DNA of 64,000 bases from positions 31,341 to 95,340 of the forward strand of contig NZ_WVEM01000007.1 of assembly GCF_009847015.1 (NCBI RefSeq), read 5' to 3'. This document shows, one piece after another, positions 1 to 64,000 of the stretch (positions within the stretch are counted from its first letter, which is position 1; each line of letters starts with the position of its first letter). The position numbers and the translations under genes were made by a program. The DNA is from Sunxiuqinia indica (GTDB lineage Bacteria > Bacteroidota > Bacteroidia > Bacteroidales > Prolixibacteraceae). The notes below the pieces were generated by a model. The model had not been told where the DNA came from. It saw nothing but the letters and a program-made list of their open reading frames with translations, and ran no database searches.

Positions 1-108
1 TAATTCAGAATCGTAGCTCAGTTGTGCATTGAATTCGCTTAGCGCTTCGCCGGTCAACTCCCCGCTAAGGTACTTATCAATTAGTTCTATTTTATTCTTA
101 CGTATCAT
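1..108 (-). CDS. Partial hypothetical protein (N-terminal 36 residues) downstream of a sigma factor
   Basis: Only the N-terminus lies in the window; the reading frame is open to the window edge from an ATG at 108. It begins MIRKNKIELIDKYLSGELTG and continues with a short acidic stretch. The pattern D-K/Q-Y-L-x-G-E-L is common at the start of Bacteroidota membrane proteins encoded just after ECF-type sigma factors, often with TPR or CHAT partners; that role is inference here. It lies on the same strand as the sigma factor at 642-1226 but 533 bases away, with a sigma-like relic in between. Nothing can be said about its C-terminus or function. Confidence 0.5.
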   Translation of the reverse strand, partial: MIRKNKIELIDKYLSGELTGEALSEFNAQLSYDSEL

Positions 109-641
109 CTTTCCAAAATTTTGATTTTCAATATCCTCTTCTATTTTTTTTTACGGGATTTATTTGAGATGTTTATACAAAATTTCCCGTAGCACAAGCA
201 TTTAATGGCTATTGTTTTTAGGCGTTCTTTGATTTTTACAGTCAAATCACACTGTTTGTTTAAAAAAAAGCGAGCAAAAATTATACTTGAGAAGTTCGGT
301 TGGTTAGAAACAATCATTAAAAAAACAGATCGTTATTACCGAAATCTTTGGGTAAATGTTCTTGTAGAATTGCTGTAGAATTAGAAGTCAACTCGGAATC
401 TCGTGAGAAATTCTTCGTTCGTGTATTTTATCATTTTCACTCTTTTATCCTTAAAACAGGCAAAAGGTAACCCCTTGCGACGTAATTTAATTTAGAATTT
501 GTGTGTATTGCTTCTAAATAGATATTCTTTTTGGGGTTATTATTGGACGTGGTTCCCTAAGTAGTACGATGTTTTTCAATAAAAAACGGTCGTTTATTGA
601 GAATAGAAAATAAAAATGTCTTTGGGTAATTAAAGGTATTG
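109..641. other. Intergenic region between sigma factor and partial gene
   Basis: This 533-bp AT-rich gap holds no open frame of useful length apart from the sigma-like relic at 381-434. On the minus strand, just upstream of the relic, the segment GGGGTTACCTTTTGCC (about 464-479) looks like a 5' leader motif, but its role is not known to me. No hairpin terminator with a clear U-tract was seen. Confidence 0.4.
381..434 (-). pseudogene. Sigma-factor N-terminus relic (17 codons)
   Basis: An ATG at 434 opens a 17-codon frame reading MIKYTNEEFLTRFRVDF before a TAA. Its first ten residues closely match the start of the neighbouring sigma factor (MVNYTNEELLNGI), including an identical YTNEE, and the DNA around it is also similar. 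There is no continuation of sigma regions 2 or 4 in any frame nearby. I read it as the 5' end of a second sigma-factor gene whose body has been lost, possibly leaving the promoter region that now serves the partial gene at 1-108. A short leader peptide is the alternative. Confidence 0.4.
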
Positions 642-1226
642 TTAAGCGTTGTCTTCCAATATTTTTTTATACTCGATATCCTGCTTAATACTTTTTACCA
701 GGTACTCTTTGCATTTATATTTTCTCTTTTTTGCGTATTTTTCACTCTGGTACCCCATAACCTGAGCTATTTGTTTGAGGGGAACCTTATCAAAAAAAAG
801 TTGTAAGATCTTCTGGCAGTCTTTGCCTAGATTTTTAAAATGTTTTTGATAGAGTTTGTATTTTTCATTTAAATCTGCCGTTTCTTCAAAACTGGTATCA
901 TAAATATCTTCATTGAAATCATGATTGTCTTGAATTTTTTCACGCTCGTTTTTTCTTTTTTCGAGCTGTTTCAGCCATAGAAACCTGCATACAGAGTACA
1001 GATAAGTTTCGAATGAGCAATCAAGGACAAGATCATTGGCTTTTAACTTACGATAGATAATAATAATTGCTTCCTGGAAAATATCATTCGAATCCTCATC
1101 ATCTCCGTTATTCTTTTTTATGAAGAAGTTAATTTTATAAAAGAAGTTTTTGTAAATGTACTGGAGAATTAAATTATCATTCCTCAGAATTCCATTGAGA
1201 AGCTCTTCATTCGTATAGTTAACCAT
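642..1226 (-). CDS. RNA polymerase sigma-70 factor, ECF-like
   Basis: A 194-residue protein with the two-domain layout of ECF sigma factors, which direct core RNA polymerase to a small set of promoters. Residues about 20-92 form region 2, with the NDIFQEAIIIIYRKL helix (47-61) that contacts the -10 region and core enzyme. Residues about 128-178 form region 4, with a helix-turn-helix around 148-172 followed by a Lys/Arg-rich tail. The linker carries many charged residues. It is very AT-rich and lysine-rich. No FecR-type anti-sigma gene is adjacent; the next gene on the strand is the partial protein at 1-108, the arrangement seen with CHAT/TPR-type sigma loci. Target promoters are unknown. Confidence 0.85.
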   Translation of the reverse strand: MVNYTNEELLNGILRNDNLILQYIYKNFFYKINFFIKKNNGDDEDSNDIFQEAIIIIYRKLKANDLVLDCSFETYLYSVCRFLWLKQLEKRKNEREKIQDNHDFNEDIYDTSFEETADLNEKYKLYQKHFKNLGKDCQKILQLFFDKVPLKQIAQVMGYQSEKYAKKRKYKCKEYLVKSIKQDIEYKKILEDNA

Positions 1227-1613
1227 TTTCTCTATTTAATTCTTTTATGTATGGAACAGGCCGATTCACTGCCATTAAAGCAAAAACCCAAACGGTACAG
1301 TCAGCACCTCTGTTTTCCGCATTAAATATCCCTATAAAATGTTTAAAAAACAAATGAACGCTCGTATTCAAGGGTGGCTATTGCTTTATTTAATTCAATT
1401 AATCGTTCATTATTTTCTTAAGTGTTCCACTAACTTCTACAGCTTTTGAATTCCTCAATAATGAACTGAAGAAATAGAATGATGAATTAAGATTATGGGG
1501 TGTTCCAAAAATGAGGGTAAATTTCTAAAGTTTGAAATAAAAAATTGATATTAAAGATGCTGTCGAGTCTGAGATTCTGAGGAGTATGGTGGCTGAGATT
1601 GTGTTTAAAAATA
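1227..1613. other. Intergenic region, no feature recognised
   Basis: Upstream region of the sigma factor. It is AT-rich, has stops in all frames at short intervals, and shows no hairpin with a convincing stem or known RNA fold. The promoter of the sigma gene must lie here, but I cannot point to a clear -7/-33 pair. Confidence 0.3.
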
Positions 1614-1641
1614 AAAAGGTAGACCCTCTGGCCTACCTTTT
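1614..1641. terminator. Hairpin terminator or attenuator, 9-bp stem
   Basis: AAAAGGTAG at 1614-1622 pairs perfectly with CTACCTTTT at 1633-1641 around a 10-base GC-richer loop. A-rich and T-rich flanks give a U-tract on either strand. It may terminate the TonB-like gene reading leftwards from 2515, or be the 5' attenuator of a lost SusC-type gene, since it directly precedes a SusC-like leader (1642-1719). Confidence 0.6.
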
Positions 1642-1719
1642 CTCACTAAACTAACTAACCTAACTAAACCTAAACTTATGAAAAAAAACGTACTACAAAG
1701 ATATGCTCTAAAGCATTAA
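1642..1719 (+). pseudogene. Relic of a SusC-type gene leader and start
   Basis: After the hairpin comes a purine-poor CTAACTAACC-type leader ending in an ATG at 1678 with the frame MKKNVLQRYALKH, then TAA. In Bacteroidota, SusC-type TonB-dependent receptors often begin MKK- followed by a basic stretch ending in LK before the signal helix, and are preceded by this kind of CTAA-repeat leader. Here the frame stops where the signal helix would begin and no receptor follows. Interpretation as a receptor relic is inference from this resemblance. Confidence 0.35.
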
Positions 1720-1777
1720 CTTGAGTTAAAAATTTGTTAATTGATGTTAAATATTTGTTTTTTCTTCACGTAGGCCA

Positions 1778-2515
1778 CTATTGTGCTACAAATGTGTAGG
1801 AAATTGTACCTTTTTGTTGGGGTGGCGCTGCGTTGTCTGAATTGAAAAGAGTACGATCTGCAGCTTGTTTGGCATAAATGGCTAACATCGGGTCTTGTAA
1901 ATCCCTCTCATTTCTAACATTTGATTCAATAACTCGCCCTCGCCGGTTTACAACAATATCTACAACAACCAGGCCACCATCCTGCGCCAGATACACGGGT
2001 ATCGGAAGTCGGCGATGATACCGATCCTCTAGAAAATAGTGAATATTGCTTTCTCCCGAATAAATGGTGTTTTTTATCGAATCCGGGTTCATCCCTTCTG
2101 TGGTTTCTTCAGGCATTACAAACTCTTCAATGTCTTTTACTTCTTTTGACAGTTGTTTGTTCACATCTGCGACAAGCTTTTGGGCTTCGGCGATTTCTCG
2201 CTGATAATCCTCGTCGAAAAATGGATCTTTTGTTGGCGCATCATTTACGGCCCGGTTACTTCTGGATGCCAATTGCTCCATTTCGCTTGGTGTTGAAGGG
2301 GTGTTTTCGTCTTGTTTTTTTTCTTGCAGCTTTTCAGGTTTCGGTTCTTCCAATTCTTTGATGTTAGAAAAGTCAATAATGATTGGTTCTTCTTTCACTT
2401 CGCCTTTGGGCTTAACATTGACAAGTAAGAAACTACTAAATAATAGTATGTGGAAAAGCAGGGTTCCTATTATTCCATATATATTTTCTTTATATAGTTT
2501 CTTGAATTTTGACAT
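1778..2515 (-). CDS. TonB-like energy transducer family protein
   Basis: A 245-residue inner-membrane protein. One membrane helix (about 12-34) follows a short basic N-terminus; then an acidic, Pro/Lys/Glu-rich periplasmic linker; then a TonB C-terminal-like domain (about 157-245) with the GGLVVVDIVVNRRGRV strand. TonB proteins pass proton-motive energy from ExbBD to outer-membrane receptors; no exbB or exbD lies nearby, so its partner receptor is unknown. I chose the ATG at 2515 rather than the one 78 bases upstream because a -7 box TAACTTTG (2522-2529, minus strand) ends six bases before it, implying an almost leaderless mRNA, and because the shorter form has a normal membrane-anchor N-terminus. 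Confidence 0.75.
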   Translation of the reverse strand: MSKFKKLYKENIYGIIGTLLFHILLFSSFLLVNVKPKGEVKEEPIIIDFSNIKELEEPKPEKLQEKKQDENTPSTPSEMEQLASRSNRAVNDAPTKDPFFDEDYQREIAEAQKLVADVNKQLSKEVKDIEEFVMPEETTEGMNPDSIKNTIYSGESNIHYFLEDRYHRRLPIPVYLAQDGGLVVVDIVVNRRGRVIESNVRNERDLQDPMLAIYAKQAADRTLFNSDNAAPPQQKGTISYTFVAQ

Positions 2516-2664
2516 GTTCGGCAAAGTTAATAACAAAATACCCTCAATCTGATGATTCAATACAAAATTGCTAATCGTTTTTTTCATCAACAATATTTAT
2601 TGAAGTATCTTCCGAGTTCGATTTTTAGAGTAATTTAAGCAAATTAATAAAGCGATTTATGTAA

Positions 2665-4587
2665 ATGTTAAAACTAGTTAAAATGATAATTCAACTAAGG
2701 TTTGAACGTTTACAAAAGATAATATTGTGTAAAAATACTACTGTGATTAGGCCGGGTAACTTAATACTGATTTTGTGTTTCGGATTGTTTTTGAGCAGTA
2801 ATGTTGTAGTGGCTCAAGAAGAAATTGAAGACTCCGTGGATCTTGACGGTAGCACGGAGCTATTTTATGACTCCTTAAAAAACAAGGCCTATCGACATCG
2901 GATTACGCGATTAGTATACAATAACCTCGTGTCTCAGAAAGGGAAAAGGAATCAAAACCAACTTGAAGTAGAACTTTTTCAAATGAGCCTTCTTGAAGGG
3001 AAGACCATTGCATCAATTCAGATTCAACAGTTAGATATTATTGGCCCTTCGTTTAGGGATACTGCCCGAACAAGTCACACTTGGCTTGGGCAAACAGCCA
3101 ATAAATTGCATACCCAAACAAATGAGCGAATTATACGGAAAAATATTCTGGTGCAAAGAGGGGATACGTTAAATGTTGAGCAGGTATTAGACAATGAGCG
3201 GATTATAAGACGATTACCATTTATAAAAGATGTGCGTTTTTTGGTTCGACAAGACTCTCTGAATACAGAGCAGGTCCATCTCACCGTTCTTACGAAAGAT
3301 GTTTTTGCATTTGGAATTGGTGGAAGTGTCAATGGATTGCAGGGGGCGAGCCTGGAAATGTATAACAAAAACATTTGGGGGGCTGGACACCAGATTTCTG
3401 CAAAAATAGTTGGGCATGTCGATCGGGAGCCATACGTGGGATTCGAAACGTTCTATAAAATTAATAATATCGGAGGTAATTTCTTAAACATTTCCTTGGG
3501 ATACGCCAATACATATAAGCGAAAAGGAATAGGGTTCGAATTTGAAAAGGAATTTCTACGATCTTCAACTGAATGGGGAGGCGGATTGAAGTTGCTTCGA
3601 TGGAAGCGAGCGGATCGCCTATTTGAAGATTCCCCGATTATTCTCGATGAATTGGAATTGGATTATCGGCACTATGACTTATGGGGTGGTTATGCCTTTC
3701 AACTAAATGAAGGAATGCCGTATAGAAGCAGTCAGTTGGTTGCAGCCGGACGGATGCGTTATTATCATTTTTTTGAACGTCCGGAGCCCGACCCGATGAA
3801 TAATCAGTATTTCGCCAATTCAAAATTCTATCTCGCCAGTATTAGTTTATCAAAACGAAGCTATTACAGAGACTATTTAATCTATAGCTACGGTATTACC
3901 GAAGATATTCCAAAGGGATATCTGCATGAATGGGTAGTTGGGTTTGATGACAATGAATTTGTTAAGCGTTGGTATTCTCATCTGTATTTTTCTTCTGGAA
4001 ACTTTATCAAATATCGTCCGTCGTTTTTATTTGCTTCGGCAGGTATAGGCGGTTTTTTTAATTCTCATAAATTCGAACAAGGGCAGATTGATTTAACCGG
4101 AAGTTATATTTCGCGTTTGTACACAATTGGAAGAAAGAATTTCAGGCAATTTGTAAAGCTAAATTATATAATTGGTTTAAAACGATTCGATTTAGAGCAA
4201 TTGTATTTGTCTCGGGAACGAGGAATTCGTGGGTTTAATAGCAATTCGGCAACGGGAAAACAACGATTGAGCTTAAATATCGAGTCGGTTTTGTTTACTC
4301 CGAAACATGTTTTAGACTTCAATTTTGCATTTTTTGGATTTCTTGATCTTGGAATAATCGGCTCCAATAAAAGCCTGATCTTTGATCAGAACTATTATGC
4401 CGGAATTGGGGCCGGCGTTCGAATAAGAAACGAAAATCTGGTGTTCCGAACAATACAGTTGCGTTTGTCTTATTTCCCAAGTCATCCGGCAGATATTGGA
4501 GCTTTTGGTGGAGTGTTGAATGAGCGTTCAAAAACACAATTTTATAGCTTTCAACCACGCAGGCCTCAGGTGCTTCGGTTCGAGTAG
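2665..4587 (+). CDS. Outer-membrane BamA/TamA-like protein with POTRA-type domain
   Basis: A 640-residue exported protein. The signal helix (LILILCFGLFLSS, ending VVVAQ near residue 51) is preceded by an unusually long N-terminus, so the real start may be the GTG at 2743 (residue 27). Residues about 150-205 resemble a POTRA domain, including IIRKNILVQRGDTLN and the motif LPFIKDVRF. The rest is aromatic-rich alternating beta strands typical of a D15/surface-antigen 16-strand barrel, containing RERGIRGFNSN, which resembles the conserved barrel loop. It probably sits in the outer membrane and may insert or transport proteins or lipids; it is too short and has too few POTRA domains to be the main BamA. 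Its 3' end converges on the peptidase gene. Confidence 0.65.
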   Translation: MLKLVKMIIQLRFERLQKIILCKNTTVIRPGNLILILCFGLFLSSNVVVAQEEIEDSVDLDGSTELFYDSLKNKAYRHRITRLVYNNLVSQKGKRNQNQLEVELFQMSLLEGKTIASIQIQQLDIIGPSFRDTARTSHTWLGQTANKLHTQTNERIIRKNILVQRGDTLNVEQVLDNERIIRRLPFIKDVRFLVRQDSLNTEQVHLTVLTKDVFAFGIGGSVNGLQGASLEMYNKNIWGAGHQISAKIVGHVDREPYVGFETFYKINNIGGNFLNISLGYANTYKRKGIGFEFEKEFLRSSTEWGGGLKLLRWKRADRLFEDSPIILDELELDYRHYDLWGGYAFQLNEGMPYRSSQLVAAGRMRYYHFFERPEPDPMNNQYFANSKFYLASISLSKRSYYRDYLIYSYGITEDIPKGYLHEWVVGFDDNEFVKRWYSHLYFSSGNFIKYRPSFLFASAGIGGFFNSHKFEQGQIDLTGSYISRLYTIGRKNFRQFVKLNYIIGLKRFDLEQLYLSRERGIRGFNSNSATGKQRLSLNIESVLFTPKHVLDFNFAFFGFLDLGIIGSNKSLIFDQNYYAGIGAGVRIRNENLVFRTIQLRLSYFPSHPADIGAFGGVLNERSKTQFYSFQPRRPQVLRFE

Positions 4588-4632
4588 AATATAAAAAGAA
4601 TCGATCGGCGAGCAACTATTGTAGTTCATCTA

Positions 4633-6741
4633 CTACAGGTAGTCCAGAAAATACTGACTAACTTTATCCATCAAATGAACACGGTCTTTTCCCCTCACGT
4701 TATGAGGATGAGTGGGATAGGTAAAAAAGTCGACAGGTTTATTTTGTCTCACACATTCTCTTAAAAACTTCATACTATGTTGCATCACTACCGTAGGGTC
4801 CTGAGCACCATGAATGAGCATCAATTTCCCTTGTAAGCTATTCACATGCTCGGTCATATTTGCTTCCTGATATCCTGTCGGATTTTCTTGTGGCATATCC
4901 ATGTAGCGTTCTCCGTACATAATTTCGTACATGCTCCAGTCAACTACGGGTCCACCGGCAACACCTGCCTTGAAAGTTTCAGAGTGGCGCAACATTAAGT
5001 TAAGTGTCATAAAACCACCGTAGCTCCAGCCATGAACTCCTATGCGATTTGCATCGACATACGGCAGACTTTTTAAATATTCGATTCCACGCATTTGGTC
5101 TGCCGTTTCTGCAATCCCTAAATTTCGGTGAATTACATTTTCAAAGGCTGCGCCCCGATTTCCAGATCCGCGGCTATCTACGGTAAATAAAATAAAGCCA
5201 TGCGATGCCATGTAGTATTGCCACCATCGCACATCATTGTGCCATGTATTGTTTATTAGTTGTGCATGCGGACCTCCGTATACGTATATGATAGTCGGAT
5301 ATTTTTTTGTTTGATTAAAATTTGGAGGAAGAATCAGTCGACCGTATAAATTCGTTGAATCATCGTTTGCTTTAATTGTAATGATTTCATTTTTACCGAA
5401 TTGAAAATCAGCAACAGGATTGTCTGCTTTGTTAATGGTGCGAACTAGTTTCCCTTCAGACGTTGATAAATCCGTTTGACCCGGAACATCGAAAGCTTCC
5501 CATTGATCAAGTAGATGATTGAAGTCGGATGAAAACTTGGCTTGATGTGTTCCTGCTGCTCGATCTAAACGGGTGATTTCACCATTTGTAATTTTCACCT
5601 TGTATAAATGTCTTTCAATCGGCGATTCTTTGGTGGATTGAATATAAACGTACTTTTTGTCTGCTCCATAAAAGTTTGTGACTTCCCAGTTCCCCTTTGT
5701 TATTTGCCTAATTTGCTTACCCGAAGTATCGTACAAATAAAGATGGAACCAGCCGTCTTTACGTGTCCAATAGTAAAATTGATCCGGATTTGAAGATGAA
5801 AAAACAAGGGGGTGTTGCGGTTCAACATAGGTGCTGCTTGTTTCTTCAAACAAGGTCTTTACTTTTTCACCGGATGAAACTTCGTACTTGTTCATTTGCA
5901 TATGATCTTGCCCACGGTTCAGTTCAGCCAGGTAAATAAACTTGTCGTTTGGTCCCCAGCTTATGTTTGTGAGATAATGTTCATCGGGTTCTCCTGTGTT
6001 TAAAAAAATGGTTTTGCCGCTTTCCAAATCATAAATGCCAACGGAAACCTGGTGGCTTTTCATTCCGGCCATCGGATACTTTATTGGCGTGTACTCCGCT
6101 TCGCGAGCCATAAAGTCAACCAGTGGATAATCGTTTACCATGCTTTCATCTTTATGGTAAAAGGCAACTTGTTTTCCTGTCGAAGACCAAAAAATCCCTT
6201 TGGTAATGCCAAATTCACGACGATGAACGTAATGTCCATTCAAAATTCCTTTTTCAGAATCAAACGTAATTTGCGTTTCTCCGTCTTTATTCAACACAAA
6301 TAAGTTTTGCCCTTTGGTGTATGCAAGTGTTTTTGACGTTTCACAAAAAGACAGGTTCTCGGCATTCTCCGGGATAGATAATTGCAAGGAAACAGTTTTC
6401 TTCTCAATATTGAAAAGAACCAGATGTTGACTGTGCCGGAATTGAATGGTTCGTGAATCAATAAACTTAAACGCAGGGAATCTGGAAAGTGAGAATTCCT
6501 GGAAGTCGGATAAAGTCAATAGGGCATCTGGATTATTCTTATTACACGAATACTGTAAAAGTGTATCATTGCTCACCAAAACATAGTGTTCGTTGTCTCT
6601 CCATTGCAGCGATTTTAGTTGTTCGGGGCGCAAATAACTTCGGCTGCCGACAATGGCATCTTTAAGTGTGAGCTCTTTCTTTTGTGCGAAAGTAAAGGTT
6701 GAAATCAAGACGATTAACAGGAACGAATAGGCAGTTTTCAT
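4633..6741 (-). CDS. Dipeptidyl peptidase IV-type S9 serine peptidase
   Basis: A 702-residue secreted or periplasmic peptidase of family S9B, which removes X-Pro or X-Ala dipeptides from peptide N-termini. It has a signal peptide (MKTAYSFLLIVLISTFTFAQ), an N-terminal beta-propeller (about 40-440), then an alpha/beta-hydrolase domain. The triad is visible: Ser573 in GWSYGG, Asp648 in GAQDPTV and His680 in HPHNV. Length matches the family (about 700-740). The single gene reads towards the convergent outer-membrane gene. It fits a protein-degrading fermentative lifestyle with the aspartate lyase in the same window. Confidence 0.9.
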   Translation of the reverse strand: MKTAYSFLLIVLISTFTFAQKKELTLKDAIVGSRSYLRPEQLKSLQWRDNEHYVLVSNDTLLQYSCNKNNPDALLTLSDFQEFSLSRFPAFKFIDSRTIQFRHSQHLVLFNIEKKTVSLQLSIPENAENLSFCETSKTLAYTKGQNLFVLNKDGETQITFDSEKGILNGHYVHRREFGITKGIFWSSTGKQVAFYHKDESMVNDYPLVDFMAREAEYTPIKYPMAGMKSHQVSVGIYDLESGKTIFLNTGEPDEHYLTNISWGPNDKFIYLAELNRGQDHMQMNKYEVSSGEKVKTLFEETSSTYVEPQHPLVFSSSNPDQFYYWTRKDGWFHLYLYDTSGKQIRQITKGNWEVTNFYGADKKYVYIQSTKESPIERHLYKVKITNGEITRLDRAAGTHQAKFSSDFNHLLDQWEAFDVPGQTDLSTSEGKLVRTINKADNPVADFQFGKNEIITIKANDDSTNLYGRLILPPNFNQTKKYPTIIYVYGGPHAQLINNTWHNDVRWWQYYMASHGFILFTVDSRGSGNRGAAFENVIHRNLGIAETADQMRGIEYLKSLPYVDANRIGVHGWSYGGFMTLNLMLRHSETFKAGVAGGPVVDWSMYEIMYGERYMDMPQENPTGYQEANMTEHVNSLQGKLMLIHGAQDPTVVMQHSMKFLRECVRQNKPVDFFTYPTHPHNVRGKDRVHLMDKVSQYFLDYL

Positions 6742-6833
6742 GACGAATATTTTCTTGTTTTGATGCTACGAAACTAAAGCTTTTTCTGATTGTGAGTGAT
6801 GAGTTTTTTCAGTTCTTATTTTATTACAACTTT

Positions 6834-9767
6834 TTAATTGAAAAGGTTGATGATTTCCTTTTGAGTGACCGCCTGAAACGGATTGTTGGAGTTGACAAAT
6901 TTTTCGGCAAGTGACGATTTTCGCTCTTTCAGTAGTTGTATTTTTTCTTCGATGGAACCTTCGGTAATAAAGCGGTAAACAAATACTTTTTTGTTTTGAC
7001 CAATGCGGTGTGCCCGGTTGATGGCCTGGTTCTCAGCAGCCGGATTCCACCAGGGATCGATAATGAAAACATAGTCGGCCGATGTGAGGTTGAGCCCAAC
7101 TCCACCTGCTTTAAGCGATATCAGGAAAATTCGGTTTGCCGGATCTTCCTGAAAATTTTTAATAACCTGACTTCGGTTGGTTGTCCTTCCGGTGAGTAGG
7201 GAGTATTTCCAGTTTTCTGATTCAATTTTTTCTTTGATTAATTCTAAGTGCTTAACAAACGAGGAAAAGATCAGCACCTTATGGTTTTCGGCCATCAAAC
7301 TTTTCAAGCTTCTGTATATTTCATCGAATTTGCCCGACTCCGCTTCACTGTCATCGTTCAGCATCGAAGGGTGGTTGGCAAGCTGGCGAAGCTTCGTCAG
7401 CCCTTGTAATATAACAATGGCCGATTTATCCATGCCGTCCTTTTCAATGTTTTGCAGAATGTTATTTCGAATGATGGATTTTTCCTTTTCGTACGATGTT
7501 TTTTGCTCTTTCGACATCCCGCAATATCGGATTTGCTCTGTCAGCGCTGGCAGGTCGCGGGCTACTTGTTCTTTTTTGCGGCGCAAAACAAAGGGGCGGA
7601 TTAGCGTTTGCAATTTTTCCTGTTTCTCCTGGTCGTTCTTTTTTTCGATAGGAGTGATAAATTCGCGCTTAAAATAGGCTTGGTTGCCAAGCAGCCCTTT
7701 GTTCAGGAAGTTGATTTGAGACCACAGATCTGAGAGCGAGTTTTCAATAGGGGTTCCAGTCAGAACAAGTCGGTGTTTCGCCTTCAGTTTGCTGATAGTT
7801 TGGTACGTTTTTGAACCGGAGTTTTTGATGTTTTGGCTTTCGTCTAAAATGAGGTAAAAAAACTCCTGTTCTTTTAAGAGTTCGTAGTCATTTCGAACCG
7901 TTCCATAGGTAGTCAGAATAATATCGTAGTACGACAGGATTCCTTTTAAATTGAGCGATTTCTTCCGCTGAATACCAACATGTTTATAGGCTTTTAATGA
8001 CGGGGTAAACTTTTTGATCTCATTTTCCCAGTTGTGAATCAGTGAGGTTGGCATAACAATCAGTGAGGCCGCTTGCCCGTGTTCCTTTTCACTTTTTTCC
8101 TCTGAAAAGATGTTTAACTGGTCGTCCGGTTCAGTTGGGTCAGCCACCATGATCTGCCTTTTCATGCGTTTCAGTTTTAAGAGAAGCGTTAATGTTTGAA
8201 GCGTTTTTCCAAGGCCCATGTCATCCGCGAGACAACCACCGAATTGATGTTCATATAAATGATACATCCATGAAAAGCCTTCTTCCTGGTAGGCGCGGAG
8301 CTTGGCTTGTATATTGGCAGGAACAGTTATTGGTTCCGAGGCTGTTTTGCCAATTTTATCCAGGCGCTGAAAAAAACTTTTATCAATTCCTTTCAATCTT
8401 TTCTGGAGCAGCTGGTAGTGGTATTTTTTTAGTTTTAAAGCTTGCCCATCTTGCTTCGCAAAAGGTAATATATCTTCATATTGGGTGAACCATTCTTTGG
8501 GTAGTATCGCTATTTCTCCATTGGGTAATTCGAACTCCCGAATTCCGCTAAGAATATTTCGTTTCAGCTTAATAAATGGAATTTCGTATTCTCCAAAACG
8601 AACTTTGGCGTAAATATCAAACCAATCTTCACTGGTCTTTATCTCTACCTGTAAATCCTGCGTGTCGGTTGAGTAGCGTTTTTCAAACTGGTTTTGCTGT
8701 AGCTCAAATCCGTGCCCGGCAAGTTTTTCTTTATTTTTGGTTAGCCAGGCCAGCATTTCAAATAAGCGATCGGTATCATCCAGCAGCTCAACCTGTTTTG
8801 GGAAAAGGCAACCATCTTTTTCTTTCAACCCCAATTGTTTTAAAAGCTGGATTTGTTGCCTTTCCCAATTTTCGTCGCGGTTATATTTCTGAAATGAATA
8901 CTGGTTGTTTGCTTTTGTGAGATGAACAAATACCGACGACTTACTATTGGCCAAATACTCCGTGTCGCCATATTTAAACTTGGGGATGAAAACAGGTTCA
9001 AGCTTTAAATTGGGTTCCAACGAGAGCAGCGGATGTTTGTCGCTGTCGTGTTCTTCAATCGAAAAGCCGATTGCTCGCACCGGATATTCTCTTATGGTGC
9101 TCAGGATAAATGTTTCAAAGTATTTTTCTTCTACGGCCTTTGGTATGGCGATAAATTCCTTTGTTAAAAATGGAACCAGCTTTTTCGCGCTAATATGCCG
9201 GAACAGGTATAACCGGTTTTGCCACACAAAACTGCATGGCTGACTGGTAACTATTGTTAGGTTTTTATGCAGAATATTGATTTTACTCTGGCTATGTTTA
9301 ATTTCCAGCGAATAGCGTGTGGCTTCCTCATTTTTTTCGAAACAAAAAGTTGCACGCGAAAATTGCTCAGGCACAACAATTCGGTCCTCGTCGTATAGGT
9401 TCGAATACTTAGCCTGCTTGAAAAATAAACGGGTCTTTTGCTGCATCAGCAAAACAGCAATTTGGCGCATGTGCTTATCAATGTACGGACTGATATGATC
9501 CTGAAAGAGTCGTTGATCCAGTTGCTGAAAAAATTTGCTCGATTCTTTTTGCTTCGAAAATTTCTTAAACAACATTTCATCGCTGTACTGATTGGTTAGT
9601 TTAACCAATCCTTCTTCAAATGCATTGAGGTTCAGTTCAGGTAGGTCATGCATTCTTACCAGCTTCACAATACTGTAAAAGGAGACCTTTTTTTCAATTA
9701 AAAAAGCCTGAAAGATATTGCCGAAAGTTCGGTGTTCGGTAAGTCCGATTATAAGTTCCTGAGCCAT
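6834..9767 (-). CDS. SNF2-family DNA-dependent ATPase/helicase
   Basis: A 977-residue protein of the bacterial SNF2/RapA-like superfamily-2 group, which uses ATP to translocate on duplex DNA and remodel protein-DNA complexes. The first 480 residues are a poorly conserved accessory region. The SNF2 N domain carries Walker A GLGKT with Lys521, the DEXX box as DESQ (642-645), and TGTPIENS. The helicase C domain carries LKAGGVGLNL and the motif-VI arginines in INRAHRIGQ. No zinc-binding SWIM signature was seen. It stands alone, with a 255-bp gap to the divergent oxidoreductase genes. The client process is unknown. Confidence 0.9.
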   Translation of the reverse strand: MAQELIIGLTEHRTFGNIFQAFLIEKKVSFYSIVKLVRMHDLPELNLNAFEEGLVKLTNQYSDEMLFKKFSKQKESSKFFQQLDQRLFQDHISPYIDKHMRQIAVLLMQQKTRLFFKQAKYSNLYDEDRIVVPEQFSRATFCFEKNEEATRYSLEIKHSQSKINILHKNLTIVTSQPCSFVWQNRLYLFRHISAKKLVPFLTKEFIAIPKAVEEKYFETFILSTIREYPVRAIGFSIEEHDSDKHPLLSLEPNLKLEPVFIPKFKYGDTEYLANSKSSVFVHLTKANNQYSFQKYNRDENWERQQIQLLKQLGLKEKDGCLFPKQVELLDDTDRLFEMLAWLTKNKEKLAGHGFELQQNQFEKRYSTDTQDLQVEIKTSEDWFDIYAKVRFGEYEIPFIKLKRNILSGIREFELPNGEIAILPKEWFTQYEDILPFAKQDGQALKLKKYHYQLLQKRLKGIDKSFFQRLDKIGKTASEPITVPANIQAKLRAYQEEGFSWMYHLYEHQFGGCLADDMGLGKTLQTLTLLLKLKRMKRQIMVADPTEPDDQLNIFSEEKSEKEHGQAASLIVMPTSLIHNWENEIKKFTPSLKAYKHVGIQRKKSLNLKGILSYYDIILTTYGTVRNDYELLKEQEFFYLILDESQNIKNSGSKTYQTISKLKAKHRLVLTGTPIENSLSDLWSQINFLNKGLLGNQAYFKREFITPIEKKNDQEKQEKLQTLIRPFVLRRKKEQVARDLPALTEQIRYCGMSKEQKTSYEKEKSIIRNNILQNIEKDGMDKSAIVILQGLTKLRQLANHPSMLNDDSEAESGKFDEIYRSLKSLMAENHKVLIFSSFVKHLELIKEKIESENWKYSLLTGRTTNRSQVIKNFQEDPANRIFLISLKAGGVGLNLTSADYVFIIDPWWNPAAENQAINRAHRIGQNKKVFVYRFITEGSIEEKIQLLKERKSSLAEKFVNSNNPFQAVTQKEIINLFN

Positions 9768-9983
9768 ATTGAAAAAACTGCGTTATAAATCGAGTAATGT
9801 TTAAACTGCATGTTAAAAAAAATCGAACCTCAAATATAAGCGAATTCTGCCAGAGCCAGCTTTTTTTGTCGTATTTTGGCGAATAATTAGTGTGAGTTTA
9901 ATGTGAAATCAAAATTCAATGATTAAAATCAATAAAGTTTCGTAAAAAACACAGACAATGCCTGTAGAGTTGTTGCACATTAT

Positions 9984-9991
9984 TATTTTTG
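9984..9991 (+). promoter_or_regulatory. -7 promoter box of the nfn-like operon
   Basis: TATTTTTG fits the Bacteroidota -7 consensus TAnnTTTG and lies 31 bases before the ATG at 10023. No good -33 TTTG was found at the usual distance, so support is limited to the -7 box and position. Confidence 0.4.
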
Positions 9992-10022
9992 CAGAGCAAG
10001 AAAATAACGAGGCGAAATAAAC

Positions 10023-10841
10023 ATGTATAAAATAGTTCAAAAAGAACAATTCTCTGAAAAGGTTGTCAAACTGGTGGTTCACGCTCCGCGAATCGCCCGT
10101 TCACGAAAGCCCGGACACTTTATTATTTTACGGATTGATGAACACGGTGAACGAATTCCGCTTACCATTGCCGAAGCCGACACATTGGCCGGAACAATTA
10201 CCTTGGTGGTTCAGAAAGTTGGCGTAAGTTCAACCCGTTTGTGCAACATGTCTCCGGGAGATACCATTCTTGATTTGGTAGGTCCGCTGGGAAAAGCAAC
10301 CCATATTGATAAAGTTGGAACCGTATTGGCTTGTGGTGGCGGAGTTGGAATTGCTCCGCTATTGCCTATTGTTGAAGGATTTAAAAAAGCAGGAAATCGT
10401 GTTATTACTGTCTTGGCAGCCAGAAATAAAGACTTAATTATTTTAGAAGAAGAGATTCGTCAATGGTCGGATGAAGTTATTATAATGACCGATGATGGGT
10501 CGTACGGCGAAAAAGGCCTGGTGACCACAGGAGCTGAAAAAGTGATCAAGCGTGAGAATGTGGATGAGTGCATTGCAATTGGTCCTGCTGTGATGATGAA
10601 ATTTACAGCTCTGCTTACCCAAAAATACCAACTTCCAACTCAGGCTAGCTTAAATGCCATTATGGTTGACGGAACAGGAATGTGCGGCGCATGTCGTGCT
10701 AATGTTGGTGGTCAAACAAAATTTACCTGCATTGACGGGCCGGAATTTGATGCGCACAAAATTGATTTTGATGAATTGATTGCACGACTTGGCGGATATA
10801 AAGAGCAGGAAAAAGAGGCTTGGGAGAAAGTCGTTGAATAA
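10023..10841 (+). CDS. nfnA: NfnA-like ferredoxin-NAD(P)+ reductase subunit (sulfide/dihydroorotate dehydrogenase-type FAD/NAD-binding protein)
   Basis: A 272-residue flavoprotein of the ferredoxin-reductase superfamily. An FAD-binding barrel (1-95, with RIPLTI) is followed by a nucleotide-binding domain (about 100-210, with ACGGGVGIAPLLPI) and a C-terminal [2Fe-2S] site using Cys221, Cys224 and Cys236 (GMCGAC and FTCIDGP). Such subunits pair with a GltA-like flavoprotein to form NfnAB, which reversibly couples NADH and reduced ferredoxin to NADP+ reduction; close relatives act as sulfide dehydrogenase. The gene for that partner starts 41 bases downstream, supporting the Nfn reading. Exact substrate is not fixed by sequence alone. 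Confidence 0.75.
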   Translation: MYKIVQKEQFSEKVVKLVVHAPRIARSRKPGHFIILRIDEHGERIPLTIAEADTLAGTITLVVQKVGVSSTRLCNMSPGDTILDLVGPLGKATHIDKVGTVLACGGGVGIAPLLPIVEGFKKAGNRVITVLAARNKDLIILEEEIRQWSDEVIIMTDDGSYGEKGLVTTGAEKVIKRENVDECIAIGPAVMMKFTALLTQKYQLPTQASLNAIMVDGTGMCGACRANVGGQTKFTCIDGPEFDAHKIDFDELIARLGGYKEQEKEAWEKVVE

Positions 10842-10882
10842 TTTTTCATTGGAAGACTGAAAACGAACAACTGACAACTTGA

Positions 10883-12391
10883 ATGGAAGAATACCTGAAG
10901 ATAGAACGCGAAAAAGAGTGGCGCGCTGATTTGCGCAAAGCCATTAAAAATAAGGAACGGATTGCGTTGCAACGAGTAAAGATGCCTTCGCTTGATCCGA
11001 TGGAACGGATTAAATACCAGGATCGGGAAGTTAATCTCGGTCTCGATATGGAAAGTGCCAAAGCTGAGGCTGCAAGATGTATGGATTGTGTGAATCCAAC
11101 TTGTATTGAAGGATGCCCGGTTAGCATCAATATTCCAAAATTCATTAAAAATATTGAGCGGGGAGAAGTTCTCGAAGCTGCAAAAGCACTAAAAGAAACT
11201 TCAGCGTTGCCTGCCGTTTGCGGTCGGGTATGTCCGCAGGAAAAGCAATGCGAAGCGAACTGTTTTTATACCTTAAAACTAAAAAAGGAGCCGGTTGCTA
11301 TTGGATTTCTGGAGCGTTTTGCGGCTGATTTTGAGCAAAACAGCGATACGATTTCCGTTCCTGAAACAGCTCCTGAAAATAACATCAAAGTGGCTGCTGT
11401 TGGTTCCGGTCCGGCCTCATTGTCGTTTGCCGGCGATATGGTAAAACTGGGCTACGATGTCACCGTATTCGAAGCGCTGCATGAAGTTGGTGGAGTGTTG
11501 AAATATGGTATTCCAGAATTTCGCTTGCCTAATAAAGTTGTTGATATTGAGCTGGAAAGCCTACAAAAAATGGGGGTGAAATTTGAGCGCAATTTTATTG
11601 TTGGCCGGACTGCTTCCTTTAATGATTTGAAAGAAGAAGGATTTCAAGCATTTTTTGTAGCCAGCGGAGCCGGACTACCACGTTTTATGAATTTACCCGG
11701 AGAGAATTACAACGGTATTTTATCATCGAACGAATATTTGACGCGGGTAAATCTAATGCATGCCGCCGAGGATAATTATGATACGCCGGTGCTAAAAGGC
11801 AAAAATATAGCTGTGATTGGAGGAGGAAATACAGCAATGGACTCGGTTCGTACAGCCAAGCGATTGGGAGCCGAACGAGCAATGATTGTTTACCGTCGTT
11901 CGCGTGAGGAAATGCCCGCCAGGGTCGAAGAGGTTCATCATGCTGAAGAGGAGGGGATCGAGTTTCTGAATTTGAATAACCCAGTCGAGTATTTTGCAGA
12001 TGAAAACGGAAGAGTAAATCGCATGCGGGTGCAGAAAATGGAATTGGGAGAACCCGATGCTTCAGGACGGCGACGTCCGGTGGTGATTGAAGGTTCAGAG
12101 TATGATATCCCCGTTGATGTTGTGGTAGTTGCTATTGGTGTGTCGCCAAATCCGCTTGTGCCGTCGGAGCTGCCGGAATTGAAGGTCAGTCGGTGGGGAA
12201 CGATTGACGTTGACCCGGAAACGATGCAGAGTTCGATGCCAGAGCTGTTTGCTGGCGGTGATATCGTTCGGGGAGGAGCTACCGTTATTTTGGCGATGGG
12301 CGACGGACGAAAAGCTGCTGCCGGAATGCATCAGTATTTATTAACAGCAAGCAAAACCGACAAAGAAAAGACAGAGGCAGAAGCAAAGTAA
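10883..12391 (+). CDS. nfnB: NfnB-like / glutamate synthase small-subunit-like FeS flavoprotein
   Basis: A 502-residue cytoplasmic flavoprotein. Residues about 60-145 hold two cysteine clusters for [4Fe-4S] centres (CMDCVNPTCIEGCP and CGRVCPQEKQCEANC). An FAD fold follows (AVGSGPASLSFAGD at about 170), then a second dinucleotide fold for NAD(P)H (VIGGGNTAMD at about 311) and the C-terminal FAD contact FAGGDIVRGGA. This is the GltA/NfnB layout; with the NfnA-like gene just upstream it probably forms the electron-bifurcating transhydrogenase. If it worked alone it would be annotated as NADPH-dependent glutamate synthase, but no large GltB-like subunit is present. Co-transcribed with both neighbours. 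Confidence 0.75.
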   Translation: MEEYLKIEREKEWRADLRKAIKNKERIALQRVKMPSLDPMERIKYQDREVNLGLDMESAKAEAARCMDCVNPTCIEGCPVSINIPKFIKNIERGEVLEAAKALKETSALPAVCGRVCPQEKQCEANCFYTLKLKKEPVAIGFLERFAADFEQNSDTISVPETAPENNIKVAAVGSGPASLSFAGDMVKLGYDVTVFEALHEVGGVLKYGIPEFRLPNKVVDIELESLQKMGVKFERNFIVGRTASFNDLKEEGFQAFFVASGAGLPRFMNLPGENYNGILSSNEYLTRVNLMHAAEDNYDTPVLKGKNIAVIGGGNTAMDSVRTAKRLGAERAMIVYRRSREEMPARVEEVHHAEEEGIEFLNLNNPVEYFADENGRVNRMRVQKMELGEPDASGRRRPVVIEGSEYDIPVDVVVVAIGVSPNPLVPSELPELKVSRWGTIDVDPETMQSSMPELFAGGDIVRGGATVILAMGDGRKAAAGMHQYLLTASKTDKEKTEAEAK

Positions 12392-12433
12392 GGCGAGCCC
12401 ATTTTCATAAAAACAATCAAAACAAACAAAGCT

Positions 12434-13420
12434 ATGGCAAATCTTAAAACTCAATTTTTTGGTTTAGAATTGAAAAGCCCTGTAATTGCAGCAAGCAGCA
12501 GTATGACTGCCGATTTGAACCAAATAAAAAAGCTGGCCAAAGCTGGTGCGGGAGCAATTGTTTTAAAGTCGATTTTTGAAGAAGAAATTGATACTCAATT
12601 GCAAGAAGAGCTGACAAAAAACAGAGATTTGGAGCCCGATCCCGAATACCTGGATTACTTTGATTATATCATTAAGGACGAGAATCTGAAGGATTACACC
12701 AATCTGATAAAGCAGGCTAAAGAGGCTGTTGATGTGCCGATTGTGGCGAGTGTGAGCTGCATTAGTGCTTCGGATTGGGTGTTGTTTGCTCAAAAGCTTG
12801 CTGAAGCCGGAGCCGATGCGTTGGAACTAAACTTGTTTTTATTGCCTGCCGATGTCTACAAAACCAGTTACCACAACGAACAGTTTTATTTTGAAACCAT
12901 TAAAAAGGTATTGGAAGTCGTTTCAATCCCGGTGAGTATCAAGGTCAGCCATTATTTTTCGAATCTTGGCAATGTTGTAAAAAAACTATCGGAAACCGGA
13001 GTAGCTGGAATTACCTTATTCAACCGGTTTTATTCTCCTGATATCGATATCAGAAACGAAATGGTGATCGGTGCCGATGTGTTGAGCCACGATAACGATT
13101 ATTTATTGCCATTAAGGTGGACAGGTATTTTGTCGTCGAAAATTGATTGTCCGTTATCGGCAACAACAGGTATACATGCTGCCGAAACAGCTATTAAATT
13201 TTTATTGGCTGGAGCCAGTGCGGTTCAGGTTGCATCAGTTTTGTATAATGGAGGAGCCGAAATGATTACTCAGTTCAATGAGCAGATTGCCGAGTGGATG
13301 GATGACAAAGCTTACACTGAAATCAATGACTTTAAAGGTAAATTGGCCATCTCACCCAAACATGTAGCAGTTTATGAACGGGCACAATTCATGAAATACT
13401 TTTCTGCTAAAAGATACTAA
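12434..13420 (+). CDS. Dihydroorotate dehydrogenase-like FMN protein
   Basis: A 328-residue TIM-barrel protein of the class 1 DHOD fold. The start AASSSMTADLNQIKKLAKAGAGAIVLKS and the FMN-phosphate segment GIHAAETAIKFLLAGASAVQ fit the family. However, where true enzymes have N-x-S-C-P-N with the catalytic residue, this protein has ELNLFLLPAD, so it is unlikely to oxidise dihydroorotate. It lies 42 bases after nfnB on the same strand, so it may share electrons with the Nfn-like pair. The real substrate is unknown. Confidence 0.7.
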   Translation: MANLKTQFFGLELKSPVIAASSSMTADLNQIKKLAKAGAGAIVLKSIFEEEIDTQLQEELTKNRDLEPDPEYLDYFDYIIKDENLKDYTNLIKQAKEAVDVPIVASVSCISASDWVLFAQKLAEAGADALELNLFLLPADVYKTSYHNEQFYFETIKKVLEVVSIPVSIKVSHYFSNLGNVVKKLSETGVAGITLFNRFYSPDIDIRNEMVIGADVLSHDNDYLLPLRWTGILSSKIDCPLSATTGIHAAETAIKFLLAGASAVQVASVLYNGGAEMITQFNEQIAEWMDDKAYTEINDFKGKLAISPKHVAVYERAQFMKYFSAKRY

Positions 13421-13551
13421 TTATCGAAAATCAAATACAATTTAAACTTTTTTAATCCGTTTTTTGTCTGAAACATCGGACTTAATATCTTATTTTTGAT
13501 CACTTGTAGCGAGATTGGAAATATCTTCCGCCTCAACCAGAATTTAAACAC

Positions 13552-15969
13552 ATGAATATTCGATTTTTAACATTCATATTACTACTCTTTATTAGTGTTC
13601 AACTTAACGCTCAGGAACGTCGAATTCAAGAAGATGGAAAGACATATGTGATTCATGTTGTCGTAAAAGGCGAGACTATTTTTTCGCTGAGCGAAGCATA
13701 CGCTGTTGATAAAAAAGAATTGCTTGGCGCAAACCCTGATTTGATATTTGGCTTGAAAACGGGACAGGAATTAAAAATTCCGGTAGCTGAAACTTCGTTG
13801 GATAAGAATTTGTCTCCCGCGCAAAAAGAAGAACTGCCTTCGTTTCATACTTACCGCGTAAAACGTAAAGACGGGCTGCATTTTATAGCCAATAAATATG
13901 ATGTTGAAGTAGAAGATATATTGAAGTATAATCCGGACGTTGAGGAGGATGGACTGCAGAAAAGAATGATTTTGCTAATTCCTGATGCAGCTGATTTGAA
14001 ACGAATAAGAGAAGCTGCCAAAACGGAAAAACGAGTTGCAGCCAGCAAGGATACATTCAGGGTTAAAACTCATCAGGTAAAAGGAAATGAGACGTTGTAC
14101 TCCATTTCAAAAAAATACGGTGTTTCTATTGCATCAATATTGAATGCCAATCCAGAAGCGAACAAGGGGCTTCCTATTGGCATGATGCTGACAATTCCCG
14201 AGAAGGAGATCCGTATGACTACGGAAACAGTTCCACAAAGTGGCTTCTTTACTCACTTGGTTGAGTCGGGTGAAACATTCTGGGGCTTGGAGCGCAAATA
14301 TCATGTTACCCGCGACGTGTTGGAAAAATACAATCCCGCTCTTGAAAATGGGTTGCTCGCGGGACTGCGAATTAAAATTCCGGTTTCTGAAAAGCTACCT
14401 GAATTTGACGTAAAACCTTTAAATGACGGTCAGTTTCAAAAACATCATGTTTTGCGTGGCGAAACTCTTTACAGTATTTCCAATAAGTATGGTGTAAAGA
14501 TTAGTGAAATCAAAAAAATAAATCCGGTACTCAACTACCGGGGCTTAATGGCCGGAGAAACCATATTGATTACTGATGTTGTCGCTCAGGAACCGTTGGT
14601 GACAGATAAACAAGATAGTCTTGATAAGGAAGTTTTTATAGAACGATCGGAGAATAAGGTAGCAGTATCAGAGCAGGCAGTAAGAATTATCCCAAGGAGC
14701 GTGCCCGAAAGTTGTAAGCCTGATTTGATGGCTGCCTATGAAGAATATGATGTCGCTTTGCTTTTGCCGCTTTATCTTCCCGCAAACGATACGGTGAATC
14801 GCGTGCCAATGACCAAAGAGGAAATGCTACTGGATGAAGCCTTTATGAGTCAGGTTGAAGATTCGGATGAATTACCGGAGGATACATTTAAAATTAGGGA
14901 TGAGGAGATTATTTATCCGCGCTCAGAGAACTTTGTTCATTTTTATGAAGGAGTACTTTTAGCAGTTGACAGCCTGCAGAAAGCTGGAATGAAGATCCAA
15001 CTACACGTTTTTGATACCAACCAGGAGCAAGCAGTTGTTGATTCACTGGTGCAGCTGGATGTGTTTCGTGAGCTCGACCTGATTATTGGACCCGTGTTTC
15101 CAAATCTTCAACAACCGGTTGCCGATTTTGCATATAAAAACCGTATTCCAATGGTTTCACCTTTATCTTCGTCGGGTAACTTTGAGGACAATAATCCCTA
15201 CTATTTTAAGGTGAATCCGACTAAAGACTATCTGGTTCGGGAAACAGCTGATTTTATAGGCGAAGAGTATTTCAATAAAAACTTAATCGTGCTCGAAATG
15301 GGAGAGTACAAACATTTGCCCGAAGCTACTTTGGTTGATCTTTGCCGCGAGAAATTTTTCTCGAACGGCTTCCTAAATGCTGATCGCGAAGTGCACTTTC
15401 ACGAATATAATTTCAATCGGGAAGGCTATTGGGGATTGCGACGAATATTAAGTAAGGATCGTGAAAACGTATTTATTATCCCCTCGGAAACAGAGGCTCA
15501 GATAAGTGTGGCTATTTCCAATGTCAATTCGTTATCGGAAGATTTTCCGGTTACCTTGGTTGGAATGTCGAACTTTCAGCGATACCACAGTATTCAGCCG
15601 GAATATCTTCATCATACCAAATTGCATTTGTTGAGTCCTTACTTTGTTGATTACAATTCTAGTTTCACAAACCGATTCATTGAAGACTTCAGGAGTAATT
15701 TTTCTGCTGAACCAAACCAATTTAGCTTTCAAGGATACGATATCGCCTTTTATTTTATGTCGGCATTGTTTAACTATGGAAAAGATTTTAACGAGTGTTT
15801 GGGCTACCACCGAGTGAAACTCAATCAAGCGGAGTTTTATTTTGATAGAGTAAGCCGTTTTGGAGGTTATATGAATCGTGGCTTATTTGTGTTAAACTAT
15901 ACGAAAGATTTCAAGGTCGCTATTGATGGAGTTGCGGGTGTTCCCGGCTTGATGTTTGCCGAAGATTAA
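13552..15969 (+). CDS. Five-LysM periplasmic-binding-like protein
   Basis: An 805-residue exported protein with a signal peptide (cleavage near NAQ, residue 21). Five LysM motifs follow at about 34-77, 98-143, 173-216, 233-276 and 298-341, each ending in a short hydrophobic strand with IP or LI. LysM binds the glycan strands of peptidoglycan. After a charged linker, residues about 400-800 resemble a type 1 periplasmic-binding (branched-chain amino-acid binding) fold, starting YDVALLLPLY. The fusion may tether a ligand sensor or amidase regulator to the wall; no enzyme signature was found. A -7-like TATTTTTG lies at 13491-13498. Confidence 0.75.
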   Translation: MNIRFLTFILLLFISVQLNAQERRIQEDGKTYVIHVVVKGETIFSLSEAYAVDKKELLGANPDLIFGLKTGQELKIPVAETSLDKNLSPAQKEELPSFHTYRVKRKDGLHFIANKYDVEVEDILKYNPDVEEDGLQKRMILLIPDAADLKRIREAAKTEKRVAASKDTFRVKTHQVKGNETLYSISKKYGVSIASILNANPEANKGLPIGMMLTIPEKEIRMTTETVPQSGFFTHLVESGETFWGLERKYHVTRDVLEKYNPALENGLLAGLRIKIPVSEKLPEFDVKPLNDGQFQKHHVLRGETLYSISNKYGVKISEIKKINPVLNYRGLMAGETILITDVVAQEPLVTDKQDSLDKEVFIERSENKVAVSEQAVRIIPRSVPESCKPDLMAAYEEYDVALLLPLYLPANDTVNRVPMTKEEMLLDEAFMSQVEDSDELPEDTFKIRDEEIIYPRSENFVHFYEGVLLAVDSLQKAGMKIQLHVFDTNQEQAVVDSLVQLDVFRELDLIIGPVFPNLQQPVADFAYKNRIPMVSPLSSSGNFEDNNPYYFKVNPTKDYLVRETADFIGEEYFNKNLIVLEMGEYKHLPEATLVDLCREKFFSNGFLNADREVHFHEYNFNREGYWGLRRILSKDRENVFIIPSETEAQISVAISNVNSLSEDFPVTLVGMSNFQRYHSIQPEYLHHTKLHLLSPYFVDYNSSFTNRFIEDFRSNFSAEPNQFSFQGYDIAFYFMSALFNYGKDFNECLGYHRVKLNQAEFYFDRVSRFGGYMNRGLFVLNYTKDFKVAIDGVAGVPGLMFAED

Positions 15970-16157
15970 AACACGAACACAGAAAACCCCATAAGCTTAT
16001 AATAGTCTCTAACGATGCTTTCCAACAAAATAAAAATGGGTGGCTTTTTTCCTGGATTAATCTGGTGTCATGTCATTCATCAAATATCGGATAAAGTCGT
16101 TTCAGCTTTATTCTTGCATCATCGGAAGTTAATTGCCAATTAATTTTAGCGTTTTTA

Positions 16158-17705
16158 TTATTCCTTGCTCCACGGAACGAGTTTCGATCGATAATAATTG
16201 ATTCCCCAGATGTCGTATTGGTTGCCATGTGAAGCCAGTCGATGCTTATATTCGTTCCAGCTTTTTCCGTCGGTTGGCGACCATCCAATTTCTGCATAGC
16301 CGGCTAATCGTGGAAATATCAGGTATTCCATATCAGCACGATTGGTAACCGTTTCGGTCCACAGTGGCGCTTCGATTCCCAGAATGTTTTCACGGCCAAT
16401 TTCTGTTTCCAGTGTTGCCGGATTCCACTTGTAACCGGTGTCCACTTCGATGTACCCTGCCCAATGCAAACCAAGCGGAGAAAGGGAATCGTACTGCATA
16501 TCTAAATAAGCTTTTCGCGCTGGCGACATGATTATCTTTACACCTTGCTGAATCGCATTTTTTGCGTTTTCAGCACTCGCCCAATACTGTGCAATACTGC
16601 GTTTGTTCAACTTTGCCAAGGTAATTTCATCCCATCCGATCATGATTTTACCATGCTTATAAACGATGTCTTGAACGCGCTCGATAAAAGGAATGTAGTC
16701 ATCTGTTTTTGTCGCGTGAGACTCGTCACCACCAATGTGAAGGTATGGCCCAGGAGTCAATTTTGCCAGTTCGCCAATCACGTCATCAATAAATTCATAG
16801 GTAATTTCCCTATTGGTGCAAAGGGTGCTAAAACCAACTTTAGTACCTGTGTATAGTTTAGTTGCCTGTCCATTACAGTTCAGTTCGGGGTATGAGGCAA
16901 GTGCTGCATTTGTATGTCCGGGCATGTCAATTTCAGGAATAATTGTGATGTAACGATCTGCAGCATAATTCACAATGTCAGCATATTGTTCCTGAGTGAA
17001 GAATCCTCCTTTGCCACCTCCAACTTCAGTGCTTCCTCCAATTTCAGTTAACTTAGGCCACGATTTAATCTCAATTCGCCAGCCTTGATCATCGGTCAAG
17101 TGCAGGTGCATAACATTAAATTTGTAATAGGCCATCAGGTCGAGGTAGTGCTTGACATCTTCAACACCGAGGAAGTGGCGGGCAACATCCAGCATCGTTC
17201 CGCGATATTCGTACTTCGGGAAATCACGGATAGTTCCGGTGGGAATCTTCCATGCTATTTTTTGAACTGAAGATTTTTCAATTGCAACAGGCAAGAGTTG
17301 CCGAATGGTTTGGATTCCTCTAAAAACTCCTTCAGCATTATTGGCTTTTAAAGTAAGCAACTTCTTTTCAATGAGCAGCTCATAACCTTCACTCCCTAGT
17401 TCTTCATTATTAACTGTAGTAAGATAAATGCCAGATGAAGGAGTTTCTTTAGTTGGGATTATTTTGAGTTCATATCCCGTTGCAGCTTGTAACTTTTCTC
17501 TCAAGTATTTTGCTGATTGGTTTAGCTCAGGCAAATTGACTGTTATGTAAATTGAAGTACTCTCATTTAACTGAAATGAATTTCCGGTAGCGGAAATTAT
17601 CACTGGCCTTGGAATAACGTTGTTATTGGTTAAATCGGTTGGTGATTGCTTGCGACCAACAAAAGCTACCAGCAGGCCTAAAATGATTAAAACTGTTTTG
17701 CTCAT
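16158..17705 (-). CDS. Beta-N-acetylhexosaminidase, family GH20
   Basis: A 515-residue glycosidase that releases terminal GlcNAc or GalNAc from chitin, peptidoglycan or glycan chains. It has the GH20b N-terminal domain (about 30-150) and the GH20 barrel, with the catalytic pair Asp327-Glu328 in HIGGDES and substrate residues in HLHLTDDQGWRIEIKSWP. The N-terminus is hydrophobic (MSKTVLIILGLLVAFVGRKQS), but the position where a lipobox Cys would be expected has no Cys, so lipoprotein export may be lost or replaced. It ends soon after the barrel without a carbohydrate-binding or FN3 tail, which fits the shorter members. No sugar uptake genes adjoin. Confidence 0.88.
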   Translation of the reverse strand: MSKTVLIILGLLVAFVGRKQSPTDLTNNNVIPRPVIISATGNSFQLNESTSIYITVNLPELNQSAKYLREKLQAATGYELKIIPTKETPSSGIYLTTVNNEELGSEGYELLIEKKLLTLKANNAEGVFRGIQTIRQLLPVAIEKSSVQKIAWKIPTGTIRDFPKYEYRGTMLDVARHFLGVEDVKHYLDLMAYYKFNVMHLHLTDDQGWRIEIKSWPKLTEIGGSTEVGGGKGGFFTQEQYADIVNYAADRYITIIPEIDMPGHTNAALASYPELNCNGQATKLYTGTKVGFSTLCTNREITYEFIDDVIGELAKLTPGPYLHIGGDESHATKTDDYIPFIERVQDIVYKHGKIMIGWDEITLAKLNKRSIAQYWASAENAKNAIQQGVKIIMSPARKAYLDMQYDSLSPLGLHWAGYIEVDTGYKWNPATLETEIGRENILGIEAPLWTETVTNRADMEYLIFPRLAGYAEIGWSPTDGKSWNEYKHRLASHGNQYDIWGINYYRSKLVPWSKE

Positions 17706-17903
17706 GGTTAGATTTGTTGCTATTCGGTATAGATTATAATATATCTAAAACAGTAACAAATATAAGCTTTGTGAACGAATGTTCCAGAATTTTGCTTCGA
17801 TCAAGTTTTTTATAATCAAATTTTGCTTAGAAACGATTAACCAATGACAAAGTTGCTCGTAAATGAAAAAGCATATCCGTTTTGTATCAATAGCGTATTT
17901 AAT

Positions 17904-18953
17904 TTATTTATGAAAGTAGCGAACTAAGTTGACTTCAGGATGAAGGCCGTCTGTTTTACCACAAAGATAATCGCAGAACTGTTTGGCAAAATAGGGACCG
18001 AGCATGGTTCCTTTCGAGCCCAGCCCATTAAAAATACCTATCCGGTTGTATTTAGGATGAATGCCGATGACCGGCCGACGATCGTGAGTTGTTGGGCGAA
18101 TACCCGCCTGCTGATCTAAAATCTGATAGCGATCGTTGAATACCTTGTTCAATTTTTCTTGCAATTCGTCTTTGGCCTGTTGCGTTGTTTCTAGCGATAA
18201 ATTGTCCCAATCGTAAGTTGCTCCCAGTCGGTAAAACTGCCGTCCTTCGGGCATGAGAAAAATTGCTTTGTTCAATATAAAGTTGGCTGAAAAGTTTTCT
18301 GTTTTTATACGGAGTACCTCTCCTTTGGTATGTTTAAATTTGATATCCTGAAAATAGGGATTGTCTGAAACGGCATGTCCTTCACAAAAAATAATCTTGT
18401 CGGCCAAGATGTCCTGATAACTAACTTGATCGTTTGTAAGCTCTACATCCTGAAAGTTTATTTTTTCGAATCGAATTCGTGCCTGTTGTTCAAGCAGGCT
18501 TTTCATTTTTTCAATAAGAAGCTTTAAGTCAATTCTGGCACTTTTTTCAACCAGCCCCATTCCAAAGTTATTGTTTATGGACTGATTATGATCATATTCA
18601 ATCGCAGAGTGGACGTAATCCTGTAAATCATTGTCAATGTATTTTTTCATCCATAACCCGGCATCACCTTCACCCAGTACTTTCTTTATTGGAATCGGGT
18701 AAAATAGTTTCACTCCCAAAAATGTTTCAAGTTCGGCATAGGTTTTTTGAAGCTGTGGATACAGCTCATCAATGAGCCAGCTTTTGGTCATTCGTCTAAA
18801 AACAACGGGATTAATAATTCCCGCAGCAACATCTGACGCTTTTTTCAGATCTGGGTTATCAAATACGAAGTAGCTTTTGCCGACTTTGTTTAATTCGTGG
18901 ATCAGTAAACTCCCGGCCAATCCTTGTCCAATGATGAGGTAATCAACTTGCAT
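17904..18953 (-). CDS. DAO-family FAD-dependent oxidoreductase
   Basis: A 349-residue flavoprotein of the D-amino-acid oxidase/glycine oxidase superfamily. The N-terminal Rossmann motif YLIIGQGLAGSLL binds FAD, and the C-terminal IRPTTHDRRPVIG and NGLGSKG segments complete the FAD site as in ThiO- and MnmC-type proteins. There is no signal peptide, so it acts in the cytoplasm. The substrate cannot be deduced: it lacks the MnmC methyltransferase half and has no thiamine genes nearby. The gene lies 40 bases after the EEP-family gene on the same strand and may be the last gene of that operon. Confidence 0.75.
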   Translation of the reverse strand: MQVDYLIIGQGLAGSLLIHELNKVGKSYFVFDNPDLKKASDVAAGIINPVVFRRMTKSWLIDELYPQLQKTYAELETFLGVKLFYPIPIKKVLGEGDAGLWMKKYIDNDLQDYVHSAIEYDHNQSINNNFGMGLVEKSARIDLKLLIEKMKSLLEQQARIRFEKINFQDVELTNDQVSYQDILADKIIFCEGHAVSDNPYFQDIKFKHTKGEVLRIKTENFSANFILNKAIFLMPEGRQFYRLGATYDWDNLSLETTQQAKDELQEKLNKVFNDRYQILDQQAGIRPTTHDRRPVIGIHPKYNRIGIFNGLGSKGTMLGPYFAKQFCDYLCGKTDGLHPEVNLVRYFHK

Positions 18954-18993
18954 TGGATAAATAGACAGAAAAAACAGGCGAAATGTTCAGACA

Positions 18994-19827
18994 CTATAGC
19001 TCAACTTCAATCAAAACGGGCAAATGATCTGAAGGATAGCGTTGTTCGTAGGAGTCAGTCAACACACCATACTTCTTAACATCTAGCTTCCCTTTTACAA
19101 AAATATAGTCGATACGCCTTTTTAACTCGCTGTTGAAATCGAACCCGTTGAATGTTCCTTCGGGACCATAGGGAGCTTGCTCCGACACTTTTTTGCTATC
19201 GAAAAATTCCGTTTCAATGATCTTAATTGGTTTTTGATTGGGAGTGAGATTTAAATCGCCCATTAAAATTACCGGGTAATTTTTCTCATTCAACCGATCT
19301 ATTTTTTGTAGAATAATTCGGACTGAATTAAATTGGGCGACCTCTCCAACATGATCAAAATGAGTGTTAAACACCCAGACTGATTTCCGTTTATCGTAGT
19401 TCTCCAGTAAGGCGTAAGTGCAAATGCGCTTACAGGCAGCATCCCATCCTAAACTCGGGTATGTTGGTGTTTCAGAGAGCCAAAACCAACCATGGTCTTT
19501 AAGCTGATACTTTCTACTATCGTAGAAAATCGGGGAGTACTCGCCGGCAGCTTTCCCGTCGTCACGGCCAACACCTACTTGGTCAAAGCCCGGCATTTGC
19601 AACGAAATATCAGTAACTTGTCCGTACAAAGCTTCCTGAAGACCAATAATATCAGCTTCATGAAACCGAAGTAAGTCGGTTACCTGGAATTTGCGATTTG
19701 GCCAGGCATTAATACCATCACCTTCATTATTATATCGGATATTGTAAGTAACAACCTTCGCTGTTTGCGAGAATGCCGAATTTAGGATTGTTAGTAAAAG
19801 CATGGCGAATACTAGTGAAGCTCTCAT
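18994..19827 (-). CDS. Secreted endonuclease/exonuclease/phosphatase-family hydrolase
   Basis: A 277-residue protein with a signal peptide (MRASLVFAMLLLTILNSAFSQ). The EEP fold motifs are present: VVTYNIRYNN, metal-binding Glu in LQEAL, GDLNLTPN, and the C-terminal SDHLPVLIEV with the catalytic Asp-His. Family members cleave phosphodiester or phosphomonoester bonds in nucleic acids, sphingomyelin or inositol phosphates; the secreted Bacteroidota type has no assigned substrate. It follows the esterase gene by 11 bases, so the two are probably co-transcribed. Confidence 0.8.
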   Translation of the reverse strand: MRASLVFAMLLLTILNSAFSQTAKVVTYNIRYNNEGDGINAWPNRKFQVTDLLRFHEADIIGLQEALYGQVTDISLQMPGFDQVGVGRDDGKAAGEYSPIFYDSRKYQLKDHGWFWLSETPTYPSLGWDAACKRICTYALLENYDKRKSVWVFNTHFDHVGEVAQFNSVRIILQKIDRLNEKNYPVILMGDLNLTPNQKPIKIIETEFFDSKKVSEQAPYGPEGTFNGFDFNSELKRRIDYIFVKGKLDVKKYGVLTDSYEQRYPSDHLPVLIEVEL

Positions 19828-19838
19828 TGATGTTAAGT

Positions 19839-20792
19839 TTATTCGTTGCAGAAACCAAAAGCGGGATAGTCACAGTTATGCTCTCCCGGAACAACCGTAT
19901 GGATTTGGTCTTTCGAACCATGAAGCACAAAGTTATAGCAAAATGTCATTATTTCTTCCAATTGGTTGGTCATTGGAGATCCGGCTACACTGTGATTTCC
20001 TCCGCAAAAAGTGTACAGCCAGTAAGGTTTGTTTAGTTGATGAAGTTTGTTTGCGATGGTTTTAGCTCCATGTAAAATCAGATAACCGGCCTTGCTTTCA
20101 TCGCAGTAATGATGCGGAGCTGTGGCGTAGGGGACAAGATTGTCGCAGGTGCCATGAAAAAGTAAAGACGGGACGGCTGATTCATCATAGATTCTTGCAG
20201 TGTCGGCTATTGCTCCCGCCATGGAAACAACACCGGCATAAGAAACAGGACCAGAATCTAATCCGTAGCAATAAGGTGGTTCGTAAGCTGTTGCTAAAAC
20301 AGTTTCTGCGCCAGCACTGCTACCTGCCAGAATAATGTTTTGAGGATCGATCCCAAATGTTTCCCGGTTTTGAATGAGAAAAAAAGTGGCGTCCTGAACG
20401 TCTTCAACGGCACTGGCTATTGTGCTCAACTTTTCGTTGGCGGGGCAGTCGCATCCGAAAGCGGTTTCAGTTCCTTTTCTGGTTAAACGATAGCTCATTG
20501 AAACCACAACAAAACCGCGTTCTGCAATTCGTTTACAAAAGGCAATTGTGTTTTTCCCGTTTCGAGTGCCACCGGAAAAACCGCCTCCATGCACATAAAT
20601 AATTACCGGACGTTCCAGCTCGCTGTCGAAAGCAGGTGTGTATATATCAAGGTCTAATTCTTCACCATCTTTTTGGGCGTAGGTGTAGGTGTCGGTTTTT
20701 ACCGAGTCGGTAATTTGTTCCAGATAGCGTTCCTGGGCAATTCCAACTGAAGCGAGTGAAAAAATGAGCAGGGTTAAAAGCAGGATTTTCAT
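19839..20792 (-). CDS. Secreted alpha/beta-hydrolase (carboxylesterase-like)
   Basis: A 317-residue exported esterase with a signal peptide ending near residue 20. The oxyanion-hole motif HGGG is at 68-71, the nucleophile Ser159 sits in GSSAG, the acid is probably Asp217 in GTCDNLVP, and His267 lies in GGNHSV. The hormone-sensitive-lipase/bacterial esterase type HGGG suggests short acyl esters. Several cysteines near the C-terminus (EHNCDYPAFGFCNE) may form disulfides. It is the first gene of a three-gene leftward group with the EEP hydrolase and the FAD oxidoreductase. Confidence 0.8.
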   Translation of the reverse strand: MKILLLTLLIFSLASVGIAQERYLEQITDSVKTDTYTYAQKDGEELDLDIYTPAFDSELERPVIIYVHGGGFSGGTRNGKNTIAFCKRIAERGFVVVSMSYRLTRKGTETAFGCDCPANEKLSTIASAVEDVQDATFFLIQNRETFGIDPQNIILAGSSAGAETVLATAYEPPYCYGLDSGPVSYAGVVSMAGAIADTARIYDESAVPSLLFHGTCDNLVPYATAPHHYCDESKAGYLILHGAKTIANKLHQLNKPYWLYTFCGGNHSVAGSPMTNQLEEIMTFCYNFVLHGSKDQIHTVVPGEHNCDYPAFGFCNE

Positions 20793-20994
20793 ATCGAATA
20801 CGTGTTGTTGTTTGTTGATTCAGAATAAAAATGGTGTTTGCTAAATTAAGCAAAAAAAAGCCATTTACTAAAAGACAATTCTACAGAACAATACCCTTAT
20901 CGGTTAAAGGGGCATTTAATTTTGATGATTCTTCTTGTAATTTTGTCTAATTTGACATAGTTATAACTGATGTAAAAGCGATAAAATATTAAAG

Positions 20995-21210
20995 ATGAAG
21001 ACAAAATACGAGCCCAACAAGTTGGATTCGATGAGTAAAAACCCGAACAATTGGAGAGGACCTTTTTACTTTAACCGAAAAGATCCAAGATTACTTGTTC
21101 CTAAACTTTACCCTGCGTTTGGTAAAACATTGAACTTTGCAAGTCCCTATTCCTATGTTTTTCTGATTGCTCTTATTTTGGTTATCGTTCTTGCTCAATT
21201 TTTTCTTTAA
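20995..21210 (+). CDS. Small membrane protein, DUF5808-like
   Basis: A 71-residue protein. The N-terminal half has the pattern NPNNWRGPFYFNRKDPRLLVPK and then GKTLNFASPYSY, which resembles the DUF5808 family; the C-terminal half is one membrane helix (about 52-70). Function is unknown. It stands alone. Two TAATTTTG -7-like boxes occur in the 80 bases upstream, so it probably has its own promoter. Confidence 0.65.
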   Translation: MKTKYEPNKLDSMSKNPNNWRGPFYFNRKDPRLLVPKLYPAFGKTLNFASPYSYVFLIALILVIVLAQFFL

Positions 21211-21496
21211 TTGACTCATATGAGGTTGTTGTCCATCCGTTGGTTTGAATCAGAAAACAGGAGCAGAGATCTGAAGTGAGATCGGAAAGGAATAAATTCA
21301 TGGTAATATTTCAAGGTCTGTTTTCATGTGTTTATAATTGTTTATTTTTTGCAACACATGGAACTCGCTTAAAATAATCGTGCTCCTGCGTGTGAATATT
21401 TTTACATGCTCGTTTCAACTATCTAATCGTGTTCTTGTTTGCATGACTAAGAGTTAAGAAAATGATTTTTCGAGAAAACATACATAAAGAAATGAT

Positions 21497-22198
21497 ATGA
21501 ATTGGGATTACTATATAAATTTCCTGGTTGCCATGTTCGCTATTGTAAACCCAATTGGAATTTGGCCGGTATGGAGTGACCTGACCAATGATGCCGTCAG
21601 CTCTATTCGGCATCGGATTGCTTTTCTGTTGATTTTGTCTGCCGTAATGATTTTGTCTGTTTTTTTGGTAGCGGGCAGATTGTTGCTTGAGGTTTTTTCT
21701 ATCAATTTGCAGGTATTTAAGATCGCAGGTGGAATTTTGCTGCTGTACACAGGCATTTCCATGGTTCAGGGATCGGCATCGCAATTGACAGACCGAAATG
21801 AAGATGGAAAGACAAATATGTCAGTTGCCAAACAACGCTTCCATAAGGTGTTTGTCCCTTTGGTTATTCCCATGCTTGCTGGCCCCGGCTCAATTACAAC
21901 CGTGATTTTATTTGGCACAAAAGCGACATCTGCTACTGATTATGCTTTTTTGATTGGCGTTGTTCTCGTCACGTTCTTGGTCCTGTTCCTGGTATTTTTG
22001 TCTTCGCCGTTTTTAGAGAAAAAGGTTGATGATATTGTTTTTACAGTATTTACCCGGGTTTTTGGAATTATTGTAACAGCAATTGCCATTCAATTTATGG
22101 TTGAAGGGTTGGGTAAAGTTTTTCCGAATTGGCTGGAAGGCGGATCGGTGCTGAAAGAAGCAAAGGAAGTTTCTTTTATTACAGGATTCTTCTGGTAA
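21497..22198 (+). CDS. MarC-family integral membrane protein
   Basis: A 233-residue protein with about six membrane helices and the family signatures FAIVNPIGIWPVW near the N-terminus and VPLVIPMLAGPGSI in the middle. MarC (UPF0056) proteins are predicted inner-membrane transporters; the substrate is not established. The next gene, another membrane protein, starts 32 bases later on the same strand, so the two may be co-transcribed. Confidence 0.85.
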   Translation: MNWDYYINFLVAMFAIVNPIGIWPVWSDLTNDAVSSIRHRIAFLLILSAVMILSVFLVAGRLLLEVFSINLQVFKIAGGILLLYTGISMVQGSASQLTDRNEDGKTNMSVAKQRFHKVFVPLVIPMLAGPGSITTVILFGTKATSATDYAFLIGVVLVTFLVLFLVFLSSPFLEKKVDDIVFTVFTRVFGIIVTAIAIQFMVEGLGKVFPNWLEGGSVLKEAKEVSFITGFFW

Positions 22199-22229
22199 TC
22201 GGCAGTAGATTTCATTAATACGAGTTTGA

Positions 22230-22961
22230 ATGACAAAGATAAACCAGGAAAAGCGTGTGAAAAAAAGTCGGTGGCCACTCTACATGAGTTTAGGATTATT
22301 ACTTTCGATTGTATTACTTTATTTCACTGTTCCAGACGTAAATAGCTTTTTTAAAGAGGCTTTTGAAATATTGACCAGCGATAATAATCAGCGAATATCA
22401 AACTGGGTTGGTAAGCTTGGTTTTTGGGGGCCGGTTTTTATCATATCAGCAATGGTGTTTCAGATGTTTTTACTCATTATTCCATCTCCTTTGCTCATGC
22501 TTGTTTCGGTGCTGGCCTATGGCTCTTATTGGGGAACTTTAATCTCCGTGGCTGCCGTAGCAGTTGCTTCAAGTATAGGCTACCTGATCGGCCGCTATCT
22601 TGGAGAAATAGCAATCGCTCGTTTAATAGGAGGCCAGAAAGAAAAACAATTAAAATTTTACGTTGAAAAATACGGTGTGTGGGCAGTAGTCATTACGCGC
22701 CTGGCTCCTTTTCTGTCAAACGATGCCATTAGTTTTGTAGGCGGCATTTTGCAAATGGGATATTGGCGGTTTATTGGCGCAACATTAGCAGGAATCTTTC
22801 CTTTGGCTGCTTTGATTGGCTATTTTGGCGAAAACAACGATCGAATGAAAACAGGCTTAATTGGGGTGTCGGCTTTGAGTTTGATCTTGTTCGTTGCTTA
22901 TATCATTTACAACAGCAAAACGAAGTTTCATAAGTCTAAGTCGGGAAAAAATAGTTCTTAA
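22230..22961 (+). CDS. TVP38/TMEM64 (VTT-domain) membrane protein
   Basis: A 243-residue inner-membrane protein with a basic N-terminus and about six helices. The VTT/SNARE-associated signature is present as a re-entrant segment before VASSIGYLIGRYLGE and in TRLAPFLSNDAISFVGGILQM. Relatives (DedA, TVP38, TMEM41B) are linked to lipid scrambling, undecaprenyl-phosphate recycling or membrane homeostasis; which applies here is unknown. Its stop codon overlaps the 3' end of hydF by four bases, convergently. Confidence 0.82.
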   Translation: MTKINQEKRVKKSRWPLYMSLGLLLSIVLLYFTVPDVNSFFKEAFEILTSDNNQRISNWVGKLGFWGPVFIISAMVFQMFLLIIPSPLLMLVSVLAYGSYWGTLISVAAVAVASSIGYLIGRYLGEIAIARLIGGQKEKQLKFYVEKYGVWAVVITRLAPFLSNDAISFVGGILQMGYWRFIGATLAGIFPLAALIGYFGENNDRMKTGLIGVSALSLILFVAYIIYNSKTKFHKSKSGKNSS

Positions 22962-24181
22962 CGTCCGTTCTTATAGACTTCCAGTGCCGCAGGAAATGGC
23001 TGAAGTGCCCGTTCGAAAATACCCAACGAATAGGCAATGGTCAACCCATAATTGGTTAGCGGAACTCCTGCTTGTTTAGCTTTCATAATACGCGAAAGCA
23101 TTGCACGACGGTTCCACATGCAGGCTCCACAGTGAATAATGATTTTATAGTCACTCAGGTTTGGAGGAAAGTCGTGCCCCCGCATATGTTCAATTTCCAA
23201 TTTACCACCAACATATTGAGTGAGCCAGCGTGGTATTTTTACCGTGCCAATATCTTCGCCAATCGGGTGGTGCGAGCAAGCTTCGGCAATCAGCACTTTG
23301 TCGCCTGCTTTTAGCTTATCGATGGCCATAGCGCCTTTGACCATTTCAGACAAATCTCCCTGATGGCGGGCAAATAAAATGGAGAAGCTGGTTAGCGGAA
23401 TTTCGGGAGGCGTGTCGGCAGCTACTTTTAAAAAAGCCTGACTATCGGTTACGACCAGCTTGGGCGGCTTGTTAAATCTGGAAATGGCTTCGCGCAGTTC
23501 ACGCTCTTTCACCACCATGCAAAACGAGTCGCCATCCAGCAAGTCACGGATACTTTGAACCTGCGGGAGAATCAGCCGTCCTTTGGGAGCTTCTTTGTCA
23601 ATCGGTACAACCAGAATGGCCGCTTCGCCCGGACCAACCAAATCGGCAACAATGCTGGGGCGGTTGATAAAATCTTCAGGTGCTTTTTTCAAAATCGTTT
23701 GGCGCAATTCGGCAATTCCGGCCTTCGTTGTTGCCGAGGTTTCAATAACCGGCAACTTGACACTTTCGAGGATATTGATGGTGTCGAAAGCAGAGTCGTA
23801 CAAGTCTGATTTGTTAAAAACGACGATGATTGGAATGTTCAGCTCTTTCAATTCCTGAAGCGTTTTTTCTTCAAACTCACCCCAGTCGTTGCTATTCGAA
23901 ATAAGGATAGCCAAATCAGTTCGGTCGAAAACCGCTCGTGTTTTCTGAATTCGCTGTTCGCCCAGTGCCCCTTCGTCGTCGATTCCGGCGGTGTCGATAA
24001 ATAGTACCGGCCCCAGGGGAAGCAGTTCCATGGGCTTTTCTACCGGGTCGGTTGTGGTTCCGGCAACGTCCGATACAATGGAAACCTCCTGTTGGGTCAG
24101 GGCATTCAGGATCGATGATTTACCAACATTGCGACGGCCAAAAAGCCCGATGTGCAAGCGAAATGATTTGGGTGCTTTCAT
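22958..24181 (-). CDS. hydF: [FeFe]-hydrogenase maturation GTPase HydF
   Basis: A 407-residue scaffold GTPase that carries the 2Fe precursor made with HydE and HydG and inserts it into apo-hydrogenase. The G domain starts with the P-loop GRRNVGKSS (15-23) and has DTAGIDDEG and NKSD. The [4Fe-4S] ligands are Cys302 and His304 (CSHHP) and Cys351 and Cys354 (HCGACMWN), in the positions expected for HydF. I chose the ATG at 24181; the upstream ATG at 24256 would add a 25-residue tail not seen in the family. It is separated from the other hyd genes by a roughly 4.7-kb accessory region. Confidence 0.95.
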   Translation of the reverse strand: MKAPKSFRLHIGLFGRRNVGKSSILNALTQQEVSIVSDVAGTTTDPVEKPMELLPLGPVLFIDTAGIDDEGALGEQRIQKTRAVFDRTDLAILISNSNDWGEFEEKTLQELKELNIPIIVVFNKSDLYDSAFDTINILESVKLPVIETSATTKAGIAELRQTILKKAPEDFINRPSIVADLVGPGEAAILVVPIDKEAPKGRLILPQVQSIRDLLDGDSFCMVVKERELREAISRFNKPPKLVVTDSQAFLKVAADTPPEIPLTSFSILFARHQGDLSEMVKGAMAIDKLKAGDKVLIAEACSHHPIGEDIGTVKIPRWLTQYVGGKLEIEHMRGHDFPPNLSDYKIIIHCGACMWNRRAMLSRIMKAKQAGVPLTNYGLTIAYSLGIFERALQPFPAALEVYKNGR

Positions 24182-24745
24182 GCAATTCAAATTTGCCCGA
24201 AAAGTACAAAGGATCGTGATGCGAATCAATGTTTTTGGGGAAGAAAAAGAACCCAAGACCTCTAAGTTGCCTGAAAGGGAGGACTTTCGCCGTTGGGAAT
24301 TTGTAATCGTCAGCTTATTGTTTTCTAATCAAAACTCTCGCAGGCCGTTTTGTTTCGCCTGGTGGCGAACTTGGGGACTTGACTGCCCCGTGCTTTGAAC
24401 TCGTCATCCTGAACTTGTTTCAGGATCTTTCAGCGGGTTGCCGCTATCTCACCATTTCATCATCCAAACTCTTGATTCTATTTTTTAATATCTTGTGCCT
24501 GGTTTTTGCAGCTTATGTTGGGGCGTTGCCCTAAGCCCCATTTCATTTCTTTTCCTTAGATGAAAAGAAACGAAACAAAGAAAAATCAAGTCAAACCGAA
24601 CCCTCGGCCGGGCGTTTTGACGGCCCACGCGTTTTTCGCCTGGTGGCGAACTTGGGAACTTGACTGCCCCGTGCTTTGAACTCGTCATCCTTACCTTGAT
24701 TCCACAGCAGACTGGTATAGAATGCTGAAACCCCCGATTCTATTG
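24182..24745. repeat. Dispersed-repeat-like non-coding region with a 58-bp direct repeat
   Basis: Two copies of a 58-bp sequence lie at 24353-24410 and 24634-24691 with one mismatch. Copy 1 runs into a short palindrome, ATCCTGAA (24406-24413) and TTCAGGAT (24419-24426), the GTCATCCTGAACTTG type of element that recurs in many bacterial intergenic regions. Between them a GC-richer tract with TTGGGGCGTTGCCCTAAGCC and an AAAAGAAACGAAAC purine run looks like another dispersed Bacteroidota repeat. Open frames here are translations of repeat DNA and I do not call them genes. Confidence 0.6.
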
Positions 24746-24892
24746 ATCCCCCGGCAGGTCTGACCCTCCCCTGGGCATATTGACCCGTCAATTGGCCAGT
24801 TTTCTGTGCCAACTGGCAACTTTTTTGAACCAATTGGCGACCCGGAGCCTCCAACCTGCCATTTTTTTGATTTAACCGGCATGGTTGACAAT
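24746..24892. repeat. Degenerate 21-bp tandem array, seven units
   Basis: Seven consecutive 21-bp units can be laid out from 24746 to 24892. The best preserved core, CCAA-N-TGGC or close variants, recurs at 24809, 24830 and 24851 with T-rich spacers. The minus strand is open through the array (24691-24891) and reads as a seven-residue repeat with cores such as KLPVG, WPIDG and SPIG. It has no spacer structure and is not a CRISPR. It may be a worn-out heptad-coding repeat. Confidence 0.6.
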
Positions 24893-25200
24893 TATTTTGG
24901 TTTAAAATGATGAGTACCGTTAGCGATCGTTTTTAAACGACTCACCCCACGGCTGCGAGCGAACAAGGAGACAGTTTGATTATTCTACGTGTTAACAACT
25001 TCCTAAAAAGAACTATTGTTTAGTAAATAAGTTATGGTTAAATTCACTGATCCTTTTTAGTGTTGCATTTATCCACCCTAATTGGTGGCAACGAGGTGAT
25101 TTCTTAAAGTATATAGGCGAAATATAATACGTCTGGTGGATTACACTTACGTTGAACGGCAACTAGAACGGAGCATTATCTCAACCAAATTGATTAAATT
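24893..25200. other. Upstream region of the accessory ATPase
   Basis: About 300 bases of AT-rich DNA with no open frame. GTTGAAC at 25151-25157 fits the loose attC core GTTRRRY, but this 7-mer is too degenerate to count alone. No -7/-33 pair was convincing. The change to low GC begins here and continues through the next two genes. Confidence 0.3.
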
Positions 25201-26724
25201 ATGAAGCTAAATGATACAAAAGTTAAGAAACTACAAAATCTTATTAGAGATTCATTTAGAATTAGACCTAATCATGACCCCGTATATGTCGACGTATCAA
25301 ATCATTTGGAAAGGTTAGGTTCGAGACAACATCAAATTATTTTTGGCAGAAGGGGTTCTGGTAAATCCTGTTTAGTTGTACATTTTAAAAACAAGGAATG
25401 TAAAAAACTCAATATACTACCTATCTACATTGATACCGATGAGATAAAACGACTTGGATATCCTGACATACTTATTCGGTTGATTCTTTCTGTTATGGAA
25501 AAGACACCAGCAGCAAAGAAACGTTTTAGACGAATAATTGGTAGGAAAAATGATATTCAGAAACATATTGATAATCTAAGAAAACTACTAAGTCAAGCCG
25601 AAAATCGAAGTGTTAAAAAAGAAGAAAAACAAGATAGTAAATATGATGGTGGTGGTAGCTACCATGGATTTAGAGCTGGTGCAAGCAAATCATATAGTAC
25701 TGGTCAGATTAGTGAATTTCAGGAGTGGAAATTAGATACTCTTGAAAGATATTTGAGTGATTATAAACAATCATTAGTTGATGCATTGGATAAAACAAAC
25801 TTCTCATCCTCATTCGTATTTCTTGATGATTACTACTTAATTAAGAGGGATAAACAACCAGATGTGATTGATTATTTGCATAGATTATTGCGCGGGACAA
25901 ATTATTATCTAAAAGTTGGAACGGTTCGGCATAGAACAGAATATATGCGAAATGACGGACAAACTATCGGTGTTGAATTGCAGGAAGATATTGAAGAAAT
26001 AAATTTGGATAGGACACTTGAAGATTTAAATTCAACAAGTACTTATATATCTCAAATGTTAAATTCATTAGCTGAAAAAGTAGATTTGAAAGACCCGGTG
26101 ACAGAGCTTTTTAATCAACAGGCTTTTGAAAAATTAGTTATCGCTTCTGGTGGAGTTCCAAGAGATTTTCTTACAATATTCGTTGATGCTGTAGATAATG
26201 CATTATCAGTAGGTAGAGAAGAGTATATAACACCAACAAATATTTGGAAGGCAGCAAGTTCTTTATCTTATCGCAAGAAACTTAAAAATTTAAGAAAAGA
26301 TGCTTCAAATGATGCTGATTCTTTAGAAAGAGTTTACAGGGACTTAATGAGGTTTTGTTTACAAGAAAAGAAGAGAACATGTTTTTTAATTTCACAAGAT
26401 GAATGCCAAATGCATTCATCTGCCCATGAGTTAATTCAACAACTTATGGATTTTAAATTATTACATATTGTAGAACCAGACACGTCTGCTGCTTCCGGAA
26501 GAAAAGGGAGATTTGAAGCATACACCTTAGATTTCTCTTTGTTTATGGAGCCAAGAAAGCGAAACATAACAATTATTGAATTTTGGAAATTTGATTCTGG
26601 CAATAGACGTATCGGAGTTCGGGAAGCTCCAGTCTATAGTCTTGAGAGAGCCTCAGAAGCAATGCAAAGCGATGATAATCAAGAAACAGAGGAATTGATA
26701 ACAACGGTTGAATTTGAAGAATAA
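25201..26724 (+). CDS. P-loop ATPase of an accessory module (ORC/STAND-like)
   Basis: A 507-residue cytoplasmic protein. Walker A GRRGSGKS is at 49-56 and Walker B FVFLDDYY at 205-212; the region between has a lysine/glutamate-rich and Gly/Ser-rich insert (about 110-170). The part after 250 has helices typical of AAA+/STAND lids (GGVPRDFLTIFVDA) and about 380-460 could be a winged helix (LISQDECQMHSSAHELIQQLMD). It resembles the group of lone ATPases found in defence islands (Sll1717-type P-loop ATPases are one possible home). No nuclease or toxin domain is fused. AT-rich compared with neighbours, so probably transferred. Function unknown. Confidence 0.6.
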   Translation: MKLNDTKVKKLQNLIRDSFRIRPNHDPVYVDVSNHLERLGSRQHQIIFGRRGSGKSCLVVHFKNKECKKLNILPIYIDTDEIKRLGYPDILIRLILSVMEKTPAAKKRFRRIIGRKNDIQKHIDNLRKLLSQAENRSVKKEEKQDSKYDGGGSYHGFRAGASKSYSTGQISEFQEWKLDTLERYLSDYKQSLVDALDKTNFSSSFVFLDDYYLIKRDKQPDVIDYLHRLLRGTNYYLKVGTVRHRTEYMRNDGQTIGVELQEDIEEINLDRTLEDLNSTSTYISQMLNSLAEKVDLKDPVTELFNQQAFEKLVIASGGVPRDFLTIFVDAVDNALSVGREEYITPTNIWKAASSLSYRKKLKNLRKDASNDADSLERVYRDLMRFCLQEKKRTCFLISQDECQMHSSAHELIQQLMDFKLLHIVEPDTSAASGRKGRFEAYTLDFSLFMEPRKRNITIIEFWKFDSGNRRIGVREAPVYSLERASEAMQSDDNQETEELITTVEFEE

Positions 26725-26726
26725 AA

Positions 26727-26861
26727 GCCGACGCACAATGTATATACAAAATAGGCGTAATAACAGTAAACTAAGCGGTTTTAGCCCGCTTCAACTTTGT
26801 AACGGCTTGATAAGTTTGAAGCCCGCAATCGCATACTTTGCATATTCTAGAACGTTAGATA
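26727..26861 (+). repeat. attC-like structured element between accessory genes
   Basis: The outer arms TATATACAAAATAGGCG (26741-26757) and CGCATACTTTGCATATT (26830-26846) pair imperfectly (13 of 17), and inside them GCTTCAACTT and AAGTTTGAAGC form a second stem. The element ends in AACGTTAGAT, with GTTAGAT (26854-26860) fitting the integron core GTTRRRY. It fills the gap between one gene's stop and the next gene's start, as attC sites do in cassettes. No integrase gene is visible, and a matching 5' RYYYAAC core is not clear. Confidence 0.45.
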
Positions 26862-26877
26862 CAACATGCATTAAAAT

Positions 26878-27615
26878 ATGGCAATAAATACGAAAAATAG
26901 TTGTCAAGCAATTTCGACGAAAAATAAACAGTGCAAAAATAAGAGATTGAGATTTTCGCAATATTGCTTTTATCATCAACCTAAAGTCATACCGCTGTTA
27001 ACACTAATATTGGGTGGAATTATTGGGCTAATAATAGATATCACTTGGATTGCAATATTCCCGCCGAAATCTGAAACAAGGCGAAATGAAGTTGTAAGAA
27101 GAATTTCCATGGAGGCATCGGGAGCTATAAAATACACAGACGCCTTCTTAACGGAATATCTGAATGCGCTTGGAGAAGACAAACTAATTAAGCAAATCAG
27201 AAATCTTCAAATTCAAGATGCTAGTAAATACTTTGACAGCGATTTAGATATTGAGCTTGAAAAAGCATTTCAAAATTCAAAAATGCTTGAAGGTAGTAAC
27301 ATGTACAATTCTAATGGTCAACAAATAGCCTATATAGCAAATGCTCTTTGGAATGTGAAAAACACAAGAGCAGCCCTTAATGATTTCTTAAAAAAATATG
27401 GTTCCGTTGACGATGAGTTAGTAACTACAGTTATCCAAATGAAAGACCGAGCAGATGTTGTAATAATGATTTTAAATTATGCTTTCAAAAATCCTAACGA
27501 ATTAAAAATAAAATTTAGAAAAGGACAAATGGAGCCTTTCGCAGATTTTTTATCAGGTTTTTACATATACCAATTTGAGTGTAAAACATTAATTGAAAAT
27601 GAAATTAAGAATTAA
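26878..27615 (+). CDS. Cys/His-cluster membrane protein of unknown function
   Basis: A 245-residue protein. Residues 1-35 carry a likely metal site with Cys9, Cys19, Cys30 and His33 (CQAISTKNKQC then YCFYH), a pattern found in several uncharacterised families. A membrane helix follows (about 38-60), then about 180 residues of charged helical sequence with no motif I recognise. It may sit in the membrane with a metal-binding cytosolic head. It follows the ATPase gene after an attC-like element, so the two may be independent cassettes rather than an operon. AT-rich like the ATPase gene. Confidence 0.55.
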   Translation: MAINTKNSCQAISTKNKQCKNKRLRFSQYCFYHQPKVIPLLTLILGGIIGLIIDITWIAIFPPKSETRRNEVVRRISMEASGAIKYTDAFLTEYLNALGEDKLIKQIRNLQIQDASKYFDSDLDIELEKAFQNSKMLEGSNMYNSNGQQIAYIANALWNVKNTRAALNDFLKKYGSVDDELVTTVIQMKDRADVVIMILNYAFKNPNELKIKFRKGQMEPFADFLSGFYIYQFECKTLIENEIKN

Positions 27616-27816
27616 ATTCAGCCCATAATAATTGGATGTGGCAGGCGGGGATTTTAGCGGTCTGACAGGATTTCTGTTGGAAATCCCACCTAACTGCAGA
27701 CAAGTGACCTCAGACTGTCCAACAACCAACTTACCTGGTGTAATCCTTTGGCAAGTGGTGTAACAGATGTAACAAACGTAGAAATCAACATACCTGAGTA
27801 TAATCTTTAAATTGAA
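27616..27816 (+). other. Gap with an LRR-like coding relic
   Basis: A 38-codon frame from 27694 to its TAA at 27808-27810 has no start codon and reads DLRLSNNQLTW near its beginning, which resembles a leucine-rich-repeat consensus (LxLSxNxLT), ending in INIPEYNL. An in-frame stop lies just upstream. It could be a fragment of a lost LRR gene or chance. No hairpin terminator was seen. Confidence 0.25.
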
Positions 27817-28053
27817 ATGATGATGACAATTCTTGGATTTATTGGTGGTTTAGAAATCGTGATCTTACTGATTCTTTTACTCTTCATTTTACTTATTCCG
27901 CTGATTGCACTTATCGACATTTTAAAAAGTGATTTTGAAGGGAATAATAAACTAATCTGGGTGATTATCGTGGTTTTTCTTTCGATAATAGGTGCGCTAC
28001 TTTATTTCTTCATCGGAAGGGAACAAAAAGTAACAGATACAAAACCAAGCTGA
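27817..28053 (+). CDS. PLDc_N-type small membrane protein
   Basis: A 78-residue protein with two membrane helices (about 8-33 and 48-66). The segment ALIDILKSDFEGNNKLIWVI and the end LLYFFIGREQK match the PLDc_N domain (named for its place before phospholipase D nucleases but common as a free small protein). Function is unknown. It is the last gene of the accessory region; its stop is followed by the second 21-bp array. Confidence 0.75.
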   Translation: MMMTILGFIGGLEIVILLILLLFILLIPLIALIDILKSDFEGNNKLIWVIIVVFLSIIGALLYFFIGREQKVTDTKPS

Positions 28054-28596
28054 CCCTTGTTGCTGAGGATTGAAAAAGCTTCATCTCCCAATATTAATAA
28101 GGCTTTTGGGTGCTTTTGATGTTGGAAATAGCTCTTATTCCATCGCGCAGAGGCCTTCTGACACAGCGCAGCAAAGCTATTCCGCGTTGCTGAACGACGA
28201 TTTTATATAGCAGCAAGACCATTCCACAGGTCAGCATCATTATTCCCTTTGGAATCATTGTTATTCTCTATGGAATAATCATTCTGACTTAGAGAATATC
28301 TATTATTCCATCGGTCAGCAAGCTTATTCCACGTGGCAGAAGGGTTGTTCCGTGGCGCATGGTCAACCAGAAGTTGGGTGTTTCCCTGCTGACCTTTATT
28401 CGGCTTTCATGAATCGTGATTGTCTCTGTTATGAGTGGATGAGATGCTGCTCTTATTGACGTATTTCCAGCCTGGCAGGGCAGCTCCCAATGGTAGCAGG
28501 ATGATTTGTTGGGGGTAAGACGGGACAATTGGAACTTTGCAGGAAGGCAAACGTTGAAAATATGGAGGAGACTTTTGACCACGAATGGCCATAAAA
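28054..28596. repeat. Degenerate 21-bp tandem array, eleven clean units and decayed flank
   Basis: Eleven 21-bp units start at 28136, 28157, 28178, 28199, 28220, 28241, 28262, 28283, 28304, 28325 and 28346, exactly in phase. The commonest unit start is TATTCC, followed four bases later by GG/GC then CAG. Less regular copies such as TTCCAGCCTGGCAG (28465-28478) continue to about 28520. On the minus strand the units read as a heptad of the type LLPRGI or MIPKGI. Its CCA-N2-TGGCA core resembles the array at 24746-24892. Stops interrupt most frames, so it is not a functional gene. Confidence 0.65.
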
Positions 28597-28618
28597 AAAG
28601 CCGGCGTTAACCGGCTTT
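28597..28618 (-). terminator. Intrinsic terminator of the Lys/Cys-rich protein gene
   Basis: AAAGCCGG (28597-28604) and CCGGCTTT (28611-28618) form a perfect 8-bp stem with a six-base loop. Read leftwards, it is followed by seven T, which makes it a standard rho-independent terminator 22 bases after the stop codon of the gene at 28640. Confidence 0.85.
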
Positions 28619-28639
28619 CTGAAGTATGTTATAAAAGTC

Positions 28640-28867
28640 TTATTCTTTGTCGTCGCTTGCTTTCTTATCGCAGCTAGATTTTTTCTCACAGCAGGCTTTT
28701 TTCTTTTCACATTCTTCTTTTTTGTCAGCTTTTGCTTCTTTCTTCTCTTTATCATCCTTGCTCATTGTGCTTACTTGCTCAGTTTTTGTTTCCTGAACAT
28801 TAACAGCATAACTAGCTGATACACCAAAAGCGAAAACAATTGCCAACATTAAAATTAACTTTTTCAT
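28640..28867 (-). CDS. Small secreted Lys/Glu/Cys-rich protein
   Basis: A 75-residue protein with a signal peptide (MKKLILMLAIVFAFGVSASYA). The mature part is almost entirely Lys, Glu, Asp and Ser, with one CC pair and two further cysteines (ECEKK, KACCEKKSSCDKK). No family is recognised. Charged Cys-rich mini-proteins can bind metals or haem or resist oxidants, but nothing here proves it. Two palindromes resembling Fur/PerR boxes lie 40-92 bases upstream of the start, and an intrinsic terminator follows, so it is a free-standing, probably regulated transcription unit. Confidence 0.65.
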   Translation of the reverse strand: MKKLILMLAIVFAFGVSASYAVNVQETKTEQVSTMSKDDKEKKEAKADKKEECEKKKACCEKKSSCDKKASDDKE

Positions 28868-28906
28868 AATTTCTCGTTTTTAAAGTTTATAACGGGAGCA
28901 ATTTAT

Positions 28907-28959
28907 CAAGAATAATTCTAAATAAAAACAGCTTTAACATTTATTTAGAATTATTCTTG
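28907..28959. promoter_or_regulatory. 20-bp perfect inverted repeat made of two Fur/PerR-like palindromes
   Basis: The arm at 28907-28926 is the exact reverse complement of the arm at 28940-28959, with a 13-base spacer. Each arm itself contains the small palindrome AGAAT-N-ATTCT, so the 15-mers CAAGAATAATTCTAA (28907-28921) and TTAGAATTATTCTTG (28945-28959) resemble the 7-1-7 PerR box (TTATAATnATTATAA). It lies between the end of aspA and the start of the Lys/Cys-rich gene. It could alternatively act as an aspA terminator, but no T-tract follows on that strand. Confidence 0.55.
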
Positions 28960-28975
28960 TTTTTAACCAACTTAC

Positions 28976-30367
28976 TTAAAACCCTAATTTATTGATTGCT
29001 TCAGGAGTGATCAGCGCTTCAAATTCACTTGCTGTAAGTAATTTTTCAGTCAGAACAAGCTGGCGAATACTCACTTTCTTGTCCTGAGACTGTTGAGCAA
29101 CTTGGGTGCATTTTTCATAACCCAGTGCCGGAATCAATGCCGTAATAATAGCCGTTGAGTTCAGGACTTGCGCTTTACATTTATCGGAATTGGCCGATAT
29201 TCCCCGAACACATTTGTTGTTGAACCCGCGAATGGCGCGCTCGAGCAGCTGAAGGTTTTCGAGAAGCGTGTGCGCAATAACGGGCATAAAGGGGTTGAGT
29301 TCGAGGGTGCCATTTGACGCCGCCTGTGTAATTACCGTGTCGTTGCCAATGACCTGCATGGCTGCCTGGATGGTAGCTTCGGGTATTACCGGGTTCACTT
29401 TTCCGGGCATCATGGAAGAGCCCGCCTGAACCGGGGGAAGGTTGATTTCTCCAAATCCGGCATCGGGGCCACTGGACAACAAGCGCAAGTCGTTGGATAC
29501 TTTAATCAGGTTGCTGGCACAAGCTTTCAAAATACCGGACACTTCAACAAAAACATCGGCATTCTGCGTGCTTTCAACCAGATTTTCGGCTCGTGCCAGC
29601 GATGTATTTGTAAGCTCCCGCAGTCGGTCGGTTACCTGGAAAATAAATTGACGGGGAGCACCCAGGCCACTACCAATCGCTGTTCCACCCAAATTGACTA
29701 CTCGTAATCGTTCTTCGCATTTGTAAATCCGCCAGCGATCGCGGTTGAAGGCTTCCGCGTAAGCGGCCATCTCGCGCCCCAGCGTGGTTAGTACGGCATC
29801 CTGTAGTTGTGTTCGCCCGAGTTTAACGACATCGGTAAACTCTTTTTCTTTTTGCTGAAAGGTTTCCTGTAACTCTAAAACCGCCTGCTCTAATCGGCGA
29901 AGCAGAAAGATAGCGGCAAGTTTTAAAGCGGTTGGATACGTGTCATTGGTAGATTGATGCAGGTTGATATCGTTGAGAGGAGAGATTGTTTCATAATCAC
30001 CAAGCGGTTTCCCTGCCAGCTGCAGTGCGCGGTTGGCAATTACTTCATTCACATTCATATTGGTTGATGTTCCGGCGCCTCCTTGCAGTGCGTCAACAAG
30101 AACATGGTCGGTCAGCTGTCCGTTGGCCATCTCCTGGCAAGCACGTTCAATGGCGTCCGCTTTTTCATCATCGTTAAAGTACCCCAACTTTCGGTTGATT
30201 TGTGCGCAGGCCAGCTTCACCCAGCCATAGGCTTTCACCAACTCCGGGTTGACGGGGCGTTGTGCCAGCTGAAAGTTTTCCAGCGCACGCGCCGTATGGA
30301 TTCCATAAAGCACATCCGCCGGAATTTCCTTTGAGCCTAAAAAGTCTGTTTCAGTTCGTGTAATCAT
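28976..30367 (-). CDS. aspA: Aspartate ammonia-lyase
   Basis: A 463-residue enzyme of the fumarase/aspartase superfamily that splits aspartate into fumarate and ammonium. The signature GSSMMPGKVNPVIPE (about 316-330) carries the catalytic serine loop, and GAGTSTNMNVNEVIANRA and NDTYPTALK are the substrate-binding segments of class II members. The related fumarase and argininosuccinate lyase are less likely given GTSTNMNVNE and the local context. It is the last gene of a leftward operon with the TM1266 regulator and hydG (38-base gap to hydG). An aspA-like gene with hydrogenase maturation genes recurs in anaerobes; why is not settled. Confidence 0.9.
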   Translation of the reverse strand: MITRTETDFLGSKEIPADVLYGIHTARALENFQLAQRPVNPELVKAYGWVKLACAQINRKLGYFNDDEKADAIERACQEMANGQLTDHVLVDALQGGAGTSTNMNVNEVIANRALQLAGKPLGDYETISPLNDINLHQSTNDTYPTALKLAAIFLLRRLEQAVLELQETFQQKEKEFTDVVKLGRTQLQDAVLTTLGREMAAYAEAFNRDRWRIYKCEERLRVVNLGGTAIGSGLGAPRQFIFQVTDRLRELTNTSLARAENLVESTQNADVFVEVSGILKACASNLIKVSNDLRLLSSGPDAGFGEINLPPVQAGSSMMPGKVNPVIPEATIQAAMQVIGNDTVITQAASNGTLELNPFMPVIAHTLLENLQLLERAIRGFNNKCVRGISANSDKCKAQVLNSTAIITALIPALGYEKCTQVAQQSQDKKVSIRQLVLTEKLLTASEFEALITPEAINKLGF

Positions 30368-30404
30368 CGCTTGTGTTTTGCGTACTTTAAATGGTCATTC
30401 TTTG

Positions 30405-31796
30405 CTAGCAGAAAACATCGGACTGCCCCCGCTTTACACGGTCAACCAACTTACGGGCCCGGTCGGCCGGCAGACCTTCCATCTCCGCCAGGGTCTTTTC
30501 GATTAGTTGAATGCCTGTTTTATATGTTTCGGGCGACGCATAATTATTGAGGTACTCCATAAAACTCGACAGAGCGTTGGGGCCGCAGTGTGCTTTGATC
30601 GCTCCGGGCTTCGCAATGTCCATAAAATCCTGCCCGGTTCGCCCCAATCGGTAACATCCGGTGCAAAATGAGGGAACATAACCCATTTGTGCCACATCGC
30701 GAATCACCTCATCCAGCGGACGGTGATCACCCAGGCTAAACTGCCCGGAAACCTCGTCCTCGTGCTCATAGCCCCCGGGGTTGGTCCGGCTGCCGGCTGA
30801 AATCTGCGACACGCCCAATGCAAAGGTCTCCGATCGCATTTTGGCGGTTTCGCGGGTCGACATGATGATGCCGGTGTATGGAACTGCCAGGCGAAGGATG
30901 GCCACAATTTTGCGAAATTCGAGGTCGCCAACGGGGTAGGGTGGGTTTGATGCGGTGTCGGAACCGGTTGCCGGCTCCAGGCGTGGAACGCTAATTGTAT
31001 GCGGGCCAACACCAAAAACACGCTCCAGCTCAGCAATATGCTGCATCATGGCCAGTAGTTCAAAGCGGTAATCGTACAGCCCAAACAGAACACCAATACC
31101 CACATCATCAATGCCGGCTTCCATGGCGCGGTGCAGCGCAGTAATTCGCCAGTCGTAATTTGCTTTCAGTCCGCCCAGGTGCACTTTTTTATAGCTTGGC
31201 CGGTGATAGGTTTCCTGAAAAATCTGGTACGTGCCGATCTTCTCATTTTTAAGCAGCCTGAATTCATCTTCCGAAAGAGGAGCTACATTGACGTTTACAC
31301 GCCGGATTTCTGCATTGTTGTGCTTAGCCTCGTATACCGAGCGAACCGAGTCCAGCACATATTGAAAACGTTGGTTGGGATAAGATTCTCCGGCTACTAA
31401 AAGCACTCGCTTATGACCCTGCTTAATCAGCATTTCGGTTTCCTGTTTAATCTCTTGCTGCGATAATGAACGTCGGACAATGGCTTTGTTTTTAGCCCGG
31501 AATGCGCAGTAGGTACATTCGTTGGCACAGAGGTTCGAGATGTACAGCGGAGCGAAAATTACCAGCCGCTTTCCATAAATGGTTTCTTTAATATGATTGG
31601 CTGTTTCAAAAAGTTCCTGTAACTGCGTCCGATCATTTATGCTGGTTAATACAGCCACATCGTGCAAATCCAGCCCTTTCATTTCTTTGGCTTTGGCCAG
31701 CACCTCATTCACTTCCTCCAGGCCTGGTTGACGATGTTTTTCTAAGATGGTGTTTATTTCCTGTTCGTTGATGAACGATTGCGTTGTTGTATGCAT
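30405..31796 (-). CDS. hydG: [FeFe]-hydrogenase maturation radical SAM enzyme HydG
   Basis: A 463-residue radical SAM tyrosine lyase that makes the CO and CN ligands of the H-cluster. The SAM cluster motif CxxxCxxC is at Cys90, Cys94 and Cys97 (CANECTYC), and the C-terminal auxiliary cluster uses Cys378 and Cys381 (CTGC) with Cys404 nearby (HCGPN). It has the ThiH-like barrel with the motif GVLFGLYDYRFE. Length equals known HydG proteins. The gene follows the TM1266-like gene by four bases and precedes aspA, so it belongs to a three-gene operon. Confidence 0.96.
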   Translation of the reverse strand: MHTTTQSFINEQEINTILEKHRQPGLEEVNEVLAKAKEMKGLDLHDVAVLTSINDRTQLQELFETANHIKETIYGKRLVIFAPLYISNLCANECTYCAFRAKNKAIVRRSLSQQEIKQETEMLIKQGHKRVLLVAGESYPNQRFQYVLDSVRSVYEAKHNNAEIRRVNVNVAPLSEDEFRLLKNEKIGTYQIFQETYHRPSYKKVHLGGLKANYDWRITALHRAMEAGIDDVGIGVLFGLYDYRFELLAMMQHIAELERVFGVGPHTISVPRLEPATGSDTASNPPYPVGDLEFRKIVAILRLAVPYTGIIMSTRETAKMRSETFALGVSQISAGSRTNPGGYEHEDEVSGQFSLGDHRPLDEVIRDVAQMGYVPSFCTGCYRLGRTGQDFMDIAKPGAIKAHCGPNALSSFMEYLNNYASPETYKTGIQLIEKTLAEMEGLPADRARKLVDRVKRGQSDVFC

Positions 31797-31800
31797 GGTT

Positions 31801-32055
31801 TTATTTTTTTGCCAATCCTGATTTTACCTGGACGCCATTGATTGCACCCAGTCGGCCGGTAAGTTTTCCTATTTCGTCGGTGTTGCTGTTTACAACTAAT
31901 GTGATAACTGATGTATTTCCCTTTATTTTGGGAATGCCTGTTCGGGCAAGAATTAAGTCGGCATGATCGCTAAGTATTTCGTTTACAATACCTGCTGACT
32001 GTTCACGATCTTCAATAATTATTCCTACAAAACCTAGACGATTCTGTGTATTCAT
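31801..32055 (-). CDS. TM1266-family hydrogenase-system regulator
   Basis: An 84-residue protein of the TM1266 family, a small ACT/NikR-C-like fold found next to hydE, hydF and hydG and proposed to regulate the [FeFe]-hydrogenase system; direct evidence for the role is limited. It shows the alternating pattern RLGFVGIIIEDRE, then ARTGIPKIKGNTSVITLVVNSNTDEIGKLTGRLGAI. I chose the ATG at 32055; an upstream ATG at 32091 would add 12 residues unlike the family. No DNA-binding domain is present. First gene of the operon with hydG and aspA. Confidence 0.85.
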   Translation of the reverse strand: MNTQNRLGFVGIIIEDREQSAGIVNEILSDHADLILARTGIPKIKGNTSVITLVVNSNTDEIGKLTGRLGAINGVQVKSGLAKK

Positions 32056-32190
32056 GATCTTTTTTTTTGTGCAGGAATAGGGGAGTAGCAATACAAAATA
32101 CTGCTCATGACAAAGAACAGTAGTTGTAACTGATGGATATTTCGTACTTCCCCCTTGAAGTCAGTCGGTTGACCTTCCCGCAGGTTTAGC
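32056..32190 (-). promoter_or_regulatory. Long 5' leader of the TM1266-hydG-aspA operon with two hairpins
   Basis: If transcription starts after the -7 box at 32193-32200, the leader is about 130 nt. On the minus strand it can form ACTTC-N6-GAAGT (around 32148-32163) and TACTG-N14-CAGTA (around 32102-32125). I recognise no standard riboswitch. It may be a regulatory leader or simply structured by chance. Confidence 0.35.
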
Positions 32191-32192
32191 TG

Positions 32193-32226
32193 CAAAAGTA
32201 CAATAGTTTGGGCAAATTGGATCAAA
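32193..32226 (-). promoter_or_regulatory. Promoter of the TM1266-hydG-aspA operon
   Basis: The minus strand has TACTTTTG (-7, 32193-32200) fitting TAnnTTTG, and TTTG (-33) at 32223-32226, 22 bases upstream of it. This is close to the usual spacing of about 19-21. Confidence 0.55.
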
Positions 32227-32284
32227 CTAAAAACCTATTTAAAACGAATCTGAATAGGTGCTTCTGAGCCATACAGAGTTATTT

Positions 32285-32719
32285 TCAGATTGTCATATCC
32301 GGGTATTTTTCTTTCATCGATTGAATGGATTCTTTAATCATCTCGGTCAATACGCTTTCATCAATGTCTTCCAGCTTTTTGACGTATAGGCAGGCTTTTC
32401 CTGTTTTATGCTTCCCGAGTTTTTTGTATAAATCAGCCAGCCTTTTATCATTTTCACATGACATCAGGTAAATGGACAGGTTTTGTTTACGGGGCGAGAA
32501 TCCTGTTACAAACCAGTCTCCTTCGCGTCCGCTGGCATATTTGTAATGATAAGTTCCAAAACCAATAATACTTTCACCCCACATTTGGGGTTGGCTATTC
32601 GTTAATTTTTTCATGATTTCAAGCAGTCGGAAGCCGTCTTTCCGTTTTTGCCCGGGTTCAATTTCGTTCAGGAAATTTTCCACTGATCGGTCGTTTGGAG
32701 TTGTCTTCAATTCAGCCAT
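32285..32719 (-). CDS. DUF1801 domain protein
   Basis: A 144-residue cytoplasmic protein with the DUF1801/YdhG-like fold; the signature MWGESIIGFGTYHYKYASGREGDW and PRKQNLSIYLM match it. Function is unknown; relatives include proteins of unknown role in iron/anaerobic contexts. I chose the ATG at 32719 rather than the one at 32791, because the upstream stretch runs into a palindromic repeat element (32762-32855) that has invaded the 5' region. Confidence 0.8.
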   Translation of the reverse strand: MAELKTTPNDRSVENFLNEIEPGQKRKDGFRLLEIMKKLTNSQPQMWGESIIGFGTYHYKYASGREGDWFVTGFSPRKQNLSIYLMSCENDKRLADLYKKLGKHKTGKACLYVKKLEDIDESVLTEMIKESIQSMKEKYPDMTI

Positions 32720-32761
32720 TTCGTATTTTTCTTCATTAGTGTCCGGTTCAAATTTCAAATG

Positions 32762-32855
32762 ATGGGCTAAAGCCCGTGTCGTATCCGGCATTCACTAACC
32801 CCGGGATTAATCCCGGGGTTAGTCATCGCACTAGAGCGTACGGGCTTTAGCCCAT
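32762..32855. repeat. REP/BIME-like nested palindrome
   Basis: Outer arms ATGGGCTAAAGCCCG (32762-32776) and CGGGCTTTAGCCCAT (32841-32855) are perfect reverse complements; an inner pair ACTAACCCCGGGA (32794-32806) and TCCCGGGGTTAGT (32811-32823) is also perfect. Elements with GGGCTAAAGCCC are frequent in Bacteroidota genomes and are thought to be mobilised by RAYT-type transposases. No RAYT gene is in the window. The element reaches the coding start of the DUF1801 gene. Confidence 0.7.
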
Positions 32856-33171
32856 AACTTTTTTTTATCGAACAATCAGGGCTTACAGATGGTTTAGGCA
32901 TGAATTGATCGATGAGCAGGAGTTCGAAGTCGCATAGAAAGGGAAAACATCATTTCACAATATCAGTTCTTCGAAGTTGAAATTAATTGAGCTTTTTACA
33001 CTCTTCCTGAAATCCCAGGTGAATATTTAAATAGATCTTTTTAGTGATGACGGGATCTTTGCGATTCTTGATGCTGTTAAGACAAACTTTTCCATATCGA
33101 TAAAAGTTAAGAACGAGTCATTCCTAATGGATTTGGTATTTCTTAATTTAGGATTTGTTTATCTTCGTGGC
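32856..33171. other. Upstream region of hydE
   Basis: About 300 bases with no gene. Near the end TATCTTCG (33160-33167) resembles a -7 TAnnTTTG box with one mismatch, which would start transcription close to the chosen hydE start codon. No further structure seen. Confidence 0.35.
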
Positions 33172-34260
33172 GTGAAAAAAGTTCAGGAAATAGTCGCACA
33201 GGAAATGTTTTCAAAAGCCGATTTAATTCGTCTGTTGGAAGCAGAAGGGGATGACCGGCAATTGTTGTTTGAAGCAGCCCAGGCAAAAAAGCTTGAGGTC
33301 GTTGGGAAGAAGGTTTTTTTCCGCGGATTGGTTGAGTTTTCGAATATTTGCTCGAAAGACTGTCTTTACTGCGGCATCCGGAAGAGTAATGAAAAGGTGG
33401 TTCGCTACGAAGCAAGCGATGATGAAATACTGGCTGCCTGTCATTTTGCCTGGGAAAATCACTTTGGCTCGGTTGTTCTGCAGTCGGGTGAGTTGTCGTC
33501 ACCGGTGTTTATCAATCGGGTTGATCGCTTGGTGAAATCCATCAAAAGATTGTCGAATGATGAGTTGGGAATTACCCTTTCCTGTGGGGAGCAAAAACCG
33601 GAAACGTACCAGCGCTGGTTTGAGAGTGGTGCTCATCGATACTTGTTGCGTATTGAAAGCTCCAACGCTGATTTATACTATAAAATTCATCCCAATAACC
33701 CCTTGCACTCATTTGACAAACGACTGGAATGCCTGAGCTCATTGAAGGAATGTGGCTACCAGGTTGGAACCGGAGTGATGATTGGCTTACCTTTTCAGGA
33801 GACCGGCCACCTGGCTGAAGACCTGCTTTTTCTGAAAAAACTGGATGTCGATATGGTTGGCATGGGACCTTATATTGAGCATGAAGATACGCCCTTGTAT
33901 GCGTACCGCCGGCAGTTGGCGTCGAAGCAAGGCCGATTCGACCTGGCTTTAAAAATGATAGCGGCTTTGCGGCTGCTCATGCCCGATATTAATATTGCTG
34001 CGGCTACTGCTTTGCAAGCCATTGATCCGGTTGGGAGAGAAAAAGCCTTGAAAATTGGAGCTAACGTGATTATGCCAAATCTAACTCCTTGCGATTTCCG
34101 AAAGGAATATCAGTTATATGAAGATAAACCGTGTTTGGATGAAGATGCAGAACTTTGCCGCAATTGTCTGGAGGCTCGAATTGAAATGGCCGGCAGCGAA
34201 ATTGGTTATGGTGAATGGGGCGATTCGAAACATTTTAAAGGGCGAACGGCTCAAAATTGA
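33172..34260 (+). CDS. hydE: [FeFe]-hydrogenase maturation radical SAM enzyme HydE
   Basis: A radical SAM enzyme of about 362 residues that acts with HydG and HydF to build the dithiolate-bridged 2Fe unit of the H-cluster. The SAM cluster motif CxxxCxxC is at Cys60, Cys64 and Cys67 (CSKDCLYC), followed by GIRKSN and VLQSGE, as in Thermotoga HydE. I chose the GTG at 33172 because the length to the first Cys then fits the family and a -7-like box precedes it; an ATG at 33127 would give a 377-residue protein and an ATG at 33205 a shorter one. Reads divergently from the TM1266 operon. Confidence 0.93.
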   Translation: MKKVQEIVAQEMFSKADLIRLLEAEGDDRQLLFEAAQAKKLEVVGKKVFFRGLVEFSNICSKDCLYCGIRKSNEKVVRYEASDDEILAACHFAWENHFGSVVLQSGELSSPVFINRVDRLVKSIKRLSNDELGITLSCGEQKPETYQRWFESGAHRYLLRIESSNADLYYKIHPNNPLHSFDKRLECLSSLKECGYQVGTGVMIGLPFQETGHLAEDLLFLKKLDVDMVGMGPYIEHEDTPLYAYRRQLASKQGRFDLALKMIAALRLLMPDINIAAATALQAIDPVGREKALKIGANVIMPNLTPCDFRKEYQLYEDKPCLDEDAELCRNCLEARIEMAGSEIGYGEWGDSKHFKGRTAQN

Positions 34261-34275
34261 AGCACTTCCTATTGA

Positions 34276-34755
34276 CTAGAACAACGTTTTTTTATAATTG
34301 GCATTCTCCATTTCGTGGCGCAGTAACCACTTTTTCCGCCAAATTCCCCCGGCATAACCCACAAGTTTGTTATTGCGGCCAATTACCCGATGGCAAGGAA
34401 CAACTATTGAAAGCGGATTTTTAGCATTGGCTCCTCCCACGGCTCGCACCAGCTTTTTATCGCTAAGTAGGTCCGCCAACTCACTGTAGGTAATTTGTCG
34501 TCCGTACTCAATTGCTTCCAATTGTTTCCAAACTCTTAGTTGAAATTCGGTTCCCGATGGCTGAATTGGCAAATCGAATTGGAATAAACGACCCGCAAAG
34601 TACTCGTCAAATTGCTCCGTGATTAGCTTTTTTAGTTTTGGACTGAAATCGGTCGTGTTGACTTCGTGTTCAGTGAAATGAATTCCAGAGATAGCGTTGG
34701 CTGATGAATCAATTTGCAACAATCCAATTGGAGATATGTATGTAATAGATGGCAT
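34276..34755 (-). CDS. ogt: Methylated-DNA-protein-cysteine S-methyltransferase
   Basis: A 159-residue DNA repair protein that transfers alkyl groups from O6-alkylguanine to its own cysteine. The active-site motif PCHRVIG is present, with the helix-turn-helix segment ITYSELADLL before it and GYAGGIWRKKWLL after. Length fits the single-domain Ogt type. It sits between hydE and the hydA operon and reads opposite to hydE, so it is not part of the hydrogenase system by any obvious link. Confidence 0.93.
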   Translation of the reverse strand: MPSITYISPIGLLQIDSSANAISGIHFTEHEVNTTDFSPKLKKLITEQFDEYFAGRLFQFDLPIQPSGTEFQLRVWKQLEAIEYGRQITYSELADLLSDKKLVRAVGGANAKNPLSIVVPCHRVIGRNNKLVGYAGGIWRKKWLLRHEMENANYKKTLF

Positions 34756-34999
34756 TGACCTTTTTTGTTTTTATTGAAGTTAACATTTAGGTAACGTAGA
34801 ATTAACAAAAAAGTTTGGATGAAAATGAGTTTTGAAGGAAGAACAGTTTTGCGGTTCGTCTTTCTTTATTGGTCGATTGCATTATACGTTACATTTGTTA
34901 GCCATTGTAAAAATCCGCCCGGAATCCAATTGTTTTTCAGCTACTTTTCGATTAAACTATTGGCTTGTGCCAAGCAGGAAAGCGGGTAATTAATTAAAA

Positions 35000-35034
35000 G
35001 AGTCAGCCTTTCTGCAAAAAGAGAAGGCTGACTC
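35000..35034 (-). terminator. Terminator of the hydCBA operon
   Basis: GAGTCAGCCTT (35000-35010) and AAGGCTGACTC (35024-35034) form a perfect 11-bp stem with a 13-base loop, 15 bases after the hydA stop. The leftward transcript then reads TTTTAATTAATT; the rightward side also has a run of T, so it may work in both directions. Confidence 0.8.
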
Positions 35035-35048
35035 GAAGGTTTTTTTAG

Positions 35049-36839
35049 TTAGAAGCGATCTCGCGGAGTATACTTCGTGTGTAACAGAAGATGAGATTTT
35101 GCTCCCAGCGGTTCGCCCAGATAGTCTTGATAAATTTTAAGTACTTCAGGATTTTCGTGAGACTTTCGCAAGGGCATGTTTTTATCTTCGGCATAAATTG
35201 CTTCAGTCCTTTTTTGCCTGATCTCTGGACTTGTAGGAATCGGTTGTCCTCCGCCTCCCAGGCATCCTCCCGGGCAAGCCATTATCTCAATAAAATGATA
35301 GTCGCTGGTTCCGTTTTTTACGGCGTCCATTACTTTTTTAGCATTCACCAATCCGTGTGCTACCGCGCATTTCAGTTCAATACCATCCAGGAAACTCCAC
35401 TCTTTTAACGGATGATCAATTTTAATGCCGGCTTCTTTAACGCCCTCCATCCCCCGCACAGGAATGATGTTGAGGTTTTTAAATGGAACCTCGCGGCCGG
35501 TAACTAATTCGTAGGCAGTTCGTAGCGCAGCTTCCATTACTCCGCCGGTAGCTCCAAAAATAGCACCGGCTCCTGTCGATTCTCCCATAAGACGGTCGTA
35601 TTTGGCATCGGGAAGTTTAGCGAAATTGATACCCGCTTGCTTGATCATAATAGCCAACTCACGGGTGGTCAGCACATAGTCAACATCGCGAAAACCACTA
35701 TCGTGCATTTCGGGCCGATTGGCTTCAAACTTTTTGGCTGTGCAAGGCATGATTGAGACTGAAACAATTTTGTCAGGATCGATTTTATTAGCTTTTGCAT
35801 AGTATGTTTTTACCAACGCTCCAAACATTTGTTGAGGCGACTTACACGTAGAGAGGTGTTCCAAAAACTCGGGATACATGTGCTCCACGTATTTGATCCA
35901 GCCAGGAGAGCAGGAGGTTGCCAGCGGAAGTTTTACCTGATCATCTTTTTCAGCAAGCACTTTTCTCAACCGATTTAGTAATTCTGTTCCTTCTTCAATA
36001 ATCGTGAGGTCGGCTGTAAAGTCGGTATCCAGAACAGAGTTAAAGCCCAGGCGTTTGAGCGCTGATACCATTTTGCCTGTCACCCGTTCGCCAACTTCCA
36101 GCCCGAGTTCTTCGCCAAGTCCAACGCGTATGGCCGGAGCTGTTTGAACAACCACATGCTTTTGTGGATCAGAAATGGCATCCCAAACTTCCTCAATATA
36201 GTTGTGCTCGACCAAGGCGCCGGTAGGACAATGATTAACGCACTGTCCGCAATTGGTGCATATCACATCGTTCATTGCTTTTTCAAAAAAAGTAGCAATT
36301 TTCATTTCATCGCCTTTATAGGCAACCGTGAGCGCATTCACCCCTTGCATTTCAGCACAAGTGCGAACGCAACGCTGGCAGCGAATGCATTTGCTGTCAT
36401 CTTTTACGATTGAGGGTGAAAACTGGTCGATGGTATAATTTTTCAGAGGGGCTAGTCGTAAGAAATCCTGCGTCATAATTTTATATTCTGAAGCTAATTC
36501 CTGTAGTTCGCAATTTCCGTTCTTATAACACTTGGTGCAGTCTGAGTTGTGTTCGGATAACAGCAGTTCGATGATGTGTTTGCGCGAATTTCTTACTTTC
36601 AAACTATTGGAGTGAATTTCCATTTCTTCTTCACAAGGAGTGGCACAGGCCGCGGCCAGTCGTTTTTGCCCGGCAACTTCAACCACGCACACCCGGCAAT
36701 TTCCGGCAATGCAAAGGTCTTTGTGGTAGCAGAGTGTTGGAATAATTATTCCGGCTTTGTTCGCGGCGTCCAGGATTGTTTTTCCTTTTTCAATTTCAAG
36801 CTGAAAACCATTAATCGTGACATTTATTTGACTACTCAT
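35049..36839 (-). CDS. hydA: [FeFe] hydrogenase catalytic subunit HydA
   Basis: A 596-residue enzyme that reversibly makes H2. N-terminal [2Fe-2S] ligands are Cys37, Cys48, Cys51 and Cys65; the His-ligated [4Fe-4S] uses His97, Cys101, Cys104 and Cys110; two further [4Fe-4S] sites are CIRCQRC with C161 and CTNCGQC with C204. The H-cluster motifs are TSCSPGW (Cys310), MPCTAKKFE (Cys366) and ACPGGC (Cys522, Cys526). This layout is that of the trimeric NADH-linked group A enzymes. It lacks the C-terminal [2Fe-2S] domain of the Thermotoga type. Last gene of hydCBA, 18 bases after hydB. Confidence 0.95.
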   Translation of the reverse strand: MSSQINVTINGFQLEIEKGKTILDAANKAGIIIPTLCYHKDLCIAGNCRVCVVEVAGQKRLAAACATPCEEEMEIHSNSLKVRNSRKHIIELLLSEHNSDCTKCYKNGNCELQELASEYKIMTQDFLRLAPLKNYTIDQFSPSIVKDDSKCIRCQRCVRTCAEMQGVNALTVAYKGDEMKIATFFEKAMNDVICTNCGQCVNHCPTGALVEHNYIEEVWDAISDPQKHVVVQTAPAIRVGLGEELGLEVGERVTGKMVSALKRLGFNSVLDTDFTADLTIIEEGTELLNRLRKVLAEKDDQVKLPLATSCSPGWIKYVEHMYPEFLEHLSTCKSPQQMFGALVKTYYAKANKIDPDKIVSVSIMPCTAKKFEANRPEMHDSGFRDVDYVLTTRELAIMIKQAGINFAKLPDAKYDRLMGESTGAGAIFGATGGVMEAALRTAYELVTGREVPFKNLNIIPVRGMEGVKEAGIKIDHPLKEWSFLDGIELKCAVAHGLVNAKKVMDAVKNGTSDYHFIEIMACPGGCLGGGGQPIPTSPEIRQKRTEAIYAEDKNMPLRKSHENPEVLKIYQDYLGEPLGAKSHLLLHTKYTPRDRF

Positions 36840-36857
36840 TGTTGTTGCTTTTTGGTA

Positions 36858-38045
36858 TTAGTAAATCATTTCTTCCCTGAAATTTTCGACGATTGAACTG
36901 AACGAGTTAGCAACCGATTGTCCCAATCCGCACTTGGCAGTCAGTTGCATGGTTTCAGTAAGTTTCAGCAGCTTGTTGAGATATTGAGCAGGTTTTTCGC
37001 CTCTTTTTACTGCTTTTATTCCACTATGAAGTTGTTGGCAACCCACGCGGCAAGGGGTGCATTGTCCGCAGCTTTCCTCCCGAAAAAAATCCAGGTAGTT
37101 GTCCAGTACATTGTACATCGAACGAGAGCTGTTAAACAGCATCATGGAGCCTCCGGTGGGTAACGAAATTCCGGTTAGCTTACCACGGTAGCCAATGGTT
37201 GTTTTTTCGAATCGCTTGCGGGGAACCAGAAATCCGGATGCACCGCCAACCTGAACGGCTTTGGTGTCGCCATCGCCAAATTCAGCTACAAAATCCTGTA
37301 AGCTCATGCCCAACTCCAGCTCGTAAATGCCGGGCTTTGGTGTATCTCCCGAAACGGAAAACAGCTTTGAACCGCGAGAATACTGTACACCCAGATCGTA
37401 AAATTTTTTTGCGCCGTACTTGAAAATGGTAAAAGCATGTGCCAGCGTTTCTACGTTATTCACAACAGTGGCTTTTCCCAGATATCCGAACGAGGTCGGG
37501 TAGGGTGGTTTGTTGCGAGGTTCGCCCCGCTTTCCTTCCATCGACTCAAAAAGCGCTGTTTCCTCGCCGCAAATGTAGGCACCGCTGCCAAGGAATATTT
37601 TCACACTAAAATTGAGACCTGCTTCTTTGCAGTAGTGTTCAAATTCTCCAATTACTTTTGTTAGTTCGGGAGCCAGAAATTTATATTCGCCACGCAGATA
37701 AATAAAACCTTCTTGCGAACCAACAACATGGGCGCAAACTGCCATTGCTGTTAGCACTTTATACGGAACCTCCGAAAGAATTTCGCGGTCTTTAAATGTT
37801 CCCGGTTCTCCTTCGTCGGCATTGCAAATCACATATTTTTTATCCGATCGGTATTCGGCTGTTAATTTCCATTTTAAGCCGGTTGGAAATCCTGCTCCTC
37901 CGCGCCCTTTAAGTTCCGAACTCATCAATTCGTTAATCAGTTCCTGAGAGGGTTTCTTTAAGCTTTTGTCGAGAATTTTTTTCCAGTCATTGTCATTCTT
38001 AAAAATGAAATCGGCTCTTTTTAATTGATATGTTGCTGCAACCAT
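36858..38045 (-). CDS. hydB: NuoF-like NADH-binding hydrogenase subunit HydB (short form)
   Basis: A 395-residue diaphorase subunit. The FMN/NADH site GRGGAGFPTGLKWK (47-60), NADEGEPGTFKDR and GAYICGEETAL are present, and the NuoF [4Fe-4S] site uses Cys326, Cys329, Cys332 and Cys372. Bifurcating relatives such as Thermotoga HydB (about 626 residues) add an N-terminal [2Fe-2S] domain and a C-terminal ferredoxin domain; this protein has neither. It may therefore pass electrons only between NADH and HydA. Ten bases after hydC, 18 before hydA. Confidence 0.93.
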   Translation of the reverse strand: MVAATYQLKRADFIFKNDNDWKKILDKSLKKPSQELINELMSSELKGRGGAGFPTGLKWKLTAEYRSDKKYVICNADEGEPGTFKDREILSEVPYKVLTAMAVCAHVVGSQEGFIYLRGEYKFLAPELTKVIGEFEHYCKEAGLNFSVKIFLGSGAYICGEETALFESMEGKRGEPRNKPPYPTSFGYLGKATVVNNVETLAHAFTIFKYGAKKFYDLGVQYSRGSKLFSVSGDTPKPGIYELELGMSLQDFVAEFGDGDTKAVQVGGASGFLVPRKRFEKTTIGYRGKLTGISLPTGGSMMLFNSSRSMYNVLDNYLDFFREESCGQCTPCRVGCQQLHSGIKAVKRGEKPAQYLNKLLKLTETMQLTAKCGLGQSVANSFSSIVENFREEMIY

Positions 38046-38055
38046 AATGTTGTGT

Positions 38056-38520
38056 TTATTTTTTAAGGTACTGGGTTAAAATATCTCTGACTGACTCAGG
38101 CGTAAGTTCCGTATACACTTCGTTATTGATCAGCATTGCCGGAGCCTTGTGACACCAGCCCAGACAGTTGGTTTGCAGTAGCGAAAATTTACCGTCTGGC
38201 GTAGTCTCACCCATGCCAATTTTCAACATGTTTTCAATGGTTAGTAGAATTTGGTTTTTGCCTTTCATCGAACAAGTGATTGTTTTACACACCCGAATAA
38301 TATAAGTGCCCATTTTTTGGTATTCCAGAAACGAATAGAATGTTGCTGTGCCATAAACGTCAGCTGCAGGCATGTCCAGTTCACGGGCAATCTCAATCAT
38401 CGAATGCTCCGACAGGTATTTTTCCTGTTCGACAACGCCTTGTAAAATTGGCAATAGATTGGTGCGGTTTCTTCCGTGTTGGCTTGCCAGGTTTTTAATC
38501 AGATCTTGTACTGGATCCAT
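38056..38520 (-). CDS. hydC: NuoE-like hydrogenase subunit HydC
   Basis: A 154-residue thioredoxin-like [2Fe-2S] protein, the NuoE-type partner of the diaphorase subunit. The N-terminal helical part (1-65) carries the motif YGTATFYSF; the cluster ligands are Cys78, Cys83, Cys119 and Cys123 (CKTITC and CLGWC). Length matches the family. First gene of the hydCBA operon. No clear -7 box was found in the 340-bp upstream region shared with the divergent CYTH gene. Confidence 0.92.
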   Translation of the reverse strand: MDPVQDLIKNLASQHGRNRTNLLPILQGVVEQEKYLSEHSMIEIARELDMPAADVYGTATFYSFLEYQKMGTYIIRVCKTITCSMKGKNQILLTIENMLKIGMGETTPDGKFSLLQTNCLGWCHKAPAMLINNEVYTELTPESVRDILTQYLKK

Positions 38521-38811
38521 GTAGATTGATTTATTGGTTTTTAAGCGATGAAAATCGTAGTTGTTTGAAAAAACGCCTAATAAAAGGCCAGGTCGGAGCC
38601 GCTGATGACTTTGCTTTTCTCAGAGTGCAAGTAAAGATCATTTGTGCACTTTAGTGGTAAAATTAAGGAAGCTGAATCGATTTATATAAAGACATTTGTC
38701 AGAATATTAAAATAGTAATCTGTTTTGCAGCATAGTTTAGTTATTTACGTCATCGTTGAAAAGATTTGTGAGCTCATGGTGCTTATTAAGAATTATTTGA
38801 TCTTTTAATTC
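38521..38811. promoter_or_regulatory. Shared upstream region of hydCBA and the CYTH gene
   Basis: About 290 bases without a gene. It must hold the hydC promoter, but none of the boxes fits TAnnTTTG well on the minus strand. A small imperfect palindrome GACATTTGTC (38691-38700) and a weak hairpin GCCT-N6-AGGC (38575-38588) are the only structures seen. No Rex-type TTGTTAA site was found. Confidence 0.35.
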
Positions 38812-38840
38812 TTGTAATGCCCTGCTGAAGTGTATTTTTG
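38812..38840 (+). promoter_or_regulatory. Promoter of the CYTH gene
   Basis: TTG (38812-38814, -33) and TATTTTTG (38833-38840, -7) are 18 bases apart, close to the Bacteroidota consensus. Transcription would begin about 38846, leaving a leader of about 16 bases before the ATG at 38862. This rules out the in-frame ATG at 38838, which lies inside the -7 box. Confidence 0.65.
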
Positions 38841-38861
38841 CGGAGAAGAATCATCAACATT

Positions 38862-39326
38862 ATGGCAATAGAAATAGAAAGGAAGTTTCTGATAAACGAG
38901 GCGCTACTTCAAGAGCCCGTGAAAAAGATAAGTATGGTGCAAGCTTATTTGCAAACTGATCCGGATCGAACAATTCGGGTTCGTATTGCCGATGAAGCAG
39001 CTTACCTCACAATAAAGGGACGAGGAAACGGAATTTCGAGACCGGAGTTTGAATATGAAATACCGGTTGATGATGCCGAAGAGCTATTAAAGTTAGCTGT
39101 GTATCCACCAGTTGAAAAGGATCGTTTCCATATTGTCGTAAATAATCGCACTTGGGAAGTTGACTTTTTTAAGGGAGCCAACAAAGGACTGTTTTTAGCA
39201 GAATTGGAGCTTGATGCTGAAAATGAGTCTTTTGAAATGCCAGTCTGGATTACAAAGGAAGTGACTGGTCAGGAAAAATATCATAATTCGTATCTGGCAA
39301 AATATCCATTTTCAACCTGGAAATAG
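38862..39326 (+). CDS. CYTH domain protein
   Basis: A 154-residue protein with the CYTH (CyaB/thiamine triphosphatase) fold: the metal-binding EIERKF motif near the start, then RTIRVRI, YLTIKGRG and the acidic LELDAE strand. CYTH enzymes bind triphosphate substrates; the single-domain form is usually an inorganic triphosphatase or a class IV adenylate cyclase, and which one cannot be told here. The start is set by the promoter at 38812-38840. It is followed 87 bases later by the DUF3078 gene. Confidence 0.85.
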   Translation: MAIEIERKFLINEALLQEPVKKISMVQAYLQTDPDRTIRVRIADEAAYLTIKGRGNGISRPEFEYEIPVDDAEELLKLAVYPPVEKDRFHIVVNNRTWEVDFFKGANKGLFLAELELDAENESFEMPVWITKEVTGQEKYHNSYLAKYPFSTWK

Positions 39327-39413
39327 TCGAATGGCTTAATTTTTGTATGTTGAGCACAAGATTTTTTTGTGTGCGTCGTTTTTAAGAGAAGCCAATATAA
39401 ACCCTTTTAGTTT

Positions 39414-41390
39414 ATGAGAAGCAGATTAATACTAGCTGTTACTTTTTACTTTGTCATTTTTTGTGTCGTTTCTAAGGCCGAGGAGTCACCTCGTAGAAAT
39501 GAGAAAAGTTCTTCAATTGATTCGGTTCAAGTCAGCGTTGATTACCTCAACCATTTTTTATATCAGAACAGCGATTGGATCCCAGTCGATAATGAGCTTG
39601 GGAAAAGCCTGAAAGGCTTGGTTCACTTTGCAGAGGATGAAGATATAGATACGATACTGTACAAGCTTGAAAAGTATCGCATGGTCGATGATCCTAGTTT
39701 TTTTTATCGGCCGGTAGATCGTGTTTCCGATTCTTTAGAAGTAGCGGGCTATGTGTCGAAAAAGGAATTGGATGAGAAATTGAGTCGTAAGGAGCGATCC
39801 ATTCGGTCAACAATCGTAAAAGACGAGATTGCTGTCCCTGAGGAAATTTTTGAAAAACTGGATGAGAAAGTGAATCTGCTGGCAAAGGATGAGGTTGATT
39901 TTTTGTTAAGAGATTCTCTTGTCATTTTGCCCGATAGCTTAAAAGGGTTTGATGTAATTCCTGATTCAATTATAAGTAGTCCCGCAGATTTTATACGCCT
40001 GCAAAAAATGGATAGTCTGAAACGCATATTGCTCGAAGAAGCACGTATTCATTACAATAATAATATGCTGAATTTTTATATAGATTCAGTCAGCGATGCT
40101 TATCGGACTCAGTATATTCAGGAATATGTCCAAAAGGAAAAAGCGGAGCTGGTTGATTCAACTCGGGCTCAAAACAGGGAAATACTGAGAAAATACAATC
40201 AGGCGGTGATGAAGGCTATTAATGATTCGATTTCGAAAAAGATTGATGTGTTAACCAATTTTGCTAAAAAGGATTCGATAAATTTATGGGTGAAAAACAG
40301 TGAAGGCGATTCTACAAGAGTTATCCTTCGCAATAATGCTAATCGTTATACCCGAATGTTTTTAAAAAATGAGCAAAAGGATTCACTGGGTATTCGTATT
40401 CATAATGAGGGTAAAAACTCGATGCAGATTTTTATTGATGATGCTGTAACCCTTAAGAGATTTTCAACCCAACAAACAAAGGCTTTCGATTTCGATCAGT
40501 TTGAACCCGAGAGTAGCCTTCGTTCGATTGATCAACGCTATAAAGTGATTACTCCGTGGAGTTTAGGGGGCGATGGAAATTTTGGTTTTTCTCAAACTGC
40601 ACTGAGCAATTGGAAAAAGGGAGGGAAGAGTGCTCTGTCTACTTTGCTGGTCTTAAAAGGATTTGCGAATTATTCGTACAAAAAGGTAAAGTGGGAAAAC
40701 TCAGTTGAGCTTCGAAATGGCTGGATAAAACCATCGGGAATGATCCAGAAAAATGATGATAAGTTTGAATTTATCTCGCGTTATGGGTTAAGTGCCTTTA
40801 AAAAATGGTATTATAGTGCGGAGATCGATTTTCAAACTCAGCTATTTAATGGTTATAATTACCCGGATAGGGAGACTAAAATTTCAGCATTTTTAGCTCC
40901 GGCAAAAACATTGATTAAGCTTGGTTTAGATTATAAACCGAACAAAAACTTTTCGTTGTTTCTTTCACCTTTTACCTCAAAAACGGTTTATGTGAGAGAC
41001 ACCGTTGAGGTGGACCCAACTAAGTTTGGGATTGATAAAGGAAAGAAACGCTATTGGGAACCGGGTTTAAATGCCGATGTTTCGTATAAAACAGACATAA
41101 CACCTGATATTTCTTATCAGATGAAGTATAAAATGTTCATCAATTATAGCTCCCCTTTTTCAAAATTTGATGTTGATTGGGAAAATAATTTCGTGATGAA
41201 ATTGAACGATTTTATCAGTCTTCGGGCAATGTTGCATTTTATATACGACGATAATGTGAAATTCAAGGTTGGAGAAAAGGCTGATGGAAGTGATATTCTG
41301 GAGCCCAGATGGCAAATCAAAGAATTTATAACCATCGGCTTTTCCTATAAACTAAATAAACGTATCTTCCGACGAGAAAAAGTAAATTAA
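39414..41390 (+). CDS. Outer-membrane DUF3078-type protein
   Basis: A 658-residue exported protein (signal peptide 1-21, SKAEES). The long N-terminal part (30-380) is acidic and rich in coiled-coil-like DSxx repeats, with no recognised domain. The C-terminal part (about 385-658) is the DUF3078 domain: GGDGNFGFSQTALSNWKKGG and aromatic beta strands typical of a barrel. It is restricted to Bacteroidota and its function is unknown. The next gene starts three bases after its stop. Confidence 0.7.
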   Translation: MRSRLILAVTFYFVIFCVVSKAEESPRRNEKSSSIDSVQVSVDYLNHFLYQNSDWIPVDNELGKSLKGLVHFAEDEDIDTILYKLEKYRMVDDPSFFYRPVDRVSDSLEVAGYVSKKELDEKLSRKERSIRSTIVKDEIAVPEEIFEKLDEKVNLLAKDEVDFLLRDSLVILPDSLKGFDVIPDSIISSPADFIRLQKMDSLKRILLEEARIHYNNNMLNFYIDSVSDAYRTQYIQEYVQKEKAELVDSTRAQNREILRKYNQAVMKAINDSISKKIDVLTNFAKKDSINLWVKNSEGDSTRVILRNNANRYTRMFLKNEQKDSLGIRIHNEGKNSMQIFIDDAVTLKRFSTQQTKAFDFDQFEPESSLRSIDQRYKVITPWSLGGDGNFGFSQTALSNWKKGGKSALSTLLVLKGFANYSYKKVKWENSVELRNGWIKPSGMIQKNDDKFEFISRYGLSAFKKWYYSAEIDFQTQLFNGYNYPDRETKISAFLAPAKTLIKLGLDYKPNKNFSLFLSPFTSKTVYVRDTVEVDPTKFGIDKGKKRYWEPGLNADVSYKTDITPDISYQMKYKMFINYSSPFSKFDVDWENNFVMKLNDFISLRAMLHFIYDDNVKFKVGEKADGSDILEPRWQIKEFITIGFSYKLNKRIFRREKVN

Positions 41391-41393
41391 GCG

Positions 41394-41774
41394 ATGAAGG
41401 ATTATAAAAAATATTTTAGCCTGGATGCCAGTCCGGCGGATGTGTACAATGCGTTGACTAATAAAACGATGCTTGAGATATGGACCGGTGAAGCTGCCGT
41501 GATGGAGGAAAAACCGGATACTGAGTTTTCGCTTTGGGAGGGAAGTATAAGCGGTAAAAACCTGGAGTTTGAAAAGAATCACAAGCTTGTTCAGGAATGG
41601 TATTTTGGCGACCAGGATGCTGCATCGATTGTGACCATCAAACTGCATAAAGATGGGGACGGTACGAGCATGGAAGTTCGACAAAGTAACATCCCCGACG
41701 AAGCTTATGATAATATTGTTGAGGGCTGGGAGGAAGATTATTTTGAATCTCTAAATCAGCTGTTTGAACAGTAA
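41394..41774 (+). CDS. START/AHSA1-like domain protein
   Basis: A 126-residue SRPBCC-fold protein: YKKYFSLDASPADVYNALTN at the N-terminus and the C-terminal amphipathic helix EGWEEDYFESLNQLF fit the family, whose members bind hydrophobic ligands or act as Hsp90 co-chaperone-like proteins. The role is unknown. It starts three bases after the DUF3078 gene and is co-transcribed with it, then a strong terminator follows. Confidence 0.75.
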   Translation: MKDYKKYFSLDASPADVYNALTNKTMLEIWTGEAAVMEEKPDTEFSLWEGSISGKNLEFEKNHKLVQEWYFGDQDAASIVTIKLHKDGDGTSMEVRQSNIPDEAYDNIVEGWEEDYFESLNQLFEQ

Positions 41775-41791
41775 ACCATCCAAAAATATAG

Positions 41792-41837
41792 AAAGAAGAA
41801 CAGGATATCTCAAACATGAAATATCCTGTTCTTCTTT
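41792..41837. terminator. Strong bidirectional terminator, 17-bp stem
   Basis: AAAGAAGAACAGGATAT (41792-41808) and ATATCCTGTTCTTCTTT (41821-41837) are perfect reverse complements with a 12-base loop. It stands between two convergent genes and has an A-rich 5' arm and T-rich 3' arm, so it can stop transcripts from both sides. Confidence 0.9.
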
Positions 41838-41852
41838 ACAAAATATGTTCTT

Positions 41853-43379
41853 CTATTTTTTACCCGAATTGCTCACAAATGCAATGTGTTTGCTGTCGGG
41901 TGACCAGGAAGGTACATTAATGGTTCCCTGCCCCCCATACAGATAGGCAATTACTTGAGGTGCACCTCCGCTGGTGGGTATCAGGCGCAGCATCACTCTT
42001 TTGTACGAAGGGTGGGAGTTGGATTCAATATCGGCAGGGAAGGAGATAAAAGCGATCCATTTCCCATCGGGCGAAATGTGAGGAAACCAATCATTGTATT
42101 CATCAAAGGTGATTTGTTCATGATCGCTTCCATCAGGTTTCATACGCCAAAGTTGCATGGTGCCGGATTTACTTCCATTGTAATAAATATATTTTCCATC
42201 AGGCGAAAATTCACATCCGTCAACATGTTCGCCGGGCTGACTATTGGTTAGAGCAACTTCCTTTCCTCCGTCAATTGAGTTTTTGTAAATGTTGAATACA
42301 TTACTTCCACCACGTTGAGCAACGTAGAGTACTTCGTTATTATTAGGAGCCCACCCATGCCAGTATGACGGCGCTTCTTCGGTAACCAGTTGTGGTGTTC
42401 CGCCCTCCAAAGGCAAAACATATACCCTCGACCCACCACCGCCTTTTAGCCCTTGACTGTGATGGCTAATTGCAAGCATCTTCCCATCGAATGAAATTCC
42501 ATGATCGTTATTGAGATTATCGGCAAAGTCGGTGTTTAAATTTTCCAGGTTACCACCTTCAGTCGGAATTTTATAAAGTGAACCATCCATGTTGAACAAT
42601 AGCTTTTTGCCATCAGGCATCCAGTTTGGTGCTTCAAAACGATCATTCTTTTCGTAGATGATTTTACGTTTTCCATTGAAAATATTCATCGTTTCAAGTC
42701 TGCATCCAAGCCAACCTTCCTGTCCCGGGTCATAGTTATCTGATACAGGTTGATCAATTCGAACATTCCAGATTTTTGCTTTTTCGATTACATCCGGATT
42801 ATGAGAATTGATAAATAGGCCTGCAAACACTTTCTCCGGTAGGCTTTCCATAACCTGTGAGCCAATTAGTTTTAGTGGTTCCCCAACATGAGCGGCCCGA
42901 AAAATCATCTTTTTACCTTTGCGTTCGAGTTGTAATATTTGGTAATTTGGCTTTGGAGCAAAGAGTTCATCTTCAGGATCGCGCATAGATTCCCCTTTTA
43001 AAGGTCGCCACTGCATTACAGTTAACCCATCTCCATGAAGAACAGCAGAACAGTGTACCTCATTTTCTTCTTCGGAAGCTCTAACCATCCAGCCGACTTT
43101 TCGATGCGGATCAGTTCCTTCTCCAACAAAAGAAAAATTGGCTGTCAATATGAAATCACCTTTCAATTTATTGTATAAGTAATGAAACTCATCCCGTTCG
43201 AACCAGATATTGTAACCAGATCCGCTAATTAAGTATTCTTGGGTTTGACGATTGTAGCTTGCCGAACCACTGATTTCGGGGTTTCCAATGTCTTTGTTAG
43301 TACTAAATATGCCTGTCGGGACTTGTGCAGAAAGAGAGGAGAGGTTAAGGCACAGAAGAAAGAAAATTGAGTATTTCAT
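41853..43379 (-). CDS. Secreted TolB-like beta-propeller protein
   Basis: A 508-residue exported protein (signal peptide ending SLSAQ near residue 19). Residues 30-200 resemble a laminin-G/concanavalin-type (DUF1349-like) domain, and 235-505 is a WD40-like PD40 propeller with repeated WxPDGKKLLF, FSPDGKYIYY and ISPDGKWIAF blades. Such proteins bind proteins or glycans; no enzyme motif was seen. It ends 16 bases from the shared terminator. Confidence 0.75.
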   Translation of the reverse strand: MKYSIFFLLCLNLSSLSAQVPTGIFSTNKDIGNPEISGSASYNRQTQEYLISGSGYNIWFERDEFHYLYNKLKGDFILTANFSFVGEGTDPHRKVGWMVRASEEENEVHCSAVLHGDGLTVMQWRPLKGESMRDPEDELFAPKPNYQILQLERKGKKMIFRAAHVGEPLKLIGSQVMESLPEKVFAGLFINSHNPDVIEKAKIWNVRIDQPVSDNYDPGQEGWLGCRLETMNIFNGKRKIIYEKNDRFEAPNWMPDGKKLLFNMDGSLYKIPTEGGNLENLNTDFADNLNNDHGISFDGKMLAISHHSQGLKGGGGSRVYVLPLEGGTPQLVTEEAPSYWHGWAPNNNEVLYVAQRGGSNVFNIYKNSIDGGKEVALTNSQPGEHVDGCEFSPDGKYIYYNGSKSGTMQLWRMKPDGSDHEQITFDEYNDWFPHISPDGKWIAFISFPADIESNSHPSYKRVMLRLIPTSGGAPQVIAYLYGGQGTINVPSWSPDSKHIAFVSNSGKK

Positions 43380-43477
43380 AGTTAGTCATTTCGGTTAGAA
43401 TAGCTAAAGGTAAAAAAATCAGAAGAGGATGTTGAATGCTATAAAGCAAAAATGGATCTATTCATGGATACAAAAAA

Positions 43478-43503
43478 AACCTGTGAGCAGAAGCCCACAG
43501 GTT
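43478..43503 (-). terminator. Terminator of hppA
   Basis: AACCTGTG (43478-43485) and CACAGGTT (43496-43503) form an 8-bp stem with a ten-base loop. Read leftwards, it is followed by a run of eight T. It lies 27 bases after the hppA stop codon. Confidence 0.85.
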
Positions 43504-43529
43504 ATCAGATTTTTCAGCAATTTATTATT

Positions 43530-45824
43530 TTACATTAAGCTCAATGTAACGGTTAAACCGGCCATTACAACAGAAACCATGGTCATCAACTTAATCAAGA
43601 TATTAAGTGAAGGACCTGAAGTATCTTTAAACGGATCGCCGACAGTATCGCCAACAACACCCGCCTTGTGGGCTTCGCTACCTTTTCCACCGTAGTTTCC
43701 TTTTTCTATATATTTTTTTGCATTGTCCCAGGCACCTCCAGCGTTATTCATAAATACAGCCAATGTAAATCCTGAGGTTAAGCCACCGGCAAGTAAACCA
43801 ATAACTCCGGCAACACCCATTGATGCTCCAACAAGCACGGGAACGATGATGGCAACCAATGATGGCAACAACATTTCTTTTTGGGCTCCAATAGTTGAAA
43901 TTTCAACACACTTGGCATATTCAGGTGTGGCAGTACCCTCGAGAATTCCTTTTATTTCGCGGAACTGACGACGCACTTCGTCAACCATAGCACCTGCGGC
44001 ACGACCAACTGCTTTCATGGTCATCGCACTAAAAACAAATGCCATCATAGACCCCAGGAATAAACCTCCCAAAAACAAGGGGTTGAAAAGCGTGATGTCG
44101 TAGGCAGCTGAAAAATCCTTTACAGAAGCCATATTGAGCTGAACGACTTTAATACCTTCTTCAACTTTAGGTACGACGTCGGTATAAAAAGCAAAATCGC
44201 CGACACGCACAAAACCTTCTCCTGCATTAGCAATTTTGCCAAACCACAAGCGAATTTCTTCCATGTAAGCTGCAATCAAAGCCATAGCTGTCAGTGCGGC
44301 AGATCCGATGGCAAAACCTTTCCCGGTCGCGGCGGTTGTGTTTCCAAGCATGTCCAAGGCATCGGTGCGCTCACGAACCTCTTTGGGTAACTCTGCCATT
44401 TCAGCATTTCCTCCGGCATTATCAGCAATGGGACCAAAAGCGTCGGTTGCTAGCGTGATTCCAAGTGTTGAAAGCATTCCAACCGCGGCAAATCCAATTC
44501 CATAAACTCCCATGGCAAAGTGATCAAAACCTCCTGCGGACCAAAAAGAACCAATGATTCCGAGTACGATTGTTACAACAGGAACCCAGGTTGAGTACAT
44601 TCCGACAGCTATACCGTCGATAATTGTTGTTGCAGGTCCCTGTAGTGCTTGGCCTGCAATTCCTTGAGTAGGCTTGTATTCATCCGATGTGAAATATTCA
44701 GTTGCCTGACCAATAATTACGCCGGCAGCTAGTCCAATGATTACAGCACCAAAAACGCCCCAGGTAATCCATCCCATGTAAACCATTCCAATCATGGCAA
44801 TCAGTACCAATACTGACGAACCGCCGGTTCCGAGAAGAAGCGCATTCAATAGGTTTTTCTGGGTTGCAGATTCTTTTGTACGAACCATGAAAATACCAAC
44901 AATAGAGAAAATAATACCAATAGCGGCTACAAGCATGGGGGCAATTACGGCCATTTCGGTCGTCATTCCCGAGACTTTTAACGCAGCAATTGGCAAGGCA
45001 GCACCGAGAGCGGCGGTTGCTAAAATAGATCCGCAATAAGATTCGTAAAGGTCGGCACCCATACCGGCGACATCTCCTACGTTGTCACCTACGTTATCGG
45101 CAATAGTGGCGGGATTACGAGGGTCGTCTTCAGGAATCCCAGCTTCTACTTTTCCAACAAGGTCGGCACCTACATCGGCAGCTTTTGTATAAATTCCACC
45201 TCCAACACGAGCGAAAAGTGCTTGTGTTGATGCACCCATTCCGAAGGTAAGCATGGTGGTTGTAATTTCCACTAGCTTTTGTGCTTCACTGGTTCCGGCA
45301 TGTACGAAGTTCAATCCAATTAGATGAAACCCGTTAGCCATGTGTTCGGGAGTAAAGATTACACTGTTTAGGAACCAGTACCATAAGGCAATGTCTAATA
45401 GTCCAAATCCAACAACAATTAAGCCCATTACAGCACCACTTCGGAAAGCTACTTTCAACCCTTTGTTTAGCGATTGAGAAGCACCATGAGTTGTTCGTGC
45501 TGAGGCAAAGGTAGCCGTTTTCATTCCCAGAAAGCCACAAAGGCCAGAGAAGAAACCACCAGTTAAAAAGGCGATGGGTACAAACGGATTCTGTACACCA
45601 AGGTATGCCAAAAGCAATAAAATAAGTAAAAGAATAAGAAAAACGATGCCAACAACTTTATATTGGCGATACAAATAAGCCATTGCCCCTTCGCGAACAT
45701 ATTGAGCGATTTCAATCATTCGTGGTGTGCCTTCCGAATTCTTCATCATTGATTTGAAGAAAAACCAGGCAAAGACAAGAGCTAAGATCGAACATAAAGG
45801 AATTATCCAGAATATAGCATTCAT
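43530..45824 (-). CDS. hppA: Membrane-bound ion-pumping pyrophosphatase, K+-dependent type
   Basis: A 764-residue protein with about 16 membrane helices that hydrolyses PPi and pumps Na+ or H+. The catalytic segments DVGADLVGKVE and EDDPRNPATIADNVGDNVGD are intact. The motif GNTTAA (first Ala at residue 498) places Ala where K+-independent enzymes have Lys, so this is the K+-dependent class, which includes Na+ pumps and dual Na+/H+ pumps known from Bacteroides. The ion cannot be fixed from sequence alone. It stands alone with its own terminator. Confidence 0.93.
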   Translation of the reverse strand: MNAIFWIIPLCSILALVFAWFFFKSMMKNSEGTPRMIEIAQYVREGAMAYLYRQYKVVGIVFLILLLILLLLAYLGVQNPFVPIAFLTGGFFSGLCGFLGMKTATFASARTTHGASQSLNKGLKVAFRSGAVMGLIVVGFGLLDIALWYWFLNSVIFTPEHMANGFHLIGLNFVHAGTSEAQKLVEITTTMLTFGMGASTQALFARVGGGIYTKAADVGADLVGKVEAGIPEDDPRNPATIADNVGDNVGDVAGMGADLYESYCGSILATAALGAALPIAALKVSGMTTEMAVIAPMLVAAIGIIFSIVGIFMVRTKESATQKNLLNALLLGTGGSSVLVLIAMIGMVYMGWITWGVFGAVIIGLAAGVIIGQATEYFTSDEYKPTQGIAGQALQGPATTIIDGIAVGMYSTWVPVVTIVLGIIGSFWSAGGFDHFAMGVYGIGFAAVGMLSTLGITLATDAFGPIADNAGGNAEMAELPKEVRERTDALDMLGNTTAATGKGFAIGSAALTAMALIAAYMEEIRLWFGKIANAGEGFVRVGDFAFYTDVVPKVEEGIKVVQLNMASVKDFSAAYDITLFNPLFLGGLFLGSMMAFVFSAMTMKAVGRAAGAMVDEVRRQFREIKGILEGTATPEYAKCVEISTIGAQKEMLLPSLVAIIVPVLVGASMGVAGVIGLLAGGLTSGFTLAVFMNNAGGAWDNAKKYIEKGNYGGKGSEAHKAGVVGDTVGDPFKDTSGPSLNILIKLMTMVSVVMAGLTVTLSLM

Positions 45825-46096
45825 AAGAAAAATTAGTTTTTTGCAACGCTGTTGCGGTTAGAGATTTATTTTTTTGTGTTTTTACAAACAGCCCTCAAAA
45901 TAGTAAATATTGATCACTGAAAAGGACCCTGTCAACTGTTATATGGCAGACCGCTTGTAAAGTTTTTGAAGTAAGTAAAGATAACTAAAAATGGCTGAAT
46001 CGATTCTTATTAGCGTTCAGGGGTATCAATTTGTAACGATTCTAAAGTAATTTGTGTTTATTTAATACTTTGGGATGAAGGTGTTCGGTAGCGATC

Positions 46097-47443
46097 TTAT
46101 TTTTGAGGAGGCTTTTGAACGACCTCTTTTCCTCTCCACTTTCCTGTGAAGTAGTAAATAATAAGAATAATTGTTCCGGCAAGCCACCCTGCCGGTTCAG
46201 CCCACCAGATACCATTTACTCCAATGTGGTCGGACAAAAAATAAGCCATCGGAATGCGAAAAACATACAATGCAGTAAGTGTGGTAAGCATGGGGATAAA
46301 AGTGGCCCCCGCACCACGCAGAAACCCGGTAAATGTAAACATAACAGACAACAGCAGGTAAAATGAAGAAACGATGACCAGATAGTCTTCTCCGATTGCA
46401 ATTACAGCCGGATCGGGGGTGAATAGCTTAATCAGGTATTTTCCGAATACGATAATAATGACGGATATAAAGGCCGAATAAATCAAAGAAAATAGAAGGG
46501 TGATTTTAAGGCCTTTCGTTGCTCGATCTTCGCGGAACGCTCCAAGGTTTTGTCCGGTAAAGCTCGAAAGGGCTGAAGAAAAAGTTATCGCTGGCATTTT
46601 GGCAAAAGAGTCAATTCTGATTGCGGCAGAATAGGCTGCCACGGCATTGGTGCCAAAACCGTTCACAATAACCATAATGGCCATCATCCCGAAAGCGACA
46701 AATGACTGCTGAAAACCGGTTGGAAGTCCGATGCGTATGCAGCTTTTGAATATCTTTTTGTCGAACACGTATTTGCGAAACGATAGTTTAATAACAGCAT
46801 GTTTTTTATTTAAATACCAGGCAGCGGTAAAAAAAGCACTGGCCTGTGCTATCACTGTTGCAAATGCTGCTCCCTCAATTCCCCATTTAAAAACCAGGAT
46901 GAAGAGTAAATCTAAAACAATATTACTAAAGGTTGAAAAGATCATAAAATAGAGCGGCGTTTTTGCATCTCCCAAACCTCTTAAAATAGAGGTGATTCCA
47001 GCGAATCCGAAAAAGAAAAACATACCCGTTAAGTATATCTTAATGTAACTGACAGCTTCGGGCAAAATAGCAACAGGCAATTGCAATAACCTGAATATTT
47101 CTTCACTGAAATAAATACCAAGTGAAGTGACCACCAGCGAAGCAGCAAGGAAAAAGATAAAAATGGTATCGATTGTTTTGGATACATTCTCCATTTGTTT
47201 CGCTCCAAAATATTGCGAAACAACTGTTGAGGCTCCGGAGCCAACTCCAATAATCAGAGAGATGAGCGTGAAAATAATCGGAAACGATGCGCCAACAGCA
47301 CCCAGTGCCTCTTTCCCCAGGTAATTTCCTACAATAATACTGTCGACAATATTGTAAAGGTTCTGAAATAAATTACCAATAACTAAAGGGACAGAAAAAT
47401 TCAGGATAATTTTTGCTTCACTTCCAACCGTAAAATCTTTCAT
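46097..47443 (-). CDS. MATE-family efflux transporter
   Basis: A 448-residue inner-membrane protein with 12 predicted helices. It has the N-terminal MATE features SVPLVIGNLFQNLYNIVDSIIVG and the second-half counterpart GLPTGFQQSFVAFGMM. Members export drugs or metabolites with Na+ or H+ antiport; the substrate here is unknown. The gene is free-standing. A short basic tail ends in PPQK. Confidence 0.9.
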   Translation of the reverse strand: MKDFTVGSEAKIILNFSVPLVIGNLFQNLYNIVDSIIVGNYLGKEALGAVGASFPIIFTLISLIIGVGSGASTVVSQYFGAKQMENVSKTIDTIFIFFLAASLVVTSLGIYFSEEIFRLLQLPVAILPEAVSYIKIYLTGMFFFFGFAGITSILRGLGDAKTPLYFMIFSTFSNIVLDLLFILVFKWGIEGAAFATVIAQASAFFTAAWYLNKKHAVIKLSFRKYVFDKKIFKSCIRIGLPTGFQQSFVAFGMMAIMVIVNGFGTNAVAAYSAAIRIDSFAKMPAITFSSALSSFTGQNLGAFREDRATKGLKITLLFSLIYSAFISVIIIVFGKYLIKLFTPDPAVIAIGEDYLVIVSSFYLLLSVMFTFTGFLRGAGATFIPMLTTLTALYVFRIPMAYFLSDHIGVNGIWWAEPAGWLAGTIILIIYYFTGKWRGKEVVQKPPQK

Positions 47444-47721
47444 TCTCTTTTATAACAGAATGCAAAGCTGAGTATTTTAAACTTCTTTTCAAAATGAACA
47501 ATGCGCATACAACATTCGCTGATGAAATGGATTTTTTTAAACTCATTGGAGATGATTTCTAAAATTTAATGGAATAAACTTTCATGCTCAATAGAATAAT
47601 TTAATTTTGTATTGAAAGCAATTAACGATAGGAAACGAGCACGTAAAAGCTTTTACACACAGAAGAATAATTTTATGCGAGTTCCATGTGATACCAAAAA
47701 AAAGCAAACAATTATAATCGA

Positions 47722-48192
47722 ATGAAAAAACGGGTGTTATTTGTCTGTTTAGGAAATATTTGCCGGTCGCCCAGTGCCGAGGCGGTATTTAATTCTGTAA
47801 TTCAGACACAAGGATTGGAAGATCAAATTGAGTGTGATTCGGCCGGAACAACTGGATATCACGCCGGGGAGCCTGCAGACCGAAGAATGCAGGGACATGC
47901 CATTCAACGTGGTTATCGGTTGACATCCATCTCGCGCCCGGTAAATCCCGAAAGAGATTTCCATGATTTTGACTACATCATTGGAATGGATGATAACAAT
48001 GTTTGGGATTTAAAAAAAATGACATCGAAGCCTGAAGAGGTCAGGAAAATTTATAAGATGACAGATTTTTCATCGGGCAATCAGTATAAATTAGTTCCTG
48101 ATCCGTATTATGGGGGAGAAGAAGGATTCGAGTTGGTGCTAGATATTCTCGAAGATTCCTGTCGTGGACTACTTAAAAAAATGCAGGAGTAG
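47722..48192 (+). CDS. Low-molecular-weight protein-tyrosine phosphatase
   Basis: A 156-residue phosphatase with the active-site loop VCLGNICRSP (P-loop CxxxxxR-S near the N-terminus) and the general-acid segment DPYYGG near residue 130. It removes phosphate from tyrosine in proteins, often of capsule-assembly kinases, or from low-molecular-weight arsenate-like substrates. No kinase or capsule gene is adjacent. A TAATTTTG -7-like box lies in the region before it. Confidence 0.9.
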   Translation: MKKRVLFVCLGNICRSPSAEAVFNSVIQTQGLEDQIECDSAGTTGYHAGEPADRRMQGHAIQRGYRLTSISRPVNPERDFHDFDYIIGMDDNNVWDLKKMTSKPEEVRKIYKMTDFSSGNQYKLVPDPYYGGEEGFELVLDILEDSCRGLLKKMQE

Positions 48193-48328
48193 TATTCAGG
48201 CTTTGTGTTACCAATTGCCAGAGTATTTTTCTCCTGTTGTATTTTTGTTTGCCGACAGGCTATTTATAAATATCACAAGAAGTTAGCAGTTCGAAAAGCT
48301 AGAAACATTAAGATAAAAATTTCCAACC

Positions 48329-49081
48329 ATGAAGATTGATCAGGCCATATTTTACTCATCGATTGCAAAATATTACAATCAAATATTTCCATTAAACGAA
48401 AATCAAGTTCAATTTGTGAAAACAAGCCTTGGATCGCTTGATGGTAAAAATATCCTGGACATTGGTTGTTCCACTGGTCAGTTGGCTATGAAATTAGCCT
48501 CCGCAGGAGCCCAGATTACAGCAATTGATTTGAATGAGGAAATGATTAAAATAGCTGAGAAGGAGAATCATTTTCCTGGTTTGTCATTTCAGGTTGGCAA
48601 TATGCTGGAAACCGGAACTTTTTCTACTGAATCGAGCTTAGATGCTGTTTTGTGTTTTGGAAATACGCTGGTACATCTGGATTCGATCGATGAAATTGCT
48701 CAATTCTTTAAGGCTGTTGCCAAAGCATTGAAGCCGGGAGGAAGATTTATGATCCAGATTCTGAACTACGATTACATTCTTGATCATGAAGTGGAAGAAC
48801 TTCCATTGATAGATACACCAAAAATAAGTTTTATCCGGAAATATGATTTGCCGACAGAAGATGAAGAAAAGGTCATTTTTAACACAGAACTGGTGATTAA
48901 GAATAGTCGCGATTCCTTGTTTCATGCTTCACGATTACTCCCGATACGAAAAGATGATTTAAATGCTTTGCTGAAACACTACGGCTTTGAGCGCATGGTT
49001 TATTATGCAAATTTCCAAAAGAAGCCTTATGGTGGAAATCATTTACCATTGATTGTTACGGCAGAACGATCAGCTTCTTAA
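48329..49081 (+). CDS. Class I SAM-dependent methyltransferase
   Basis: A 250-residue Rossmann-fold methyltransferase. Motif I DIGCSTGQLAMKLASAG (about 43-60), acidic AIDLNEEMI and LKPGG are present. It is of the Methyltransf_25-like group, whose substrate cannot be predicted. Its stop overlaps the convergent PepSY gene stop by four bases, which leaves no room for a normal terminator. Confidence 0.85.
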   Translation: MKIDQAIFYSSIAKYYNQIFPLNENQVQFVKTSLGSLDGKNILDIGCSTGQLAMKLASAGAQITAIDLNEEMIKIAEKENHFPGLSFQVGNMLETGTFSTESSLDAVLCFGNTLVHLDSIDEIAQFFKAVAKALKPGGRFMIQILNYDYILDHEVEELPLIDTPKISFIRKYDLPTEDEEKVIFNTELVIKNSRDSLFHASRLLPIRKDDLNALLKHYGFERMVYYANFQKKPYGGNHLPLIVTAERSAS

Positions 49082-50607
49082 TTCGCTTTTTTCAACCGTT
49101 TTTTTCGATATGCTTTCCACCAAATCATAAAACCACTGACCAGAACCATAATAAGGCAGAGGCCTGATAGAGGAACATACAGAATGTAGAAGGGGCCAAA
49201 GAGATGCTCAAATATCCGTCCGGTATGCACTTCCAGTGCGGTATTCCAGAGAGAAATGGGCGATTTTTGGAGGACTTCATTGGGCATTTCCCAGTTTGGC
49301 ATATTTTCAAAGTTCTGCATGCCGAGGCTGTAATCGAATAGGTAGTGAGCATTTTTACTGAACTCAAAATATCCGGTAATGAGGTGGTCTGATATTGGTC
49401 GGCCGCTACTGGCTTGGGGTGGCTTTTGACTAAATGCATCAAGTACGAACTGGCTCTTTAGATCCCAAATGAATAGCCCGCTAAATGAACCAACCAAATA
49501 GCTGGTTGGGCTGAGTGGCTCCAGTACATTACACCCCATCACACTCACCGGAGGTTGGGCGCTTGCTTTTTTCAGTGTTTGGCTTAGTCCCTCATTGGCC
49601 AAATAAAAACCATCGGAGGTTGAAATGATATACGATTTTAGCGTTTCATTCCACGTTCCACGTCTAAGCTTGTCAAACCACGGATTTGGATCGTCTAAAT
49701 GAGTTCCCGGTATTAATCCAACTTTCGAGTTCGCGATTGGAATCAACAATGGAGGACGTAAAAACATACCCGCTGTCGTGTTCAGAATCAGAAAAACAAT
49801 GAAGGTGTAGCCCACCACGTTGTGCCAACGGAGGTTAAGTTTCCGGGTGGCGGTGAGTTTCGAATTGTCTTTTAGCTTCTTTCTTCGGCGCTTAGCAATT
49901 TTAGGAAAGAAAAAATGAAGCAAGCCGGTAACGGATAGTAAAATAGTTACCAAGCCAAGCAAGTCAACAAAAAGCTTCCCGGCTAGTCCAAATAGCTCGC
50001 CGCTGTGTAGTTCCCACAGGGTGTTGAATAAACCAGTTTTTCGCTCATAGTCAACAGGCCTGGGCAGCTGAATAACTTCAAATTGGTGGTTGCCGACCGA
50101 CTTCAGTAAATGATGACGACTCATCACCATCAGCGTGTCTTGCTTGATGAACAAATCTGTTAGCCGGGTTTCTTTTGTGGGTAATGGAATGTGTTGCCAC
50201 TTTTCGCTGCCTGTTTTTCTTTCGTAAAGTCCAAAGTGAGTAGCAGCAAATAAGGTATTCCGAAATTTTTCAACCTTATAGATTTTTCTTTTGTCGATTC
50301 CCTCAGGAAAACCGGTGTTAAAATCAGCTATTGTATTTCCGTTTTTCTTCCAAACGCCTATGTTTCCGTAGAATATAAAATTTGCTGAATCTACTGGCAA
50401 ACCGCCACGCACTGCCGCCAGATTCCAGTTTTTATATTGGTAGTCGGAAGGAAGCCAGTTTCGATTAATGTCGATCGAAGAAACCACGGACCGGTGGTTC
50501 ATCACAATGCCGGATAAGGCGAAAAGAATTGCCAGAAATGCAATGATTACTCCGGGCCATTTGTGCAGCTTTCGGAACAGTTTTAAGAGTTTGTTTTTTC
50601 GCTTCAT
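49078..50607 (-). CDS. PepSY-domain transmembrane protein
   Basis: A 509-residue inner-membrane protein with a basic N-terminus, four predicted helices (first about 18-36, last near the C-terminus) and long periplasmic loops. The HKWPGVIIAFLAILFALSG start and the RKLNLRWHNVVGYTF segment fit the PepSY-associated TM family, some of which are ferric reductase-like or siderophore-uptake proteins. It has its own promoter with a palindromic regulator site shared with nrfH, so it is likely linked to nitrite or haem metabolism. Confidence 0.8.
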   Translation of the reverse strand: MKRKNKLLKLFRKLHKWPGVIIAFLAILFALSGIVMNHRSVVSSIDINRNWLPSDYQYKNWNLAAVRGGLPVDSANFIFYGNIGVWKKNGNTIADFNTGFPEGIDKRKIYKVEKFRNTLFAATHFGLYERKTGSEKWQHIPLPTKETRLTDLFIKQDTLMVMSRHHLLKSVGNHQFEVIQLPRPVDYERKTGLFNTLWELHSGELFGLAGKLFVDLLGLVTILLSVTGLLHFFFPKIAKRRRKKLKDNSKLTATRKLNLRWHNVVGYTFIVFLILNTTAGMFLRPPLLIPIANSKVGLIPGTHLDDPNPWFDKLRRGTWNETLKSYIISTSDGFYLANEGLSQTLKKASAQPPVSVMGCNVLEPLSPTSYLVGSFSGLFIWDLKSQFVLDAFSQKPPQASSGRPISDHLITGYFEFSKNAHYLFDYSLGMQNFENMPNWEMPNEVLQKSPISLWNTALEVHTGRIFEHLFGPFYILYVPLSGLCLIMVLVSGFMIWWKAYRKKRLKKAN

Positions 50608-50659
50608 GAATGACTTGTAGTTGACAATCTCATTTGAGACAATCTTGATTTCAGTAATA

Positions 50660-50704
50660 CAAAATTAAGCGAAGTCTGATCTTAACATGTATCTAATGTT
50701 ACAA
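50660..50704 (-). promoter_or_regulatory. Promoter and palindromic operator of the PepSY gene
   Basis: The -7 box TAATTTTG lies at 50660-50667 on the minus strand. Upstream of it, after 19 bases, is an 18-bp site (50687-50704) with arms ATGTATC and GTTACAA around TAAT. It matches the perfect nrfH site in all but two positions of one arm. The site centre lies about 42 bases before the predicted transcript start, the class II activator position. Confidence 0.6.
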
Positions 50705-50716
50705 ATCAACGAAATG

Positions 50717-51520
50717 TTAGTTGCTATAGGTGTGTACGCTATTTTGAGCTGTTGGCAAGTAATTCACCCCAAACCAACAAACCAGCAATAACGCAAAGGC
50801 AATCAGAAGAATCCACATAGCCTGTTCGTTTCGTTTTAAGTGTTTATACCGATGATGAATGTAGATCAGGTATGCGGTCCATGTAATAAAAGCCCAGGTT
50901 TCTTTGGGGTCCCAAGTCCAGTAATGTCCCCAGGCTTCTTTGGCCCACAGTGCGCCGAAAAGCAATCCCATGGTTAAAAATGAAAAGCCCAGGTACACGA
51001 AATTATCAGCCAGAGATGGAAGTGCTTGCCAGTCTTTATTACAATAATTTTGATAGATGGCTTTTAGAGCTACTAAGCTCGAAGCAGCCAACAAGGCATA
51101 AGCAAACATGTACACGATAACATGCGGAATAAACCAAACACTTTGCAGTGCCGGCATTAGGCTTTTATCGTGCGTTTCAGGGTTTAAATAGTTGATGACA
51201 ATAAACAGCCCTCCCATGAACAGGCTGTAAGCTAACAGCCATTTATACTTCCAACGGGCAAAGCTTACCAGCCCAATTGCTGGTAATAGCAAGGAATACC
51301 ACAAACGGGTTTCTCCCAAAGTCCGCATGGGCGGACGGTCAATTTTTGTCCATAAAACGATGATGAACAATGACAGGCTCAAAATTCCGCCGAGAGCCAG
51401 AAGAGACGGGAGATATTTTTGTATTGATTTATTAGTAGACCGCAGAAATAAGCTACCGACGCTTGCCAACCAAAAGAACAAGGTAATAACAACATAACCT
51501 TCAAAATTAATCCATCCCAT
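50717..51520 (-). CDS. ccsA: Cytochrome c biogenesis protein CcsA
   Basis: A 267-residue inner-membrane protein with about eight helices. The haem-handling WWD-type motif WGHYWTWDPKETWAFITW and several periplasmic histidines are present. With ResB it moves haem across the membrane and attaches it to apocytochromes (System II). Its ATG overlaps the resB stop codon by one base (TAATG), so translation may be coupled. It is the last gene of the nrf operon, supplying the c-type haems of NrfH and NrfA. Confidence 0.88.
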   Translation of the reverse strand: MGWINFEGYVVITLFFWLASVGSLFLRSTNKSIQKYLPSLLALGGILSLSLFIIVLWTKIDRPPMRTLGETRLWYSLLLPAIGLVSFARWKYKWLLAYSLFMGGLFIVINYLNPETHDKSLMPALQSVWFIPHVIVYMFAYALLAASSLVALKAIYQNYCNKDWQALPSLADNFVYLGFSFLTMGLLFGALWAKEAWGHYWTWDPKETWAFITWTAYLIYIHHRYKHLKRNEQAMWILLIAFALLLVCWFGVNYLPTAQNSVHTYSN

Positions 51521-52755
51521 TACAATTGTTCCTTTCTCTTTTTTGTTCCATCCCTAAACAAGAACAGTGTTCCGGCTAACAGCATGAAGATACCTAGATA
51601 AACTGCCGGAATCCATGGATCTCGCACCAGCTCGATCACACTCAAGGTAGACCACTTACCCATCTCGGTATCGTAACTTAGTTGATAAAGCTTCCATCCT
51701 CCAAGCTTAAATGGTTTATTCACTTCCAGTGTAGTTTCCAGTTGTTGGCCATCCCGGGTTAAAATTCGAATAGCCGACTGATACTTTTGTGGCTCGGGTG
51801 GCAGCATTACAATGGAGTGCTCACTGCTGATTTTAAACGCGTAAGGTTGTTGCCTGAAGCTTCCTGAGCTAACCCAGCTGTTCGCTGTTTCCCGGGTTTT
51901 CGTATGTGTAACTTTAAGTTGCGCAGCAGGTGGCGATCCGATTTCATTCACCCGTTCAAATCGATTGCCAATGAGGCCAGCTTCGCCTAGCAGTTTTTCA
52001 ACTTCAACCTTGTAGCTTAATAATTGGAAAGGAGCTTCTGCAACTGAAAAATACTGGTTCTTTTTGCCTTCTGTTACCACCTTTCCTGTTTTATTATCAA
52101 TCAATGTTAGTTTGGGAGGATACTCGTCAATACTGAAGTTGAGCAACTCAATCGCGATGGGGAGCTCAATCACTTGTCCAGTTTGATTGGTTGCCCGCCA
52201 TTCCGGTTGGCCTTCCTGACAATTCATACTTAGTCGTTGCAGGTCGCTGCTCCCCAAGGCAGCTGCAGTCAGGGCAATCCACAGTCCCAAATGGTTTAAA
52301 ACATAACCTGTATTTTTTAGTTTGAAGGGGATTAAGCGTTTCAAAGTCGCCAGCCCGAGGCTGGATAAAAAATACACATTGGCTAAAACAAACAGCCAGC
52401 TATTTGTCAACTGATTTAATCCGGTCAGGTTGATGATTAACGATGGCGACTGCTGGTGTTGAGGGATAATTCCCATTAAAATAGCCAACCCACAATAAAA
52501 AGCAGCTGAAGTTACCGCTGCGGGAACCGAAGATAGCCATTTGTGGAAAGCTGATTTTTTTGAGAAGAAATGAATTCCCAGTAAAATGGAGATAAACAAT
52601 AGTCCAAGAATCAGATTTCCCGGCCACCGAGGAATCTGTGCTTTTAGGGAAGGCAAAAATGCCTGCCAAACGATTCCCAGTATTGCCAATCCTCCTACAA
52701 CAATCCAACCTTCACGATACGACCAGGGCGTTTGCCAGGTACTTCTCTTCGTCAT
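51520..52755 (-). CDS. ResB-like cytochrome c biogenesis protein
   Basis: A 411-residue membrane protein with helices about 17-35, 45-62, 75-95, 115-140 and 385-402, and a large periplasmic region between. The motif NHLGLWIALTAAALGSSDLQRL and the C-terminal WIPAVYLGIFMLLAGTLFLF fit the ResB/Ccs1 family that partners CcsA. It lies two bases after the alginate-export-like gene and overlaps ccsA. It is the haem-apocytochrome ligase partner in System II. Confidence 0.8.
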   Translation of the reverse strand: MTKRSTWQTPWSYREGWIVVGGLAILGIVWQAFLPSLKAQIPRWPGNLILGLLFISILLGIHFFSKKSAFHKWLSSVPAAVTSAAFYCGLAILMGIIPQHQQSPSLIINLTGLNQLTNSWLFVLANVYFLSSLGLATLKRLIPFKLKNTGYVLNHLGLWIALTAAALGSSDLQRLSMNCQEGQPEWRATNQTGQVIELPIAIELLNFSIDEYPPKLTLIDNKTGKVVTEGKKNQYFSVAEAPFQLLSYKVEVEKLLGEAGLIGNRFERVNEIGSPPAAQLKVTHTKTRETANSWVSSGSFRQQPYAFKISSEHSIVMLPPEPQKYQSAIRILTRDGQQLETTLEVNKPFKLGGWKLYQLSYDTEMGKWSTLSVIELVRDPWIPAVYLGIFMLLAGTLFLFRDGTKKRKEQL

Positions 52756-52757
52756 AC

Positions 52758-53975
52758 TTAGTTAATAAAATTTGGGGTTACACTTAACATCAGCCAACTC
52801 CAGTAATTTGTGGCCGTATGATCTCCTCCTTTGATTAATTCCATGTTTTCGCCGGCAAACATAATCGAAAATCCACAGCTCAATTTAGCTTCAGGACTAA
52901 CTTTCCAACCCGCTCCTAAATCCAACTCAGTACCCAGATAGTTAGAGGCGTCGGCACTAATTTTAGCTGCTGCTGAAAAATAATGGATGTGAGCATTCAG
53001 GCTCCACTGGTCTTTTGAGTAATTGTACTTTGCATAGATGTCATTCAATCCAACATTGTTGGCATGGTTGCCCACATAGAAATAGTCCATGAAACCATTG
53101 AACTTATGGTTGGTGCCATACAAGGGAGTGAAGGATTTGTTTTTATCATCATCGTATGCAGTTCCCGAAAGCCGCTCGTATCCCCACGTAATTCCTCTTG
53201 GGCAAGTCGCTTCAAACAATACGTTGTAAGCGCTCAACTCGTTGCCATTGCCGGTTTTACCTGTTTGTAGATAGGCATTGGCGGCTAAATTAAATTGACC
53301 TAGTTGAAACCTTGTGTGACCACCCAGCGTCTGGCTGTAGTTTACTTCTTGTCCGTCCGCGGTCAGTTGAGGAACGCCGTTGTTCAAAGCAAGCAAGCTC
53401 AAACTGGAGTTGTCCCATTTTTTATTAACCCAAACAAATTGCAAATTTTTATAGGCGTCATTCCCATCAAAAATACTATTGGTCGGATTTGTATTCTCGT
53501 GATGAGCAATACCCAAATGCAAACTAATTTCACTTTGGTATTTCAGGATAGCCAAATCGTGCGAACGTGCCTGATGTGCCCAACCTACATTTCCAAAGAT
53601 GCGGTGGTCATCGTAGACTAATTCTTGTCGTCCGGCTTTGAGTGAAAATTCCGGAGAGAAAAATATTTCGGCCCATGCCTGATGTATTGAAGTGGCATAG
53701 TCTTCGTTTGCAACTAGCTGTGTCTGACTCCCCCAGGTCCGAACGTCTTGCAATACCAAATAGGTAATAACTTTTTCGGATTGGTACCAGGCGTTAAGTC
53801 GCGTGCGCTGAGCAGTGAATAGTGATGCATCCTGATCGGCGGTAGCCAGGCTTTTATAGCCATGGCTCAACTCCGTGCGAGGTCGAAACTCGCCGCTCAA
53901 CGAGAACTGCGCATAGGTTTTTGATATCGTCAGCGCCAGAACGATAACTAATCCAATAACTGGTATTTTCATCAT
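52758..53975 (-). CDS. Outer-membrane porin of the alginate-export type
   Basis: A 405-residue exported beta-barrel (signal peptide MMKIPVIGLVIVLALTISKTYAQ). The start FSLSGEFRPRTELSHGYK and the C-terminal aromatic end WSWLMLSVTPNF fit the alginate-export (AlgE-like) porin family. Placed between nrfA and resB, it may let nitrite or other small anions through the outer membrane; that role is inference. Twelve bases separate it from nrfA. Confidence 0.78.
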   Translation of the reverse strand: MMKIPVIGLVIVLALTISKTYAQFSLSGEFRPRTELSHGYKSLATADQDASLFTAQRTRLNAWYQSEKVITYLVLQDVRTWGSQTQLVANEDYATSIHQAWAEIFFSPEFSLKAGRQELVYDDHRIFGNVGWAHQARSHDLAILKYQSEISLHLGIAHHENTNPTNSIFDGNDAYKNLQFVWVNKKWDNSSLSLLALNNGVPQLTADGQEVNYSQTLGGHTRFQLGQFNLAANAYLQTGKTGNGNELSAYNVLFEATCPRGITWGYERLSGTAYDDDKNKSFTPLYGTNHKFNGFMDYFYVGNHANNVGLNDIYAKYNYSKDQWSLNAHIHYFSAAAKISADASNYLGTELDLGAGWKVSPEAKLSCGFSIMFAGENMELIKGGDHTATNYWSWLMLSVTPNFIN

Positions 53976-53987
53976 TGTAATATTGGT

Positions 53988-55502
53988 TTAGTTTCGTTTG
54001 ACATCCCAGGAGGCTTCTCTTTCTTTTGCTTGTTCAAGCCATTGAGGAACCACTGTTTCTAAAAACTCTTCCTTTTCCTGATTTAGTTTAGCCATGTCCA
54101 GACCGATGAATTCCTGCGCTTTGGCTTTGGTCGAAATATCGGGGTAAGGTAACTCTTCGTTAAAACCTTTTGAAGCCAGCAAACGTGACAGTTTAATTCT
54201 GGTTTCCTGAGCGATGGTAATTCCGGTTGAAATAATCCGGCTGGTTTCAAGTGGAGCGTGGAACGAGCCACCGTGGGCTGCTGCTGCGTAATCCCAGCGC
54301 CATTGTGCATGACGAATTCCCATCAGGATTTCCTGCATTTCATCTTCACTAGCTTCTAAATCCCAGGCTTTTTTGGCTTCAAGGTGTGCGCGAACAATAA
54401 GCTCTTCCAGTTTGTCCCGGTTTTCAATGACTTTATCTTGTCGGTCAAATACATTTTGCAACAAGGTCGCAGTTTCTTCACGGTGGCAAACCTGACAGGA
54501 ATTGGCAACATTGTTCAATGGAGATTGAATGTGGTGATCGGTAAACTTCTGTCCACCCTCTGATTTGTATGGCATATGACAATCGGCGCACGAAACACCT
54601 CGTTCGGCATGGATTCCCTGCTTGTAAATTTCATATCCCGGGTGCTGGGCTTTCAGCATCGGAGCTTTACTAATGGCATGCGTCCAATCGCTGAAATTCA
54701 TTTCGTCATAATATTCTTCGGCGGCTTCCACTGTCATTCCTTTCTCCCAAGGAAAGGTGAGGTATTGAGCGCCATCAACTGTTTTTTTATTGAAATAATA
54801 TTCTACGTGGCATTGAGCGCAAACCAAGGAACGCATTTCCTGGTGAGTGGCTTTATTAACATCTTTTCCCATTTTCTCAAATGCTTCGACCAATGCCGGT
54901 CGGGTTACGCGAAGATTCATTGTTTCCGGATCGTGGCAGTCAGCACAGCCAATCGGATTTACAATCTCGGAACCCAAACGAGCCCATTTCCCTTTGTAAA
55001 ACTCGGCTACTCCTTCTTCCTGCATCACGCGAGGAACATCCGGGCTCTTACAAGTCCAGCAAGTCGATGGCATGGGCCCTTCATCGGGGCTGTCCGGAGC
55101 ACCAGTTCGCAGCGTTTTACGGATGTCTTCCACCGCATAGTAGTGACCTCTACCTTGATTATAATCTTTGGAAAAACCATAGCCAGCCCAAAGTACAACA
55201 AGTCGAGGATCAACTTCGAGCATATCGATCATGGCATTTCCGTTGTATTTACTTTGGAATGAAGTATCTGCTGTTTGGTAATACGACTGAAATTCTCTTG
55301 GAAAGTTTTCTCCCCAGACTTCGTTGCGAGGTTCAAATTCCGACAACTTCACTTTAGGTACATTAACGAAACTGGCTTCAGCCCGGCGTTCCATGATGGA
55401 GGAAGCCAACAGCCCAAGCAGAAAAACGACAAGGATGGTAGCTGCGAAAAGAAGCCATCCGATAATTGGTTTTTGTTCAATGGTAGTCTTTAATGGTTTC
55501 AT
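53988..55502 (-). CDS. nrfA: Pentahaem nitrite reductase NrfA
   Basis: A 504-residue periplasmic enzyme that reduces nitrite to ammonium with six electrons. The active-site haem is bound by CWTCK (Cys148, with Lys in place of His), and the other four by CADCH, CAQCH, CADCH and CQVCH. It has an uncleaved N-terminal membrane anchor (about 15-35), as in some Bacteroidota enzymes. The HAERGVSCADCHMPY segment is conserved. Fourteen bases after nrfH and in the same operon. Confidence 0.96.
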   Translation of the reverse strand: MKPLKTTIEQKPIIGWLLFAATILVVFLLGLLASSIMERRAEASFVNVPKVKLSEFEPRNEVWGENFPREFQSYYQTADTSFQSKYNGNAMIDMLEVDPRLVVLWAGYGFSKDYNQGRGHYYAVEDIRKTLRTGAPDSPDEGPMPSTCWTCKSPDVPRVMQEEGVAEFYKGKWARLGSEIVNPIGCADCHDPETMNLRVTRPALVEAFEKMGKDVNKATHQEMRSLVCAQCHVEYYFNKKTVDGAQYLTFPWEKGMTVEAAEEYYDEMNFSDWTHAISKAPMLKAQHPGYEIYKQGIHAERGVSCADCHMPYKSEGGQKFTDHHIQSPLNNVANSCQVCHREETATLLQNVFDRQDKVIENRDKLEELIVRAHLEAKKAWDLEASEDEMQEILMGIRHAQWRWDYAAAAHGGSFHAPLETSRIISTGITIAQETRIKLSRLLASKGFNEELPYPDISTKAKAQEFIGLDMAKLNQEKEEFLETVVPQWLEQAKEREASWDVKRN

Positions 55503-55516
55503 TGTATTGATGATTT

Positions 55517-56089
55517 TTAGTTATTGTCTAATTTTTTAATCCACTCAGGTACGGGGCTCTCAGGAAGGGGAACGCGAGCGAAAGGCGTGCTTGATAAACT
55601 GTTGACTCTTCCGTGAGGAACTTCTCTGTGGCACTCCCAGCATTTTCGATCGGTGCGATGCTCTTTATAATTTGAAATGCAGGCTGATTGTTTGGCATCT
55701 ATCAACTGTCTTTCGTGGCAACGCACGCAATTTTGGTGTACGACTTCAGCACCTTCCTCTTTGATGAAGATTACCTGAGGTTCTTTTCGAAGGGTGAAAA
55801 TGGTAGCATGACGCAGCCCATCTTTTGCCTTGAAATAATATTTATTGAACACGTTGTTGTGTGGTACGTGACAGTCGTTGCAGTTGGTCCACTCTCGGTG
55901 TGAACTGTGATTCCAGGTTGCGTACTGAGGAGCCATGATGTGGCAATTCACGCAAGTTTTCGGATCGTCAGACAAATATGAATGGGCTTTGGATAAGTAG
56001 ACGGATAACACAAAAAGTCCGGCAAAAATCCCTAACGCAATAATAACGGGAATTCTCCAGATTTTAGGCGGATGAAATTTTTTGATCAT
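55517..56089 (-). CDS. nrfH: NrfH tetrahaem quinol dehydrogenase
   Basis: A 190-residue membrane-anchored cytochrome c of the NapC/NirT family that passes quinol electrons to NrfA. After a membrane helix (about 13-33) it carries four CxxCH motifs: CVNCH, CNDCH, CVRCH and CWECH. First gene of the operon nrfH-nrfA-porin-resB-ccsA. Its promoter region carries a perfect 18-bp palindrome. Confidence 0.95.
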   Translation of the reverse strand: MIKKFHPPKIWRIPVIIALGIFAGLFVLSVYLSKAHSYLSDDPKTCVNCHIMAPQYATWNHSSHREWTNCNDCHVPHNNVFNKYYFKAKDGLRHATIFTLRKEPQVIFIKEEGAEVVHQNCVRCHERQLIDAKQSACISNYKEHRTDRKCWECHREVPHGRVNSLSSTPFARVPLPESPVPEWIKKLDNN

Positions 56090-56114
56090 ATCAGGCTTGT
56101 TTTTTTTTATTGTT

Positions 56115-56160
56115 TAAAACTACGCAGGTCAAAGGAGGAAAGTTGTAACTAATGTTACAA
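56115..56160 (-). promoter_or_regulatory. nrf operon promoter with perfect palindromic operator
   Basis: TTGTAAC (56143-56149), TAAT and GTTACAA (56154-56160) form a perfect 7-4-7 palindrome. Twenty bases downstream, on the minus strand, TAGTTTTA (56115-56122) fits the -7 box in seven of eight positions. The layout matches the PepSY promoter, so a Crp/Fnr-type activator probably binds here. Confidence 0.6.
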
Positions 56161-56322
56161 TTAGAGCGTTTAATCCTTATCTAGACTCATTCAAAATTAC
56201 TCCTGTTTCGTATCAATTTATTAATATTGGCATTTTCGCTTGTACACAGTTAGTTAATGTTTGGGCTTCCTGTCTTGGTATTTATTAGTATCTAATTTGA
56301 GTTTCCTGCAAACGTTTTCTTC

Positions 56323-56330
56323 TACTTTTG
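56323..56330 (+). promoter_or_regulatory. -7 box of the divergent porin gene
   Basis: TACTTTTG fits TAnnTTTG and lies 71 bases before the ATG at 56401. A TTTG lies 23 bases upstream (56296-56299), slightly far for a -33. The nrfH palindrome is 160 bases away and probably does not act on this promoter. Confidence 0.4.
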
Positions 56331-56400
56331 CGGCTTGAATCAGACAACGATGAACCCGAGTTGTATCATCGTTTCTTGTTGAAGTAAAAACAGAACAGAA

Positions 56401-57675
56401 ATGCGAAGAAAAATTATCATAGCAATTATTTTGCTCTCTTCTTCTATAGCGGGGCAATCTCAGGAAAAGATGAGTAACGATTTTAATCTGGATATTTACG
56501 GATTTGTAAGAAATGATTTGATTGTTGATACCTATAAAGGAATTGATGCAGGCTACGACTTGTTTTACTTGTTCCCTTTGTATGCCGGGCAAGATCAGAA
56601 TGGGGAAGATATTAATGAATGTACTAGTGCAACGCTTTCAGCAATGTCGACCAGATTGGGTGTGAAAGTAGACGGGCCCGAAATTTTTGGTGCAAAAACG
56701 AATGCGGTTGTTGAGTTCGACTTTATGGGAATCACCAAGTCGGAGCCTACCTTATTTCGTATCCGCCATGCCAATGTGACGTTTAATTGGGAAAATTCAA
56801 AATTGCTGGTTGGACAAACCTGGCATCCGTTCTTCGGAGGAAGCGCTTATCCGATTGTCGCCGGTCTAAATACGGGTGCCCCTTTTCAGGCATTTAACCG
56901 TTCTCCACAAGTACGCTACGATTATAATGTAGGACAATTTCAATTATCAGGTGCTGCCGTTTATGAAAATCAATATACATCGAAAGGACTGGAAGCTGGA
57001 GGGTTTGTTACCGGTAATCAAGCTCAGCGAAATGCCGTAATGCCAGAACTTGTTTTCACAGCAGAATATCATCATGCAGGTATAAAAATTGGAGCAGGAG
57101 CAGAGGTGAAAAGTATTAAACCTTGTATGACTACTGTGGGAACTGAAGGCTCGTTTAAGCTGGACGAAACTCTGACTAGCGCAGGTTTTATGGCCTACTT
57201 TCAATATAAAAAGGAAAAGTTTTCCGTTTTGGCCAAAGGTTTTTACGGACAAAATATGACTCATCTGACACAGGTTGGGGGATATGGAATTACCTCAGTT
57301 GATGAAGCAACCGGAGCCATGACATATACGAACTATACCAATTACACCAGCTTGTTGAATATTGTTTATGGTAAAAAATGGCAGGTGGGTATGTTTTTAG
57401 GTTATGGCGCCAACCTGGGAACTGGCGAGGCCTTGTATGAATATCCAACGACAGGAAGTGCGCTTACTAAAGGTGTTTTGCCCAATGTTCAGGACCTGGG
57501 CCGGATTGCACCGCACGTCTCACTTAACCTGTCTAAAATTCGATTGTCTGCTGAATATGAAATGACTACAGCGAATTATGGCGTCAGTGGTTTTCAATTC
57601 AACGATGGTTTATACGCCGACACCCATCGCACGACGAATAACCGCATTATCGCCGTTATGACATATTTCTTTTAA
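56401..57675 (+). CDS. Outer-membrane porin-like protein
   Basis: A 424-residue exported barrel (signal peptide ending near AGQSQ). It has FNLDIYGFVRNDLIVDTYK at the mature start, regular beta strands ending in aromatic residues, and closes with RIIAVMTYFF. DcaP-like trimeric porins are the nearest type I recognise. It reads divergently from nrfH and may pass solutes for the same pathway, but that is only position-based. Confidence 0.65.
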   Translation: MRRKIIIAIILLSSSIAGQSQEKMSNDFNLDIYGFVRNDLIVDTYKGIDAGYDLFYLFPLYAGQDQNGEDINECTSATLSAMSTRLGVKVDGPEIFGAKTNAVVEFDFMGITKSEPTLFRIRHANVTFNWENSKLLVGQTWHPFFGGSAYPIVAGLNTGAPFQAFNRSPQVRYDYNVGQFQLSGAAVYENQYTSKGLEAGGFVTGNQAQRNAVMPELVFTAEYHHAGIKIGAGAEVKSIKPCMTTVGTEGSFKLDETLTSAGFMAYFQYKKEKFSVLAKGFYGQNMTHLTQVGGYGITSVDEATGAMTYTNYTNYTSLLNIVYGKKWQVGMFLGYGANLGTGEALYEYPTTGSALTKGVLPNVQDLGRIAPHVSLNLSKIRLSAEYEMTTANYGVSGFQFNDGLYADTHRTTNNRIIAVMTYFF

Positions 57676-57893
57676 TTCGGCCTGAGTTTATAGCCTCGCA
57701 AAAAGCGAATTTCATTTTAGTCTCTTTGCTTGAAACTCTTGTAGCAAGAAACTTTTAAAGGTTTTTTGTCTATAAAAAATCAATATTAAGTATCTTTATG
57801 CCCTTTCTGATGGATTTGACGTTTTAATTGGCTTATTCTTTTAAATACGGTGGGGTAATCAGAAGACTCTTTAACTTTTTGATAAAATTAAAA

Positions 57894-58046
57894 ATGATAA
57901 AGCGAAAGTTAAGCAGCAACGAAAAGTTTCTAATTAGTTTTATTATTGTTTTGATTGTTGCCATTGCTTTTAATTGGGAAGAGTTTTCGAAACAGATAAA
58001 AGAGGTTTTCGATCAGTCGACACCAACAGAGCAAACTGTTGAATAA
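57894..58046 (+). CDS. Small single-span membrane protein
   Basis: A 50-residue protein starting MIKRKLSSNEKF with one membrane helix (about 13-29) and an acidic tail (FDQSTPTEQTVE). I set the start at the ATG at 57894; an upstream TTG at 57828 would give 72 residues but has no support. No family is recognised. It lies 86 bases before pheA. Confidence 0.45.
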   Translation: MIKRKLSSNEKFLISFIIVLIVAIAFNWEEFSKQIKEVFDQSTPTEQTVE

Positions 58047-58132
58047 GAAAACCGTTGAAAGTCGATTTGACGTTGATGGATAAAATGAAGCTTAAATGAT
58101 CTCACACTGTTGAGGTACTATATAAAATAAGT

Positions 58133-58972
58133 ATGAAGAAAATAGCAATTCAAGGTATTGCTGGTTCATTTCACGAAGATGCAGCGCGGAATTATTTTGG
58201 GGAGGAAGAGATTGAAGTTCATGAGTGCAGATCGTTTCAGAGTGTGTGTGAACTGATTGATACCGACCAGGTTGATATTGCCGTTATGGCTATTGAAAAC
58301 TCTATTGCAGGAAGCATTATTCAAAATTACTCATTGATTCGCGACTATCATTTGCGAATTATCGGTGAAATATATCTGCATATCCAAATGAACCTGATGA
58401 TGTTGCCGGGTGCAAAACCGGAAGACATTAAAACAATTTATTCCCACCCAATTGCAATCAGACAATGTGCCGAATACATTGAAAAATATTATCCAAATGC
58501 GAAGATTCGTGAGAATCAGGATACGGCTGCCTCAGGAAAGCTGCTGGTTGAAGAAAATTTGACTGATGCAGCTGCAATTGGCAATTTGCGCACCGCGGAA
58601 CTCTATGGGTTAAATGTTGTCGATCGAGGTATTGAGTCAAATAAAAAGAATTACACCCGATTTTGGATTTTGTCGAAACGTGCTAATCATACCGTCGAAA
58701 ACAATAAAGCTTCTATTTGCTTTGAGGTTGGACATTATTATGGTGCATTGGCTTCGGTGCTTAATATATTTGCAGAAAACAAAATCAATCTAAATAAAAT
58801 TCAATCGATTCCTATCGTGGGTAAGCCCAACGAATATACCATTCACGTAGATGTTGAGTGGAGCACTGTTGAGAATTATGAACATGCTATTCATTTAATC
58901 TTGAAAAATGTCTCCAGTTTATCTATTTTAGGGGAGTATGTTCGGGGCGAACTTGAAATACAAAATCAGTAA
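58133..58972 (+). CDS. pheA: Prephenate dehydratase
   Basis: A 279-residue enzyme that turns prephenate into phenylpyruvate in phenylalanine synthesis. The dehydratase domain (1-180) has GIAGSFHEDAA, the conserved AIENSIAGSI and the TRF motif in NYTRFWIL; the ACT regulatory domain (about 190-279) carries GHYYGALASVLNIF and IQSIPIVGKPNEY, which suggests feedback by phenylalanine. No chorismate mutase domain is fused. A flavodoxin gene follows 12 bases later. Confidence 0.92.
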   Translation: MKKIAIQGIAGSFHEDAARNYFGEEEIEVHECRSFQSVCELIDTDQVDIAVMAIENSIAGSIIQNYSLIRDYHLRIIGEIYLHIQMNLMMLPGAKPEDIKTIYSHPIAIRQCAEYIEKYYPNAKIRENQDTAASGKLLVEENLTDAAAIGNLRTAELYGLNVVDRGIESNKKNYTRFWILSKRANHTVENNKASICFEVGHYYGALASVLNIFAENKINLNKIQSIPIVGKPNEYTIHVDVEWSTVENYEHAIHLILKNVSSLSILGEYVRGELEIQNQ

Positions 58973-58984
58973 AAAATAAGAGAT

Positions 58985-59509
58985 ATGAGTAAAATAGGAT
59001 TGTTCTTTGGACCAGAAAAAGGATCAGTACATCGCGTTGCAGAGAAACTTGCAGCAGCAATTGGCGAGGATAAAGTTGAAATGGTTTCTGTAAATAACGC
59101 ATCGTACAGTGATATTGACAAATTCGATAAAATTATCTTTGGTATTTCTACCGTTGGTAAAGAAACCTGGGATTCGGAGTATTCAAATACCGATTGGAGT
59201 AAGTTTTTCCCGGAAGTAAGCAAAGCCGATTACGACGGAAAAGTAGTTGCACTTTTTGGATTGGGCGACCATGTCACTTATCCGGATCATTTTGTAAATG
59301 CCATGGGGCGTTTAGCGAAAGAGCTTGCGAAAAAGGATGCCAAAATTGTCGGTTCTGTTGATCCTGATGACTATGAATTTGAAGAGTCGGAAGCTTTAAT
59401 TGATGGTAAATTTGTTGGCCTGCCACTTGATGAGGATTTTGATCCGGAACTTACAGACGAACGAATTTCTAATTGGTTAAAATCAATTCAAGCTGAATTT
59501 GGTTTTTAA
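58985..59509 (+). CDS. fldA: Flavodoxin
   Basis: A 174-residue long-chain-type flavodoxin that carries one or two electrons on FMN. The phosphate loop is FFGPEKGSVHRVA, differing from the usual TGNTE form but typical of a Bacteroidota variant. The two FMN-flanking loops GISTVGKETWDSEY and GLGDHVTYPDHF are present. It follows pheA by 12 bases and a strong terminator follows. It could serve the ferredoxin-dependent enzymes encoded nearby when iron is scarce, which is inference. Confidence 0.9.
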   Translation: MSKIGLFFGPEKGSVHRVAEKLAAAIGEDKVEMVSVNNASYSDIDKFDKIIFGISTVGKETWDSEYSNTDWSKFFPEVSKADYDGKVVALFGLGDHVTYPDHFVNAMGRLAKELAKKDAKIVGSVDPDDYEFEESEALIDGKFVGLPLDEDFDPELTDERISNWLKSIQAEFGF

Positions 59510-59525
59510 CAGAGAAACATGATAT

Positions 59526-59553
59526 AATTCAGGCCATCTAAAAGGCCTGAATT
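59526..59553 (+). terminator. Terminator after the flavodoxin gene
   Basis: AATTCAGGCC (59526-59535) and GGCCTGAATT (59544-59553) form a perfect 10-bp stem with an eight-base loop, followed by TCTTTTG. It ends the pheA-fldA unit. Confidence 0.85.
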
Positions 59554-59799
59554 TCTTTTGATTTGAATTGTTTATCTTCGAAATTATTTCGATTTCATTC
59601 TTTAATTCAGCAAGTTCTGTCGATTTGTAAAACCTGTTGAGAAATACAATTTTCACGTTTGGCAAATCAGAGATTCTTTGCTTCTTTTATTTATTATTTC
59701 TGGCTATTTAGTTGAAATTCACCAGTTGAAATTTCTTTTTTAAAGCTATTTATTAGCAAGAAAGTCAAATAACTAAGGCCGGGATGGAGAACTTAAATC

Positions 59800-61116
59800 A
59801 TGAAAAAGACACCCATTGATCAACATCTCGTAGACCAAAATATTGCTAAACTAAGAATTGACAATGTTGGTCAGGCTTCCATTAGAGAGGTTGTAGCGCT
59901 CGTTAATTTAATAGAAGAAGCTGGTAGCGAGCGTTTTATTCGGATGGAGATGGGGGTTCCGGGTTTACCTCCTGCCGAGGTGGGGACTCAGGCTGAAATT
60001 GAAGCACTTAAAAATGGAGTAGCTTCTAAATATCCGATGATGGATGGGATAAAGCCACTCAAGCAGGAAGCCTCTCGTTTCATTAAATCATTTATGAATG
60101 TTGATGTTAGCCTGGCCGGTTGCATTCCCACAGTTGGATCCATGCAGGGAACCTACTCCGCACTTCTTGTGGCCGGCAATGTAGATCCCATAAAAGATAC
60201 GGCACTTTTTATTGACCCGGGATTTCCCGTTCAAAAGCAGCAAATGCTGGTTATGGGTCACAAATACGAAACCTTTGATGTTTTTAATTATCGCGGCGAA
60301 AAGCTTCGTGGAAAACTGGAAGAGTTCTTATCCAAAGGAAATATAAATTCCATTATTTATTCAAACCCCAACAATCCCAGCTGGATTTGTTTTACGGAGG
60401 AAGAACTGCAAATTATTGGCGAGTTATCTCAGAAATATGATGTCATCATCATGGAAGATCTGGCCTATTTTGCCATGGATTTCCGCAAAGATTTATTTAC
60501 GCCCGGGAAACCACCCTATCAACCAACGGTTGCCCGATACACCGACAATTATATTCTGTTTGTTTCAAGCTCAAAAATTTTCTCTTATGCCGGACAACGT
60601 TGCGGTGTAATGATCATTTCGGATGCGCTGTTTAACCGTGATTACGATAATTTGAAAGTTCGCTTTCAAAGCAACACATTCGGGAATACCATTACCCTTA
60701 GAGTGCTTTATGCGATGTCGTCAGGCACGGCACACTCGGCACAATATGCATTGGCAGCTATGTTTAAAGCTGCTTCTGATGGGCAGTTTAATTTCGTGGA
60801 CGAGGTTTCAGAGTACGGAGCGAAAGCCAAAATAATGAAACAGTTGTTTTTAAAACACGGCTTTTATATTGTTTACGAGAAAGATGGTGATGAATTGGTT
60901 GGAGACGGCTTTTACTTTACCATTGGGTATCCTGATATGACAGGAGAAGAGCTATTGGCCAAACTTTTATATTATGGTGTTAGTGCCATTACCCTGAAAA
61001 ATACCGGTAGCGAAAAGGAAGGACTTCGAGCCTGTGTGTCTCATGTGCATCGTGATCAATTTGAGGATTTGGACAAACGATTGGAACGATTTGCTAAAGA
61101 TTTTCCTGTTAATTAA
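59800..61116 (+). CDS. PLP-dependent aminotransferase, class I/II
   Basis: A 438-residue aminotransferase of fold type I. The PLP lysine is in SSSKIFSYAGQRCG, with YSNPNNPSW and the cofactor Asp in IMEDLAYFAMD before it. Such enzymes transaminate aromatic amino acids or aspartate; nearness to pheA supports aromatic substrates, but a terminator lies between them. Length is slightly greater than the usual 390-400. The Crp/Fnr gene starts 18 bases after it. Confidence 0.85.
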   Translation: MKKTPIDQHLVDQNIAKLRIDNVGQASIREVVALVNLIEEAGSERFIRMEMGVPGLPPAEVGTQAEIEALKNGVASKYPMMDGIKPLKQEASRFIKSFMNVDVSLAGCIPTVGSMQGTYSALLVAGNVDPIKDTALFIDPGFPVQKQQMLVMGHKYETFDVFNYRGEKLRGKLEEFLSKGNINSIIYSNPNNPSWICFTEEELQIIGELSQKYDVIIMEDLAYFAMDFRKDLFTPGKPPYQPTVARYTDNYILFVSSSKIFSYAGQRCGVMIISDALFNRDYDNLKVRFQSNTFGNTITLRVLYAMSSGTAHSAQYALAAMFKAASDGQFNFVDEVSEYGAKAKIMKQLFLKHGFYIVYEKDGDELVGDGFYFTIGYPDMTGEELLAKLLYYGVSAITLKNTGSEKEGLRACVSHVHRDQFEDLDKRLERFAKDFPVN

Positions 61117-61133
61117 CTGATAGAAATTGTGAC

Positions 61134-61700
61134 ATGAGTGCCTATTCAATAACATCGCCTGGTAATATGACCTTAACTCAGTTGAAGTCATATTTTTCTG
61201 ACGAGGTGCCGGTTTTATTGAAAAAGGGAGAAACCTTTCTGGCCTACGATGAGCCCAACCAAAAGCTTGGCCTATTACTTAATGGCCTCATGTATGCAAC
61301 TTATGTGGCCGAGAATGGGCAGGAATGGATTAGTCGTTTCTTCTACGCGCCTGACAATGCTATTGTCAGTAGCCACGATTCTTTTTTGTCGGGCGAGAAG
61401 TCCAGCGAAGCGATCTGTGCATACGAAGATTCAGAGATCATCTATATAACTAAGAACGAATTTGATAAGATGCTTGAAAGTAATAATGATTTGCAAGCAT
61501 TGGTTTTAAGAATGGCTGAAGAAAGTTATATTAACGCCTTAAAGCGGGTGCACATGCTGCAATCGCTTACAGCATCGCAGCGAGTAAAAAGATTTGTGAA
61601 GGAACATGGCGATTTGGTGTCGCGGGTGCAGCGTCAACATATTGCATCTTATCTCGGAATTCATCGAAATATATTTACCCGAATATTGAACAAGATTTGA
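61134..61700 (+). CDS. Crp/Fnr-family transcription regulator
   Basis: A 188-residue regulator with an N-terminal cyclic-nucleotide-binding-like fold (about 20-120) and a C-terminal helix-turn-helix (about 165-188, RQHIASYLGIHRNIFTRIL). It has a single Cys (Cys95), so it does not carry an Fnr-type Fe-S cluster. Residues for cAMP binding are not obvious. It is a candidate for the TTGTAAC-N4-GTTACAA sites at the nrf and PepSY promoters, though other such regulators will exist elsewhere in the genome. It follows the aminotransferase gene by 18 bases. Confidence 0.85.
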   Translation: MSAYSITSPGNMTLTQLKSYFSDEVPVLLKKGETFLAYDEPNQKLGLLLNGLMYATYVAENGQEWISRFFYAPDNAIVSSHDSFLSGEKSSEAICAYEDSEIIYITKNEFDKMLESNNDLQALVLRMAEESYINALKRVHMLQSLTASQRVKRFVKEHGDLVSRVQRQHIASYLGIHRNIFTRILNKI

Positions 61701-61755
61701 ACGATATTGCGGCTACCTGAAAAACATATAATAATCTCTGAATATGCAACTTTTG

Positions 61756-61789
61756 TTGCGGATTGAAATGTGCTGATGTTTTAGATTTG
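61756..61789 (+). promoter_or_regulatory. Promoter of the korDAB operon
   Basis: TAGATTTG (61782-61789) fits the -7 box TAnnTTTG. TTG at 61756-61758 could be the -33 element, 23 bases upstream, which is a little long. The leader to the ATG at 61868 is about 75 bases. Confidence 0.4.
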
Positions 61790-61867
61790 TACGTCCGGCT
61801 GTAGTTTGCGTATGCCTTAAAGCTGGATCGTTTTATACGAAGAAATTATATTTAAAAGAATAGAACC

Positions 61868-62092
61868 ATGGCAAAAGTAGTGGGTGCAGTTGTTGTTGAT
61901 ACGGAAGAATGCAAAGGATGTGGCCTTTGTGTTGTTGCTTGTCCTCAGCAGGTTTTAGGTCAAAATAAGCAAGTAAATAGCCGGGGCTACCATTTTTCCT
62001 TTATGGAAAATCCCGAAGCATGCATCGGATGTTCGAATTGTGCAATAGTTTGCCCGGATACCTGTATTACCGTTTACCGGGTTAGAGTTTAA
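61868..62092 (+). CDS. korD: 2[4Fe-4S] ferredoxin-type subunit of 2-oxoacid:ferredoxin oxidoreductase
   Basis: A 74-residue ferredoxin with two CxxCxxCxxxCP clusters ([12 protein letters not shown] and [13 protein letters not shown]). It is the delta subunit that carries electrons from the 2-oxoacid oxidoreductase to the external ferredoxin. It is followed 30 bases later by the alpha-type subunit gene. The same subunit layout serves 2-oxoglutarate and branched-chain 2-oxoacid enzymes. Confidence 0.88.
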
Positions 62093-62122
62093 TTTCAGTA
62101 AATACCAAAAAAGATTCAATAG

Positions 62123-63217
62123 ATGGGAGAATTAAGATTAATGAAAGGGAACGAAGTAATCGCCGAAGCTGCCATTCGCTGTGGTTGCGATGGTTATTTT
62201 GGATACCCGATCACCCCACAATCTGAGGTGATGGAAACTTTAATGGCTCGCGAGCCTTGGGACGAAACCGGCATGGTTGTTCTGCAGGCTGAAAGTGAAG
62301 TTGCTTCAATAAATATGGTCTATGGCGCTGCAGGTACCGGTAAAAAGGTGATGACTTCTTCTTCGAGCCCGGGGATAAGCTTGATGGCCGAAGGTATATC
62401 ATATATTGCGGGCGCTGAACTTCCTTGTTTGATTGTCAATGTGCAGCGTGGAGGACCAGGCTTGGGAACAATACAACCATCGCAGGCTGATTATTTTCAA
62501 TCAACAAAAGGTGGAGGCCATGGAGACTATAAACTTATCGTTTTGGCTCCTGCTTCGGTACAGGAAATGAATGATTTTGTTGACCTGGGATTTGAGTTAG
62601 CTTTTAAGTATCGCAACCCGGCAATGATTTTGACTGATGGTGCCATTGGTCAAATGATGGAGAAGGTGGAGCTTGGGGATTATAAACCACGGATGACTGC
62701 TGGCGAAGTGGAATCTAAAACAGGAAGTTGGGCAACTACCGGAAAAACGTCAGATCGGGATTACAATGTAATTACTTCCTTGTATTTGGAATCCTCTAAA
62801 ATGGAAGAAAGTAATAGGCGCCTTCAGGAAAAATATATTCAGATGGAGGCCGAGGAAGTTCGATACGAGACTTTCCAATGCGAGGATGCTGACTATGTCC
62901 TTGTTGCTTTTGGATCTTCTGCCCGGATCTGTCAGAAATCAGTTGAGCTGGCCAGAGCAAAAGGGTTAAAAGTTGGCTTGCTTCGACCGATTACGCTTTT
63001 CCCGTTCCCTAAAAAGCCGATTGCCGAGCTAGCTAAGAAAGTTAAAGGCTTTATGGCTGTTGAAATGAATGCCGGGCAAATGGTTGAAGATGTTCAACTT
63101 GCTGTTGGTTGTGCGAAAAGCCTGGCAACTGTGACCTATTTTGGACGGATGGGAGGAATTATTCCAACTCCGGGTGAAGTAGTGGAAGCTATCGAACAAA
63201 AACTAATAGAAGCATAA
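62123..63217 (+). CDS. korA: 2-oxoacid:ferredoxin oxidoreductase alpha subunit (KorA/VorB-like)
   Basis: A 364-residue subunit with the pyrimidine-binding domain of TPP enzymes (GYPITPQSEVME and AESEVASINMVYGAAGTGKKVMTSSSSPG) and a C-terminal domain typical of KorA/PorA (GLLRPITLFPFP). The substrate, 2-oxoglutarate or branched-chain 2-oxoacids, cannot be told from this subunit. Automated names may be VorB. It is followed two bases later by the beta subunit gene. Confidence 0.88.
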   Translation: MGELRLMKGNEVIAEAAIRCGCDGYFGYPITPQSEVMETLMAREPWDETGMVVLQAESEVASINMVYGAAGTGKKVMTSSSSPGISLMAEGISYIAGAELPCLIVNVQRGGPGLGTIQPSQADYFQSTKGGGHGDYKLIVLAPASVQEMNDFVDLGFELAFKYRNPAMILTDGAIGQMMEKVELGDYKPRMTAGEVESKTGSWATTGKTSDRDYNVITSLYLESSKMEESNRRLQEKYIQMEAEEVRYETFQCEDADYVLVAFGSSARICQKSVELARAKGLKVGLLRPITLFPFPKKPIAELAKKVKGFMAVEMNAGQMVEDVQLAVGCAKSLATVTYFGRMGGIIPTPGEVVEAIEQKLIEA

Positions 63218-63219
63218 CG

Positions 63220-64000
63220 ATGGAAGTAAAAGATATTATCAAGCCGGAAAACCTGGTTTACGAAAAGCCAAAGTTGCTGACCGAGAATACCATGCATTAT
63301 TGTCCGGGCTGTACGCACGGAGTCGTTCATCGGATAGTGGCTGAAGTCATCGAAGATCTAAATATTCAGGAAAGAACAATTGGTGTTTCACCCGTTGGTT
63401 GTTCCGTTTTTGCCTATAATTATATCGATATCGATTGGCAGGAAGCTGCGCATGGTCGTGCACCTGCAGTGGCCACTGGAATTTCGCGCGTGAACCCCGA
63501 TAAAGTTGTTTTTACTTATCAAGGAGATGGCGATTTAGCTTCAATAGGGGCAGCTGAAATTATGCATGCCTGCAATCGAGGAGAAGATATTGTTGTTATT
63601 TTTATTAATAACGCCATTTATGGAATGACGGGAGGGCAAATGGCTCCGACAACTTTGCTGGGGCAGGTGACGGCGACTACTCCATGTGGGCGAGATGCCG
63701 AGCGTAATGGTTATCCATTGAAAATTACAGAGCTAATTGCGCAATTACCCGGAACTTCTTACGTCACTCGCCAGTCGGCTCATACGCCTGCTTCGGTTCG
63801 CAAGTGCAAAAAGGCAATTAAAAAGGCTTTCCAAAATGCGCTGGATAAGAAAGGTACTTCGTTTGTCGAAGTGGTTTCAACTTGTAATTCCGGTTGGCGC
63901 ATAAATCCGGTAGATGCAAATGTTTGGATGGAAGAAAATATGTTTCCATACTATCCGGTAGGTGACATGAAAGATGCTGAACGGGATTCGAAGGAAGCTC
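63220..64000 (+). CDS. korB: 2-oxoacid:ferredoxin oxidoreductase beta subunit, partial (3' end outside window)
   Basis: The frame opens at the ATG at 63220 and is still open at the window end (260 codons). It has the N-terminal CPGCTHG, the TPP-diphosphate motif GDGDLASIGAAEIMHACNRG with the downstream INNAIYGMTGGQ, and PVGCSVF. This is the KorB/PorB-type TPP-binding subunit, forming the active site with the alpha subunit. A gamma subunit gene would be expected just past the window. Confidence 0.9.
   Translation, partial: MEVKDIIKPENLVYEKPKLLTENTMHYCPGCTHGVVHRIVAEVIEDLNIQERTIGVSPVGCSVFAYNYIDIDWQEAAHGRAPAVATGISRVNPDKVVFTYQGDGDLASIGAAEIMHACNRGEDIVVIFINNAIYGMTGGQMAPTTLLGQVTATTPCGRDAERNGYPLKITELIAQLPGTSYVTRQSAHTPASVRKCKKAIKKAFQNALDKKGTSFVEVVSTCNSGWRINPVDANVWMEENMFPYYPVGDMKDAERDSKEA

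Follow-up and report, generated by a model that had tools for sequence, protein, structure and literature searches.

Integrons (IntI/attI/attC systems such as the Vibrio superintegron) carry tandem one-gene cassettes on one strand, with an imperfect palindrome after each gene, breaks of homology at G^TT and an attI site beside the integrase. An IntI-specific additional domain is given as a feature of the integron integrase (PMC9668308, PMC8138268), and the passages of PMC8138268 cited here describe this insertion as essential for integron function and also as not fully conserved in an integron-like subgroup. Integrons have been recorded in Bacteroidota (PMC8618304), and the part of the IntegronFinder 2.0 paper cited here names one complete Bacteroidetes integron, in Salinibacter ruber (PMC9024848); in these sources, Bacteroidota integrons are on record only as rarities.

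Here, we analyze a 64,000-nucleotide stretch of the Sunxiuqinia indica genome (hereafter the window), in which accessory genes separate hydF from aspA. Sequence comparison indicates that this module most probably consists of two cassettes of a Bacteroidota integron-like system, located in the hydF-aspA spacer outside the larger arrays. No paper on such a system was found in the literature searched, which included few subscription papers and no preprints. The NCBI name of the XerA-related family model NF040815 is ‘site-specific tyrosine recombinase/integron integrase’, so part of the system may be known already.

Organization of the hydF-aspA interval

The interval spans 4794 bp in the window, and the P-loop ATPase, Cys/His and PLDc_N ORFs that the original prediction placed within it were all confirmed (Table 1), as was the AT-richness of the ATPase gene relative to hydF and aspA. 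Two features overlooked in that prediction are an attC-like element between the ATPase and Cys/His genes and a shortened one after the Cys/His gene. Across eight relatives the gap ranges from 522 to 5301 bp, and neither gene occupies the slot in any of them, as anticipated for accessory DNA. No empty insertion site was found; in the closest relative (G004), a different gene occupies the insert position. The hydF-aspA stretches of loci L034-L044 yielded no attC-like elements.

Table 1. Features of the hydF-aspA region, in window coordinates
Feature	Position	Strand	Remarks
hydF	22958-24181	-	GC 0.486
Non-coding stretch	~24248-24986	.	mostly absent from closest relative G004; holds tract A
Degenerate 21-bp tract A	~24747-24905		inside stretch mostly lacking in G004
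Block shared with G004	24987-25045	.	85% identity; last homologous DNA left of insert
Putative attI-like site or left end of cassette 1	25096..25157	+	core ACGTTGAAC, G at 25151
Cassette 1, candidate (ATPase ORF and attC-like element)	25152..26854	+	G^TT at both ends, the left one a candidate
P-loop ATPase ORF	25201-26724	+	507 aa; GC 0.331
attC-like imperfect palindrome	26727-26864	+	core GTTAGAT at 26854-26860; spacer between ATPase and Cys/His genes
Cassette 2, candidate (Cys/His ORF and shortened attC-like element)	26855..27699	+	right limit approximate
Cys/His ORF	26878-27615	+	245 aa, motif N-terminal; GC 0.317
Shortened attC-like element	~27601-27710	+	after Cys/His gene; loop partly lost; 27601-27735 including the short tract behind it
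PLDc_N ORF	27817-28053	+	PF13396, E 2e-11; ancestral here
Degenerate 21-bp tract B	28130..28360	.	ancestral, unrelated to insert
aspA	28976-30367	-	GC 0.495

The module had also been proposed to lie between exact 21-bp arrays and to have landed in a repeat tract. Two tracts of period 21 do exist, with lag-21 identities of 0.49 (tract A) and 0.52 (tract B), where 2000 simple shuffles average 0.25 and peak at 0.42 and 0.35, respectively. However, the tracts are not exact, each has its own repeat unit, and they are not paired flanks of the insert; adjacent 21-mers agree at 7-17 of 21 bases, and the only Tandem Repeats Finder call inside them covers 24789-24838. G004 possesses tract B and PLDc_N but lacks the ATPase and Cys/His genes, so both tract B and PLDc_N are ancestral to the insert. 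The blocks shared with G004 that lie nearest to the insert are the one at 24987-25045, which is beyond tract A, and one at 27872-28320. Since tract B is older than the insert and the left shared block lies beyond tract A, insertion into a 21-bp repeat tract, suggested by the presence of such tracts on both sides, is exceedingly improbable. As insertion borders, the 21-bp arrays are ruled out by their degenerate, differing units together with the presence of tract B in G004. The left junction of the module was placed by inference.

The attC-like element family

The element between the two genes aligns with C34 of the same genome (BLAST, 73% over 124 bp, E 1.2e-10) and scores 101.9 bits with R1, an element-family model built from eight sequences of which it is itself one. 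The shortened element aligns with an array stretch of L155 at a score of 111 (shuffle maximum 36), and R1 alone matches only 27655-27684 within it (E 0.1). The short tract behind the shortened element, perhaps an insertion-sequence end, also adjoins elements elsewhere in the S. indica genome (G000).

In G000, the element family has 46 matches at E≤4.1e-4. Arm covariation among eight elements is 0.635, with the structure derived from those same sequences, compared with 0.220 in shuffled and at most 0.164 in slid controls; among 109 elements fitted to the model it is 0.507 versus 0.162. The family thus consists of imperfect palindromes of the attC type, with paired arms whose covariation is far above that of the controls. 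Nearly all elements (239 of 241) share the predominant strand of the locus they belong to, at a median spacing of 1189 bp (166 of 168 intervals, those below 6 kb). Their AAC and GTT are nearly invariant, with the GTT missing from its expected position in 22 of 239. The canonical attC core has the consensus GTTRRRY / RYYYAAC. Unlike in integrons, the core of the Bacteroidota elements is GTTR, and GTTRRRY is present in only 21 of 217.

Such palindromes could in principle be intergenic repeats, REP- or terminator-like, beside genes acquired through homologous recombination or another element. The isolation of the window element would suit this reading, as would its folding, which is no more stable than that of shuffled sequences (z 0.07 and 0.18), and the occurrence of some alignment ends inside elements instead of at GTT. 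The recurrence of whole cassettes with G^TT ends in differing contexts and the rigid polarity of elements behind an integrase, both described below, argue against it and make it very improbable.

The array integrase

The array integrase is a tyrosine recombinase of ~375 residues in which the IntI-specific insertion is absent: the catalytic K-to-HxxR spacing is 58-59 residues in four array integrases, compared with 99 in two IntIs. Most possess an additional N-terminal domain of ~95 residues with a motif resembling WSxTMxCWYIP, and the integrase gene is co-oriented with its array, which are further differences from integrons. Six array integrases score 202-220 bits, in two stretches, against TIGR02249 (cut-off 265), and thus do not qualify as IntIs with the IntI-specific domain. 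Four of six tested pass the NF040815 cut-off, the best PDB sequence matches are archaeal Xer proteins (4a8e, 5hxy), and a Foldseek ranking of solved structures places the integron integrase 2a3v first, followed by XerA. The array integrases nonetheless differ from XerA/NF040815 in that N-terminal domain and in their association with attC-like arrays. In a quick, long-branched tree that includes one wrong ORF (IntI_G043), the three other IntI rows cluster together.

Elements lie behind the integrase with a pronounced polarity. Among the best 80 of 562 integrase loci, the 265 kb downstream contain 94 elements and the 677 kb upstream two, and all 96 have the same orientation as the integrase; contigs end <1.5 kb after the integrase in 42 cases and start <1.5 kb before it in two. 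The G000 integrase (516 bits) is itself at a contig end. Where at least 1.5 kb of downstream sequence is available, at least one element follows in 28 of 38 loci; the remaining 10 have none, and six of these belong to Bacteroides, Phocaeicola, Parabacteroides or Xylanibacter. In a phylum sample for which few candidates per genome were scored, 55 of 124 element-bearing genomes had no integrase match at E≤1e-60, and 25 of 94 integrase-bearing genomes had no element matches. A same-orientation cassette array beside an integrase, as in canonical integrons, is therefore present, and the computation directly supports an element family with covariation, same-strand arrays and a position behind an integrase.

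This integron-like anatomy could also be expected of an ordinary CALIN, an attC cluster without an integrase, whose canonical attC sites are moved in trans by a classical IntI. Arrays lacking an integrase in the stretches fetched, as well as single sites, do occur as in CALINs, and true IntI (above the TIGR02249 cut-off) is found in four of 61 genomes. G000, however, yielded only sub-cut-off tyrosine recombinases against TIGR02249, as did all 14 control genomes; neither of the two IntI neighborhoods examined among the four (L147 and L148) contains an R1 element, and a different integrase stands at the array heads. Together with the scarcity of GTTRRRY, these observations render a CALIN served by IntI improbable.

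Cassette boundaries and attI-like sites

Inter-locus alignments end within 10 bp of an element GTT at 88 of 363 ends on the left and 68 of 365 on the right, compared with 1.4% of random positions (ends counted in both sequences, insertion-sequence copies included), with the majority of ends lying away from GTT. Whole cassettes, taken as those whose ends lie no farther than 60 and 25 bp from GTT in each of the two sequences, account for 23 of 256 alignments, and because 20 of the 23 represent one ~605-bp cassette, they comprise four kinds. This ~605-bp cassette is found in three genera with constant ends and differing flanks, and a ~660-bp cassette is present in five copies in G004, again with the same ends and differing flanks. 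At one site common to G000 and G004, homology starts on the AAC side of the final element and not at GTT. Sequence comparison thus places junctions at G^TT, as in canonical integrons, for about four kinds of cassette, with one contrary site.

In the stretches fetched from G004, seven attI-like heads all lie on the array strand, with no elements before and 5-13 after them. One sits behind the sole array-head integrase found there, in the position of a putative attI, and the six arrays without an integrase in those stretches begin with a site resembling it, which sets them apart from CALINs; similar attI-like heads at several arrays of one chromosome likewise distinguish the arrangement from integrons. 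GTTR, a short motif often expected by chance, occurs downstream of all 13 integrase genes read, and a longer attI-like site is repeated at array heads in G004 and G035. The sites were first chosen by eye (27 loose-pattern matches, nine on the other strand); a tighter pattern, written from those very sites, recovers the same seven in G004 and three in G035, with none on the other strand. The computation hence supports G^TT-bounded cassette homology and repeated attI-like heads in two genomes.

The left edge of the window module exceeds the best of 300 shuffles for three of nine attI-like sites (L129, L132 and L142) and is not above shuffles for the other six, G004 included. No second copy was found in G000 at E≤0.1, and a search across five genomes recovered only the edge itself. 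The resemblance is suggestive only of an attI-like site.

The cargo genes

Both cargo genes are rare. The ATPase occurs in two of 61 genomes, including its own, the other copy being ~33% identical and split over two contig ends, and in three of 393 genomes sampled across the order, again including its own; a search of genome contigs found no relative. The Cys/His gene is confined to its own genome among 384. The ATPase weakly resembles Sll1717-family ATPases (NF047389, 45.4 bits, cut-off 75), has no phmmer match in the PDB at E≤1, and gave an uninformative single-sequence AlphaFold model (pLDDT 35). The N-terminus of the Cys/His protein resembles zf-TRM13_CCCH below the cut-off (E 0.015).

The original prediction raised the possibility of a defense module and of a new two-gene system. 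PADLOC matched the ATPase once, weakly (mad8, 16.4 bits, E 0.0012), and gave nothing for the Cys/His protein, and neither protein convincingly matches a known anti-phage model. Two independent cassettes are more likely than a two-gene system, given that an element resembling a recombination site separates the genes and that a further one stands after the Cys/His gene. An island carrying defense or other cargo, where the ATPase and Cys/His proteins cooperate and the attC-like element is incidental, would be consistent with the AT-richness and rarity of both genes, the distant Sll1717 likeness, a weak match to the anti-phage model NF053860 (23.5 bits, cut-off 370) and distant ATPase relatives on Burkholderia plasmids and in a Bradyrhizobium phage. 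The PADLOC results, the restriction of the Cys/His gene to one genome and the placement of the element between the two genes make such an island unlikely. A defense role of the cargo would also be compatible with the two-cassette explanation.

Discussion

In the mechanism we propose, a recombinase of ~375 residues, with a XerA-like catalytic part and in most cases a further N-terminal domain but lacking the IntI insertion, would join folded attC-like elements, at G^TT, either to the attI-like site that lies downstream of the integrase gene or to a copy of this site at another chromosomal position. The outcome would be the capture, storage and shuffling of genes. The array integrase presumably performs this recombination, its substrate is presumably a single strand, and the cassette pair in the window would have arrived in this way. 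More broadly, the comparisons point to what is probably an integron class of the Bacteroidota’s own, in which a XerA-like recombinase that carries the extra N-terminal domain and lacks the IntI insertion would serve several dispersed attI-headed arrays from a single gene, along with stray cassettes such as those in the hydrogenase locus.

If the arrays work, cassette capture would be common in a dominant phylum and yet missed when searches rely on IntI, and this lineage would not need the IntI-specific insertion. A single integrase acting on several attI-like heads would constitute a distinct architecture, and the arrays represent a large pool of candidate cassette genes.

A variable slot within the hydrogenase maturation locus

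In agreement with the original prediction of about 4.7 kb, hydF and aspA of the [FeFe]-hydrogenase maturation locus lie 4794 bp apart, and the interval contains ATPase, Cys/His and PLDc_N genes (see table). The proposed comparison of this interval was made in eight relatives with hydF and aspA on one fetched stretch; their gaps measure 2030, 739, 1236, 522, 912, 5301 (G020), 695 and 629 bp, and neither the ATPase nor the Cys/His gene was found in any of the eight. The closest relative (G004), whose hydF is 98% identical to that of the window, retains array B and the PLDc_N gene, which are therefore ancestral at the locus, along with the block at 24987-25045. Instead of the ATPase and Cys/His genes, it carries an unrelated 284-aa ORF (locus L034, 10941-11795) with what we take to be a type IX secretion C-terminal domain; the different ORF at the same position indicates that the slot is variable. 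The ATPase gene occurs in 2 of 61 genomes and in 3 of the 393 sampled genomes of the order, S. indica included, while the Cys/His gene was found in S. indica only among 384 genomes.

Features of the hydF-aspA interval and candidate cassettes in the window
Feature	Position	Strand	GC	Content
hydF	22958-24181	minus	0.486	
array A	about 24747-24905			left 21-bp-period tract
P-loop ATPase gene			0.331 (AT-rich)	507 aa
attC-like element	26727-26864			between ATPase and Cys/His genes; own-genome similarity to contigs C34, C1, C23
Cys/His gene			0.317 (AT-rich)	245 aa; Cys/His motif at product's start
PLDc_N gene				within hydF-aspA interval, with ATPase and Cys/His genes
array B	28130-28360			right 21-bp-period tract
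aspA	28976-30367	minus	0.495	
candidate cassette 1	25152-26854			ATPase gene and element
candidate cassette 2	26855 to about 27699			Cys/His gene and shortened element

The 21-bp period predicted for the two arrays is real (lag-21 identity 0.49 and 0.52 versus 0.25 in shuffles), but the arrays are degenerate rather than exact: neighbouring units have 7-17 of 21 bases in common, and units differ between arrays A and B. From the G004 comparison, array A lies within DNA mostly missing from that genome. Array B translates into a seven-residue, YSLWN-like repeat (L034 12068-12289 in G004); the reading frame, open in G004, is interrupted in the window by a stop codon, and tracts of this kind may be coding repeats that have decayed. 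A non-coding sequence beginning CGCCTGGTGGCGAACTTGG was seen by eye in two near-identical copies (24350-24412 and 24630-24690), in a region mostly absent from G004.

An attC-like element with relatives across the phylum

The imperfect palindrome between the two insert genes (hereafter, the element) is 73% identical over 124 bp to a sequence on C34, where, as on C23, successive ORFs lie on one strand with an element behind most of them. Eight aligned elements share an AAC close to their start, read as CAC in the window copy, and a GTT close to their end. Across 19 arm pairs, chosen on the same eight-element alignment that was scored and thus favouring the structure, 92.8% are standard pairs and covariation is 0.635, compared with 0.220 after shuffling and no more than 0.164 after sliding. 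A covariance model, R1, gave 52 matches at E<=1 in S. indica, 46 of them at E<=4.1e-4, with 150 of 431 candidates scored and the eight building sequences included. Counting S. indica, R1 matches occur in 49 of 61 genomes (E<=0.01) and in 124 of 296 phylum-sample genomes (E<=0.001). The window element is isolated, the next matches on its contig lying at C37:2942-6356. Comparison with an S. indica array element revealed the shortened element downstream of the Cys/His gene (score 111, shuffle maximum 36); R1 alone recovers only part of its loop (E 0.1). In S. indica, the ACCG of several elements is immediately followed by a repeat that contains TCAGACTGTCTAAAAACC (L071 2465-2586, L152 948-1067, L154 6958-7079, L155 843-962), and a short piece similar to it lies behind the shortened element.

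A XerA-like integrase at array heads

Of 241 elements in the array loci examined, 239 share the strand that predominates in their locus; the median spacing, taken over the 166 of 168 intervals shorter than 6 kb, is 1189 bp. Array heads carry a tyrosine recombinase distinct from IntI, usually of 370-385 residues; several stretches around it stop shortly after the gene, without an element. Aligned array-head integrases have the catalytic residues in common, and most have a WSxTMxCWYIP-like N-terminal domain, repeated in some and absent in L134; Pfam detects only core-binding and catalytic parts. Six score 202-220 bits against the IntI model TIGR02249 (cut-off 265) and 199-231 bits, four above the cut-off of 220, against NF040815 (site-specific tyrosine recombinase/integron integrase). 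The catalytic K and HxxR regions are 58-59 residues apart in four array-head integrases versus 99 in two IntIs. For an AlphaFold model of the Sunxiuqinia elliptica enzyme (pLDDT 82.5, pTM 0.52), the best Foldseek PDB match is the integron integrase 2a3v (E 6e-17), followed by XerA, with modest TM-scores of about 0.4-0.5.

A genome-collection scan gave 562 integrase-related stretches, of which the best 80 were read; these include Sunxiuqinia elliptica, Tangfeifania diversioriginum, Draconibacterium, Labilibaculum, Maribellus, Alkaliflexus and Aquimarina, some records being genomes already in the comparison set. In these 80, R1 (E<=0.01) found 96 elements, every one of them on the strand of the integrase; 94 lie in 265 kb of downstream sequence and 2 in 677 kb upstream. 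Within the same 80, 38 loci have 1.5 kb or more of downstream sequence; an element follows the integrase in 28 of them and none was found in the other ten, six of which are Bacteroides, Phocaeicola, Parabacteroides or Xylanibacter. The contig ends no more than 1.5 kb past the integrase in 42 cases and starts no more than 1.5 kb ahead of it in 2, as expected if repeats follow the gene. Among the 296 phylum-sample genomes, 69 have both elements and integrase and 147 have neither; elements occur alone in 55 and the integrase alone in 25. The odds ratio is 7.4 (Fisher p 6e-14), in a test that ignores relatedness. In S. indica the integrase gene opens contig C5 (1-1104, minus, 516 bits), which ends ahead of its stop codon, so that attI and array are out of sight.

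IntI above the TIGR02249 cut-off occurs in 4 of 61 genomes; no R1 element was found within roughly 8-10 kb on each side in the two of these neighbourhoods that were searched (L147 in G012, L148 in G015). Six phylum-sample genomes (G606, G470, G620, G462, G490, G599) have an integrase relative matched from about residue 90, its N-terminal domain unmatched, that faces away from the closest of the elements listed, which is how canonical integron integrases are oriented to their arrays; this is perhaps a second architecture.

attI-like heads and putative cassette mobility

Behind the integrase stop codon in G004 stands ATAACAACACTGGTGTTGATATACACTA before GTTG, and the same type of site, with few changes, heads six further G004 arrays with no integrase within their fetched stretches. 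The seven heads are preceded by no element (2.5-8.3 kb read) and followed by 5-13; no other-strand copies were found in G004, where TIGR02249 detects one recombinase at E<=1e-30. A G035 variant of the site occurs three times in that genome, once behind the integrase; the other two copies are preceded by 1 and 2 elements. GTTR occurs downstream of all 13 integrase genes read, but a motif this short is often expected by chance. In similarity to three of nine attI-like sites, the insert's left edge (25096-25157) exceeds the best of 300 shuffles, and it has no second copy in S. indica; its resemblance to an attI-like site is suggestive only.

Comparison of array loci yielded 256 alignments that span 300 bp or more. 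With ends counted in both sequences and insertion-sequence copies included, an element GTT lies within 10 bp of 88 of the 363 left ends and of 68 of the 365 right ends (random positions, 1.4%); most ends lie away from it. Whole cassettes align in 23 of 256 cases (in both sequences, GTT is no more than 60 bp from the left end and no more than 25 bp from the right), 20 of which are one ~605-bp cassette, leaving four cassette kinds. This cassette, in three genera (G004, G035, G014), and a ~660-bp cassette at five places in G004 have constant ends and different flanks. At a chromosomal site common to S. indica and G004, the last element is conserved together with what lies downstream of it, unlike the DNA immediately upstream; homology there starts at the AAC side, not at GTT, which argues against the simple picture. 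Copies of a ~1.3-kb G004 segment (L124, L127, L159, L160, L161, L163), probably an insertion sequence by its ORFs, often begin within about 30 bp of the core GTT, as if it targets element sites.

A probable integron-like class in Bacteroidota

Given the elements, arrays, polarity and cassette-sized homology observed, the insert probably comprises two cassettes of a Bacteroidota integron-like system, lying outside the larger arrays. The array-head integrase would recombine elements as folded single strands and may have placed the window pair. The ATPase is distantly related to Sll1717-type ATPases, scoring 45.4 bits against NF047389 (cut-off 75), and has relatives 23-27% identical on Burkholderia plasmids and in a Bradyrhizobium phage; a conflict-related role for the cargo is a guess, and a rather doubtful one.

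PMC9668308 and PMC8138268 make an IntI-specific additional domain part of the definition of an integron integrase. Since, on that definition, the array-head integrases lack this domain, and only 21 of 217 elements have the canonical core GTTRRRY, we do not class the system as a canonical integron or its integrase as an IntI. No published description of such a system was found in the open-access literature. The anatomy of the system and the traces it leaves behind are like those of canonical integrons. Our confidence in the two-cassette reading, and in a separate class, is slightly lowered by there being four cassette kinds rather than 23 and by the contrary S. indica/G004 site. Bacteroidota probably have an integron class of their own, in which a XerA-like recombinase would serve several attI-headed arrays and stray cassettes.
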